The notes beneath the pieces are model-generated. The model was not told where the DNA came from, did not search any database, and saw only the letters and a list, made by a program, of their open reading frames with translations. From contig JAQQWL010000003.1 in the NCBI GenBank assembly GCA_038363925.1, positions 1,550,001 through 1,614,000 of the forward strand: a DNA stretch of 64,000 bases. Direction: 5' to 3'. Source of the DNA: Apiospora phragmitis (lineage: Eukaryota; Ascomycota; Sordariomycetes; Amphisphaeriales; Apiosporaceae). The stretch's first letter is position 1. Each line of letters opens with the position of its first letter. Position numbers and translations under genes: made by a program. This document shows, one piece after another, positions 1-64,000 of this stretch.

Positions 1-1631
1 CTCGGCCACGAGCCACGCGAGCACCACATCGGCAGTCTGTAATGAGAACAGCCCCGCGTCCAGCCGCCGCGAGAACCACTCGCCCGCGTACGCGTCGCGC
101 TCCTCAGCGCTCTTGAGCCGCGCCTGCTCCGCGCGAATCTCGGCGTCCGCCCGCTCGACACGCGCGGCGAATTGTCGCCGCAGCTGCACGAGCTTTACCG
201 TCTTCTCGTAATCCTTTTCGACGAACTTGGCGAGCGTTCGGATCCGCTCCGCCGAGCCGCCCGGCAGCAGGCGCAGCATGGACGCGAAGATGCCGATCAG
301 GTGCTCCAGCGTCTGGCTGTCGGTCTTCTTCATGAACATGGTGAAGATGGTCTTCAGGCCGGCGGCCTCGACGATCTTCTGACAGACTTCCGCCCCGGTC
401 GCTCCGCCGGTCGCGTGGTCTAAGAGTCGCAATGCCGGGCCTTTGCTCATTTTCCCTTCCTTAAGCATGATGAGACACAGCTCGACACCTTCTGCCTCTG
501 TGAACTTGGTCTTTCCTTCCGCCTCGTCCACGAGACACGTGAGCGCCTCAAATAGGTTCTCCATGTATTCTTCCTCCTCGCCTCCCTTTTCTGGGTCTCG
601 TTTTCGGTAGCTTGCGATCAGCTGTAGCATAATATCCGTAGCGTCTAGCTCGGCGAGCTTCCTCCGGTTTTGGGGCTGGCTTGCACCAAAATAGCCAGTA
701 TTTCGGCTGCGTATTGTTTATTCTGGCTCATCCGGCTCTCCTTGGCTTGGATCCGTCTCAATAGCCACTTTATTAAATACTCTGTGCTACCAACCGCTTC
801 GACGGCTATCGTCCGTCGGCTGGCCAAATTCTCCAGCACGCCCAGTGCGTAGTACACACCGTTACGATCGACTTCTTCCTTTTCGTCGAGTCGTTCCAGG
901 TTGCTGCCCAAGAGCCCCAGCAAGTCGGCCTCGAGCGCTGCGTCAACTAGGCTATCCCACTGTTCCTGCGTCGCGTCGACATCGTCGTTATCCGTCAGCT
1001 CGTTCAGGATCTCGAGCACGTCGACCGAGATATCGCTGTTCTCGTGCGCCAGCAACGAAACCAGGGTCCCTGTGCAGCCTAGCCGCGCAAACTCGGGGTA
1101 TAGATCGGCGTGTTCGGTAAGGATGCTGAGGGCCTTGATCTCGCCATCCAGGTCGGCCTCGGACTGGATGAATTTCGCAGGATCGTCGGGGAACTTGGCC
1201 CGTTGCTGGGCGTTGCGCAAGACCAGCTTCTCGAAGTTGAGCGACGTCTTGCGCAGCCAGGGCAGGTCGATCTTCTGCTCGGCGGGGATCTCGACGCCAT
1301 CTACGTAGTCGAGGATCTCGCGTTGCTCCGAGGTGATTCCACTGCCGAAGAAGCGCCCTTCCTCGTCGTCGCCCTCCTCGTCCTCCGGGGGCAAGGTAGG
1401 ACCGTAGTCGCCTTCCTCGTTTTCGTCGTCGGGCGGCATCGCGGGGCCGGCTTCTGTGTCTGGGTCATCCTCGACGTGGGCGTGTCGGCCGTCACCGTTC
1501 CCTAAACGTGCGGATTTGTACACCTGGCTGGGGTCTCGGATGGGATCAAGTTTGCGCTTGCTGTTGCTGCCGGCGCCCTTGAACAGCTCGTCAATGCTCG
1601 TCATTTTGGGAAATTGGCGCCGACCTGGCAT
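1..1631 (-). CDS. CTNNBL1-like (beta-catenin-like protein 1), 3' end beyond window, one frameshift
   Basis: Armadillo-type protein associated in other eukaryotes with the Prp19/CDC5L spliceosome complex in the nucleus. The N-terminus is the family's basic/acidic leader: TSIDELFKG, a KRKLDP basic patch, then an acidic Asp/Glu-rich stretch to about residue 95. Helical armadillo repeats follow (motifs RKTSLNFEKLVL, ALGVLENLAS, EYLIKWLLRRI). The frame that opens at 1631 stops at 645, but the adjacent frame continues the same protein without a stop from about 670 to position 1 (KLAELDATDIMLQLIASY, MENLFEALTCLVDEAEGK, FTMFMKKTDSQTLEHLIGIF). One base is missing in the A-run at 668-671 (four A where five keep the frame). 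The second Met (1602-1604, MTSIDELFKG) matches the usual family start better than the Met at 1631. No introns are seen. The last residues lie off the left edge. Confidence 0.88.
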
Positions 1632-2896
1632 GTCGGTGAATTGAAGTGAATATCCGACCTAGAACAACGCGCTCAGTGCATGTGGAGCCTTGGGGAGCTT
1701 AGGTAGTAGGTTACCGTAGCAGGCTAGGCTGGTTTAAATAAAAGGACTCTGCCACTGTGGGCATACGGAATAATGCCTCTTGGACCGTCCAATACACGTC
1801 TAATAATCGGATTCAACATTGAATAACTTTTTAACACTTTAGATTTTTAACAGTTATTCCAGGGTTTATTATATACCAAGTGCACGTCAAAGGTTTTGGC
1901 AGGCGTTTATTCCAGTGTATGGCTGTACTACGGTTGGTCTGAGAGTTAATTAGGGACAGCCAGCGTTTATCCAAAAGTCAACAGATCTAGACACTTGAAT
2001 AAACACTTGAATAAACGATACGAGTTTAATGCCCATTATTGATTTTATGGTCGTTATTATGCACTTGACTGTTCTATTCGAGTGATTTGCGAGCGTTGGC
2101 AGCATCTAGATAAAGCATTCAGGTAGCATTTGGTGGAAGGTGAGATCTGGTTAGTCCGGAATCTGATCCAGGCACTTCTGGCCATACGCTCGTCTCGGGC
2201 GATCTGCAAAGGGAATCGAATCCTCGATTTCCAAAGACAGGTATGATTGGACTTCATGGAATATGAGATCCCCGTAATCCTCTTGTGATCTCGACTGCTA
2301 ATTTTTACCTTGGTTTTCCACGCTTCCATACCTCCAGGCTCTTGCACGTATTGTAGGCTCGCACTGTGCTGCATGCTTTGTATCTGATCTTGACAACTGA
2401 CAAGCTTCCATGTGAACGAACTGCATTTGGTGTTCTCATTGACGCCCGACCTCACAAGTGGTGAACCTGGCATGTACGGTTATGCCGAACGTGTGGTCCC
2501 TGAGAATTTGTTTGTCCAATATGTGACTAGGTCCATTGCTAAGACGGTTAGGCAATAGCTAGCGATGACGCTCTATCGTGCACTGCCATATTCGGCTATG
2601 AGTTTCTTTGGTTTCGTTGGTCTTACGACGGAATGTGCTCTGTGAGTTGACTGAGTCAAACCTCTGTATAGCCCACCTGTTCTTGTCACTTCTAGCAAAC
2701 GCAATGCCTTCAAAATAGATTTTTGAGCCTTCACTCTTTGATTTCCTCCGCCCTTCGTTTATTGTGGATATTGTTGATAGAAGACAGGCTTTGCTGCTGA
2801 TTTTCCCTGAGCAATATTGGTTAACTCAAAACGTGTCCTGAAGAAGCATAGAGGCATAATCGCAACGAGATCACGAAACCAGGGCAGTCAGTCAGC
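1632..2896. other. Intergenic region, probable divergent promoters
   Basis: This region separates the minus-strand CTNNBL1-like gene from the plus-strand phosphatase gene and should hold both promoters. The part from 1,740 to 2,060 is AT-rich, with short repeated words: a 12-bp unit (ACACTTGAATAA) twice in tandem near 1,992-2,015, and GTTTATTC/GAATAAAC in both orientations. This could be an old miniature element, but clear ends are not visible. A minus ORF at 2,057-2,473 shows no recognisable family and is probably chance. Confidence 0.4.
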
Positions 2897-3842
2897 ATGG
2901 CCCCGACACTCATTCTCATTCGCCATGCCGAGGCATTGCACAATCTTACAAGCAAGTTCCTTCCCCTTGAAAGAGAATTTCTCACGAGTTCCCTACTAAC
3001 CTGCTGGCGGCAGAGGACTACTACATCCATGACCCAGAGCTCACTGAGAATGGGCATGCCCAAGTGCAGGAGCTTCGGGCGAACCTGATCAACCATCCCT
3101 GGCCCAGAATGCCGGCCTTATCGTGACCAGTCCCATGATACGGACCATGCAGACCGCCATGGGCGCGCTGGACTGGCTGATCGAGAAGGGCGTCAAAATC
3201 GAGGCCGACGCAAGCTGGCAAGGTATGCATGGCGGAGAGAAAGAGGAATAGGGGGGGGGGTCACAGGCAGGGATCCTTTTCCTCCTTAGACCCCCCCCCC
3301 CCCACCCCCCGCCAAGTTTCTTCTTCTGCTTCTTCTTCTTCTTCATGAACAGAAAGTGCGAGGAGTCGACTAACCAGTGTGGTGATCCAGAAAACTCCGC
3401 GAAGCCCTGCGACACCGGCACGCCCGGCGGCCCCGCCGCGCTCGCGCCCAAGTTCCCGACCGTCGACTTCAGCACGCTGGACCCGGTGTACCCGGACAAG
3501 CGGTCGCCGGCGGGCGCGGCCTACTTCATACGCGGGGCGCGATCCTGGCGCGCGGGCAGGCGGTGCTGCGGCGGCTGCGCGACCGGCCCGAGAAGGTCGT
3601 CATCGTGGTCAGCCACTCGGGGTTCCTGCGGCTCGGCGTCTCGGGCTGCTTCTGCTTCAACGCCGACTACCGCATCTTCGACTTCGAGGAGGAGGAGGCG
3701 GCGGGTGGGGACGGGGCTGTTCCTCAGATCATCAGGCTCAAGCAGTGGGAGGAGACCGAGGAGAAAGGGCGGTGGGATGAGCAAGAGCTGGAAGGACATG
3801 GTAGAGCTCGGCAGCGGCTTGCCGGAGGAGATGCCCAATTAG
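2897..3842 (+). CDS. Histidine phosphatase / phosphoglycerate mutase-like protein, three frame breaks
   Basis: Cytosolic phosphatase-type member of the phosphoglycerate mutase superfamily. The catalytic signature RHAEALHN follows the start directly (MAPTLILIRHAEALHN), and the second catalytic histidine is in VVSHSGFLRLGVS near 3,600-3,640. Exons read 2897-2951, 3014-3222 and 3391-3842. Intron 1 (2952-3013) has a GC donor (GCAAGT) and a CTAAC branch site. Intron 2 (3223-3390) has a GT donor, a GACTAAC branch and a CAG acceptor, and rejoins as WQENSAKPCDTG, as expected for the family. Three indels break the frame: near 3101-3105 (one G missing), near 3533-3541, and near 3764-3769. With these allowed for, the protein runs to the stop at 3840-3842. 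The true substrate cannot be told from sequence. Confidence 0.8.
3223..3390 (+). other. Intron 2 of the histidine phosphatase gene, with G10 and C-rich tracts
   Basis: This 168-bp intron contains a run of ten G near 3,251-3,260 and a run of C followed by ACCCCCC near 3,291-3,310. The two tracts can pair with each other in the transcript. A TTC-rich stretch follows. The splice ends are inferred from protein continuity. Confidence 0.75.
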
Positions 3843-4527
3843 ACGGATAGACATAGACGGCGTGCTTGGTCATGCACCGGGCTCGGTTAGAGGTATACCC
3901 ACCAGTATTGATTTGATGTCTAGAATCGGGTTGTACCGCTCCTCCTTCTGCGAGTACCGCACGACTCGACTTTGGAACTGGCATTGCGCATAACGTCGTA
4001 TTTGGGGAGGCTTGTACGGAGGAGCCTGAGATCACTTGCAAAGGACTTGGTCAAGATCCAAAGTCTGTTCGGCCACCTTACGCATGAATGCACGGCAAAT
4101 AGAGAATCATAACTTTGATATTGGCCCCGAAGAGCTTTCATGCAACCTAAACCAGAACCTGTGCTCTCTTCTATGCTGTACACACCATACTCAGATAGGG
4201 ACAATCACACAACCGGTCACTAACAACACATGCCCGACCTGATGCTTCGCTTTCTTTACCAAGGTGACCCGGGCAGCAGCCGCCTAGAGCCCTCATGGTA
4301 GGGTTGGGAGAGCATGGCGCTGTAATCATCCCTCCTCTCTCCCCAATCTCGCACGGCGAAGTACTCGGTGAAACAACCCTTCCCTCTACGGAGAACCTGC
4401 GTTGAAGTGGGATCGCGCCGGGCCAGTTCAGCTTCAGTACGACGCGTGCATGTTTTCTTTACTTATGATAACGACGACGATCCCATAAAAACAGACATTC
4501 TCTCTCTCCCTGTGCGTGTCTCTTCTA
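3843..4527. other. Intergenic region, convergent 3' ends
   Basis: This lies between the plus-strand phosphatase and the minus-strand V-ATPase gene, so it should contain both 3' untranslated regions. Short ORFs on both strands look like chance. Nothing else is recognised. Confidence 0.5.
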
Positions 4528-5171
4528 TTAAACCTCGACGTGAGGGGTGGGGTGGATCTCGAAGACGGCCTTCAGCAAATCGCTCACGACCTTGTCCTGG
4601 CTCTTCTTGCCGGCCTCCTGGATCTCCTTGATGCGGACCTCGGCCTCCTTGTTGGCCTCGTCTTCGGCGGCCTTGTTGCCGGCGCCGTGCTCCGACTCGA
4701 ACTTCTTGAACTCCTCCTCCTTGTTCTTGCGGTATGAGTCGATCTCCTTCTTGGCCTCGTCGCGGGCCTCTCTCACGCGCTTAGTACGGAACTCGCGAGC
4801 TGGAGGAGTGGACAATGGAGTTAGTAATTGAAGAAGCTTGGATCAGAAAAGGCACTCGTTACTGCTTCGCTCGTCGGCGTAGACAGTCGGGGGTGAGGGT
4901 TTGGAGAAAGGTGGGAGAGTCGACTGGCGGGTGTGTGCTGGGACTCGATGCGTACCCTTCTGAACGATCTTGGATGCCTCTCGCTCGGCCTGTAATACGA
5001 AGGTTAATTAGTTCACACGTTATGGACGAGTATTAACAGAGGGGAGTGTGGCTTACATCAAGCAAGGTCTGAATGCCCTGGGAGTTCTGGGCCGACTGCG
5101 AGGTAGCACGTTGAGTTAGCAACTTCCACCCATGAATTGGTCCGAGGTCAAGGCAACAACAGGCATACCAT
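4528..5171 (-). CDS. vma10: V-type proton ATPase subunit G
   Basis: Peripheral-stalk subunit of the V1 sector of the vacuolar H+-ATPase; it pairs with subunit E to hold V1 on Vo at the vacuolar membrane. There are four coding exons on the minus strand. Exon 1 (5169-5171) is just the ATG, then 5057-5095, 4956-4989 and 4528-4799, separated by introns of 73, 67 and 156 bp with GTATGC, GTAAGC and GTACGC donors. The product is 115 residues, the usual family size. It starts MSAQNSQGIQTLLDAERE, the conserved subunit G signature, followed by EASKIVQKAREFRTKRV and a long charged coiled coil. The ATG-only first exon is supported by the conserved N-terminus it creates and by good splice sites. No frame problems. 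Confidence 0.95.
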
Positions 5172-5651
5172 ATTGGCTTGCAAAGACCGGTCGAGTCGCG
5201 GGGTGCGTGCTGCAACTGAATTGGCAACTGGGCGGAGCGGGCTCTTGTAGAGTGGTTGGTTTAATGAGTGATGCGTTGAATGTGCTTTAGGATTGGGGAA
5301 TGGATGATATGATTGATGTAGGTAAGGGCCCGGAATGCACTCAACTGTCGCAGCGCGGCATTACCTAAGTCAGGACGATGCACTGTGTAGCAGATGTAAC
5401 AGCTAGCCGATACGCCTGGACACTCACTGGATTGACGTCGGTGTCAAGCGCAGACGGAGCTAAGCTGCATGTGACATAATGTGGCCCAAGCTCCCGACTG
5501 CGAAATCCTTCTGTCGTCGGCTCACCATGAGAAGACGACCAGAAACGAGGTGCAATCAGGAAACAAAGTCGCGGAGGATCTTGCATGAAACAATGTTATA
5601 ACAGTTCCACTTACACCTCTCGAAAATCCAGTTTCCATCAACCTGTACAAC
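5172..5651. promoter_or_regulatory. Shared divergent promoter of vma10 and PET117
   Basis: This 480-bp gap separates two divergently transcribed genes, so it should hold both promoters and 5' leaders. No specific regulatory motif can be supported by eye. Confidence 0.5.
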
Positions 5652-6106
5652 ATGTCGCAATCTTCCAAGCTCACCTTGGCAGGCACCTCCCTCTTGGCCT
5701 TAGGGACTGTCGTCTTCGTGCACTTTCAACAACAATGTAAGTCCTTCTACACAGCATTTCATGGTTTGGTGGCCTGCTGACTCTGAAAATAGTTGAGAAG
5801 GATGTATGTGCATGTCCCTCGTACTTGCATTGGTTCTCAGGACATCGCTTTGTTGGAAGCAATGCGCCTGCCAGGCTTTACAAGGTTATATCATGAAATC
5901 GCAAATTGCGGGCTAATACGGGAGATGTACAGGCAATGCACCAGGGTGTCGTCAGGGACATGGAACAGCAGCGCGTCAAGAAGGAACGCCAGCTGGACTT
6001 CGACATGCAACGCGCTCTCGAAGAAGAGTACCGGAAGGGTCAAACGGTCAAGGATAGTGTGACGGAGTTGGAACCGCCGAAGCGTTATCAAGGGAGGTAT
6101 CATTGA
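5652..6106 (+). CDS. pet117: PET117-like cytochrome c oxidase assembly protein
   Basis: Small mitochondrial inner-membrane protein needed for assembly of cytochrome c oxidase. There are three exons: 5652-5736, an 11-bp micro-exon at 5793-5803, and 5933-6106, giving 89 residues. The N-terminus (MSQSSKLTLAGTSLLALG, then TVVFVHFQQQ) is the single membrane segment, about residues 8-24. After it comes FEKDAMHQGVVRDMEQQR, the PET117 signature, and a charged helix (KKERQLDFDMQRALEEEY). The micro-exon supplies FEKD; leaving it out breaks the frame and the motif. Introns have GTAAGT and GTATGT donors and AG acceptors. The length fits the family (about 70-110 residues). The start is the only ATG that yields the hydrophobic N-terminus. 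Confidence 0.9.
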
Positions 6107-6853
6107 TTTTGAATTGGGAAGCCCACGTTGCTATCTGTGTAAAAAGGACATCACGATTGTACGATATATGGTCGATCCGGCAAAGGAAATCTCATTCTGG
6201 GAGCTCGAGAAAAGCTCCTAAACCACCACCACCGTCGTTGGCCCCTGAATCACACGACTTGAAGTTGAAGCTTGCACTTGACATCTATCCTCAGCTCTGA
6301 GAGTCGATGCGCCACGAAGAACCAAGGAAGCGCTCGGGTTGGGAGAGGATTGCAGCATGGAAAATCCGGTGAGTAGGATTATTCAGTTTGTAGTCATTGA
6401 AAAAAACACAAACTGTTAAGGGGCAATGGAAGAACCAACTTCGTGTTCAGGAGTACCTAATCGATATCTAACAAACGGGTTACGTTGACTTAGCTTATGG
6501 GCGTTGAGGCGTCTAGGCCAACGAGTTAGTCACGAGGGGGCGGCGGTGTGGATACTTTGACACTCTAGGCCACCCCGGCTTACACCGGAGCGAAGAAGAA
6601 AAAAATTACCATGTGCACCCAGGCAGGGACCTTAAGGAGATTAGACAAGCCCCAAATTCCAGCCGTTCAGATCGTGCTGATCCAGTGGGTCTCGGCTGAA
6701 ATTCCCCTGGGGAAAATGTGTACGTACTAACGTATAAGTTTCGGCCTTTCCTTTTCCTTTGTTCCAGTCATTCCTTTCCCTTCCCCGGTAACTGGCCACA
6801 ATCCCCGTCAATTTCTCCGGGTGGTCATTGCCGATTTATCGGAGCACGGTTCG
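6107..6853. other. Intergenic region between PET117 and the methyltransferase gene
   Basis: It should contain the PET117 3' untranslated region and the promoter of the next gene. A short ORF at 6,103-6,300 has no recognisable family. Nothing else is seen. Confidence 0.45.
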
Positions 6854-8073
6854 ATGGGCGCCGCAGCTCTCCCGCTGCCACCGACTGGCAGTCTACCCCC
6901 TCTGCGCAGGCCTGATATATTCACGGAGGACCAGGTCCTATCAAGCCTGCAAAACTTGGAGGCCATTTACTGCCCCATCCCGCTGTCTCTCGCTTTGCAG
7001 TCGCCCCAGAAGGCAAAGAAAAACCCATTGCTTGTTGCGTCCACACCTCCGGGTCGACTCTGGCTACGTCTCCGAGGATGAGAACGACAATGAAGATGCG
7101 GAAAAAATGAAGCAAGCACTGGAGGAACTGCGGACCGATGCGTTCGAACGGGATTTTGCCATCCGCTGGCTAACGTCCTTCGTCTCGCGGGCCGAGGAAA
7201 TGATTCTCATCCCCGACGACGCGCGCCAACGGGCCACCGACAAGGCCTACTGCATCCTCGAGTCCTTCACGAGCTCCCCCGACGAGGAGGGAGCAGGAAG
7301 ACGAGGGCATCGTGCGCGACTTCTCCTTCACGCTGTGCTCCTCGGCGCCCTCGCCGGTGACGGGCTCCTGCAAAAATGGTATTAGTGTGCGCCTAACCGA
7401 CGGTCCCTTGGCGAGCACGGACCACACCGCCGTGGGCCTGCAGAGCTTCGCGGCCTCCATCATCCTGCCCGAGCTCATGTGCGCCGACCCAGGCCGGTTC
7501 GGACTCGAGGCCCTCGCCCAGAAGGGACGCGCCCCGCATTGTCGAGCTGGGCGCCGGAACGGGACTCGTCGGACTGGTCCTGGCGCAGATGCTGCCGCAT
7601 CTCGGCGTCGCGCAGCCCAACCCCCTGATCGCGACCGATTTCCACCCGGTCGTTCTCGAGAACCTGCGCGCCAACATTGCCAGCAACTTCCCCGGCGTGG
7701 AGAGCCCGCCGGTGGACGCCTGCCACCTTGACTGGTCGGCACCGTCCCGCGCGCCACCGCTGGATCTCCCCGCCGACATGCTGGTCGCCACGGACGTCAT
7801 CTACGCCCCGGAACACGCCGTCTGGCTGCGGGACTGCGCTGCGCAGCTCTTGGCGCCCGACGGCCTCTTCTGGGTCCTCATCGCCGTCCGCACCACCGGC
7901 AAGTTCGAGGGAATTAGCGACACGGTCGAGGCGGCTTTTGGCGCGAGCGGTGTCCCAAGGATGCGGGAGGGCGCAAGCTGTCGATCCTCGACATCGAGAC
8001 GCTTGCGAAGCCGGATGGGCTCGGGCGTGGGGATGAAAGCGGTTATAAGCTGTACCGTATTGGCTGGAAATAA
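6854..8073 (+). CDS. EFM2-like SAM-dependent protein methyltransferase, four frame breaks
   Basis: Class I methyltransferase of the METTL21/EFM type, whose yeast member EFM2 methylates a lysine of elongation factor 2. Read across frames, the protein shows an N-terminal helical region (FTEDQVLSSLQNLEAIYCP, then KMKQALEELRTDAFERDF), a beta region (SVRLTDGPLASTDHTAVG), the SAM-binding motif I (IVELGAGTGLVG, near 7,540-7,575), the acidic motif (LIATDFHPVVLENLRANI), a post-motif (DMLVATDVIYAPEHA) and the end KLYRIGWK before the stop at 8071-8073. The frame is broken four times, at GGG 7051-7053, GGG 7289-7291, CCCC 7532-7535 and GG 7949-7950. The first three look like one extra base and the last like one missing. 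The expected length is about 405 residues. The exact start is uncertain; the ATG at 6854 is in frame with the first block. The target protein is inferred. Confidence 0.75.
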
Positions 8074-9165
8074 GGAGAGAGGGAACGGGACGGCAACTAC
8101 GAGCACACGATGAAAACGACACACCCTTAGAGTCATAGATGTCAGCCGCCAGGATAGACGATATAGACACCAAGCATAGAGAGAGAGAGAGAAAGATACT
8201 AGACACTAGATATAGAGAGAAACAGAGTTCCTAGACCAAACCAACCTACTGAGGCAATTGACCCCTCCCCCCGTGAATGGCGTACCTGATATCAGCCCAT
8301 AAACAACCGGCGATGCAGACCTGCACACTGACAACACTACATGTATAGTTGCTCATAGCCGGACAGCCATATTAGTCTTGCAGTAGTATCGTGCCGTGCG
8401 AGCATCCGGTTCGGAAGAGAGCCAGCGAATATCCTCACAAAGGGCAGAAATAGTCGGTCAAGTGGTTTAGAATCGTATTTTCTCCACTTCTATTCATTGA
8501 AGCCCACAGCCAGCGCCAAGTTCGCTTCGAGGATTCTACCCGTGGCTAAATACCGAAACTTAGCACTGGCCAATAACACGGACTAAAGACTTTTCAGTCC
8601 ATCTTTGAGGATCCAGGTTTCTCCCTTGGTAAGTAACGCTTGCCATTTCAACGGGCTTGACTGTGCTGCCCAAGTCTAACCTCTTGAGTCAAAATCCTCT
8701 TCTCATTTAATCCATGGTACTTACATTGCCGGGTCAAGACTTAGCAAGATCAAGTATACAGCTGTCATATTACCCTACAATATATGCTCCTTCAAGTTAG
8801 ACGCGTCCTCACACAGTCAAAAGGGGGATGCGACGCACCGTTATATCCGCTCAACTAAGTGATTGGACCCCCTAACCCCCAGGTCCGAGATCCAGTGATC
8901 GCCCTGTTCTCAGCTTGACGAGGGAGAGTTGAAGAAAACAATACCCTGTCCACATATGCAAGGGCGCCGACCTCGCAAGATGTTTTTCTCCCCAGCTGCC
9001 GGATGATTCTGCAATTCCTGCGGCGACGGAGGAGGATTGGGGCGACTCACTCATTCTTACCATACATACTAAGAGGAGGGTTCTCAAGTCCATTATCTCC
9101 TCCCCCACTACGATCGCTCCTAGACTGTTGTTTGAAAGTCCTAGCCCCTTGCCGCATCTTTCACT
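8074..9165. other. Intergenic region, no gene recognised
   Basis: About 1.1 kb without a convincing ORF on either strand. It should carry the 3' end of the methyltransferase transcript and the promoter of the monooxygenase. A GA-rich repeat (AGAGAGAGAGAGA) lies near 8,178-8,192. Confidence 0.45.
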
Positions 9166-10714
9166 ATGCCTTATCTCACTACTCCGCAACCCCGGATCAT
9201 CATTGCCGGTGCAGGCATCGGGGGTCTGACTGCCGCCCTCTCATTGCACGCCGAGGTAAGGGAGTGCCCACAGCACATACTATATTGTAGTAGCACCGCA
9301 TGGCCATTGCCCTGAACGGTCTCCGACGGCCATGGCAGGCTTTTGGATCTGCTTTCCCCACATTCACTAGGCATATTCATATCATATCATGTACACATGC
9401 TGCCGAGATATCAGGCTAACACTTCGGTTCTTCCTGGTACAGGGCTTCACCGACATCCACGTCTTCGAGGCCAGCGCCCAGCTGACCACGCTGGGCGTGG
9501 GCATCAACGTGCAGCCGTCGGCGGTGCTGATCCTGCGGAACCTGGGTCTGCTGCCGCGGCTGCAGGACATCGGCGTCGCGACCGAGGAGCTGAACTTCTA
9601 CAGCCGCCACGGCCACCTCGATCCTGTCGGAGCCGCGCGGCGCGCGCGCGGGCTACCGCGTGCCGCAGTTCTCCGTCCACCGCGGCGAGTTCCAGATGCT
9701 GCTGCTGGACGCGGCCCGCGCGCGGCTGGGCGCGGACCGCATCCACCTCGACCACGCCCTCAGCTCGTACGAGCAGCAAGATGTGGAGACGGGCGGCGGC
9801 GACTCCATCACCGCGAAATTTACCCGCCGGAGTGATGGCAGCGACGCCGCCATCCCCAGCATGACGGGCGCCGTCCTCGTCGCGGCCGACGGCATCAACA
9901 GCACGGTCCGGCGCCTGCTGTACCCACACGAAGGCCCCCCGCGCTTCTCGGGCCGGATCCTCTGGCGCGGGTGCGTGGAGCGCCCCGCCCTTACCTGACG
10001 GGCGCCTCGATGGTGTGGGCCGGCCACGCGAACCAGAAGTTCATCGCGTACCCGATCAGCGGGCGGGCGCAGCGGGACGGGAAGTCGCTCGTCAACTGGA
10101 TCGCCGAGCTGCGGGTCCGCGCCGAGGGCGACCCGGACGTGACGCCGCCCGTCACGGACTGGACCAAGCGCGTGCCCAAGGAGCGGTTCGCGGGGCCGTT
10201 TGCGGCGTGGGAATGTGGGGGGCTGAAGATGGCGGAGCTGATCGCGGAGACGGACAGCGTGTTCGAGTTCCCCATGTGCGACCGCGATCCGGTGGACCGC
10301 TGGTCGTTCGGGCGGCTGACGCTGCTCGGGGACGCGGCGCACGCCATGTACCCGATCGGGTCCAACGGCGCGACGCAGGCCATCATCGACGCCGAGACGC
10401 TGGCCCGGTGCCTGCGGGAGCAGCAGGCCGACGGGGACGTTGCCGCGGCCCTCAAGGTCTACCAGGAGGCCCGCCTCCCGCCGACGGCGCAGATCGTCAT
10501 GGCCAACCGCGCCAACGGGCCGGACCACGTGCTGCAGCTGGCGCACGAGCGCGCGCCCGACGGCTTCGCCAACGTGTACGATGTCATCCCCAAGGAGGAG
10601 CTCGAGAGCATCGGGGCCACCTACAAGGCCGTCGCCGGCTTCGAGAAGGACGCTGTCAACCTCAAGGCCGAGGAGACGGCGAGGCTGGCCGAGCGGTTCG
10701 CGACGGCGACATGA
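9166..10714 (+). CDS. FAD-dependent monooxygenase (PhzS / salicylate hydroxylase type), two frame breaks
   Basis: Group A flavoprotein monooxygenase that would hydroxylate an aromatic substrate using NAD(P)H and O2. Exon 1 (9166-9255) encodes the dinucleotide-binding motif RIIIAGAGIGGLTAALSLHAE. An intron (9256-9442) follows, and exon 2 begins GFTDIHVFEASAQLTTLGVG. Later motifs are AADGINSTVRRLLYP (the conserved DG motif region) and LTLLGDAAHAMYPIGSNGA, the FAD-ribose GD motif, whose YPIGSNGA form resembles PhzS more than classical salicylate hydroxylases. The frame is broken near 9618-9621 (one extra base) and near 9981-9992 (one base missing in a C-run). Without them the protein is about 453 residues, the normal length. 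It lies upstream of an MFS transporter and a reductase on the same strand. The substrate is unknown. Confidence 0.82.
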
Positions 10715-12157
10715 GATTCATGACAGATGTATATACTGTTTAGCCAGCAAAAATGAACAGCATGTATATAGATCCGACTTTTGGTTGCTGGGCACTTTGT
10801 CACATGGTGGTTGCATTCTTGCGTATCATCGAGGTGTTGTTCGTTTAATACCTCCTTGGTGTGTAAAACTGCTGTTGGCTAATCCGATTGTAGGATGGGC
10901 ACGAAAAGGGGGACGTTCATCAGTGCCACATGCTCGAGTTCTGGCTCACTTACCGGACCCTGTCACTCTGGGAAAAGATATAGCCGTCGTTCAGAATTCT
11001 TGTAGTGGTGCGTATGCAAGTTCTATATGATGGTGGATACACACATGACTCCTGAGCGGCCATCTGCATGCCTCCCTTGCTCCTACCACCTACCCAACCC
11101 GTGGTTGTCTACCGATGCACCACCTCTCCGCAGGCTAGCCGGTAGTCTTGCTTAGTGATGACCTAGTCATCATATTTTTGCTTTGACTACTCCGTACCCT
11201 TTCCGTGGTTCTTTTCCGGGGTATCTGCCACTAGCTTTCCTCTACTTATGGGGAAGCTCGATGTCAGATTCCTGATAAATACATGCATGTAAACCGAATT
11301 CATGGCAACAAGTCGTCTGACGTTCTCCCTTCAAGCTCAAGCATCTCTTAAACGGCCAAGCTTCCTGACAGCATGCCCAGATACAGTAATCTCCGTACAG
11401 ATCCCACCGTCATGACGTTTAAGGTTTCTCCCTTTCCGTGGTCGCGTCCTTCTGTGGGCGGTCGTGCTCAACTCGGTATGGTGCAGTTGGCGGCGTTGCC
11501 CAGTCTGGGAGTCAGCTCCGAAGAAGGAGGGATATGAAAGTGGGTTTGGGTCTGGTATCGGCTGCGGGGATCTCCAAATTTCCGACTCCAATCTGGTTTC
11601 GTGGCTGCGCAATCCGTGGAATAGCGCATGGGGGAAATGCGGAGAAATAAAGAAATATGCGGAGAGAACGCGTTTGTGCTCATAGCTCTCAGCTCTTTCC
11701 TCCTATGTATTCTCGCTTCGGAAACGCAGACTCTAGCCAGTCCCAGTTTTCGGACACACATCATGTTCGGCCAGATCGCCAACGCTCAAGATGCCCCAGT
11801 TAATTCTTTACCATCCCGAGACATGGCAGTCGTGCTCGGCAACTCTGGTTTTGGTCATGGCCAAGTCGGCTCGCCACGGTTCCTCCCGTCGGCTACGAAG
11901 TGGGCGCGCAAGTCTTCGTATGCCTGCAAGCACTTAAGCGAAAATAATGACGGAACGTTGAATGTAGTTAACACTGGCCTATGGTATCTTTAAGTCGTTC
12001 AACACCCTTTCCTCTTCTTTCTCCCCACTCGATCCATCGGCTTAATCTAGTCGTCTTGCGCTGGCTTCTCCTTTTCATCTCCCCTCCTCTCCCAGTCTCT
12101 TTCCATCAGAGTGATTCCCGAAAGACGCCCGATCGGCAGCAAGACGGCCGGCCAGCC
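10715..12157. other. Intergenic region, no gene recognised
   Basis: About 1.4 kb between the monooxygenase and the MFS gene. Short ORFs (for example 11,628-11,993 plus and 11,337-11,612 minus) show no family resemblance. The last 200 bp are pyrimidine-rich, as often seen in fungal core promoters and 5' leaders. Confidence 0.4.
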
Positions 12158-14045
12158 ATGCACAATGTCCAAGACTTCGCCGTGGCCGAGAAGCAAGAAG
12201 CTCCGATCGCCCACGATGAGAACGGTCTGACGAGGAAAGAAACCCGGCAAGAGGGCGCCGTCGACGACCTCGAGCTAGGTCCACGGGCGACCTACATCAA
12301 CACCGGCGCCGCTGCTGGTATTTCCCAGGAACACCGCGACTACCTAATCAAGCGCCACGGCACTCTCGACCTCGAGCCGCTACCCTCGGCAGACCCCGCG
12401 GACCCTTACAACTGGCCGCAATGGAAGAAGCTCGCGAATCTTTCTTGTGTGGCTTTCCATGTAAGTTGGGATATTTTAACGAGAACACAGCCATTCCGTA
12501 GTAATATCTTTCATGAAGGGAAGGGATATCTCATGTCTGAAAAGCTCAAGTGTACCCTTGAAGAGTTCCATGTTCATGTTCCAAATTTAGAGTGATTTCT
12601 TATGGCTGTTGTCGTTATTACCCCTTTAGAGCAAAGACGTTCATGGCTAATGCAGAACACCTGTAGGCCATGATGACCACTTTCATCGCAGCCGCTGTCA
12701 TCCCGGCGTATGAAGATATCGCCGAAGAACTCGACGTCACTATCCAGAAGGCTTCCTACTTGACTTCCCTCCAGATTGCCATCCTGGGCTGGGCACCCCT
12801 CTTCTGGAAACCCGTCTCGAACCGCTACGGCCGCCGACCCGTGTGGCTCATCAGCACTGTCGGCACCCTCCTCTTCAACGTCGGCTGCGCGCTGAGCCCG
12901 AGCTATTCGTCCATGGCCATCTGCCGCGCCTTCACCTCCTTTTTCATCAGCCCGGCCATCGCCATCGGCAGCGGAGTCGTGACCGAGACGTTCTTCAAGA
13001 AGCAGAGGGCCACCTACATGGGCTTGTGGACGCTGCTCGTGACTCTGGGCCCGCCCAGCGGCCCCTTCTTCATGGGCTTCGTCGTTTACCATACCGGCAA
13101 CTACCGGTGGATCTACTGGGTGCTCGCCATTGTCAACGGCATCCAGTTCATTACCTATCTGTTCTTTGGTCCCGAAACGCGCTATCTGCGATCGGGCGTC
13201 CCGCACAAGGACTCGGTCTTCAAGCAGGAATACCTCAACTTCAAACGCCTGGATCCGAACCCCTTTAGGCCGATGGAGTTCATCCAGCCCCTGTCGCTCT
13301 GGAGGTACGCCTCTATCTGGGTGCCCACTATCGCCTACTCGATTGTGTTCGGCTTTACGAGCGTGCTGCTCACCGTCGAGATACCGCAACTGTTCCTTCC
13401 CAAGTTTGGTCTCAACCCGCAGCAGATTGGCCTGCAATTCCTCGGCATGATCATCGGCTCTGTTATTGGGGAGCAGATCGGTGGTCGTCTCAGTGACCTG
13501 TGGATGAATCAGAAGGCCAAAAAACTTGGTCATCGACCCACGCCTGAGCACCGGCTTTGGCTCAGCTACCTTGGCTACGCCTTGGCCATGGTTGGTCTGA
13601 TCGTCTTTGGGGTGCAAATACAGAATGCTACCAAAGGGCATTATACTGTAACACCTATCGTAAGTGTCTATGCCACTCTGCGAAGTTAATTCTGGGACTA
13701 ACGTTCGATCAACAGGTTGGCGTGGGCATTGCTGCGGCCGGTAACCAACTCATCACCACCGTCCTCGTAACTTATGCTGTGGACTGTCACATTGAACATA
13801 GCGCGAGCATTGGTGTATTCGTAAATGTGGTTCGGTCTACATGGGGGTTCATTGGCCCATTCTGGTTCCCCGACATGTTGGAGAGCGTCGGTGGTGCTGG
13901 TTCTGCTGGCATCATGGTCAGCATCATCTTTGCAGTGGCATGCATACCAACCGCTCTGCTACAGTGGCGAGGCCAGAGCTGGAGAGAGAAGAAAACGGTC
14001 GACCAAGAGACCAAAGTCCGGGCAGAAACCAAGGATCAGATGTAG
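12158..14045 (+). CDS. MFS transporter, fungal DHA1-type
   Basis: Twelve-helix plasma-membrane drug:H+ antiporter-type transporter. Exons are 12158-12460, 12667-13659 and 13716-14045 (introns 206 and 56 bp, both with GTAAGT donors), giving 541 residues. The N-terminus is a hydrophilic tail of about 95 residues ending in the DPYNWPQWKKL motif typical of this fungal subgroup. The loop 2-3 signature is NRYGRRPVWLIST, and the first helix lies in the exon 2 start (MMTTFIAAAVIPAYEDIA). The second half begins SLWRYASIWVPTIAYSIVFG after a central loop of about 60 residues. The reading frame is clean, unlike the two genes upstream. Substrate unknown; the position between an FAD monooxygenase and a reductase suggests export or import of a small organic compound, which is inference. 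Confidence 0.9.
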
Positions 14046-14812
14046 TACGTCTCGTACCGAAGCCATATCGCATGGCACGATGACAATAGACAAACGAAAG
14101 TGCATTCAAGGATTTGAGAATCATCGAATCTTGTTAGAACACCTGACAGATTGCTGTCTCGTTTATTCGCTTTCCCCCTCCCATACATCCGCCCCAGTAG
14201 CAGGAGTCGGAATCGTCGGCAGCCACCGCACGGAGCTATGCCACGCAGTTAAGCACGGCCAGGGTGTCTAACACCGAGACAGATTCTCAGCGTCATCCAT
14301 GGCTCGCGACTCCGTGCCGAGACTTTTTCTGTTTGCCGGTTTAGGTATAGCGGCCGGAGTATAAGTCAGCTCCTGCTGTTGTATCACTTCAAATGATGCC
14401 AACCAGACCCTGTCTCCAGCCTTTATAGGACTCTTTATTTGTCTTTGACCTGGCTAGATTCCGAAGCTGCGCGATCGTAGTCACGGCTATAGGAACTAAA
14501 TCCCAAGTAAACTCTGGATATGTATGTGGTCCGAGATGACACCAGCTACATCTTGTCTTGTCTTACATCCGGGTTCCATCAGTATGTATATATATATATA
14601 CGGGCGAGCATCATACTGTCTGCTTTTGAAATGCCTCCTCCAATCTACTGAATACTTATTAGTGCTTACTTGTTGCGCACAATAACCAGCATCGCGTCAA
14701 GTTACCCTTCCCATACCGTCTCACTCATTGACAATCTTACCACTATTGCCACAATCTATCTCTAAATACTGCTGCTGAACACACCTCAACCAACATCATC
14801 ATCATCATCATC
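14046..14812. other. Intergenic region with TA and CAT microsatellites
   Basis: This holds the transporter 3' end and the reductase promoter. A TA repeat lies near 14,585-14,600, and a CAT/ATC repeat (about 14,793-14,814) runs directly into the start codon of the next gene. No gene is seen. Confidence 0.5.
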
Positions 14813-16133
14813 ATGGCTACCACTACTACTACTACCTCCACCACCCCAACGAAGAACATGGCCGCCTGGCTCACCGCCCCCAAAGCCCGCCCCTTCACCG
14901 TCGCCGAAGCCCCCATGCCCGCCCCCGGCCCCGACGAAGTCGTCGTCCGCGTCCATGCCGTCGCCCTGAACCCCGTCGACTGGTTCATCCAGGCCGTCGG
15001 CATCATCGTGCCCGCCGACACCGGCTACCCGGCCGTCATCGGCTGCGACCTGGCGGGCGAGGTCGTCGCCGTCGGCGCCAACTCTGTTTCTTCTTCCTCT
15101 AGTGGTCCTGCGTCTTTCGCCCCGGGGGACCGCGTCTGCGGCCTCGCGGGCGGGCGCGAGGCCGGCGACTTCCGGACCGGCGCGTTTCAGCTCTACGCCA
15201 AGGCCGATAGGGGGCTGTCGGCCAAGATCCCCGACGCGGTCTCGTACGCGCAGGCGGCTGTCTTGCCGCTGGGGCTGAGCACGGCCGCGACGGCCCTGTT
15301 CCAGAAGGACGCCCTGGCGTTGCCATTGCCCGGCTCTTCTTCCCCTTCTCCCTCTTCTTCTTCTTCCTCGTTCGACAAGGACGACCAGAAGAAGAAAGTC
15401 CTCCTGGTCTGGGGCGGCCGTACCAGCGTCGGCAGCTGCGCGATCCAGCTCGCCGCCGCGGCCGGCCTCGACGTGGCCACCACAGCGAGCGCGCGCAACC
15501 ACGCGTACTGCCGGGGCCTCGGCGCGACGTGGGTTTTCGATTACCACAACGACGCCGCCGCCGTCGAGGACGAGATCGTTGGGGCCTGAAGGGGCGCGAG
15601 TGCGTCGGCGTCTTGGACGCTTGGTCTCGGGGTTCGATCGTGCAATGCGCCCGCGTCGTCCTGAAGCTCGACGAGAGTGGTGGTGGTGGTACACGTACAC
15701 GGAAGTGGGTGCAGACGGTGCTGCCGAGCCCGGAGCAGGTGGGGGAGGAGGTGCCCGAGGGGGTCGAGGTTGGATATAGTAAGTAAAACCAAGCTGATTG
15801 CCTAGCTAAGCCTCCCCTTCCCCCTTTTTCCCCACCCCCTTTACTTCCCTCACGCATCTGCACCCGCGCTCCCCTGACCACTGACTAAGCAACCGACGGT
15901 TAATGTGTGAAACAACAGCTTATGGGACTACTCTCGTCCACAACGAAGTCGGTCCGGCGATTTGGGGCAAATGGGTGCCCGAGGCTCTGGCTTCGGGGGC
16001 GCTGCAGTGCAAACCCGACCCGGAGGTCGTCGCCCAGGACCTGGAAGGGATCCAGGCGGCGTGCGACATTGGCGCCGAGGGCTGGGGTACGAGCTCCAGC
16101 CCGAAGCTGGTCGTCGAGTTTATCTCTGAGTAG
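14813..16133 (+). CDS. MDR-family zinc-type alcohol dehydrogenase / enoyl reductase-like, one frame break
   Basis: Medium-chain dehydrogenase/reductase of the fungal CipB/trans-enoyl-reductase-like group. It has the GroES-like fold first (AAWLTAPKARPFTV, VVVRVHAVALNPVDW, GYPAVIGCDLAGEVVAVG), then a Rossmann domain with the GGRTSVGSCAIQLAAAAG nucleotide-binding loop, and a C-terminal GKWVPEALASGALQCKP region. Exon 1 is 14813-15778, the intron 15779-15918, and exon 2 15919-16133. One base is missing in GGGGCC at 15581-15586; restoring the frame makes the total 393 residues. Serine-rich inserts (near 15,080-15,115 and 15,340-15,370) come from codon microsatellites. An internal Met at 14858 (MAAWLTAPKA) is a plausible alternative start that removes a threonine-rich leader. 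Cofactor and substrate are inferred. Confidence 0.8.
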
Positions 16134-16395
16134 CTGTCATCTGTCTTGTGGCGGCTGCTGCTCCCTTACTTTTGTGGTTAGGATTGATGTGAATTTCGTA
16201 AGCCCAGATACTTAACTAGCTTCAATATATCGAGTTCACGGCTTAAGCCTGCTTGTAATGACGCAGTAGTCATGGTAGTACCAGGGAGGGAGGGTATAAG
16301 TTTTACAAAGTTACTATTCTACATTGGTTGACATATATACATAACCATCTCTTGCTTTTTCGTGCAGTATCCACCTTCTCTTTGTTTTGCCCTAC

Positions 16396-18444
16396 CTACT
16401 TCGACAAGAACTTCTGGAAAGCCTCCTGCTCGATCGTGACATTGCCCACCGTCCGCAGCCGCTTCCGCCCGTCCTTCTGCTTCTCGAGCAGCTTGCGCCG
16501 GCGCGAGATGTCGCTCGCGTGCAGCTTCGCGAGCACGTCCTTGCGGAACGCCTTGAGCGTCTCGCGCGCCACGATCTTCTTGCCCACGGCCGCCTGGATG
16601 ATGACCTCGAACATCTGCCGCTGCACGTGCTCCTTGAACTTGGTGACCCACTGCCGTCCCAGCCGCTCGACCTGCGACGCGTGCACGACGCGGCTGATGG
16701 CGTCGACCGGCTGCTTGTTGACGAGGAGCTGCAGCTTCACCAGCGACGACCGCTTCCAGCCCGCGTCCTCGTAGTCGAGGGTGGCGTAGCCCTTGGTCGC
16801 CCCCTTCAGCTTGCCGAACAGGTCGTCGACCAGCTGCGACGTCGGGATCTTGTACTTCACGATGACCGACATGCCGTGGAAAAACTCGATGCTCTCCTGC
16901 TCGCCGCGGTTGGCCTCGCAGAGCTCGATGACGCGGCCCAGGTACTCCTCGGGCACTGTCACGGTGCCGAGCACGTAGGGCTCGTAGAACTCGGCGCCGC
17001 GGGTGCGGTAGTCCTCGTCGGGGAACTCGTGCGGGCTCTGCATGATCTGCTCCTTACCGTCCTTCCAGATCACCTTGGTCTGGACGGCGGGCTCCGTGAT
17101 GATGATACTGGCCCCGTGCTCCTGGCGGAGGCGGTCCTGGAACACGCTGCAGTGCAGACTGCCGAGGAATCCTAGCCGCCAGCCTGCGCCTAGCGCTTCC
17201 GAGTGTTCTTTGGATAAGCTGACACTCCTGTCATTGAGCACAAGCTGCCCGATACTGTCGGCCAAGCGGTGGTAATCGCCGGGGTCGGTGGGGAATGCCG
17301 CGACGAATACCATGGGCTTGGGCTCCTGGAAGCCCGGATAAGGCACGACGATGCCTTCAGAACCCTGGGTGGTGAAGGTGTCGCCGATCTTGGCGTCCTG
17401 GATCTTCTTCATGCCAGGGTTGAAGAAAATGTAGCCGACCTGCCCCGCCCGCAGGGCCGACTGGGCGACCTGGATGGGGTAGCGGATGCCAACCTCGCCA
17501 ACCGTGTACTTCTCGCCCGTGGCAAAACTGACAAGATTGTCACCCGCGCGGACGGTGCCGTCGAAGATGCGCACCAGACAGATGACGCCGCGGAAGTTGT
17601 CGTACCACGAGTCTACCAGCAGCATGCGCAGGGGTTTCGTGTAGTCGCCCTGGGGCGCGGGTATGTTCTCGACAATGGCGGGCAGGAGGGCCTTGACGTT
17701 GAGGCCCGTCTTGGCGCTGACGCCGATGGCCGTGGCCGGGTCGAGCTCGAAGGTGGACTCGAGCTGGTCGAGCACGCGCGGGACGTCGGCGGCGTTCATG
17801 TCGATCTTGTTGACGACGGGCAGGATCTTGAGGCCCTCGGCGAAGGCGAGGTAGAAGTTGGCGACGGTCTGGGCCTGGATGCCCTGGCTGGCGTCGACGA
17901 GCAGGAGGGCGCCGCCACAGCTGGCGTAGGACCGCGTCACCTCGGCGCGGAAGTCGACGTGGCCGGGCGTGTCGACGAGGTGCAGCAGGTAGTCCTCGCC
18001 CTTGTGGTTGTAGATCATGGTGCAGGTCTGGGCCTTGACGGTGATGCCGCGCTCGCGCTCGACCTCGAGCGTGTCGAGGATCTGCTTGTTGGCGGCCGAG
18101 GAGGAGATGGTGCCGGTGATCTCGAGCAGGCGGTCCGACAGCGTGCTCTTGCCGTGGTCGATGTGCGCGACGATGCAGAAATTGCGGAACCGCTCCATGG
18201 GGATGGCGGCTATGCGGCGCTCGAGGTCAGCGAAGGCCTGCTTGACCACCGGCGACGACAACGAAGACGACGCCGACGAGACCCAGCGCACCGAGGCCAA
18301 GAATCTCTGTGGCCGACGAAATGTGGTTTGGCGGGCGGCATGGCGGGAGAGCACAGGAGCCCTCGTTGGCCGCAGACCGAGGCTATAAGATGGCAGCTGG
18401 CGCAGTATGTGTGGACATGATGGCATGGGGATTCGAACACCCAT
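16396..18444 (-). CDS. guf1: Mitochondrial translation factor GUF1 (LepA/EF4 family)
   Basis: Mitochondrial homologue of bacterial LepA, a ribosome-bound GTPase that promotes faithful mitochondrial protein synthesis under stress. This single uninterrupted ORF of 682 residues has a basic, Ser/Arg-rich N-terminus (residues 1 to about 65) typical of a matrix-targeting signal. The GTPase motifs are in order: AHIDHGKST at 93-101, DTPGH at 158-162 and NKID at 212-215. The LepA-type C-terminal domain ends with [17 protein letters not shown]. The length matches the family (about 640-680). The start at 18444 keeps the targeting peptide. Long antisense ORFs across this gene are GC-codon shadows. Its 3' end faces the reductase gene, 262 bp away. 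Confidence 0.95.
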
Positions 18445-19925
18445 TCATGCAATTGAATACCGCAAAGAATGGTATTGGTTGTGCAGGTACTTGCTCATGT
18501 GGGATATGGACAGAACTCGATCGTACGCACGCCCCGCAAAGTTCTAGAGCTCGGGTTACCTATGGTGAAATAATGTCCAGCCTACCGAGTGCATGCTGGT
18601 TAGCACAACAGCCAGCGCCCGAGCGTTTCCTTATCTTATCGCGGGCCATGCACAGTATCAATCTACAGTATATCCAGCACCTAAGGTTAGCTCGTTTGGA
18701 GACCACCAGCTTCAGCTTCAGCTCCCATTCAACGATGGTGCACTTGGATATTGAAATAAGTACCATTCTGAACATGCTATATTGTTTGATACGTTCATCT
18801 TTCGTGTTTCTTACCCGTTTGTTCAACGAGCATGGGGTGACTGGGTCATCGTCGTCTTCAGACCGCAGCAAAAAACCCCCCATACATACCCCAGTCTGTA
18901 TGCGTGCATAGGCGGCCTTTGTTTGATGTCCCCGAGTCAGCAAAACCCGCCCTGCCCTTGCTGACATCTGAGGATTGCTACATGTTTAGTTTCACTGCAT
19001 TCAGTCGTACCTGGCACCGGCACAGTGGTCTACCCGGCGTTGGCTAAGAGATATGAATAGCTTCCTGCATTGAGCACTTGCATAGAATGAGTATACCAAG
19101 ATTGGATTTGTGTTTCACATGCCCCCATCGTGTATGCATATTTGAGTGCAGTATCTGTCACGTACTGCGCTGCCCGGACGGACCTAATGGAATATCCCGC
19201 TGCACACATCAATGCGGCTCTCCGATGCTGCCTGCACGACTTGAGCAGGATCAAAACCCTTGGCCGTTGACAACGGGTAGATCACGGCAAGTTGCAGTTG
19301 ACCTACCCAATGTTGGGTTAGTGCCCGAGTCAAAATCCTTCCCACCCCTGGACAAGGAGATCCTTCCGACTACATACTAAGTTATATACGTCGTACTTTC
19401 TTTCAGCCGCATTTGGATGGCATGCCAAGGAATCACGAACACAGGCTGGTCCACCGTTCGAAAGAGTATGTAGAAGCACCTGGCACAGTAGGAAGAAGAA
19501 AGAGTTGTTTGAGAAAGCCATCATTGAGTGGGCATTGAATGTACTAGACAATATATAATATATGTACAGTACGTCCTGTGAAGGTAAGTGTATGTGTGTG
19601 TATGTGTGTGTATGTGTGTTTGTCGACAAGAAATGTAGAAGGTAAATGTGCACGTCTCTAGGTAGTCTTGTATGTTCGACAACACCGCTATGAGAACGCA
19701 CGACGGAGGTATCTCAATCAAATTTCCACCAATCCAATATGTAATAAGCCAGACCCAAAGTCTGAAAACAACGCCGAGGCCACTTTGTGTGAAGTAATAT
19801 TCCCATCACAAATCTATAACTATAGGAGCTTTTTTGTATATATATCTTTGTGTGAAGTATATATTTTTAGAAGTCGTGAATCATATATATCCAAGCCACC
19901 AACCCAGCCAAACGATGTAGCCTAC
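18445..19925. other. Intergenic region with GT-rich microsatellite
   Basis: About 1.5 kb that should contain the GUF1 promoter and the glucanase 3' end. A TGTATGTGTG repeat lies near 19,588-19,622. Short ORFs in all frames show no family resemblance. Confidence 0.45.
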
Positions 19926-20768
19926 TTATGTAGAGTACACGGCGACGTACTGGAGCTCCATCATGCTGCCGTAGCCGTCCATGGTGGAGTCGTTGGGGTT
20001 GCCGGGCCAGTCGCCACCGACGGCGACGTTGACCAGGACGTAGAGGGGGCTGTGGGCGAGCGTGCTCCAAGTGCCCTCGACACCGATGTCGGCGCCCGTA
20101 AGGGTGCGCCAAGTCTTGCCGTCGAGCATCCACTGGATGGACTGGGCCCTCCAGTCGGGGTTGGTGACGTCGATTTGCAACGCCCAGGTGTGGAAACCGT
20201 CGGCGGGCAGAGGTACCGTGCTGCCGCGGCCCGTGGGCTCGTTGCAGACGCCGCCGGGGAATTCGCCGCAGTGTGTCGTACCGTAGGCCACCTCGGACCC
20301 GGACACGCGCTCCATGATGTCGAGCTCACCGGCCAGGGGCCACTGCGTGCCGTGGCGCATGGCGTCGCCCAGAGCCCAGAAGGCGGGCCAGATGCCCTGC
20401 TGGTTGCCCGGCGCGTTGTTGCCGAGCAGGAGGCTGGACTGGATGAGCAGCTTGCCGCCGGGCGGGGGTGTCCAGGAGTCCTTCGTCTCGATACGGCCCG
20501 AGGTCCAGTGGCCCGAACGCGACTTCCGGGGCACCAGCTGCATGGTTTCTCCGCCGCTGATCTGGATGTTTTGGTTGGAGACCGAGTACGTCTGAAGCTC
20601 GTTGTTGGTGTTCACAGAAAGTGCGATGTTCCACTTATCGCTCGGGGGCGATCCGGCGGCGCCCTCGAAGCCATCGTGCCAAAGGAGCTTCAGTCCGTCG
20701 AGTGTGGGCGGTGCGATGGCTCCGACCAGGGCCGGGAGCAGAGAGAGAAGACTGCTGGTGGAACGCAT
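19926..20768 (-). CDS. Secreted GH16 family glucanase
   Basis: Glycoside hydrolase family 16, probably an endo-beta-1,3(4)-glucanase acting on cell-wall or plant glucans outside the cell. The single exon encodes 280 residues. Residues 1-18 form a signal peptide (RSTSSLLSLLPALVGAIA). The catalytic motif is ELDIME at 148-153, with E148 as nucleophile and E153 as acid/base in the GH16 ExDxxE pattern. It sits after the typical NQQGIWPAFWALGD segment. The C-terminus (VNVAVGGDWPGNPND...MELQYVAVY) is the conserved last strand set. The length is that of a bare catalytic domain, with no carbohydrate-binding module or anchor. A TATATATA sequence lies just upstream of the start. The exact substrate cannot be assigned. 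Confidence 0.92.
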   Translation of the reverse strand: MRSTSSLLSLLPALVGAIAPPTLDGLKLLWHDGFEGAAGSPPSDKWNIALSVNTNNELQTYSVSNQNIQISGGETMQLVPRKSRSGHWTSGRIETKDSWTPPPGGKLLIQSSLLLGNNAPGNQQGIWPAFWALGDAMRHGTQWPLAGELDIMERVSGSEVAYGTTHCGEFPGGVCNEPTGRGSTVPLPADGFHTWALQIDVTNPDWRAQSIQWMLDGKTWRTLTGADIGVEGTWSTLAHSPLYVLVNVAVGGDWPGNPNDSTMDGYGSMMELQYVAVYST

Positions 20769-23700
20769 GGTGATGGATGTATATATAGTGAGTGACCGTA
20801 GACTCTTTGAGCGTGTTGGTTAGAGTCTATGAGAGAGAATATAGTGATACGTGTGTCAAGTCAAGTATGGCAAGGAGGAAGAAGCCTGACTGGCAGGGGA
20901 GAGATGGTATCAATATGTAAATGGAGGTCGAAGAGGGCCACTGGGGGGCGAGGTGAAGGTAATGAATGTCGTCTTGGCAAGCAAGATAGTGAGAAAAAGA
21001 AGTGAACGTAAGTGACTGGAAACAGCACAGATGGAAAGTCAGAGGACGAAGGTGATCGTGTACTAGTACGAAGGGGAACTACAGCTCTAATATAGGACTA
21101 CCACCTACCTACCTCCCCGCGGAAAGAAATATGCACCCTAGCTGGGGGGTGGTGGGTGGGCATGACTATCAGGTCAACATCCATAGCACCTCTCCATATT
21201 GGAACAAGTGCCGGGGAGGCCATAACGACATGGGGAGAGGAGGTATACCTTTGTGTGGTAAGTCTGGCCGGTTGCCCGCTTCCCGAACAGGTCAGGACTG
21301 GAGAGTGGACGGCTGCCAGCCATAGAAACCACGCCAAGTCTCATCTAATGCGGCCATTCGCTGTCGAACGCGCCAGGGTGAAAATGTCCGGCGGGAGGAG
21401 GCTCTGGGCAAAAGCTGGGCTTTCTTTGGCAGCATGGGTGGGTGTTGGATGGGCGGCGTTGATCGATTCAACCCCTTGATAACGACAGAAGTGGGTAGCA
21501 TTGAGCGTCTGTTCCTGAACTTGGCCTAAACAGGGATCATGCAAGAAACCACAGCCACAAGCGCAAAAGGAAGTGTGCTGTTGCGCTGTGTGCTGCTGAA
21601 GGTGGGTGGGCCAGCCTGCCATTAGGGACGAGCGGACAAGCTTGACACTGCCTGATCTGCTGGAACTGGCGCGCCGTGCTCCCCACTCTGGCACTGGTGG
21701 CTCGGCATCTAGGGCTGGCTGGTTCCTGTGTTCGAGCCGACGAGGATCTTACAACGATCCGTTATAGATGGAGCTGTCGATTGGGGGAGAATCAATGCAG
21801 ACTCCAGTCTGCCAGTCTCGAACCTGCTCGCTGGGAGAGAACACGAAGAGATCGACAGAAAGAGTTGCGTCTATCAAAGGAACAAAACAGGAAAGCTGGC
21901 GTTGCCTTGGTCGGCCTGAAAAAGATATTGTCGCGTCTTGGTACGCTATGCTGTCTGCTGTAATTAGCTTGGCCGTTCGTGGTGCATAAGCACATGTTTT
22001 CCGTTTTCCGTTTTCCGTGTTTTTCCTCCCCTGAACTGACCAACCTAGGAGAGTTCGGTCGAAGGTAGGCTTAGCTGGCCCAAAGTGAAACACGGCTGGA
22101 CGAGAAGATGGGTAGACCCCGGCCAGAACCTGGGCAGGTTGGTGTGTAGGGGAGGTAGGGGGGCTGCCCCTCCAATGTCTTGGAAGCTTCAGGTTCTTCC
22201 AAAATCGGGGGGCAAATTGGCCAAATTCAAGCAACATGGTGCTCAGCCACGCGATGACCGACGAACTCTTTCCAAGCAAGTTTTCGGACGCATTTATATC
22301 TTGTCAATCGTTGCCTCTTGGAGCTGAAGCATAGATAAGATAGATCTATAAATTCTTTTGATCTTTTCAAAATGTGGACAAAGCTGCCAGGCTTCGAGAC
22401 ACTGCAGTTCGTGGCAGCCTACCAGGTGCAAAGCACGCAAGTGTCGAGACTGCGGCACTTACGGCAACTATTGTAGACCAACTGAACTGGGCGCTACCGC
22501 TGCAAGGGGTCGCTTCTCTCTCCCCTGATACCGAGCAATGATACATACCGGAAGCCGGACGGACGCGCTGTAGTCTAATCTAGTTGTCTCGACCGTCTTG
22601 GTGTCTCTTAGTGTGTGTCTGTAGCATCGTGTGTCTCTGGCATCTATCTAGTGGGAGTATACTCCGTAGACAGCTGAACTGTCAGTATGTCTTTGTGCGA
22701 CTCAATTGTCTGATTCTGGTCTGCATTGTGCGCACTGCATCTCGCTAGCCTTAACCTAAGAATGTTCAACGGTCGGTAGTGGGACAACTGGCTAGCCGCC
22801 TTCCTTCCAAAATGCTTCTGGGAATAGCAATGAAAAACATATATATTAAGGGGACTCGTTAGTTCAGAGCTCGTAAATTGGATTGATTTCAATGCTGTCT
22901 TCAGTGACTCGATGGCCTCGCTCGACTTTACTTGACAAGTCACCCATCGTACCACTACTACACACATGCGATGCAACCATTTGGCCTCGAAAGATAGCTG
23001 GATGATAAGAAGAAAAATCTTTTCTCCTGTCTAATGCAAGTGTAGCCGACTGGTCGTTCCGGTGGCTTCTTTTTTACTACATAATGATGAGAAGAGAACT
23101 CGCTAGCGGTGGTGTTAATGTAGGAACGGTTTGCTAGTAGCTGAAGCCGTCCCTGACTTGTCGTTCTTCCGGCGAACGCGCGCGCCAATGAGGATGCAGA
23201 AGCGCCGTCTTGCAGCTTTGGCTCGAAACTGCCGATAGCACCAAGAGTCCAAGACCACCGAAGCGAAATAGCGCACCGTCTCATTGGGCTCTTCTCCTCC
23301 AAGAACGACAACACACGCATTGGAGACGAGAAAAAATAACGACAGGAAAATGTTTTTTTTTTATCTCGTTGTCCTTCCTGGTTCTCCATCGAGGCCAATC
23401 ATCAAGACCGCGCGGGATTACGCGACTGGGGGGGTTCCTGTTGGGAAAAGGCCCAAAAGAAAGACCAGACGAACAGGACTCTCTGCCTCTCGCGTGTTTC
23501 AAGTTTCATGCCGGTACTTACTTGGCCTAAGCTGAGTGGCGATTCGACTTTAATGAGTTGATGCCGACTTCACCACCAATAGGCCAGGTCGAATCATCAT
23601 CACCTTGTGGTCATAATCTGTTCAGGTACCGTTCCGGTGTGGCTTGTCTGCCAATCATATAGCGCCGAGATACTCCCGCGGCCGTCCACGTCACAAGCGC

Positions 23701-25881
23701 TGCATAGGTGACTGCATACATACTGCACATGTGCAAAGCACCTGCATAGCATACAATTCATGCCTTGCTGGACATGCATACTTATCTTTAGAGCATGAAC
23801 CCCATCCACCATCCACGTTGGACATGGCCTCTTTCTTTTCTTGTCAGATCCCTGGCCTCTGAAAATTGATCTTGGACTAAGCTGTCCTTGTAACCGGGGC
23901 TTGGTAGGGCCCCGGGACTTAGGTCAACGTCGTATCAACCCATCCACGGTTAAATCCCGAAATAAGCCAACACGGATTCTCCATGCCTTCTCACAGACAT
24001 GATCTACGACGTAACCAGATCAAGTGCTCTATATCGATCCCTCCAAGCCTTATCAAGTTATCGCAAATGTCTTGGCTATACCCACCTGCACCGTTGTACT
24101 ATAATACGAATTTTCTAGTATAACCTCGTCATTGGCCAAAGTTCTGGCCAGAGTGTTGGGCATACTTGATTTCGGACCACCTTGTTCTCTCCCGTTTTGC
24201 CACATCTTAACTGCTCTGTTATTTGATCGAGTCCTGAGTTGTTACTGGAAGTGGGCGTATACCATCATCACGGCGGTATATACCGTTGACTGCGTTACAT
24301 GGTCCGGGAAACTAGTCACACGGCTAAGAGCCGATCCTCTCACCTCTCGTCCTCTGCAGTTGGTTTCCCGGCTGGTCCCATTCGCAGCCTCCATAGTTCA
24401 GGTAGAAGAAGAAGGTGTCTGTTATAGCAAAAGATGTTCGAGTACCGGTACTTGTCGTGACTTTTCCTGAGGAAGTGCAGTAAAGGAGCGGATCTGGTGC
24501 CAACTCAGCTCCTTCATCCATCCTTTGAGATCCAGATCAAGGCGGGCACGACGCGGTCTGGACGCGGGCAACTTCACACCGACTGCCACTTTCGCTTCCC
24601 ACACGGCCAAGATAGGTGGCAGCGAACCCGGAATCCGGAGAGGCCCCCGTTTTACTCAGTCTATGGGCTCAAGTATTGCGTATTCAATGGAACCCGGGTC
24701 GGGAACATTACGTTTTCCGTGGGTCCCATGCCAACCACCGAGGACGGTATGACGACTCCGTCTGAGCAACAGTATGGACTTTGACGTCTTCACTCGTTCG
24801 ATTTTTTGCTCTTTTACTTAGAATCTTGAGGGAATCTGCGGATGCTTAGGCCTGCTGCTGCTGGAGTAGGCAGTTGTGACGACAGAAACAAAAAGAACGA
24901 TGTTGGCGAACTCTTTCCTTCCATTCCCCATCGGATCCGGCCTCAACAGCATCTCGTAGAGATGAACAATAAACATCTTCGAGACAAAGTGCACTGATGT
25001 CGAGTGCCGAAGGGAATTATTGCTGACGTTTGATGGGGTCTCATCGATAGACTGTTTGGGTATAAGCGAATACTTGGAGCCGTCTTGGCCGCTCATATGA
25101 ACATGCGCAACTTTCCAATGCTCATTCTCATCTCGACCGAACCACACATAGTCTTCTTCCTCCGATATCTATAACAAGGATGACAAAATGCACCATATTC
25201 TTCGCATTTCCAACACCCAGCTGAGATCACATAATCTTGTAAAACCGTACACCGCCATGTGTTCCTTCTACTACAGTGGTGACCTTCCACGCTGGGTTGT
25301 CACCAGACGCTTAGCCAATATGTCCGTATGCCTCTCAGTTCGGGGCCTTTGTTCCTATCCTGTGAATTCGGTTATACTGCTCTCGCCCGCTCCTCCTGAG
25401 TTTCCTATGCCACCGACTGGTGAACAACCATCCCGATGCGTACGACCATATGGCATATCATTCAAATCTTTGAGGATCGGATTTGAGTAGCAACATACAC
25501 TAGACTGAAACCCCTATCACGCATGAAAGTGCTTACTTCATATGGTTCACCTTTTTACTTACACAGTTAAGGAATTTGGCATGACAACTTTCCTAAACTC
25601 GACTATATTGATTGCGAACCTTCTGATTTTATTGGACTCCAGAGCAGAGGCCCCTTGTGGCAATATGAGTAGTGCCTGCGGAAGCCCTCCTTAATCGCTA
25701 ATGCGCTGCTGTTATACTCCACGGAAACATGTTCCTACCCAAATCGAGATGACGGTAATCTCGTCCTCTCCTTGGGCATTGGTCAGACCATCATCGTGAT
25801 GGTGCTGCATCGCCAACCCGATAGCCCTCCATTGACCAGTATCGTAGTGTCCCTATCCTCGTGTGTGCCCCGATTCTGAAC
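20769..25881. other. 5.1-kb gene-poor stretch, nothing recognised
   Basis: No ORF on either strand shows a recognisable family or a convincing exon-intron pattern. Base composition is ordinary and not RIP-like. Small repeats include three copies of TTTTCCG near 21,994-22,018 and poly-pyrimidine blocks. The glucanase promoter should lie at the left end and the acyltransferase 3' end at the right. Weak ORFs at 24,132-24,470 and 24,497-24,784 are noted but not supported. A non-coding RNA or a fast-evolving small secreted protein could hide here. Confidence 0.35.
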
Positions 25882-27717
25882 TCAGTCCACAATCTTCTCG
25901 ACCCAATCTCTCCACGCCGCATCCTTGCAAAGCTCCTCCATAGCCGTGCCCGACATAGCCAACATCACCTCCAGCACGTCCGACTCCCGCGAGCTTGGCA
26001 TCACCAGGACGGTGCCCTGACCCCAAAGCTTCCGACCCTTGCGAATGATCTCGGGCTTGCGCCGCGTGCTGCTGCTACCGCTGCTAGAAACAGCAGCTGG
26101 ATCACCACCCCCTACTACGCCTTCGCTGCTATTATCCTTGTCCGCAAGTAGGCCAGGTATATCCCACACGGTGTCCGCGCCGGCAAGAAACCGGTGGGAG
26201 TTGAAGAGCAGGTTCTGCGGGGCCTCGAAGTCGTGGTCCATGGCCATGGCCGTGATGTCCGACACGGTCTCGAGCAGCGCCGCGCGCCGGCGCACGAACT
26301 CGGCGTTCATCGAGTCGAGCGGCCGTGCGATGATGGCGGCTAGCTCCGCCAACTCTTGTTTCTGTGGCCCTGCTGCTTCTACCGTATCTGCGTCTTCTTT
26401 GGTCGTATCTGAATCTTCTTGGGTGATACTACTACTGCTGCTGCTGGCCGCTTGCCAGAGTAACTGGGTGCTAGGCAAGATAGCTATGGGACACTTGATG
26501 GTATTGCCACAGAAGTCCTCAATGGCGTCGAGCGTTTCCTGGCCGAACCCGCCCCCTCTTCCTCCTCTTCCTCCTCCTCCTCCTCCTGTCTTGTTCTCCG
26601 TCGAAGAGGAGACGGAGGAGACGAACGAGGGCTTCCAGTCCGCGACTATGAGAAGCTGAGCCGCCATGTTCCTGCCCTTGTTTTTGTCATCGTTACCGTT
26701 GTCGTTCTTCTTTTCCCTCTTCAGTAGGTCTAACCAGTCACCCACGCCGGCCGCTCGCATGCGTGCCTTGGCCACGTAGGCCCATATCAGCACCATGAGT
26801 GCCACACTGGTCGAAGGCCGCTTGATAATGCTGCCTTCCCCGTCCCCTGCTCGCGCGATTGCCCCGCTCAGCTCTGCGAGCCTGGCCTTACTGAAATGAA
26901 AGATCTTTCCGTCCCGAGGGCTTCGGTTGGCAGGCAAGCAGTTCTTGATACCAAAATCTGGCCCCCTGTTTGGATCTGCAGTGGTCCATTCAGGCAGCAT
27001 CTCGGCCAAAATCTCCTCATTGCTGAGCCCGTTGGTCTCGCGCAGGCAACGTACGCGCTGCTCGAACTCGGACGACGGCCGGCCTAGGGGAAGGTATTGG
27101 CTCTTTGGGAGGCGTCCTTGTTTGGGCAATATCATCTCCCCCCGGGAGCGGGCCGCCAAGTCGTCAATGAGGGCCGTGGCGACAACACCATCACTCATGG
27201 CATGGTGTATGAAAACACCCAGCAGGAGCCCGCCCGGGATGAAGATGGCGTGCACACGCATGACTGGAACGCTCCCCTCCCCCTCACCATCACCATCACC
27301 ATCACCATCAACAATAGCGGGGTTCCCCGCCGGGACGAAGACGTCGTCAAAGAATAGCCCGGGCGAGAAACCGCCAGCGCGCAGCTCGTCGTACGTGAAA
27401 GCCGTGCGACTTCCGCGGGCGGAGGAGAAGGAAGTGGGCCGCAACTGCTGAACGCCAACTCTATGTTGCCCCCCTGGCGGAGCATGTACGTAGGCCAGGG
27501 TGTTTCGCTGTGGCGTGTTCTGGACGCGAAGGGCACCGGCTAGATGCGGGTTCTGCTGGATACAGGCGTCTACGCATTGCTGGAGATGGGCTACCGCCTC
27601 CTGGGCCCTGTCGTTCTCGAAGGGAAAGCAAAGTGTGAAGTTGACATACTCGCGAGGCGCCACCTGATTTACGATATGTAGAGGCTCCATCCCGTAATAT
27701 GTAGATGGTTTTTGCAC
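25882..27717 (-). CDS. BAHD-like acyltransferase (transferase family PF02458 type)
   Basis: Fungal acyl-CoA-dependent O-acyltransferase of the trichothecene-3-O-acetyltransferase-like superfamily. It would transfer an acyl group to a hydroxyl of a small molecule in the cytosol. The single exon encodes 611 residues. The catalytic HxxxD motif is HHAMSDG at 171-177 (H172, D176). The N-terminus (EYVNFTLCFPFENDRAQEAVAHLQQ) is typical of the family. The usual DFGWG structural motif is not clearly present; the corresponding area reads ADTVWDIPG. The protein is longer than the usual 450-500 residues because of low-complexity inserts: a GDGDGEGEG run at about 138-148 from a CCATCA microsatellite (27,285-27,311), a GGGGGGRGGRGGG run, and Ser-rich runs. 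No pathway neighbours are seen, so the substrate is unknown. Confidence 0.8.
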   Translation of the reverse strand: MQKPSTYYGMEPLHIVNQVAPREYVNFTLCFPFENDRAQEAVAHLQQCVDACIQQNPHLAGALRVQNTPQRNTLAYVHAPPGGQHRVGVQQLRPTSFSSARGSRTAFTYDELRAGGFSPGLFFDDVFVPAGNPAIVDGDGDGDGEGEGSVPVMRVHAIFIPGGLLLGVFIHHAMSDGVVATALIDDLAARSRGEMILPKQGRLPKSQYLPLGRPSSEFEQRVRCLRETNGLSNEEILAEMLPEWTTADPNRGPDFGIKNCLPANRSPRDGKIFHFSKARLAELSGAIARAGDGEGSIIKRPSTSVALMVLIWAYVAKARMRAAGVGDWLDLLKREKKNDNGNDDKNKGRNMAAQLLIVADWKPSFVSSVSSSTENKTGGGGGGRGGRGGGFGQETLDAIEDFCGNTIKCPIAILPSTQLLWQAASSSSSSITQEDSDTTKEDADTVEAAGPQKQELAELAAIIARPLDSMNAEFVRRRAALLETVSDITAMAMDHDFEAPQNLLFNSHRFLAGADTVWDIPGLLADKDNSSEGVVGGGDPAAVSSSGSSSTRRKPEIIRKGRKLWGQGTVLVMPSSRESDVLEVMLAMSGTAMEELCKDAAWRDWVEKIVD

Positions 27718-29598
27718 GAACGGCGATATATCGCTGGTCGAAGTAGAGTGGTAGAATTGGGTAGTGTCTGGAGCCCTGGATTTATGTATAGTTCACTGGA
27801 ACTGCTCAAGAACGTGGACAGAACTATTTCCCATAGATAATGGACATCCCTTTAATACAGGTAGTTTTCTGGACGACATTGAATATAGATGCAAGCAAAA
27901 AAGGCGTTGAATACATACGTGAGTGTAGTCGACAAAATTACAAATGTGTAACAAACACCAACACATGCCATACCTAACCCATTTACTGGGGTGATCCTCC
28001 ATTTTAACCTGGTTCATTCCGCACGATTGCGAATGTAAGAGCCGTCTATTTGCTCACTTCCCTCCATCATTGGCTTTGATTCGTTGGCGGCGGAAACCCC
28101 GTTCCGCTCCCCGGTATTCGAGCCAAACATTCTTAGCGAGTCAAATACGTGAGGCAACAAGCAAGGCAATAAGCAGTAGCACACTTTCGGGAAACTACCC
28201 CTGACTAGCTTGTCTGCTCCTCGATGGTATGCACCGTAGATCTTAAAGTGTGTAGGGGTGTAGGAGAAAAGGGTATAGTACAAGAAAGATCATCAAGCGA
28301 TTACCTACTGAAGTAAGCATCTAAACTTTCAGGGGGGGGGGTCCCACTATGTTGTTGATGAGTTATGCTCTGCTGGGACTCCTGATTGGCAACCAACCGC
28401 CTAACTCGCGAAGGGGATGCGAGTGTAGCTTCTGACATGGCCCATGGAGCCAGTCATCTACTCCCTCCCACCATATAGATGCTGTATAATACGGTGCCGT
28501 GGATGTGCATCTGTCTGGAGCAGCCATTGCCGAATAGGTGGGTGGATCTAAGAATGGCTCCAAGTAGTGAAGGCGAAACTTGGGCTTGCCATAGGTATAT
28601 CGCAACGTTACATGGTGAACGGCATATCTACGGGAACCATCGAGTTTTAAATATATGATTAACGAACTCATGCTCACCCATCGCCATTTGGAAGGATTTC
28701 CTGGTCTATATTATCCTCCATAACTTGGGTACAATACTTGAGAAAGCACATCAAGGAATAAGAGCCTCTTCACTTTTAACAACAATGCAACGGTAAGTAT
28801 GTATGAACATCGTAATCAGCTGTGCCATTCAAACACCATAGTAAGCCTAATATCGATACCAGTAACAGTAATAATCTCACAAGCCGAGGAGACAGTAACA
28901 GTAGAATAAAGGAGGAAAAGGTATCCGTAATCCCCTCCCTTTCTCTCTCGCTCCCCCCTCGATTCGCCACCTGAGGAACAAACTCCCTCCTTTTCTATCA
29001 AATACATAAAAACCGCAGAAAAATTGCCCGATCTTCCCACTCAAGAGACTTTCTGTCCACTTTCCTAATTAGTGAAACCCAACATTTCCTCCCGGCTATA
29101 GATAGTCCGTCCATGACCCAAGAGATTGCTTGGTCCCGGGGATGTAGACTGACCCAGCTGGGCTGTGTATGCATTGTGTGTGTGTGTGTGCGTGTGTGTT
29201 GTGTTCTGGTATAAAAAGAAGGCAGATGATGTACTAACAAAAGAAAGTCCCGATAAAAGCCATATCAGTGACGCCGATCTACGGGGGAATTGAGAAAATT
29301 TTGTTTTGGGCGCATGGAACAACTTTTGCAACATGAAGCTCGTGTCGTGTCTTGTTCCCTTCCAACACATGAGAATCCTTCACAGCCGCCAAGAACAATG
29401 CGAGACTCGCAAGTAGCCGACCAACGCCTTGACATGCCCAATGAAGATGAATGGGGTCCGGAGTAACGGATAAGAGTAGATGCAATACCAAGATAAGAGA
29501 ACCAATAACTCCACCATGGCTAGCAACGCGCGAGATGCGAGATGCGTAATGCGTAAAGCAGGACTGGTTCACAGTAGCTAATTGAGAAGGGTCCGAGA
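27718..29598. other. Intergenic region with GT microsatellite
   Basis: This holds the acyltransferase promoter and the 3' untranslated region of the LisH regulator. A run of about ten G lies near 28,332, and a (GT)n tract lies at about 29,174-29,200. No supported gene. Confidence 0.45.
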
Positions 29599-32196
29599 CT
29601 ATTCGGCGCCAATCTCTCCAGCACCTTCCATGAACGTTGACGGGTTGAAGTCGAACCCTCCGTCTCCGCCGTCGTTGTCATGGAGGAATGAGTCAAAGTC
29701 GAAGTCTTGGAGCACGTTGTCTGAAGTAAGGGGATTGGCGAATTCCATCCCACCAAAGTCGAGGCCCGTGTTCCCTATCTCAAAGGGCTGCGAGGGATCC
29801 TGGTGTACCGAGGGAGCGACGGGAGCCGGAGCCGGAGGAGCAGATGTCTGAGCGTTGGGCGCCGGTTGACCCGCACCAGGGTTCGGCCCGTTCTTGGCAA
29901 AGTTGCCAGGGTTGGCTGGGGTGATGGGAGTCGCAGGAGTGGGAGGCTCCGGTTCCTGTGATTGCTCCGCAGCGGGAGTCGCACCTGCTGCGTTGTTGGC
30001 CTTCTTTGCAGCCGCCTGGGATCAGCATTGTCAGCAACAAGAAATCAAAGGGGCACATCGCTGGAGTTTAGTTACCTTGCCCTTGGCACCTTTCGTGTCC
30101 TTCTTCTTGGGGGCGGCCTTGTTAGACTGCTGGGGTGTCGGGGGTGCCGCGTTACTTGGAGCTGGCGAAGACGGCTGTGTCCGGCCATTCGCGTTGCCGC
30201 CAGGCCCAGGAGCAGATGGTGGAGGCATGGCACGCTGCTGTGGTGTTCCTTGAACTGGGCCTTGAGGACCTTGGGGAACCATGGGGTTGCCGCCGTTGGG
30301 GCCCCCTTGCCATTGCATTTGTGGGCCTCCAGGACCACCTGGTTGCCCTTGTCTAGCAGCCATCATCTGTGGGTTCATCTGCCCACCGTTGAAGGTCTGG
30401 CCGGGGTGGGAGCTCGGTGGCCGCATACCGCCGTTCATCTGTACCATGTTCGGATCCATACCGTTTATGCCTTTGGCGTTGAAGAAATGAGGTCCGATAT
30501 TGGGGTCACCAACATTCACATTCTGAGGCATGAAGCTCATCGGATTGGGGGAGCCACGAGACTGGCCACCTTCAGGAAGAGGCGATGGAATACCAGCAGG
30601 GTTCATCTGAGGAGTACCACGCTTCATCTGCTCGCTAGGGTTCGGCGAAGCACCCGCCCTACCGCCCTGCGGGGAAGCATCGGGGAATGGCTGACCGTTA
30701 GGCCCGGGAGGACCTCCAGGACCCCCGGGACCAGCGGAACCATCACCGCGGGGCATGCCACCGCCCAGGCTGTCTTGCTCTTGTCGAGCCATCATGAGGC
30801 GCTTCTTGTTCTGCTGCTCCAGCAGCATCAGCTGCATCTGGTAGTCTTGCAGCGCATGATTACTGCCACCACCCTGGGCATTCCCAGGGGCACCAGGTCG
30901 GAGAGGGCCGCCCGCTAGACCTTCGGCATTGTAGAAAGTGTTGAGTTCAGCGCCATTGGGCTGTGTCATCATGGGCGATCCTTGGCCTTGAGGGACTCCT
31001 GGGTTGCCCATGCCTTTGTTAGGCATCTGATTACCATGGTGACCGGCCATGTTCTGCGCGTATGTGGCAATGGATTTCTGCTGGTTGGCAGGGGGCTGGT
31101 TCTGGAAGTTCTGGAACTGCTGAGGGGTTAGTGAGGTCGGGTTTATGTTGTTGGCCATGAGCAGCTGGGCGGTCTGGGCATGTGACTGTGCGGCGGAAGT
31201 ATTGCTGACCTGTTGTTGACCAGGCATGCCCTGCTGTGGTCGTCCGTTAGGCATCATGGCTGCCTGCTGTGGGTTGAAGGGAGTGTTGCCTTCCAGGCGT
31301 GGTCGTTTGTTGGGCGAAGGCGCATTTTCCGCGGATCCAGGCGATGTCGGCCGGCGGTTGCCGTCTATATCAGAGGGGTCACGCTGCATCTGGTTCTGCT
31401 TCTGCTGTTGAAGCATCATTTGGGGGCTGAGGGCATTGTAAGCACATGTATAGACATAGATGTATTAGAGGTCATGGGCATCAGTCTTACTTTTGGTTAT
31501 TGGCCATGGCTTTCCTCGCCAGGTTGTTGTTTGGCATTTGCATGCCGTTGGCCATATTGCGCATCATAGGGTTGAAAGGCATACCGCCGGCCTGGTCTGG
31601 TCGCATACTGCGCAGCAGTTCTTGCTGCTGGCTCTGCTTTAACCGATTTTGTGTCTAATATTCTGGTTAGCGGATGCGGGAAAGGAATACCATTAGCTTC
31701 AAAAGGGGTTATGTACCTGGGTGTGGTTGATATATTGGCTCACTTGCACGTTATTGTTGCCCATGCGATTACGCTGAGCGAGATGCATATCCCAAAAGAG
31801 GCCAAACCACTCGTAGAGAAAACACGTATCGGATGACGCGATCAAAGGAGTCGGAAGGTCCTTGGAATCTACGTCGTGCTTATGGTCGATCTCCATCGAA
31901 TCGTCAGCTACTCCATTTAGAGCGTTCCCGTTCTCATCGCGTCGGCTACCGGGGCTATCCTTGGACACATTGAGCGGCTGGTCTGTCCTCAGGAGAGATC
32001 GCGCGCAATCAACCATGCCTTCTTTCAGAAAGTAGTCGTAAATATACGTGTTGAGCATACACCGGTGGTTACGATCATTTCCTTGCATTGGCTGGGCAGG
32101 TAGCGCGCCATTCCCATTGTTCATGGCCATGGGTATGGGTGCACCGCCGACTGGTCCGCCCATGGTGCCCATGTTGGCCATGTTCACGTTGTTCAT
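29599..32196 (-). CDS. som1: SomA/Som1-type LisH transcriptional regulator (Flo8-like)
   Basis: Nuclear regulator downstream of cAMP-PKA that controls adhesion, conidiation and virulence-related development in filamentous fungi, related to yeast Flo8. Four exons on the minus strand are 31717-32196, 31491-31654, 30076-31426 and 29599-30015. The introns are 62, 64 and 60 bp, with GTACAT, GTAAGA and GTAACT donors. The product is 803 residues. The LisH dimerisation motif is at about 48-70 (LNTYIYDYFLKEGMVDCARS). It is followed by RRDENGN and CFLYEWFGLFWDMH, a block shared by the SomA family. The rest is Gln/Pro/Gly/Asn-rich, with a basic SPNKRPRLEG putative nuclear signal and a C-terminal acidic tail (QDFDFDSFLHDNDGGD). 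The start is the first ATG before the LisH block. The very long upstream region suggests complex control. Confidence 0.9.
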
Positions 32197-35100
32197 GGTC
32201 CTATTTGTCGGAGCTCAAAGCAGACTGCGTCTGCGGTCATCCGTAAGGATTGATCAGCTAAGCGAGAGGTCGATGGGCAGCTCTGCAGTTGATCTAAACA
32301 AGGGTCGCGATGCAAGGTTTGTATTCCGGCTCAGAACGCGTAGAGTTCGTGTCTGAAATTCGAAATTCGGTCAAATGAATCCAAAACAATATCGAGTTTG
32401 TCGATAAAGGTGAAGCGCCGATGATGATGACGGGAGATCGTAGATGCAAGATTCGCGGACGCGATGGGTGCGTGCGTGCCTTGTCTGGTCGGATTGCGAA
32501 AGGGGTAGATTGAGCTGGTCGGTGGCGCGGTGAGCGACAATAAATATACAGTTGACGTCGTCAAAGTGTCGTTGTTATCGTCAGGATCGTGGAGGGATGC
32601 GCAGCGCTCGAGAATGATTTGAGTAATGAGGTGTTTCCTGGAAACTAGACTGCGCTGCCTTGCAAGCTGAAGGAAGAAGGCGGCAGGGCAAGTGGGTTGT
32701 GTGTTGGATGGGTGTGTGGTGGTATCGGTCGGAGAAAAAAAAAGGCAACGGAGGACGGGCTTTTGATTTGACTCTGCCTATCAGACCCCAGTCTCCCTAA
32801 CAGCTACGTTTCGGAGATTGAGACCTAGAGAAGTGTAGAGGCTTGTTTTGGACCGACAAGACGACGGTAGAAACTGGGGGAAAAAGAGAACTGCAGACAG
32901 GATGCAGGTACGATGCGACAAACATCCAACAGGCGGACAGATCCAGGGTAGATGGGAATATACAGGCGGAAGCCCAGGGTCAAGGTCAACTTGCTATGAT
33001 TGCCAGGTCTGGGGTAAGTTGGGGGCGGTAGCGTAGAGCTTGGTAACTAATTTTGGAGGGGGGGATGATGGACGAGTTGTCACTTGGGGGCGGACGTGGC
33101 GAGCACACAGTCGCGACACAAGATGGTCAGCAGACAGGTCGAAATCCTAAGTCGTGGTCGTACCAGCGATAGCCGCGAGTGGTGCGATGGGGAGGGAGCT
33201 GGTGATGGTTGAGGGCACCCCCGATTATAGATCAACCGCGTAGTGGCCGTGGCCGGTCGGAAAATGGTGGCTAAGTCGCGATGCGGAATGGGGTCTGGCG
33301 AGGCAGACGGGCCTGGAGACGAGAAAGGTCGCGCTTGATCAGAATCGGCGTGGAAAAGGCGCAGGGCGGTCTTGAATGGAGAGATGCGATAGAATGCAAA
33401 GTGATGTGGTATGATGCGACACGACACGACACGGCAGATGGACAGACACTTGCCTGAACTGGTCTTCCGAGTCTTCTCGACCTGTCGACCGATCAATTGA
33501 ATGAACGGCGGCGGGTGCAGTCGGAGACGAAAATTAAAATATGGGAAAACGAAGGCCAAAGGGCTCAGCAGATATCCTTCCGTATCTTTTCTCTCCTGCT
33601 TCTTTTCTCTCGCGCTCTATCCAGTGTCGCGCAGTTGTCGTCGTCCCGCTCATTCAGCTCTGGAGAATGTCCCTAAGGGGATGGGTACGAGGCAAAGCAG
33701 GCAGGGTGGTGCGGTTGCTGGGACTTACAGGAGGAATTGGGAGAAAAAAATGGGCGCGATGGGGAACGGGGGGGCTGGTAAATGGCGGAAGTTCAGTTCG
33801 GAACTCACCCTTCAGAAAAAAAGATCAACCGCCAGGATAATTGATAGCGCGACTGGACGGGATTTGGAGCTCGGGCAGGTTGCACAACGAGCCACGAACC
33901 ACGGCCGTGACAATTAAATATTGCCCGAGTGAGAAACGACGACTCGGAAGTACGCACGTACGCACTTTGTAGGATATGTTCTGTTCCTTACTGCGCTTTT
34001 CCTTCAACCAAGAAGAAGAAGATGGGGCGATGGCACAAGAAGCAATTCCGTGACGGTTTAGTCGTTAGAGGGCGGCTTGCGCTGGGCTTTGGCTCCCGTC
34101 TTCTGCTCTGTCAGGCCGCCTGGGAGACTGGCCCTGGCCCTGTAGGCGATAGTAGTATGCGATAGGAAGGTACCTGAGGCTGGCGTATGATTTGTAAGGC
34201 GAGCCGGGGTTGAATTTAATTGTCTCCCACTATAAGAGGCCAATTCGGTAAGGTCGGATCGCAGACAGCTGCTGCGCTAGCATCAAACATTAAGACAGAT
34301 CGTTCGACGAAGGAGAAGATATGGGGGGTAAAAACAATGGGAGGTGGTGAGGTATGATAATAGGTAAGGTGGGTGAAGAAATTGGGTTGATGCTGTGTGG
34401 GCTCAGTCAGTCAGTGAGTCGTTGCTTAGGCCATTCATCGAGTACAGTGAGAGTGCGTCCATGTCCGTCTAGGTCTACAACTGATGCCAGCAGCAGTGCG
34501 GGTGGTGCAGTCTGTACCGTAACTCTAGGAGGAGCATGCAAGTACATTTAGTAGTATGCTACTATACAATTGCGACTACATACCCTAACATAAGCTACAT
34601 ACAGATGATTGATTCATGCCTCGTTGCTCCTCCCTACCGAGCACACTTGAACTGCTCCTAACAGCGTACATAGTGCGCATGTATGTATGCTCATAACACA
34701 TGGCGAGAGTAGGTCCTGTACGGAGTAGCCAGATATCAAATGGGATTGATCGACTGGAACCAGATGAATGGGGGGAGATGAGACAGGGCAGACAGCTTGC
34801 ATGCTCACAGAAAGCTTCAAGCAGCTTGGCCGGTAGCAGTGCGAATATTTCAGAACGGCCAAGCCCCATCTTCACGGCATTAGCGTGATCATTGCTGCGT
34901 AGTTCTCATCACGGTATCCACACTTCAGGCCGCTAAGGCAGCAAATAGTCTTGGCAACACTACATCAAATTTCAGGTTCATGATACGAGTTACATACAGA
35001 CGGGAGGAGTCTTCTGGAAGCCTCAGGAGTTATGTAAGAGCCTGGGTGATTTGGGTGACAGAGATTATCTATGTTTGCGCCGTCGGTGGTTCCATGACAG

Positions 35101-37024
35101 ACGGTAGATATGACTTAATCTAACAAATTACTATGGCCGCAGGTGTTATTACATACTACATAACGCATCATGCTGGTGGGCAAAGAGAGATGATCGCTAA
35201 GATTTGGGGCTCTGATGCACGAGTTGCGGCGTCTGGAACATCTGAAAATCCGCTGGTCAACCAAACCTTGTGATTTCTATTTTTTCATAGGATGAATTCA
35301 TAGGTCACATAGGACTATGGGCACCTAGCAAATGCCCGTAACACTATGGAAACATGGTGTAGAGACATATCCAGATAGCTATGCGAAAACCGACACTTGT
35401 CGTGCTGGTGAGATGTGTGTCCTGGCCAGCTGCTCAGTAGCATGGACCTCAGACTCGTCCTCCCAACCTTAAATCCGTCTTACATCCCCGACATCAGCAT
35501 GTCAGTCGACCACAACAATTCTGCAATTCAGGCTCCTACAAATTGCAATCCGCATATGCACGAACAGTTTGTCGGTTTCTGAGCCACACGAGCTTACAGC
35601 ACGTGTATGCATGTGTCAACGTCAGTGGTTGGTTTCTATAGGGGAGTGCGAATGAGGCTGGAAGAGAGAGCTTTTGGTTGCGCATTCAGTGACCAAGTAG
35701 CCGGCGCATGAAGCTTGGTACCCCACACAATATAGCGATTGCTTCCGCTCCCTTTATTAGATCATGCCATCAAATGTCACGATATATGTAATAAAGTGGG
35801 AGCATCCATCGGGTTCTGGGGATCGACACCGTGGTTGCGGCCCACCACCCACTTAACGTTAAAAGGTTGTGTTTCCCAGTATTTTCCCAGCAGGCAGGCG
35901 GGCAGGAATCGGACTTGGTATTGAGACCCCTCCCGGTTTTCTCAGGGTCCTTTGGGGAAATATGATCTTCAACTATTGGGGTAAAGACTCGAGACATTTA
36001 GATAGTGTGTGTTTCAATGTTTTGGTTTTCGTATACATATCACATTTCCTCAACTTGAATCGACGACAGCGACGTACAGAGTCAATCGATCGCATCAATG
36101 GAATTGAACCCATCTGCAGCAACCCCTCCTACTGTCATGACATGACTAACAACCCCGATGTGATAACGATGATGATGTGCATGCAGCGCAAATCCGACAA
36201 GCCCCCAGTTCAGCCTTAGCCAGCCTGGCGTATCACCAACGCAGGTACCATGCATCTTATCTCAATCGGCGTTTATATTTGGAAAAGTTGAACCCCTAGC
36301 AACACTCACCGTCACAGCCATCTGTCTGTGTCGCCTAATCTGGCAGGAAATAGATTGGCCTGCATCAGGGATCCGTACATGCTACAGCTAATCAATTTCT
36401 TCTGCAAGATCCCGCCGGGTGTTGAAGAGAAGAAGTGGACATGACGGGGACGGGGATCGGCAGGAGGCGGCGCGTACCGCTAACAGAACTACCGATGTAG
36501 CGGGAAGGCTGAGCTGGAGTAGATCCAGGATATGCACTAACAATGGGTAATAAGTCAATTCAAGGTAGCAAGAAAACGCCACAAAACTCAATGATGCCGA
36601 GACATGGTGCATTTGAGACGTTGGGCTGTAATTATCGAGCGCGAATAGTTGTGATCTTACACTCTAATGCTTATCAAGACGACAGTCGCCTGATTACCAC
36701 CATTCGATGGACGCCCACCTGAGAGGGACTATCGGCCGCATGCATCTGCAATTCGGGACGAACCCACGACGCGTTTTACAAAGGGTATATGCAGCAGATA
36801 TCCACAGCTCTAGAAAAACCCCTCCCTAGTCTAGCATCATATATGTCCGCATTCAGACCGCACCTCCCGGCATGTCTCCAAGCGCCAATGCTTCAGGTTT
36901 GTGTGTTGGCTGATGCATCGTCCTCTATCATTACCAATATGACCGGCTCTCTGCCAATGGGTCTCCCAATTGCGCAAAAGTCGAATAAACGCCATTTCCC
37001 AAACCGTCCTATGAATAATACTGC
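32197..37024. promoter_or_regulatory. 4.8-kb upstream region of the LisH regulator; no gene recognised
   Basis: No coding sequence is supported between the regulator's start codon and the 3' end of Bet3. The first 2 kb is likely to be the 5' leader and promoter of the regulator, with many short upstream ORFs (such as those near 33,500-33,900) and AGAAAA/GAGA-rich tracts. Long leaders of this kind are common for fungal developmental regulators. The far part (34,300-37,024) shows nothing recognisable. Confidence 0.4.
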
Positions 37025-37787
37025 CTAATCATCTTCCGGGGGAAGCTCGTCTTCGATATAACGAATCAAGCTTATCCGCATTTCGGTGGTGTCGTTGCCC
37101 CGCAGCACATCGCTGATGAAATGGGCCTCGACCTGCATTTGCACCATTTCCAGTGCGCCACGGAGCACGCCGCAGAATATGTTGGAATACCAGAGCTCGT
37201 CTTGTGCTCTTCCGTCATCGGGGAGCTCCACGAAGTCTGCTAGTGGGTTCTCCTCGAATACTAGCGAGAACTGCTTGCCGTCTCCTGTCCAGTTCGTGAT
37301 AGTCGGGGTGATGTTGAGAAAGATCTTGAAGCCAACCTAAAGACAGACAAGTGACCAGGGTAAGCTATTGAGCTCGCAGGCCTCGCATTTCAGATCAAAC
37401 TGACCTTGGCAATCATCTCGGCGGTTTCGCGGAAGTTGGAACATCGTCGCATCGTGTTGGATTTGGCGAGATAATCTTCGATGAGGCGCAGGCCGATGTT
37501 GTAGCCCATACGGTCCAATTGTTTGTTGACCTCGACATAGTCGCTCTCAAAATCCTTGCATAGTTGCGCAACGATGGTACCGTATGTGAGAGTCACTAAC
37601 TCGGCGTTGACTTTATCAATGCGGCCTCTGTGTGTCGTATGTCAGGTGAGTTACTATTATATCGATGGATCCAGCCGGCGACTTACTTCCAAATTCTGTA
37701 GCAGGAGTCCAGTCAATCCAAGTTCAGGCGATAAGGGTAGGTGTTTGCTTACTCTTCGCCCACTCGGGCTGCCTTGTTTGCGGACAT
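37025..37787 (-). CDS. bet3: TRAPP complex core subunit Bet3 (TRAPPC3)
   Basis: Core subunit of the TRAPP tethering complexes that activate the Ypt1/Rab1 GTPase for ER-to-Golgi transport. Four exons are 37753-37787, a 9-bp micro-exon at 37687-37695, 37405-37627 and 37025-37336. They total 192 residues, the usual size. The micro-exon supplies the middle of GEEIWKGRIDK, the conserved N-terminal motif. Later motifs are [45 protein letters not shown], and the C-terminal [20 protein letters not shown]. The cysteine that is palmitoylated in mammalian Bet3 is present (C77, [10 protein letters not shown]). Introns have GTAAGC, GTAAGT and GTCAGT donors. The reading frame is intact. Confidence 0.93.
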
Positions 37788-38388
37788 GCTCGCTCGTCGA
37801 GCTTATGCAAGTCGTAGCGCTATCTAAATGATGAGTCAAAGAGGGAAAAGAACAGCCTATGGTAGAGACACGCAAGTTGGCGCCGCTAACATCAAGAAAT
37901 AGAGAATGCCCGCGTGTTCGCGATGTTGGATCATTCAATGGCGTACACTCTGGCGTAGTGTAGTGGCAGTAACTGAAAGCGGTGAAAGTTGGATTCGTGG
38001 GGGCCCCGCTCTTCCACTTACATAATCTGTCGGTGGTCGGTGCCCGTCATGGGTACCGTGCTTAGGTACATCCCACTTTCGTCGGCGAGGAATATCTCAC
38101 TCACCGACATGTTTTCCTTGCGACGGCGGGAGCCAGGAGCTACATTTTGAAGCTAAGAGTAGAGAAAGAGAGCTCAGCAAGTTGCTGATTGCAATCGACC
38201 ATAGCCTACTAACGCGCCTCAACCAGAAAACGACGGCCTGCTCGACGACAAAAAAAAATAGAACGCGTCGGAACATTCCTAGAAGATACCTCTCCTCGCC
38301 AGGCACCCTTTTCGTCACCTCCTTCCGCCATCATTCCAACATTAACCTCGAATCGTCCATCGCCAAATAATAAGTCACGCTCGGCAAT
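37788..38388. promoter_or_regulatory. Divergent promoter between Bet3 and U5-40K
   Basis: A 601-bp gap between divergently transcribed genes; both promoters and leaders should be here. No specific motif can be supported by eye. Confidence 0.5.
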
Positions 38389-39570
38389 ATGTCTGAGAAG
38401 CGCCCCCGTCGCCCGTCTGATGACCCTGGCGGTGCTGGTCAATTAGTAGTGAAGAGACAGAACTTGGGAACAACCACAACCCTCGCCCGCAGAGATGGAT
38501 CTGCTGCAGGAACGTTAATACAAGCTGTATGTGGAAGTAGACGACGCAATGCACAGTGGTGATAGATACTGACCTCATCAAATAGGTCCCGCGAACTAGC
38601 AATCTCGAGGGACCGTTAATGGAACTTACAGGCCATGAAGGAGAGGTTTTTGCAGCAAAATTCGACCCCCGAGGTCACCTCCTTGCTTCGGGTTCGATGG
38701 ACAGGAACATCATGCTTTGGAGGGCTGGCGGTGACTGCGAAAACTATGGCATGCTAAGTGGACATAAAGGAGCTGTTTTGGATCTGCAATGGTCGCGCGA
38801 TTCGGAAATTCTATTCTCTGCCTCAGCCGACATGCATTTAGCAAGCTGGGATCTGACATCGGGTCAGAGGATACGTCGCTACGTCGGCCACGAAGAGATA
38901 ATCAATACCCTGGATATCAGCAGCCGAGGAGAGGAGTTGCTGATTAGCGGCAGCGATGACGGAACCATAGGCATCTGGGACCCCCGCACGAAGAGTGCCG
39001 CCGACTACATCGAGACGGATTTCCCTATCACAGCGGTAGCAGTATCGGAAGCTGGAAACGAGATCTACTCGGGTGGCATTGACAATGATATCAAGGTTTG
39101 GGATGTGCGGAAAAAGGCTGTCGTATACTCCATGCTCGGCCACAACGACACGGTCACCAGTCTGAGGGTATCCCCTGATGGCCAGTCCCTCCTATCTTTC
39201 TCGCACGACTCAACCGCTCAAACCTGGGACATTCGGCCATTCGCGCCCACCGAACGCCATCTTCGCACCTTTGATGGCGCCCAAGTTGGCATTGAGAAGA
39301 ACCTGATGAAGGCTAGTTGGGATAAAAGCGGCAAGAAGATTGCTGCTGGTGCTGGCGATGGTACTGTGGTGATCTGGGGCAGCGATACAGGCAAACTGCT
39401 CTATAAGCTCCCTGGACACAAGGGCACAGTCAACTGCGCCGAATTCATCACCAACGATGAACCACTCAGTAAGAACTCTGCAATTTATCGTAACTGGACG
39501 CTTTGCTAACAAACTTGCAGTTCTCTCAGCCTCTTCAGATCGCAGATTACTCTTGGGCGAGTTGCGATGA
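38389..39570 (+). CDS. U5 snRNP 40-kDa WD40 protein (SNRNP40/Cwf17-like)
   Basis: WD40 beta-propeller protein of the U5 snRNP, part of the active spliceosome. Exons are 38389-38526, 38586-39468 and 39521-39570, giving 356 residues. The basic N-terminus is MSEKRPRRPSDD. WD repeats follow, each with GH...WD spacing: ELTGHEGEVFAAKFDPRG, LSGHKGAVLDLQWSRD, YVGHEEIINTLDIS, then IKVWDVRKKAVVYSMLGHND, and a last one at PGHKGTVNCAEF. The short last exon completes the protein as ILSASSDRRLLLGELR, the typical family end. Introns are 59 and 52 bp, with GTATGT and GTAAGA donors. It is the last intact gene before the RIP-mutated block. Confidence 0.93.
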
Positions 39571-40462
39571 AATAGACTTGTGTCTTAATTACCGGAACTT
39601 CGAACCATGGTGGTCCACTCGCAGGCCTCGGATGGCCCACGAGAAGGTCAAGGGCAATGTAGGCGAATTCCTACAGCACGCGCAGATGTCGTGCCAACCA
39701 AGGGTCGACTGGTGTCCCGTCGGATCCAAGTATGCCAGGGCCTATCCCCAACGAAATGTCCATGATGCAACGTAATGCACCATCAATGACAGGCCGGAAC
39801 CCAAGCAACCCCTTGTTGGGTTGGTGGTCCCTTTAGTGAGGGAGTGATATAAACTCGAGGCGGGGGATCTTGTGTGTAATGACTACATAAGTAGAAGGGC
39901 GGACCAGCCGAGCATTCTCCCCAAGGTACGGGATGGGGAAGATGGGGAAATGCCTGGAGCTCGCATTTACATACCCTACAGGTGATCCATCTTAGAGCAT
40001 GGGCAGTCTTCACCATCCAGTAGTGCAGGGTAGACATAGATACCCCATGTGGCTTCTGCCCAGAAGGCTTGCGTTGAAAACAAAATCTCAAGATTCCGAA
40101 ACTATCATGAATTGTTGATGGAAACCCGACTCTAAGGTTCATGACGATGTGGTTCTAAGCCTCAGCAACAAGGACCATCATTTTGGTTATGTTTATAAAC
40201 ATAAGTAGCTCGAGGTATGGAGATGGAGTAAAGAGGAGCTGAGCTATGTTTAATTCATCTTAACTTTTTACTTTTTTCCCTATCGCAGGTAATGGGTTCT
40301 CGGAGTTTGCCATCATTGCTATTGACGTTATTCAGCCTGCAGTTTTTATGCTTATAATCGTTGCATACTTTCCTACTTACTACTAGTACCGTAGAATATT
40401 ACGACTACTACTTAGTAAGGTAAAGTTTAACTCTTATATAAAGTATTACGCTAACGTAATCT
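39571..40462. other. Border between the gene-bearing region and the AT-rich RIP block
   Basis: The first 700 bp have ordinary composition and no supported gene. From about 40,370 the sequence changes sharply to AT-rich DNA in which CA and TG become rare while TA and CG remain. This is the edge of the repeat block that runs to the end of the window. Confidence 0.6.
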
Positions 40463-41705
40463 ACGGTTTAATTAAATATACTGTTTAATTAAATACTTTT
40501 TTATAATTTCTTATAATTTATATTTTATTCTTTATACTTTTATTACTTATAATAAGTTAATAAAAAAAAGAATAATATATAATTAACGTTTTAAGCGCTT
40601 TAAAAAGACTTTAAATTAAGCGTATAATTTATAATATAAATATATAATATCTTTTATATAACTTTACGTTACTAGTATCGTAGTAATATTTTACGACGAG
40701 ATATATAATCGTTAATATAAAAGCTTACGAATTTTAAAGAGTAATTAATTATATAATATATAATCAATTTAAATTCGCGATCGTTTACGCTTTAAATAAG
40801 TAGTATTAAAAATATAGCGAATCGATTATTTTATTAACGCGATGCGAGACGCGTCGGCATTAATTACGCTTTTAACTTTATACGATAATAACTAGACCTT
40901 TAGACGCGTTTTAATTAAAAAATCGATTATTAAAAAGTCTTTTATAAAGATCTCGACGCGTATTACGCGTAGTTTATTTTCGTATAGAATATAATTTATA
41001 AATATAAGATTTAAAAGAAGGATATGTATAACTTTAACGAGACCGACTTTTTTATAAGTTAAATCTCGTCCGAAATAATCGTAACCACCTCCGATCGATA
41101 CGAGAGGCCTAGGGTAATTTAATAAAGGAACCGGGAATAAGTTATAGTTATTTAAGGCGTCGGATTATACGGTTATGCTATCCCTCTATATATTATATTT
41201 ACTAGGAAAACGTACCTCTTTTCCTAGTACGAAAATAGCCTATTATTAAAGGACTAGGTAATCGTAATTACTAAAAATGGCTAGACTATAAACGAGAAAA
41301 GCGAGGACTAGATTTAATATTTCGATAAGTATATAAAGTCTTATACGAAAAGTATTTATTATTTATTAGTCCTTAACGACTATAAGAGCTATTACTTAAT
41401 AATTTTCAAGCTTTATTATAAAAAGAACTCGATTATTATATTTTATATATTTTCTTATTCGTCGTATAAATTCTAACTTTTTAATATCGGCTGTTTTTAT
41501 ACGTTAAAAAGGTCGTATAAAAAAGAAATCAAAGGTTTTATACGAGCGTATATTACTTATATCTTAAAGGAGGACTTTTTACCAGCGTTTTTAAAAGCGT
41601 TCTAAGCGATTTTCACCGTTTTAAATATTTAAGAAGGTTTTTAAAGGGTAGGATTTATACCGTACGATTTAAAACATATTATTTTATAATTAAATATAAA
41701 ACTAC
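40463..41705 (+). mobile_element. Fot1/pogo-like DNA transposon, degenerate copy A
   Basis: RIP-mutated remnant of a Tc1/mariner-superfamily element of the Fot1/pogo group. It aligns by eye along about 1.1 kb with the better copy at 61,120-62,980. Transposase traces on the plus strand include a first catalytic block reading YNFNETDFF (from the usual DETGF type) near 41,020-41,050 and a later LYKL-type block near 41,470. Its left end carries a 13-bp word (GTTTAATTAAATA) twice, at 40,466-40,478 and 40,483-40,495. This matches the position of the doubled motif in the TIR of copy B but differs in sequence, so it is a different subfamily. Similarity to copy B stops near 41,705 and no right TIR is seen. 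Confidence 0.7.
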
Positions 41706-41916
41706 TGAAAACACATAATCTATACTACTATAAACTACGGTCGGCACTCGCAGGGTTAGCCCTTTATTAAGCTACCTGCACGCGGCCTTTTTTTTAAAAG
41801 GAAAACATTATAAGAGTAACGAAATAAGCGTTTAAGTATATATTAAAGAGTATATATTCTTAATTAGTTTATTATATATTAAAAAATATCGCGAAATTAA
41901 TATTATACCCCTCTAT

Positions 41917-42630
41917 TATAACGAACGCTATCTAAGTTTTAAGAAAAACCTAGTAAGACGTATTAAAGTTTATGTTTAATAATACGAAAGAGTATTAAAA
42001 CGTGCGATAAAAGTCCGCTTCTATTAATATAATAAGCAATAGCTATAAAAATAAAAGTGATTAAAGTATATAAATTTAAAAGTATTTATAATAGTTTTAT
42101 TAAAACTATTTACTTTATTAATAAGTTAAATTAATACTTAAATTAATTATTAAAATAAAGAGCGTCTATATAAAATATATAGGGAATGTCCGTCGTTATA
42201 TATCCCGTCCCTCCTTTACTGATCCATGCCGGATCACGTTATATACCGTGATCCGTCGTCCCGGATCACTAGGAGCGTCGTGATCCTGTAGCTCCGGGAT
42301 CACTGGGAGCGTCGTGACCCTGTAGCTCCTTATCTTATCGGCACGTGACTCCGTTCTGTCTGTCCAACCTGTACTGCCCCTTTCTGCCCGTCCACTCCTG
42401 TCTGTCCATCCTGTGCCATCCTCCGGGTGCTGCCCTGGGTTGGCCGTGTACGTTTGTCGTTATGGTATCGGTCATCGTGGTTAGTATGGTGGACTCTTGT
42501 TATCGCAGGTGGGGTTGTAAGTGCTGACTGGCGGGGTTAATAACCGTTTATTAATTCGTAAGCGCTTCGGGTTATCTTAGTTCCGTCCCGAGGGTGGGTA
42601 CTGGCCGCATTGTCGGGTCAGGTTATAATA
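41917..42630 (-). mobile_element. Solo LTR of the gypsy family, with TSD TCTAT
   Basis: On the plus strand it begins TATAACGAACGCTATC and ends GTCAGGTTATAATA. These are the reversed and RIP-altered ends of the family's TGTTACGACC...GTTCGTTACA repeat. It is flanked by a perfect 5-bp duplication, TCTAT, at 41,912-41,916 and 42,631-42,635. No internal retrotransposon sequence adjoins either end, so it is a solo LTR left by recombination. It is the least mutated copy in the middle (42,220-42,610), where a 34-bp tandem repeat lies. Length 714 bp. Confidence 0.88.
42232..42330. repeat. 34-bp tandem repeat in the solo LTR
   Basis: About two to three units, period 34 bp, with a core reading GGATCACTAGGAGCGTCGTG. 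The same unit in the opposite orientation occurs in the LTR at 63,249-63,999. The units lie in the part of the LTR expected to be U3, where promoter and enhancer sequences of retrotransposons sit. Confidence 0.75.
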
Positions 42631-42635
42631 TCTAT

Positions 42636-45600
42636 ATTATATAATTAATTGTCCGTGCCTCAGGTCGCGATTTCTTAGCCCTGCTACACGTCCTTTAATT
42701 TCGTCGCTACTATCTTTAATAGATAGAATTCTAATAGGGCGAGATATATTCCTTAATTGGTTTTTTCTACTATTATATATAACTTTACTTAACTTTTTAA
42801 TCTTTTACCCTTCGAGTTTATATACTTTAATAATAAGCTCTTTTATTTATTAATATTTTAATTTAGTTTATTTTATTATATTATTTTATTACTTTTAATC
42901 TCGTTTTAATATTGTTTTAACCTTTAAACTTATAAAATACTCGATATATAAGCTTTAAAACTAAATTTAATACTATGTTTTTATTATAATTATAAAACTA
43001 TAGATTTATTAATATTATTAAAAGTTTAACGAATTTAATATTAATTTTTTATCGATTAATTAATTATAAAGAAAACGGTTTTTAAAACTATAAGTTTTAA
43101 TATTAAAGAGTAACTTTTTCTTATTTTTAAGTCTTTATACTTAAAATATACCGTTAAAAATCCGATATTATTTATTACTAACTTATCGAGTATAATTAAC
43201 TTAAGGTATTGAAGAAATACCGTTTATTAAAGAGCCTCGATTATTATTATCGTTATTATTTTAGTTTTAGTTTTAAATTCGAGCAGATTAGCTTTATAAT
43301 TTTAAAGATCGTCGAATAATAGGCTACTCTTATAACTAAGACGTTAGTATAAGATCTTAATTACAAGGAGCACGATAACATTATTAAAGTATTAAAATAT
43401 TATAATATAAGCCGGTTTATTATTAAAATTTACTAAATATAAAAGTAATCGAATCTATACGTCGTTTAAAAAAATCGACGGTATCACACCTAGAATCGAG
43501 GGTTAAAAAAATAATTAAAGTTATAAAAAAATTACAACTTTAATTATTCTTTTAATTTAATTTAATAATTATATAAATTTAACGCGAGTAAATTTTATTT
43601 ATTAAATCGTCGCCTAGTTTTATCTTAAAAACTTTAAATATTATAACTACGCGAGCGTTTTATCTAAAAATATAAAAGTTTACGTAAAACGTCTTTTTAA
43701 TACGCGGAAACTTAATTAATAAAAAGAAATGCTCGGGGTCTAATATATAACTTAATACGAATAATATTATAAATAAAGTATTATACTTTAAATTAACTTA
43801 TAAACAATTATTAATACCTTTATATCTTAAAGTAAAAATTATTAAGCTCTTTTTAATAATAATATTTAATTTAAACATATTTATAACGATTCGAATTATT
43901 AGGTTAAATTCTTTTATCTTAGCTTAATTTTAGTTCCGATATACTTATATAGTTTTTATTACTACTAATCCTATATACGTTATTTATAAGTTATTATTTA
44001 CTTAAATAAATCTTATCGATTAAAAAAGCACCTCTTAAATACCTTCTTAAAGCTGTACAAAGGTTCCTAGGTCTATATTCGCCTCGAAATCTACGGCAGT
44101 CGATACTTTAAAAAGATCTAGTTTAAAGAGTTATATTATTTAGCCTACGATCTTTATATAATACTCTTCCCCTATTTATATAATTATTATTTTTAAATTC
44201 GTAACGAACTCTTATATTAAATGTGGTATAATTTTAATAATAGCTAAGCTTACGCTTATAATAACTAACTCTTTTTCTTATATCTTATTTACTTTTAAAA
44301 TCGAGAAACTAGTATAAATAACTAATTAAATAATATAATATTCAATAAGAACGAAAATTAAAAAAAAAATTAAAAAAGTTATATTTATAAGAATTACTAA
44401 TTAATATTAAATTCTAAGAAATAAAAAGCGCAGTATTAAATATAAAGCATATTTAAAAAAAAGGCACGGGGCTTAAAATAGAAAACGAGGAAAGAATACC
44501 GGTTAACCTTTTAATTTTAACTAGCACTTTTACTAGCCCTTTTTTTTCTCTTTTTCTTAATAAGTCTCTTTTTTTTATAACTATTTTTCTCGTCCCTTTT
44601 TCTTAATTTTTTAATTATTATTATAGTTTAATTTTCTCGATTTTTTTACTTAAAGAGTCGTTTTTTTAAATAATTAAATATAAATATCTTAATAATAATA
44701 ATTTAATTCCGATTTTTAAAAATAATATACGTAAATAATATATAGATTACATTAGTTTTATATTCTACCCTAGCGGAGTTCGTAAAAGTATGCCGACTTT
44801 TAATATTATAGCCGCGATAATAAATACTTTAACATCTCCTTTATTCTTATAAATAATGCTTATAACTAATTATACCGTTTAGTTTTTATCTCACGTCTAT
44901 ATTATCGTATCTAAGCGTTATTATTAGTAAAATTACGTACGCTAGAATATATCTCGTAAAGGAGTTGTAGACTTTAACTTTTAATAACCCGTAGTTTAAA
45001 TATTAAATAACCGATAGAACCTTCGGCTTATTTTTATAGTATCTATTACGGGCACAGTTTAGGGAGAGCTCCTTTAGCGCCTGTTTTATCGAAATAACCG
45101 CATTATTAGGCTCGTAATTTAAAAAACCGGACATCTTAATACCTTTTCGTATAAATAATATATAATTATCCGGATTAATAGCACTTTTTCTAGATTACTT
45201 TTTTATAATTATATATTAATTTACTAATTAAAATCTTTTATTTACGGTAATTATATTATATATAATAAAAGAGGGTTTTATTTTTTCCGTATTTATAATT
45301 AAATTTTAACGGCTTATATTTATTAAGTTAATTTATAGCTAGATTTAATTCTAAGTAATATTAATAACTAGATTTTTTAAAACCTTAATATTATAGCCTA
45401 GATATCTCTTTATACCTTCTTTAATCCTCGTACTCTTCTAGTCGCTTAAAAACTTACTGGTTCGGTTCGGTCCCCTCGTAAGCGGACTCGAATAAGTATT
45501 AAAAGTTCTACCGCCTGGGTTCGCGCTTTTAAAGGACCCGAGTATTAGAACGACCTCGGTAATTAGTTTATTACTTACCGTACCCGAGCTAGGTTTTAAT

Positions 45601-46479
45601 TTATTAATAAAGAGAATTTATTATTATAGTTTAAGTGGTTTTAAATAGTGTTAAGGTTAAAAAAAGGCGATAATATTACGGTTTATATTAATATTAATAT
45701 AAATACGTTTCTTTATTTTTTAATATTGCGTTATTTTTAATACCTTTTTTTTATTAATATTAGGATTTTTATTTTCGTTTTATCGTAATTAATATTTACC
45801 GCTTCTCTTTCGGCTTAAATTTTATTTTATTTTCTATTAATATTTAGGTTTTAAAGCTAGGGGTTATTTTTAAGGTTTTTAACTTTTTATATTCCGTTTT
45901 TTAATAGTTTAAACGCTTTAAACCGGTTCTCGTGGTGGATATTACGTAATTATACTTTATTTAGTTTAAAAAGGGTTTATTTACCTTTTCTTTTATTCTC
46001 GTTAAGCTTGTATAGTTTTAGTTATTAGTAAGTAAGTTTAAACTTTAAGGACATATTTATTAACCGTGGGGTGTTATATAATAAGATTAAGTCGCCGGTA
46101 TAAAGCGGTTTTATTTATTATTAGTAATAGTTTTATTAATTAACGTATTTCGCTTATTTCTTATATTAGCGAGTTAAGTTTATCGTAATCCTACGTATAT
46201 CTTCGTCTTTTTTTATAAAAAGATTTTTTTTTATTAATAAATTTTTTATCGATATATTAGTATTTTAATTTAAGACTTTTTAAAACGAAAGTAAGCTTTT
46301 TACTAAAAGAATCGGTTATTTTTCGTAAACTATTTCGTATAAGCTTAAGCTAAAACGTCGTATCGAGGTTTTATTAACTTAGATAATAGTAGGGACGAAA
46401 TTTAGCTAGTTTTTCCTTATATTTTTAATAATTTCTTTAAAGTTGTTAATAACGAGACGATAGCCGATTTCTACTTATT
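42636..46479. repeat. Unclassified RIP-mutated repetitive DNA
   Basis: About 3.8 kb of AT-rich sequence with the same CA/TG depletion as the flanking elements. No reverse transcriptase, integrase or transposase block could be recognised in six frames by eye. A few patches keep higher GC (for example 45,450-45,560). It may be an older retroelement or the flanking body of another element, but the family is not determined. Confidence 0.4.
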
Positions 46480-47126
46480 TATAACGAACGTTATCTAAGT
46501 TTTAAAAGAAACCTAGTAAGATGTATTAAGGTTTATGTTTAATAATACGAGAGAGTATTTAAACGTGCGATAAAAGTCCGCGTTTATTAATATAATATGT
46601 AATAGCCGTAGGAATAAATATAATTAAGGTGCATAGGCTTAAAGGTATTCGTAATAGGGTTATTAAAGCTGTTTACTTTATTAATAAGTTAGATTAATAC
46701 TTAAATTAATTATTAAAGTAAAGAGTGTTTATATAAAATATATAGGGAATATTTATCGTTATATATTTAATTCTTTTTTTATTAATATAGGTATTATTTC
46801 GCGGTTATTTAATTATAATTAATATTATTTAATATTATTTAATTAAATATTATTAAGTAGCTTATTAAGGCTTTATTACGTGGCGTTTTTATCTCGTATT
46901 TTTACGTAATTAAGTATTACCTCGTTATAGTTATCTATTTTTAGCTATTTATCTCGTGTTATTCTTTAAGTATTAGTTTAAGGTAGCTATATTATTTTCG
47001 GTTATTATAATATTAGTTATTATAATTAATAAGCTCCGATAGTTTTAATAGTTTTTTATTAATAGACGAGTCTCGTTAATAGAGGGGCTTATAGGGTGGT
47101 TTTCGTAATTAATATAGCTAGTTAAG
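46480..47126 (-). mobile_element. Left part of a minus-oriented gypsy LTR, split by a nested element
   Basis: It begins TATAACGAACGTTATC at 46,480, the reversed end of the LTR family, and continues until the nested chromovirus starts at 47,127. The remaining part resumes at 54,801 and ends at about 54,881. Joined, the LTR is about 723 bp. Five bases before it read TTATT. To the right of 54,881 lies minus-strand gypsy coding sequence, so this is best read as the 3' LTR of that minus-strand element. Confidence 0.75.
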
Positions 47127-47764
47127 TGTTACGACCTGACCTAAATCATGCGGCCAAGACCTATAAAACCACCGGGCCGGATTTACGATGCCCCCCCCAG
47201 GGTACGATATCACGGCCACCGACCGCGCCGCCAACTATATTAATATGAGCGTACCAATACTGTAAAAGCGTACGACGACCACGACGATAGTATCTTAAAC
47301 CGTAGTAGGCTGGATACGGCCTAAGGAAGTAGCAAGGATAACGTCACGTGATGGATCACGGGGATTACCGGGAACGGCGAAGTGAGTCGGTGATCTAATT
47401 AATAAAAGGATCACCCGGATTATTAGAATACGAGGGTGAGCTAAGTGATTTAATAGATTAGTAAAGGAGGAGATTAGATATATAATAATAAACGTTCCTG
47501 ATATATTTTATATAAATATTTTCTATTTTAGTAATTAATTTAAGTATTAATTTTAATTTATTAATAAAATAAATAGTTTTAACGAAACTATTATAAATAT
47601 TTTTAAGTTTATATATTTTAATTATTTTCGTTTTTATAAATTATTATTTATTATATTAATAAAAGTAACTTTTATTATATATTTAAATACTTTTTCGTAT
47701 TATTAATATAAACCTTAATATATTTTATTAAGTTTTTTTTAATACCTAAATAGCGTTCGTTATA
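47127..47764 (+). repeat. 5' LTR of the chromovirus
   Basis: Starts TGTTACGACCTGACC and ends GTTCGTTATA (from TACA). It is less mutated at its left end than the 3' LTR. The U3 part contains a region with GGTGATCT-type words related to the copy-specific repeats of other LTRs in the window. Confidence 0.92.
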
Positions 47765-50700
47765 TTTTAATTATTTTTATTTTTATAAATTATTATTTAA
47801 ACCTTTAAATAATAATATTATAAGAATTATATTTATATTTAATTTTAATAATACCGTCCGGTAAGGAAAAACTTTTATTACTATTCTTAATACCTCTTAA
47901 TAAGACCTTGTTATAGATATTAATAGCGACGATAATAATAACGAACCTATATAATAAACGTTAGTTAAATAAATTAAAAAATTCGAGTAAAAAAGTATTA
48001 ATTATTAATATTATTATATTAAATTTAAAAAAGAGCGTAATAAGCTTTTAATTAAAAGTATTTTAAAATAGATACTTTACGATATTAATAAGTTATACGA
48101 AAAAGTACGTTTTTTATATAGTTATTATTATTATTTAAACCTTTATTATATTAAAAAAGGGTATAAAGATTAATATATTAACCCTTTTTAATAAAATAAG
48201 CGGAAATTTTTAAAGTTTTTTTATTTAAATTAAAACTTATTAACGGTTTTATAAAAAGATGTTTTAAAACGTTATTTAATAAGTTATTTACGCCGCTTCG
48301 TTTTTTAAAAATAAAACGTTCGCTTAGTTTGAGCCTTACTTAAACGAACTTATAAAAAACGATTAATAAGTTAAGCTATACCGTACAGAGGTATAGCGTA
48401 TTTTCAAAAGTTACGACGGCTTTAAATAAGCCTTTAAGTTATTTTTTTAAGACCTCGACGAAAAGCGATAGGCGGAGAGGGAACTTAAGACTTTTAAGTA
48501 AAAAAGATTAGCCGTTTTTTATATAGCCGAGTTCCGGTGTATTATAATTCGATTAAACTATACCGAAGTTATAAAAATTATAATATATTATTAAAAATTA
48601 AAGGATAATATTAAGAATAAACTTAGCCGGCTTAACGCCTTTAATAACTTTTTTTCGTATATAAAATTTATTATTAAAATCGATACTTATATATATAAAC
48701 GACGCCGTAAAAAGTAGGGCGGACTTTAACGGTAAATTAATTAAATTTAAATTAATACGGAGCGATTATAATAATATAATTATATACCGTTTAAAAATAT
48801 TACGGCGTATAGTTATTATAATAAGTTTATAAATTTCGATATTATTAAATATAATAAGTAAGATAAGAACTTACGCGGTATTTATTATAATTATTAAAAA
48901 CTAGGATATTATGTTTAAAAATATTAAGTATTAAGGAAAGATTTTTAACGAGTTTTAAAAAAACGATATATTAATATTATTAAAATAAAAAATATTTTTA
49001 TAATAATTATTAAAAATAATAACGTTATTATTAAATATAATAACTTATTTTAAATAGCTTATTATAACGATAGGTATATTTTTTATTTAATAAATAAGGA
49101 AGGTACCGGATAGTTTTTTAAAACTCCGGAAGGTAAGAAGGATTATAGCCGAAGTATTATAATAATACGAAGGGAACGACCCTCCTTTTATAACGAGGAT
49201 AGCGATTTAATAAACGATATTACGAGCTAATTAAAATAATTTATAAATTATGAACGTTTAGTAAGTATATTTATAAACGAATTAGTATACGAGATTATTA
49301 AGTTTAAAGATTTAAGGACTAATAAATGGTTAATTATTTTTAATGTTTTTTACCTCGATTTTAAATATTTATATTAAGTATTTATTACGGCCGGGTTTAA
49401 TTAAAGAATTTATAATAATTACGCCGTAAAAAATAACCTACGAATTTTTTATATATATAAAGGATACTTTATACTCTTATAAATTTTATACGTATATAAT
49501 ATTTATATAGAATATTTCGCGAAGAAACTCGAGTACGAATAGTTTTTCCGAAGGATCGGTAAACGACCTATTACGTAATTATACCCGGACTATATTATTA
49601 AAAAAATTCGAACAACGACCCCTGATAGATAACGCGTATATTTATTAATATAAGAAGACTTACGGTAATTATAATAATATTATTTAAAAGGACCAGATTA
49701 GAGGGAGTATTTTAAGAATTAATACTTTAAATATACTTAAGAAAAATCGCGAGCTTATAAACGTTTAAAAAAGAGTATTTAATACTTTTAAAATGTATAA
49801 GTATATATTTAATAAAAAAACCCTTTTAATATATTAAAGAATTTATAAAACGTTTACGAATTACCGCGAACTTAATAAACTTTCGAATTACTCGAAGAAC
49901 TCGAATTTTAAGTATTAGGGATAGTATTTCGCACGGGGAAGAGTATAAAAACACCCTTATTAATATATTAAAAAGCGCCCCTTAAAGAACGGAGAAGAAC
50001 GATAACGACGATACGAAGATCGATCGTAAGAAATTATTATTTACTTATAAGAGCAGCGTTTGAGAAATAAACGCCGCTTATTATAAAAAGACGATAATAA
50101 GCGGATTAAAATAAGTTTTTATATTAAATAATAAATAATTAAGCTATTTATAAATATATTATATTAATAATAAATATAAAAAGAGTTTATATTAAAATAT
50201 TACTCGATAGTAGAGCGTAAAAAAACTATATTTTATTACGAATTATTAATTACTTCGAACTCGAATAATAAAAAAAAGACGCTTTATACCGATTTAAAAC
50301 CGTCCATAAAGGATTTATAACGTACGATAATAAAGAAGTACGGAAGGAAATCGCGAACCTTCCGATCGATATCAAAAGACGCTATAAACGAATCACGTGC
50401 GATATCACGGACGTCACAAGATACGATATAATTTTAAAAATATCTTAATTATGGGTAAATAATTTTAAAATTAATTAAAAAATAGGCTAATTTTAATAAA
50501 ATATATTAAAAAAAAGTTTAATTAATAAGTAACGGTTTAAAAAATAACTTTTTAATAAACTTAAAATCTTTAAAATATATATTATTATTAAAAAGCTTAA
50601 GCCGAACGTTATAACGATTATATTAAAAAAGTATCGGTAATTCGAAATACTTTTTAATAAAAAACTAAAAACGGGCTTACCGCTTTATACACGGTAAAAT

Positions 50701-53700
50701 TATAAAATACCCCTTAAAAATAAAAAAGAACCCCTATTTATACCTATATATAAACATAATTAGGAATATAAATAAGCCTTAAAGGAGTACATCACGAAAA
50801 ATCTCAAAAAAGGAGTTATCTAACCATCCACATTACTAATAGGCTTCCTCATCCTCTTCGTTTTAAAAAAAAGCAAGGACGGGAAACTTAAATAACGTAT
50901 ATATATCGATTATTAAAAGTTTAACGAAATCACTATTAAGAACCGGTACCCCTTACTTTTAATTAGCGATTTACGAAATAAATTATTACACGCTAAAATC
51001 TTTATAATACTCGACTTCCTTAATATATATAACCTAATTTGAATTAAAAAAAGAAAGGAATAAAAAACCGCGTTCCGAATTAAATATAACTATTTTAAAT
51101 ATTAAACAATCCCTTTAGTTTAATTAATATATTAATTAATTTTTAATTTATAATTAATTATATTTTATAAAAATACCTCGATAAGTTCGTCGTAATATAT
51201 CTTAATAATATCCTTATTTATTTCGAAAACGACGAGCAGTACTAAAAATACGTAAAACTAATACTTTAAAAGCTATAGAACACTAACCTACTAATTAACT
51301 TAAAAAAAAGCAAATTTTACTAACGATCCGTTACTTTCGTAAAATACGTAATATCCCCGGGCGAAATCTAAATAAAACCTTCGAAAATTTTAATAATTAA
51401 AAAATAGCGCACACTTATAAACGTTATAAAAATTAAATCTTTTTTAAAATTAATTAATTATTATTAAATTTTCGTCCCCGGATTTAATAAAATAGCGACA
51501 CTTTTAATAAACTTAATAAAAAAGGATAAATTCTTTTAATAAAAAAAAAAATAAATAAAGCTTTTTATAATATTAAAAAACGAATTCTTAACGAATTAAT
51601 ACTTCGCGTAATAAACCCGTTTAAACCTTTTAAAATTAAAACCGATATATTAAACTATATAATTAAAAAATAGCTTAATTAATAAAATAATAACGGGAAA
51701 TTATACCCGGTTATATTTTTTTTTAAAAAAGCTTAATAAATTAAAGTTTAATTATTAAATTCATAATAAAAAATTAATAATTATTATTAAAACTTATAAA
51801 AAATAAAAACATTATTTTAATAAAATAATAAAACCGGTTAAAATCTATACCGATTATAAAAACTTTATAACGTTTACTACTATTAAAAAATTAAATAAAT
51901 AATAAATATAATAGTTTAAATTGTTATTAAAATTTAACCTCACTATTATTTATTAAAAAAATAACGAGAACAGTCGCGCCGACGTATTAAGCCGACGACC
52001 GGACTACTAGGAAGAAATCCCGTCCAAAACGCGGACCATCCTTATTTATAACTAAGACGGTAACTTTATACCGTTAAAACAATTAAATACTACAAACTAC
52101 ATCTAGTATAACGATAATTAAATTACTAAATTTCGGTAATTTAACTAAACCTTTAACCCCGCGAACTATTTTAAAAATTACTTCGAAAACCGCGACGGTC
52201 TCGCTTTTTACCGAAATAAAATCTATATCTCTAAATAGTACCGCGAAGACTTTATTTAAGAATTCTACGAGTACCCTATATACAAATACTAAAGAATATT
52301 TAAAACCTAGAAAAAGATTATTAAATAATTCGATTATAAAAACTTTAAATTAATTATAATTAAAATAATTAATAAATATAACCTCTATAATAAAATAAAA
52401 GTTACCCGATACCGGCCGTATAAAGAATTATAACCGATCCTATTATTAAATAAAATATAAAAAACTATTATACTTAATTTCGTTATTAAACTATTTTTAT
52501 TAAAAAAACCCCTAATTAAAGTCGATTATAATAACATCTTAATAATTACGGATAAACTTATAAAATATACCTACTTCCTACTATATAAAGAATCTAACAA
52601 TATTAACGACCTAATATATACGTTTCTCTAAATAATTATTAATTAATACGGGCTATTCGAAACAATTATTTCCGATAAAAATAAATTATTTACCGCTAAA
52701 TTTTAAAAATTATTTATAATATAACTTAAAGTTAAATATAAACTATTTACGGCTTACTACCTTTAAATAAATAAATAAACCGAACGGATAAACTAAACTT
52801 TAAAATAATACTTACGCTACTATATTAATTATAAATAAAATAATTAAGTATAATTATTATTTATAACTTAATTCGTTTATAATAACGTAAATAACGAAGC
52901 TACGCGTATTTTATTATTCCGAACAAATTACGAATATAACCCGAAAATTATTAAAAAACCTTTAAAAAAAGAATTAATACTAATTATAACTATATAAGTC
53001 AAAAAATTAAAGGAATTCCAAATTATATTATAACAAAACCTTATTTTCCTTTAATAATAAATAAAAGGATACGCCGACTAGACGAGGTTAAAAGCATTAA
53101 TTTTTAAAAAAGGAGAAAAAGTTTACCTCTTATAATAAAATGTTAAAACGAAACGATTAAGCGATAAATTAGATTTTAAAAAAATAAAACTATTTAAAAT
53201 CGTAAAAACTATTTTAAAAACTAATTACCGATTATTACTACTTAAAATAATACGAATATACTTTATATTTTATATTTTATTATTCGAATTAATAATCGAA
53301 AAAACCTTAATCGATATATAACTAGAAATTAAAACGGATTAATACAAATAAGAAATTAATAAAGTTATTAATAAAAAAAAATAAAGCTTTTAATACCTCG
53401 TTTAATAAAAAGGCTACCCGTTAAAAAATAATATTTAAAAATTTAAAAAGTATTTAACAAATATTACGAAAGAATTACGGGCGTTTAAAATAAAACGAGG
53501 TTAAAATTTATCGCGTTTTAATCTATTACTTTAAACGCTTCGAAAGATTACGCCTCGATAACCGTTTCGGACTTAACGTGCTCGGCCGTTTTTAACTCGT
53601 TTAAAGAACGAAGACTACGTTTAGCTATTTTTACGCCACGCGTTATTAAAGAGTTCTATTATTACCGAATTCGCTTTAAGCGTTAAAAGGCTTTTTAAGC

Positions 53701-54162
53701 CTCTTAATAAGCCTTCTTTAAAACCGCGCTCACCTCGCGTAAAGAGTTATTAACCGCTTACTTTTTAAAGTGTAGGCGACGGGACTTATTAATAACTCGA
53801 AACATTATAAAAACCGATAAACTAGAACTATCGCAGGACCGACCACGATGAACGTATTTTTTATAGCGAGAAATATTATTTAATATAATGTATTTCTATT
53901 CTTTTTTAAATAAAAAGAGTACGATATAATTTTAAAACTAAACTCGTTAAAAAGGGTAATTAAGTTATAACGTTATTTAATTTTTTTAAACTTTATATAA
54001 GGAATAGATTTTTTAATTCGATTTAATATAATAAATAAATATTATAATAAAAATATAACGAAAAGAAAGAAGGAGCTTATTAAAAACCGATACGATAAAC
54101 GGGTAAAGATATTTAAAAAATTTAATATTTCGAGAATAAAATAGTTAGAAGAGAGAAGGTAA
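47765..54162 (+). pseudogene. Chromovirus gag-pol, inactivated by RIP
   Basis: Many stops, but the domain order is readable on the plus strand. A CCHC zinc knuckle near 48,890-48,935 has its Cys and His codons turned into Tyr. A protease motif (LLDSRA, from LLDSGA) lies near 50,195. The reverse transcriptase shows YIDY*KFNEITIKNRYP near 50,910 and the catalytic YLDD as YLNN near 51,197. The integrase shows TIISDKNKLFT and later FTAYYL*INK*TER near 52,660-52,790. A C-terminal chromodomain (YLV**KGYPLK) lies near 53,390-53,430, which places it among the chromoviruses. Changes are consistent with C-to-T and G-to-A transitions. Confidence 0.85.
54147..54159 (+). other. Polypurine tract of the chromovirus
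   Basis: AGAAGAGAGAAGG immediately upstream of the 3' LTR; it is the expected primer site for plus-strand DNA synthesis. Confidence 0.75.
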
Positions 54163-54800
54163 TATTATAACCTGACTTAAATTATACGGCTAAAACCTAT
54201 AAAACCACCGGGCCGAATTTATGATACCCCGTTTAAAGTATGATATCACGGCTACCGACCGCGCCGCCAACTATACTAATATAAGCGTACTAATATTATA
54301 AAAGCGCACGGCGACCACGACGATAATATCTTAAACCGTAGTAGGCTAGACACGGCTTAAAGAAGTAGTAAGGATAACGTTACGTAATAAATTACAAGGA
54401 TTACTAGGAACGGCGAAATAAGTTAATAATTTAACTAATAAAGGGATTACCCGGATTACTAAAATATAAAGGTGAGCTAAGTAATATAACAGATTAGTAA
54501 AGGAGGAGATTAAATATATAACGACGGATATTCCCTACGTATTTTATATAGATACTTTTTATTTTAATAATTAATTTAAATATTAAACTTAATTTATTAA
54601 TAAAGTAAATAGCTTTAATAAAACTATTATAAATACCCCTAAGCTTACGTACTTTAATTACTTTCGTTTTTATAAGTTATTACCCGCTATATTAATAAAA
54701 GCGACTTTTATCGCACGTTTAAATACTCTCTTATATTATTAATATAAACCTTAGTACGTCTTACTAAGTTTCTTTTAAAACTTAGATAGCGTTCGTTATA
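54163..54800 (+). repeat. 3' LTR of the chromovirus
   Basis: Starts TATTATAACCTGACT, the RIP-altered form of TGTTACGACCTGACC, and ends GTTCGTTATA. Its length of 638 bp is identical to the 5' LTR; visible differences are transitions. Confidence 0.92.
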
Positions 54801-54881
54801 TTAAGTTAATAAGCGCCTCGGGTTATCTTAGCGCCGTTTCCGGGGTGGGGCTAGTCGTATAAGTTAAGCTTATTTATAATA
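54801..54881 (-). mobile_element. Right part of the split minus-oriented LTR
   Basis: Begins with the second copy of TTAAG and continues the LTR interrupted at 47,126 (words GCGCCTCGGGTTATCTTAG also present in the solo LTR near 42,570). It ends ATTTATAATA, the degraded reversed LTR start. Confidence 0.75.
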
Positions 54882-57800
54882 TTATTACTTTTCTTTTATT
54901 TATTTTATTTTTAAAGTAATTATTATAAATATTTAGTACGTATCGTCGTATTAAGTTTAATAAGTTCTTTTTTTCTTATATTATACATTTATTATAATAT
55001 TTAATCGTATAGAAAAATGTTATTTTTTACCGAAAGTTTCTACGGCTCGTTATTATTATTTTATTTTATCCTTTAACGAGTTTAGTTTTAAAGTTATACC
55101 GTGTTCTCGTTACCCTTTTAAAGGGTAGAAGTGTATTATAATAGAAGGCGTCGATAAGTGTTAAAAGTGTACTCGTTCGGCCTCGGTTTGCGATAAGTTA
55201 AGCGTCCCTCTTTATTCTTTTAAGCGGATCTAAAAATAGTATCGTCGCCTTAGTTATAAAGAGGTTTTAACCGAAGAGCGGTTTTTTAAGCTCTAAAAGC
55301 GGTATTAAAAGGAAATAAACGAGGCTATTACTCGTTTAATTCGTTTATTTAAATAGAAAGAGATAGCTCGTTTTTAAGGTATTAAGCTAGTATAGCGTAG
55401 CCTTCGCTTTTTAAACGAGTTAAAGGAATAGGAGCGCCGGGAGTTAGAGGCTATTATAGCCGTGTAATCGCGTAAAGGTTTCGGCGTGGTTGATTAGAAT
55501 ATTATAGATTTCTCCTTTTTTCCGGATCTTCTCGATCTGTTTACGGTCGCGCTTTAAACGCCTAGAGAGCTTTAGCGGTATTTTTTAAATATTTTTTAAG
55601 TTTTTAAATAAATTTTTATTAGGTAATCTTTTTATTTAATGAGGTATATTTATTCTTTTTTTATTCGTTTTTTATTTAAAATTATTTTAATTTTATATTC
55701 GTATTAATACGTTTTGATTTTTAGTTATATTTTAATTTTTATATTTTCGGTAATTAGTTTAAGTAATAAGATATAAAATATAAGGTGTATTTATATTATT
55801 TTAAATAATAATAATTAATAGTTAGTTTTTAAAATAATTTTTACGATTTTAAATAGTTCGATCTTTTTAAAATCTAGTTTTTCGCTTAGTCGTTTAGTTT
55901 TAATATTTTATTATAAGAGGTAAACTTTTTTTTTAATTAAGGTTAGTCCTTTTAACCTAGTTTAGTCGGCGCGTTTTTTTATTTATTATTAGAAAAAGGT
56001 GAGGTTTTATTATAGTATTATTTAAAGCTTTTTTAATTTTTCGATTTATATGGTCGCGATAGGTATTAACTCTTTTTTTAAGGGTGTTTTAATAATTTCT
56101 AGGTTATACCCGTAATTTATTCGAAATAGTGATATGTGTATAACTTTATTATTTATATTATTATAAGCGAATTATATTATAAGTAATAATTATACCTAGT
56201 TATTTTATTTATAATTAACGTAGTAACGTAAGTATTATTTTAAGGTTTAATTTATTCGCTCGGTTTATTTATTTATTTAAGGGTGGTAAGCTGTGGATAG
56301 CTTGTGCTTTACGCCGAGTTATATTATAAGCGATTTTTAAAACTTAGTGGTGAATAGCTTGTCTCGGTTAGAAATAATCGTTTCGGGCAGTTTATACTAG
56401 TTAACGATTATTTATAAGAACGTGTAGGCTAGGTTATTAGTATTACTAGACTTTTTATACGGTAGGAAGTAGGTGTATTTCGTGAGTTTATTTATAATTA
56501 TTAAAATATTATCGTAATTAATTTTAATTAAAGGTTTTTTTAATCGGGATAGTTTAATTATAAAATCGAGTACGATTATTTTTTATATTTTATACAGTGA
56601 TAGAATTAATTATAATTCTTTATATAGTTAATATTTATTAGTTTTAGTTTTACTATAAAGGTTATATTCACTAATGACCTTAATTACGGCTGACTTAAGG
56701 TTTTCGTAATTAAATTGCTTAGTAATTCGTTTTTAAGTTTTAAATACTTTTTAGTATTTATACGTAAAGTGTTTATAAAATTCCTTAATAAAATTTTTAC
56801 GGTATTATTTAAAAATATAGATCTTGCTTTAATAAAAAAAGAGGTTATTTTATTTCTCGAGTTAAGCCTTAGTATAATTAATAAGATCCGGGGCCTAATT
56901 TAATTATTAAAACTTAGAAACCTAATCGTTATTATATTATATAGAACTTATAGTATTTAATTATCGCGACGGCGTAAGGTTACCGTTTTAGTTATAAGTT
57001 AAAATAGTCTATGTTTTGGGCGGGACTTTTTCCTAGTGGCTCGGTCGTTAGCTTAGTATGTCGGCGTAACCGTTCTTATTACCTTTGTAGTAGATATTAA
57101 TAATGCTAAATTTTAATAAGAATTTAAACTATTATATTTATTATTTATTTAACTTTTTAATAATAATAAATATTATAAGGTTTTTATAATCAGTATAAAC
57201 TTTCATTAGTTTTATCGTTTTATTAAAATAATGTTTTTATATTTTATATATTTTAATATTAGTTATTAATTCTTTATTCTAGATTTAATAGTTAAGTTCT
57301 AGCTTATTTAATTTTTTAGAAAAAAATGTAACGGGTTGTGCTTTTCCGTTATTATTTTATTAGTTTAATTACCTTTTAATCGCATAGTCTAATACGTCGG
57401 TTTTAATTTTAAATAATTTAAAAGGGTTTATTATGCAAAGTATTAATTCGTTAAGGATTCGTTCTTTAATATTATAAAAGGCTTGGTTTTCTTTCTTTAT
57501 TTATCGAAATAGCTCGTCTTTTTTTGTTAGGTTTATTAAAGGTATCGCTAACTTATTAAATTCGGGGATAAATATCCGGTAATAGTTAGTTAGTTTTAAG
57601 AAGGATTTAATTTTTATAGCGCTTGTAGGCGTCGGTTATTCTTTAATTGCTAAAATTTTAATAGGTTTTATCCGGATTTCTTTAAAAAATATTATATATT
57701 TTATAAATATAACGGATTATTAATAGAACTCGCTCTTCTTTAAGTTAATTAATAAGTTAATGTCTTATAGTTTTTAAAGTATTAATTTTACGTGTTTTCG

Positions 57801-59336
57801 GTGTTATTTATTATTTTCGGTGTAGATTAAGATATTATCGAGGTATATTACAATAAATTTATTAAGGTATTCTCGTAAAACGTGGTTAATTATTATTTAA
57901 AAATTAGTTAACGCGTTAGTTAAGCCGAATAGCATAGCTTGATATTTAAAATACCTGTATTTAGTTCGAAACGCGGTTTTCTAGTTTTCTTCTTTTTTAA
58001 CTCGGATCAGGTTATATACGTTAAAGAGATCAAGTATTGCAAAGATCTTAGCGTGTAATAGCTTATTTTATAAATCGCTAATGAAGGGTAAAAGGTACCG
58101 ATTTTTAATAATAATTTCGTTAAACTTCCGGTAATCGATATATATACGTTATTTAAGTTTCTCGTCCTTACTTTTTTTCGGGACGAAAAGTATAAGGAAA
58201 CCTCTTAACGATATAAATAGTTATATAACTCTTTTTTCGAGGTTTTTCGTAATATATTCTTTTAAAGCTTCTTTATATTCTTAATTTAGTTTATAAATCG
58301 GTATAAAAAAGGGTTTTTTTCCTTCTTTTAACGGTATTCTATAATTTTACCGTGTATAAAGCGGTAACTCGTTTTTTAATTTCTCATTAAAAAGGGCTTC
58401 GAACTGTTAATACTTTTTTAATACGGTTATTATTATTTTTAGCTTAAGCTTTTTAATAATAACGTATATTTTTAAAACTTTAAGTTTATTAAAAGGTCGC
58501 TTTTTAAACCGTTACCTATTAATTAAACCTTTTTTTAATATATTTTATTAAAATTAACCTAATTTTTATTAATTTTAAAATTATTTACTCGTAATTAAAA
58601 TATTTTTAAAATTATATCGTATTTTATAACGTTTATAATATTATACGTAATTTTTTTATAACGTTTTTTAATATTAATTAAAAAGTTTGCGACTTTTTTA
58701 TATATATTTTTATTATTATATATTATAAGTTTTTTATTAACGGTTCTAAGTCGGTATAAAGCGTTTTTTTCTTATTATTTTAAAGTTAAGCTATTAATAA
58801 TTCGTAATAAAATATAATTACTTTACGCTCCGCTATTTAGTAACGCTCGAATAATAACTCTTTTTATTTCGATTATTAGTACGATATAGTTATAGATGTT
58901 TTAGTTATCCGTTATTAAATATAAAGATCTATCGTGTCCCGTCGAGTATCGTCCTTTTATAACTGACGGGGGTTATTTCCCGACCGTTATAATAAGTTTT
59001 ATTCGTCGGCTATTCGTAGGTAGCGACGAGTTTATACGTACGGTGTTTCGCGTTCGTACGGCGGTGGCGGTGTTTAGGATCTTGTTATTATAGCAGGTCT
59101 TTTAACTTAGGAGTTCTAGGTGTCTTAAGAGCGCTGTGCGTCTATTTTAAATATTTAGTAAGCTCGTAATTTTTCTTATACGTGCTATAAGTATTTATTA
59201 TTAATATAATCTTTTTAATCCTGCTTTTTTAAATAATATTCTCGAGATTATTAAGGGGTCCTCTTAATTAACAAGTAAGCTCGGCGGGGGTTAAGTATAG
59301 TTATTTTAACCTTTTTAATAAAGTGATCGAGGTATA

Positions 59337-59466
59337 TATTACAGTGCGTGTGGACTAACCACTGCGCTATAAAGCAAAAGCTTCGGAAATGACTAGATAA
59401 GTCATTTCTATTTAATTCTATACTATAAGCGTTACCCCGCACGGGAGATAACCGTCGGCCGTAACA
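59337..59466 (-). repeat. 3' terminal repeat of the TRIM candidate
   Basis: On the minus strand it starts TGTTACGGCC. It holds the A-box-like word at 59,351-59,369 and a perfect 9-bp hairpin stem (59,386-59,394 with 59,400-59,408, loop AGATA). It is the less mutated of the two repeats. Confidence 0.85.
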
Positions 59467-59645
59467 CTATACCTCCTCTTTAAAGGCATGCCCTTATGCC
59501 TTAGTGTAATAAGTTTTAGACGCACATGATTTAGGCTAAGTATAGAGAAACTCTAGGGCTTTTACATAAGGGACGTACAAGGCCCTGCCCGCTTACTAGC
59601 GATCTTACTTAGGCAACTAAAGAGAGCTCCTGTCCGGCAAGTATA

Positions 59646-59657
59646 GGAATCGAACCC
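59646..59657 (-). promoter_or_regulatory. B-box-like Pol III promoter element
   Basis: Minus strand GGGTTCGATTCC, a match to the tRNA T-loop/B-box consensus, followed on the same strand by CTATACTTGCC as in a tRNA 3' half. The matching tRNA 5' acceptor strand is not present, so this is not an intact tRNA gene. Confidence 0.65.
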
Positions 59658-59691
59658 ACGTCTCCTATTCAGCAGGTTGGTCCAGTTATTA

Positions 59692-59821
59692 TATTACAGT
59701 GCGTATAGACTAACCACTACGCCATAAAGTAAAAGCTTCGGAAATAACTAGATAAGTTATTTCTGTTTAATTCTATATTATAAGCGTTACCCCGTACGGG
59801 AGATAACCGTCGGCCGTAATA
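59692..59821 (-). repeat. 5' terminal repeat of the TRIM candidate
   Basis: Differs from the other repeat at about 11 of 130 positions, all transitions and nearly all CpA/TpG to TpA. The A-box-like word here (59,706-59,724) reads TGGCGTAGTGGTTAGTCTA. The 9-bp hairpin is still perfect because both arms changed together. Confidence 0.85.
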
Positions 59822-60103
59822 GTATAGTTATTTAATTAAGTATTTATTAATCTTTTAAAAAAAAAAAAACTTTTAAACTTTTTTATTAAGTACTCGGTAT
59901 AATTATTATAAATATAACCGATTTAAGCGAGTAAGAAGTAATTATTATATATTAACGAAATTTTAAAATCGTTATTAATAGCGTAGCTTTTTTTTATTCT
60001 TTATTCGAGTTTATATATAATAAGTATTTACCGTAGTTTTCGTAATTTAAAAAGTGTAATTCTTAAGATCGTTAACTATTCGTTAATATTTAGGTTTCGA
60101 GGC

Positions 60104-60801
60104 TGTAACGAACGCTATCCGGGTTTTAAAGAAACTTAGTAAGACGTACTAAAGTTTATGTTAATAATACGAGAGAGTATTTAAACGTGCGATAAAAGTC
60201 CGCTTTTATCGATATAATAAGTAATAGCTTATAAGAACGAAAATAATTAAGGTGCGTAGATTTAAAAGTATTTATAATAAAGTTATTAAAGCTATTTACT
60301 TTATTAATAAGTTAAGATTAATATTTAAATTAATTATTAAAATAAAAAATGTTTATATAAAATATATAAAAAATATTTATAATTATATATTTAATCTTTT
60401 TTTTATTAATCCGTTATCGCTTAATAATCTCGCTTAAACGTACTCGGCGCTACTTAGTGATCTCTTTTAATTACGCTTTACGCTACTTAGTAATCTTTCT
60501 TAATCACGCCCCGCGCTACTTAATAATCTTTTTTAATTACGCCTCGCACTATTTAATAATCTCGCCTAAGCGTTTATCGCGTTATATAATTTATTAACGG
60601 TCGCCGTTACTTATAAGCGTATTCGTCCTATCGCCGGGCGAGGTAGTATTATTATTACTCGTTATTAAGGAAAATCTAGTTTTATATTAATATAGCTGGC
60701 GGTACGGTCTATAACTATAGTATTATAGCCTGGTCGGGGTATGGTAGTTTCGTACCGGTAAATAGGGTCTTTTAGCCGTATAGTTAAGTCGGGTTATAAT
60801 A
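60104..60801 (-). mobile_element. Minus-oriented gypsy LTR
   Basis: Begins TGTAACGAACGCTATC, an unaltered reversed LTR end, and ends GGGTTATAATA. Length 698 bp. The sequence to its right (60,802 onward) resembles the internal sequence to the right of the LTR ending at 54,881. It is therefore the 3' LTR of a further minus element, and may also be the 5' LTR of the element at 54,882-60,103. Flanking five bases are GAGGC and TTATC, which do not match each other. Confidence 0.75.
60425..60565. repeat. 33-bp tandem repeat in the LTR at 60,104
   Basis: Three full units and a partial one, period 33 bp, each beginning CGCTACTTAGTGATCT or a transition variant. It occupies the same part of the LTR as the unrelated-looking 34-bp units in other copies. 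Confidence 0.75.
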
Positions 60802-61119
60802 TTATCCTCCTTTTTTTAATTATTTTATCTTTAAAGTATCGATTTTATAAATACCTTAACCGTCCGTTATCGTGATTTATAATAGGTTCTTTTTTTTTAT
60901 CGCTTTTATTATAATATATACTTATTATGAATAGTTACGTCGAAAAATTTTAAATTAAACTTAATCGTTTTTCTACCGTTCGTTATATAGATTTTATCGA
61001 AACTTTTTCTAAATTTAGTTTTAAAATTATACCTTATAATTATTATTTCATAAAAAAGTAATTTTATATAATAATAAAAAGTATTAATAAATATAAAGAA
61101 TATATTCGTATTAATTATA
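60802..61119 (-). pseudogene. Fragment of a further minus-strand gypsy internal region
   Basis: Resembles 54,882-55,110 by eye (shared words such as TTTAAAGTA, GTTCTTTTTTT and TTTATTATAATAT). It is interrupted by the Fot1-like element at 61,120 and appears to continue after it, to 63,248. Confidence 0.65.
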
Positions 61120-62980
61120 ACGTATCCCATAAGCGAATATCCTATATAAGCGAATGTCCCACTTTTATAAATTTCCTTATAGCTTTAACCTTTTTTTATA
61201 TTCTTTTACGTCTGAAAATATTATAACTTTAAAAAGAGAGTGTTATAATTTTAGCGCTTTAAACGCTCTAAAAAGACTTAACTTTAAACGTACGAAAAGC
61301 TACATTAATTTATTACGTTTTATCGAAAACTTTATAGCGTAAACGAAATAATTAACCTATACAACGCGAAATATTTACGAATTCTCAAAAGTTTTTAAAT
61401 TTCGAAAAAAATACGATTATTTAATATATTATTAATTTAAATACGCGATCGTTTCTTCCCCGGCTAAGTAATATAAAAGATATAGCGAATTAATTATTTA
61501 GTTTATATAACGCGGGACGCGTCGGCGTTAATTAGACCTTTAACTTCGTACGACGATAACTAAACCTCCGGACGCGTTTTAACCGAAGAATCGATTATTA
61601 AAAAGTCCTTTATAAAAATCCCGACGCGTATCGCGCATAGTTTACCCTCGTACGGAATATAATTTATAAATACGAGATCTAAAAAGAGGATATTTATAAC
61701 TTCGATAAAACCGGCTTTTTTATAAACTAAATCTCGTCCGAAATAATCGTAACCACCTCCGATTAACGCGGAAAGCCTAAAATAATATAATAAAAGAACC
61801 GGGAATAGGTTATAATTATTTAGGGCGTCGGATTACACGGTTACGCCATCCTTCCGTACATCATTTTTACTAAAAAAACGCACCTCTTTTCCTAGTACAA
61901 AAACAGCTTATTACTAAAAGACTAGGTGATCGTAATTACAAAAAATAGCTAAACTATAAATAAAAGAGGCGAGAACTAAATTTAACACTTTAATTAATAT
62001 ATTAAGTCTTATACGAAAGGTTATTATCGCCTTTTAATCCTAAACGGCCACGAAAGCCACCACTCGATAGCTTTCGAGCTCTACTATAAAAAGAACTCGA
62101 TTATTATACTTTATATACCTTCTCATTCGTTATATAAGCTCTAACCTTTTAATATCGGCTATTTTCGTATATTAAAAAAGGTGTACGGGAAAGAAATTAA
62201 ATATTTTATACGGGCGCATATCACCTATATCTTAAAAGAGGACTTCTTACTAACGTTTTTAAAAGCGTTCTAAGCGACTTTCACCGTTTCGAATATACGA
62301 GGAGGCTTTCAAAAAATAGGACTCGTCTCGTACAATCCGGAATATATTATTTTATAATTAGATATAAAACTACGTACTCTAATACCTCTGGGGACGTTTT
62401 CCGGCCTATTTCTTCTTTAAGAATTAAAAACCTTAAATAACCCGATTAAAACTTAATCTTAAACCGAATACGTTCGAAACCGTATTATATAATATTAAAA
62501 TAACTTTCCGATATTTATTTTAACTAGCTTTAATTAAATCGTAAAAGTTATAACGTATATTATATACCGAGTTACTCTTTTAAAAAATAAAAACGCAATA
62601 TTTCGAAAAATAAATAAGATACTTAGCCGGCGCCGCCGTATAAAAAAGAAACGGCTATAAAATAGAAAATTACTTCGTATATAAGCTAAAAAAGACTTAT
62701 AGTTTTAAAAAAACGTTAATAAATAATTATAAAACGAATCGTATCGAAAGAGTAATTATATAAAGACGTTTAAGACACGCTTATAACGTTATAAAATCTA
62801 CGGAAAGCCCGGGTATAATACGCGTACTTATTAAAATAATATAGAAATATCTAGAGATAAGAATTCTAATTAATTTTAATATTTTAAATACGTTATAATA
62901 AAATTAACTTATATTTTATTAAAAAAGGTATAAAAAAATAAGACATTCGCTTATATAAGATGTTCGCTTATAAAATACGT
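61120..62980 (+). mobile_element. Fot1/pogo-like DNA transposon with both TIRs (copy B), TSD TA
   Basis: A 1,861-bp element with inverted ends. The left end starts ACGTATCCCATAAGCGAA; the right end, reversed, starts ACGTATTTTATAAGCGAA. Both continue with a second copy of the ATAAGCGAA word (about 46 bp of TIR). TA duplications lie at 61,118-61,119 and 62,981-62,982. Fot1 elements are about 1.9 kb, so the size fits. Transposase traces on the plus strand are IYNFDKTGFF (first catalytic Asp) near 61,690-61,720, VIII*GVGLHGYAILPYIIF near 61,810-61,870, and LILNGHESHHS (second Asp changed to Asn) with LYIPSHSLYKL near 62,035-62,140. Stops and transitions show RIP. Confidence 0.88.
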
Positions 62981-62982
62981 TA

Positions 62983-63248
62983 TATATAATAATATTAAAG
63001 TTTTATTATCTTTTTTATAACGTATATAAAACGAGCATAACCGCTTATCTTAGGAAAAGTCCGCCGCGAAGGCTTATTTCTTAAAGCTTTAACGCTAAAT
63101 TAACGAAACCGTTGCTCGCTTTATTCGTTTCCGTAAATAGAAAGAAATAGCTCGTACCTAAGGGGTTAAATTAGTGTAACGTGGCTTGCATTCCCTAGAC
63201 GAACTAGAAGAGCAGGAGCGTCAGGAGTCTAAAGCCGTTATAGCCGTT
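62983..63248 (-). pseudogene. Continuation of the minus-strand gypsy fragment
   Basis: From about 63,060 to 63,248 it resembles 55,260-55,470 (shared words around AAATAGAAAGAAATAGCTCGT and GGAGCG). This supports the view that the Fot1-like element and then the LTR at 63,249 inserted into this fragment. Confidence 0.6.
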
Positions 63249-63999
63249 TGTTACGACCTGACCTAAACAGGCGGCCAAGATCCACCACCCGGCACGGAGC
63301 CAGGATAACCCGAGGCGTTTACGAAATCCTATATAACAAACTAATCCATAATAACGCCCCATTAACGATAATAGCCCCACTATACCGCTATAGAACGTCG
63401 ATAAGTAATAACACGATAATAGCACACTACAACCAGCCAATTAAGGATGGACCAAGGTGGACAAATAAGAATAGATAAATAAGAACGGACAAACAGAGCA
63501 AGGCAGATAATAAAGGATGGCTTAAAAGTTACATATAGATAAGATAAGGGAGCTACAAGATCACGACGCTCCTAGTGGTCCAGGAGCGACGAAATCACGA
63601 CGCTCCCGGTGATCTAGGAGCGACGGGATCACGACGCTCCCGGTAATCCAGGAGCGACGGGATCACGACGCTCCTAACGATCTAACTCGGATTAATAAAG
63701 GAAGGATTAAATATATAACGATAAAATATTCCTTATATATTTTATATAAATATTTTTTATTTTAATAATTAATTTAAATATTAATCTTAACTTATTAATA
63801 AAGTAAATAGTTTTAACGAAACTATTACGAATACCTTTAAATTTACATACTTTAATTACCTTTATTCTTACTAATTATTACTTATTATATCGGTAAAAAT
63901 AACTTTTACCGCATATTTAAATACTCTTTTATATTATTAATATAAACCCTAATACGTTTTTATTAAGTTTTTTTTAAAACTTAAATAATATTCGTTATA
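63249..63999 (+). mobile_element. Plus-oriented gypsy LTR at the window edge
   Basis: Begins TGTTACGACCTGACC, identical to the chromovirus 5' LTR start, and ends TTCGTTATA one base before the window ends. Length 751 bp. It is little mutated up to about 63,690. It could be a solo LTR or the 5' LTR of an element lying beyond the window; the right flank is not available. Confidence 0.8.
63542..63682. repeat. 34-bp tandem repeat in the LTR at 63,249
   Basis: Three full units and a partial one, each reading ATCACGACGCTCC...GGAGCGACG. Each unit holds a 6-bp inverted repeat (CGCTCC/GGAGCG). The same unit, inverted, occurs in the solo LTR at 42,232-42,330. Confidence 0.8.
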
Positions 64000-64000
64000 T

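Follow-up and report, generated by a model that had tools for sequence, protein, structure and literature searches.

The window, the whole 64,000-nucleotide stretch of Apiospora phragmitis DNA analysed here, shows a sharp compositional change: positions 1-40000 have a GC content of 54% and a TpA/ApT ratio of 0.72, and its last 24 kb (40000-64000) are AT-rich (GC 26%) with a RIP-like ratio of 1.37. The AT-rich part contains a TRIM-type LTR element of 485 bp (59337-59821), the sense strand of which is the minus strand, as indicated by the purine tract, the A-to-B order of its promoter boxes and its candidate binding site. It is flanked by a perfect GTATA duplication (59332-59336 and 59822-59826) and bounded by a 5' LTR (59692-59821, sense 1-130) and a 3' LTR (59337-59466, sense 356-485). 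These 130-bp direct repeats align without indels, as the first-pass annotation had described, and their 11 mismatches are all transitions. The TG...CA ends given there do not apply to this copy, the outer ends of which are TATTAC...GTAATA; TG and CA ends occur in other copies, such as L033 and L041.

TRIMs were taken as elements with two direct LTRs of ~100-250 bp, a total length below 1000 bp, no coding capacity, a 4-6-bp target site duplication (TSD), a polypurine tract ahead of the 3' LTR and a primer-binding site that matches a tRNA. Total length ranges from 481 to 498 bp across the copies of the family, and the absence of an ORF was confirmed in the window copy, where the longest six-frame stop-to-stop stretch is 44 codons. 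The polypurine tract claimed earlier corresponds to a purine-rich run on the minus strand (59467-59481, sense 341-355) that adjoins the 3' LTR.

In sense order, U3 is followed by a 12-nt segment (59743-59754, sense 68-79), here called the self-primer segment, the first base of which is the predicted RNA start, and by the conserved TCCGAAGCTTTT stretch (sense 80-91) with its TTTT at 59731-59734. Next come the A box (59714-59724, sense 98-108), the LTR end at position 130, a single base, and a 12-nt candidate primer-binding site (59679-59690, sense 132-143) complementary to the self-primer segment. The B box, GGTTCGATTCC (59646-59656, sense 166-176), lies 36 nt inside the internal region, beyond the LTR, within a tRNA-like T-arm (59643-59659, sense 163-179), so that the binding site falls between the two boxes; a conserved stretch of 61 columns, a variable stretch, the purine tract and the 3' LTR complete the element. 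The 3' LTR repeats the self-primer segment through to the TTTT as a predicted 24-nt terminal repeat, R (59376-59399), with the TTTT itself, the predicted RNA end, at 59376-59379. It also repeats the A box (59359-59369), which has no element B box downstream. The division of the promoter boxes between repeat and interior was therefore correctly recognised at first, on the minus strand, while their distance, put at about 48 nt, is 68 nt when measured between box starts and 57 nt when only the gap separating the two 11-mers is counted.

Other features of the window include a RIP-damaged remnant of a gypsy-type reverse transcriptase with nine internal stops (57714-58184, minus strand), ~1 kb from the element, and a 313-bp direct repeat (54492-54801 and 63690-64000), 83% identical and 9.5 kb apart, with the element between its two parts. 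GUF1 in the window shares 93% identity with its Apiospora aurea counterpart, among the best 120 of 7944 matches.

Copies, mobility and RIP-type decay

Genome searches with three query copies, in each of which 40 candidates were scored (of 184 for the window copy, and of 190 and 194), yielded at least 70 copies in the A. phragmitis genome, which were fetched and oriented; because of the 40 candidates scored per search, the copy counts are lower bounds. An exact 5-bp target duplication was present in 49/70 copies, with 43 different sequences, and one within a single transition in 61/70, compared with 0, 0 and 1 of 70 in shifted-window controls. This is the outcome, many copies with different duplications, by which the first-pass annotation had proposed to judge mobility. 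By eye, at least two solo LTRs, each flanked by a 5-bp duplication, lie beside copies (loci L038 and L020). The element is thus a member of a real, once-mobile, multi-copy family, and the mobility shown is of the LTR type. As to whether the repeats are the ends of a longer element, the six copia and five gypsy stretches read held no longer relative, bar weak AT-rich matches.

After the duplication count one incomplete copy (L015) was dropped, leaving 69 copies with 68 distinct alignment rows, which fall into the subfamilies s1 (n = 7), s2 (n = 42) and s3 (n = 20). Comparison of the two LTRs within each copy revealed no transversion in 41/69 copies and one in 17/69, with a mean of 15.6 transitions, which fits RIP-type decay and not great age; the copies share a RIP-like TpA/ApT ratio of 1.64.

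A search with the s2 border pattern gave four matches, three of them known copies and one with three mismatches. Two copies lie ~0.5 kb apart on contig C3 (L135 and L129, G000:C3:834278-835881), and at L017 a second, partly inverted copy adjoins the first. No tRNA genes were found beside the copies at 53 loci.

Promoter boxes, putative self-primer segment and candidate binding site

An A and B box pair was obtained in 2 of 20,000 dinucleotide shuffles of the window copy, in 2 for L016 and in 1 for L026, a copy that no longer contains a strict pair itself. Conservation of the boxes in other copies, put forward earlier as a test, depends on how matches are counted. When RIP-type C/T and G/A changes are allowed it holds, with the A box fitting 69/69 5' LTRs and 68/69 3' LTRs and the B box fitting 67/69 copies. 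Under strict matching it does not: the 5' A box is retained in 9/69, the 3' A box in 47/69 and the B box in 19/69, and a strict sense-orientation pair remains in 6/69. RIP has thus damaged the A box much more heavily in the 5' LTR than in the 3' LTR, perhaps owing to the deeper position of the former within the repeat.

Between s1 and s2 none of the 52 A and B columns differ, compared with 27/178 columns in U3 and the variable interior (p = 0.001). Between s2 and s3 the boxes are no different from the rest of the element (p = 0.54); within s2 conservation is high along the whole element, and A and B are not special there. In the purine tract the subfamilies are alike in their purine/pyrimidine pattern. 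When the window copy and 10 further loci were scanned with Rfam, neither a tRNA nor a 5S match emerged, and the T-arm was recognised in 4/10 loci, below the gathering score; recognition of a T-arm and no tRNA makes a functional tRNA unlikely. On this sequence evidence, the family was probably transcribed by RNA polymerase III (Pol III).

A feature absent from the first-pass annotation is the covarying complementarity between LTR and binding site. The 12-nt site, one base inside the 5' LTR, is complementary to a 12-nt stretch of the LTR itself, an arrangement characteristic of Tf1-type self-priming. The segment of the 5' LTR forms on average 11.3 (s1), 11.6 (s2) and 10.35 (s3) of 12 pairs with the site, and that of the 3' LTR 11.0, 11.4 and 10.35. 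Cross-pairing of s2 with either s1 or s3 yields only 7.4-8.6 of 12 pairs. Crosses between s1 and s3 reach 10.6-10.95, about as good as pairing within each subfamily, so the covariation rests on s2 versus s1/s3.

Across the alignment of 69 copies, of which 68 rows are distinct, pairing holds in 93.6% of cells, compared with 81.3 +/- 0.9 in shuffles, 90 cells are changed on both sides (37.1 +/- 4.0 in shuffles) and the covariation score is 0.348 (0.150 in shuffles), each value reached by 0/500 shuffles, which ignore relatedness, the subfamilies representing few independent events. Two of the five measures are not above shuffles, namely pairs changed on both sides (5 versus 5.9) and further pair types (16 versus 15.2). 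Sliding the alignment by 1-3 columns lowers pairing to 36-55%. The outermost pair fails in 23/67 rows and the ninth in 13/68.

The purine/pyrimidine majority differs between s2 and s3 at 16/511 columns, nine of which make up the three matching triplets of the 5' LTR, the site and the 3' LTR (p = 1.2e-7). Between s1 and s3, 0/36 columns differ in the segments and site, compared with 27/178 in U3 and the variable interior. By these counts, segment and site act as a single unit that is exchanged as a whole. Pairing between segment and site is better than at all other places in 7/7 s1, 41/42 s2 and 12/20 s3 copies (the other s3 copies giving seven ties and one loss), and the corresponding helix is present in the predicted fold in 6/7, 31/42 and 1/20 copies, respectively. 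At the level of sequence, the covariation of LTR and site is the signature of Tf1-type self-priming, and we consider self-priming of this family highly probable.

Transcription, priming and origin

Taking boxes and self-primer together, we lean towards a self-primed TRIM whose RNA would be made by Pol III through the split A-B pair, with enzymes provided in trans. Pol III would be recruited by the pair, which is complete only in the 5' LTR plus interior, would start at or near the 12-nt segment, a position chosen by analogy with Tf1, and would terminate at the TTTT in the 3' LTR. The product would be an RNA of ~380-390 nt with a 24-nt terminal repeat; the predicted length is 379 nt for the window copy and 379-391 nt among the lengths listed for 65 of the 69 copies, and the predicted R is 24 nt in 67/69 copies and 23 nt in two. 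The first 12 nt of this RNA would fold back on the site that lies between the two boxes, where they would act as primer for reverse transcription, and reverse transcriptase and integrase would be supplied by some LTR retrotransposon. A 3' LTR or solo LTR would retain half a promoter, and as the promoter is complete only across the LTR border, the solo and 3' LTRs of the family are predicted to be silent. More tentatively, the 5' end of the RNA, as defined by Pol III, may itself be the reverse-transcription primer, and the family may represent a self-primed TRIMp3 lineage in Ascomycota, apart from Helenus and Cassandra. If so, it is conceivable, with similar reserve, that primer, A box, site and B box are interlocked in a single module spanning the LTR border.

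The same self-primed TRIM could instead be transcribed by RNA polymerase II (Pol II) from U3, with the A and B boxes as relics of a captured tRNA-like sequence or serving another use. The predicted RNA start precedes the A box by 30 nt, a long distance for Pol III, and from there the enzyme would have to pass one TTTT ~21-24 nt downstream, in the 5' LTR. Of 24 tRNA genes taken as nuclear, 6 have T4 and 12 have T5 as their first T-run, which makes TTTT a possible but weak stop. By eye, a TATA-like stretch precedes the segment in s1, and the self-primed elements Tf1 and Tj1 are described with mRNA in the parts of PMC7175516 and PMC4600332 available to us. No such TATA-like stretch was seen by eye in s2 and s3, however, the A and B columns show no difference in the s1/s2 comparison while U3 differs, and almost every LTR has a TTTT after the segment (68/69 and 66/69). 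We therefore regard Pol II transcription as rather unlikely, though it is the strongest of the competitors to a Pol III transcript.

Another possibility is that the pairing of LTR and site has a structural role in the RNA (folding, packaging or dimerisation), and that a tRNA primes, as in Helenus. A tRNA primer was sought by comparing five border pieces with 46 distinct tRNA sequences (50 loci, several of them mitochondrial), a set without Ile, Gln, Cys or a recognised nuclear initiator Met, the incompleteness of which leaves this explanation some room. No exact complement longer than 9 nt was found between the border pieces and this set, and the 9-nt complement lies further inside than the binding site. 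The site occupies the position expected of a primer-binding site, one base inside the LTR, and exchange of triplets at three places is the expectation for a primer and its site, which together render a purely structural role improbable. Contig C19 of genome G000 looks mitochondrial and long, its tRNA genes extending from ~4 kb to 221 kb and its reverse transcriptases containing internal TGA.

A self-primed, gene-less TRIM would need a helper, and the copia and gypsy elements of the genome were surveyed for one. The copia set comprised six RVT_2 places, all fetched, and the gypsy set five stretches (L118, L119 and L136-L138) of ~150 RVT_1 matches listed, some of organellar type; the rve profile gave six weak matches in the genome. 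No binding site in common with the TRIM was seen in the copia stretches read. Two of them (L078 and L079) have the border GTTAT(G/A)AGCCCGG, which we take to be of the half-tRNA-Met type. The border of L082 is ATTAAGAGTCT, given as the binding site of FunCo1 in the available part of PMC5445492, and these three are copia elements with half-tRNA-type binding sites. No LTR pair was found in L081 and L083, and the border of L080 was unreadable. Among the five gypsy stretches, neither a shared binding site nor a clear self-primer was detected. One of them, L136, is fairly GC-rich and has LTRs at 355-951 and 7125-7721 that open TGTTACGACC and, by eye, a TSD of ATTAC; its binding site points clearly to neither a tRNA primer nor self-priming, and a T-arm-like palindrome at 1353 is possibly due to chance. 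As an inference, gypsy would be a better guess for the helper than copia.

These searches also bear on whether the family arose by internal deletion from an autonomous gypsy element of the genome that already carried the boxes and self-primer, in which case it would be no separate family. The LTR of L136 opens TGTTACGA after a G-rich tract and has a 5-bp TSD, and s2 and s3 copies likewise open TGTTACGA (by eye); a true parent may lie among the remainder of the ~150 reverse-transcriptase matches listed, of which five gypsy stretches were read. Against this, similarity of the TRIM to the five gypsy and six copia stretches is weak and AT-rich (best E 3.2e-4, mostly involving one AT-rich copy), and the gypsy stretches read share neither binding site nor clear self-primer with it, leaving such a derivation very improbable. 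A SINE or other tRNA-derived repeat mimicking an LTR element would account for the A and B boxes, the 0.5-kb length and the lack of an ORF, but SINEs have no LTRs and insert by target priming with variable duplications, and the fixed 5-bp duplications, matching terminal repeats, solo LTRs, purine tract and boxes spanning the repeat border make this explanation hardly credible. The hybrid of TRIM and SINE suggested at first is accordingly apt for the promoter only, insertion being of the LTR type.

If the self-primed Pol III element is real, its ~380-390-nt RNA, seeming to combine Pol III transcription and self-priming, would be a very small natural system in which one could ask how a reverse transcriptase comes to prime from the end of the very RNA that it copies, and what keeps primer and binding site in step. 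For the latter, s2 and s3, which differ mainly in the coupled triplets (9/16 columns), would provide a natural experiment.

Comparison with known systems

A tRNA-like TRIM in fungi is already known, although the first-pass annotation was aware of none with such a layout: Helenus (PMC10886601, also named in PMC12859917), a TRIMp3, comprises TRIMs with tRNA-derived sequence whose A and B boxes both lie in the LTR. According to the portion of PMC10886601 at hand, its fungal hosts in Table 1 are Basidiomycota only, and most fungal binding sites match tRNA anticodon regions, some of them tRNA 3' ends. The Apiospora family resembles Helenus as a short, non-coding LTR element with tRNA-like Pol III boxes, a purine tract and, as in fungi, a 5-bp TSD, and its tRNA-like sequence is probably not a functional tRNA, as that of Helenus is not (PMC10886601, in part). 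It is unlike Helenus in that its B box is internal, its host is an ascomycete and its site matches its own LTR. Because the B box lies outside the LTR, the family was not filed as Helenus, although judging from its boxes it would work like a TRIMp3.

Cassandra, the sole validated Pol III-driven TRIM lineage in the same partial source (PMC10886601), has an RNA with an 18-bp terminal repeat, a Pol III-type start in the 5' LTR and a stop in the 3' LTR. The Apiospora RNA would share the start in the 5' LTR, the stop in the 3' LTR and a short terminal repeat, here predicted at 24 nt. The 5S-derived sequence of Cassandra lies wholly in the LTR, its hosts are plants and no self-priming is reported in the part of PMC10886601 available, whereas the Rfam scans found no 5S rRNA-derived sequence in the window copy or the 10 other Apiospora loci.

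Bivalve TRIMs and the fungal copia element GalEa are alike in lacking a tRNA-type binding site, and other forms of priming have been considered for them (PMC6934838, PMC5445492, in the parts accessible). Their hairpins lie inside the internal region, unlike the Apiospora site, whose covarying partner is in the LTR; for GalEa, these texts, as far as available, state that no U5 repeat is complementary to the internal hairpin.

The closest parallel for priming is with Tf1 and the sushi-type Ty3/gypsy elements and with Tj1, in which the site is complementary to approximately the first 11 nt of the RNA, located in the LTR (PMC7175516, PMC4600332, PMC6317226, each in part). The 11 nt with which Tf1 RNA begins are complementary to its binding site and, once cleaved off, act as the primer (PMC7175516), and self-priming of Tj1 is described likewise (PMC4600332), as far as the available text of each goes. 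Self-priming has thus been described, in the available parts of these three sources, for gene-bearing elements that carry gag and pol, unlike the Apiospora element, which is gene-less and has tRNA-like boxes. Among the matches listed in the open-licence literature, there was neither a self-primed TRIM nor a TRIM with a split tRNA-like promoter. Relative to these systems, what is new here, as read from the sequences, is a B box outside the LTR together with a covarying putative self-primer in a TRIM of the Pol III type.
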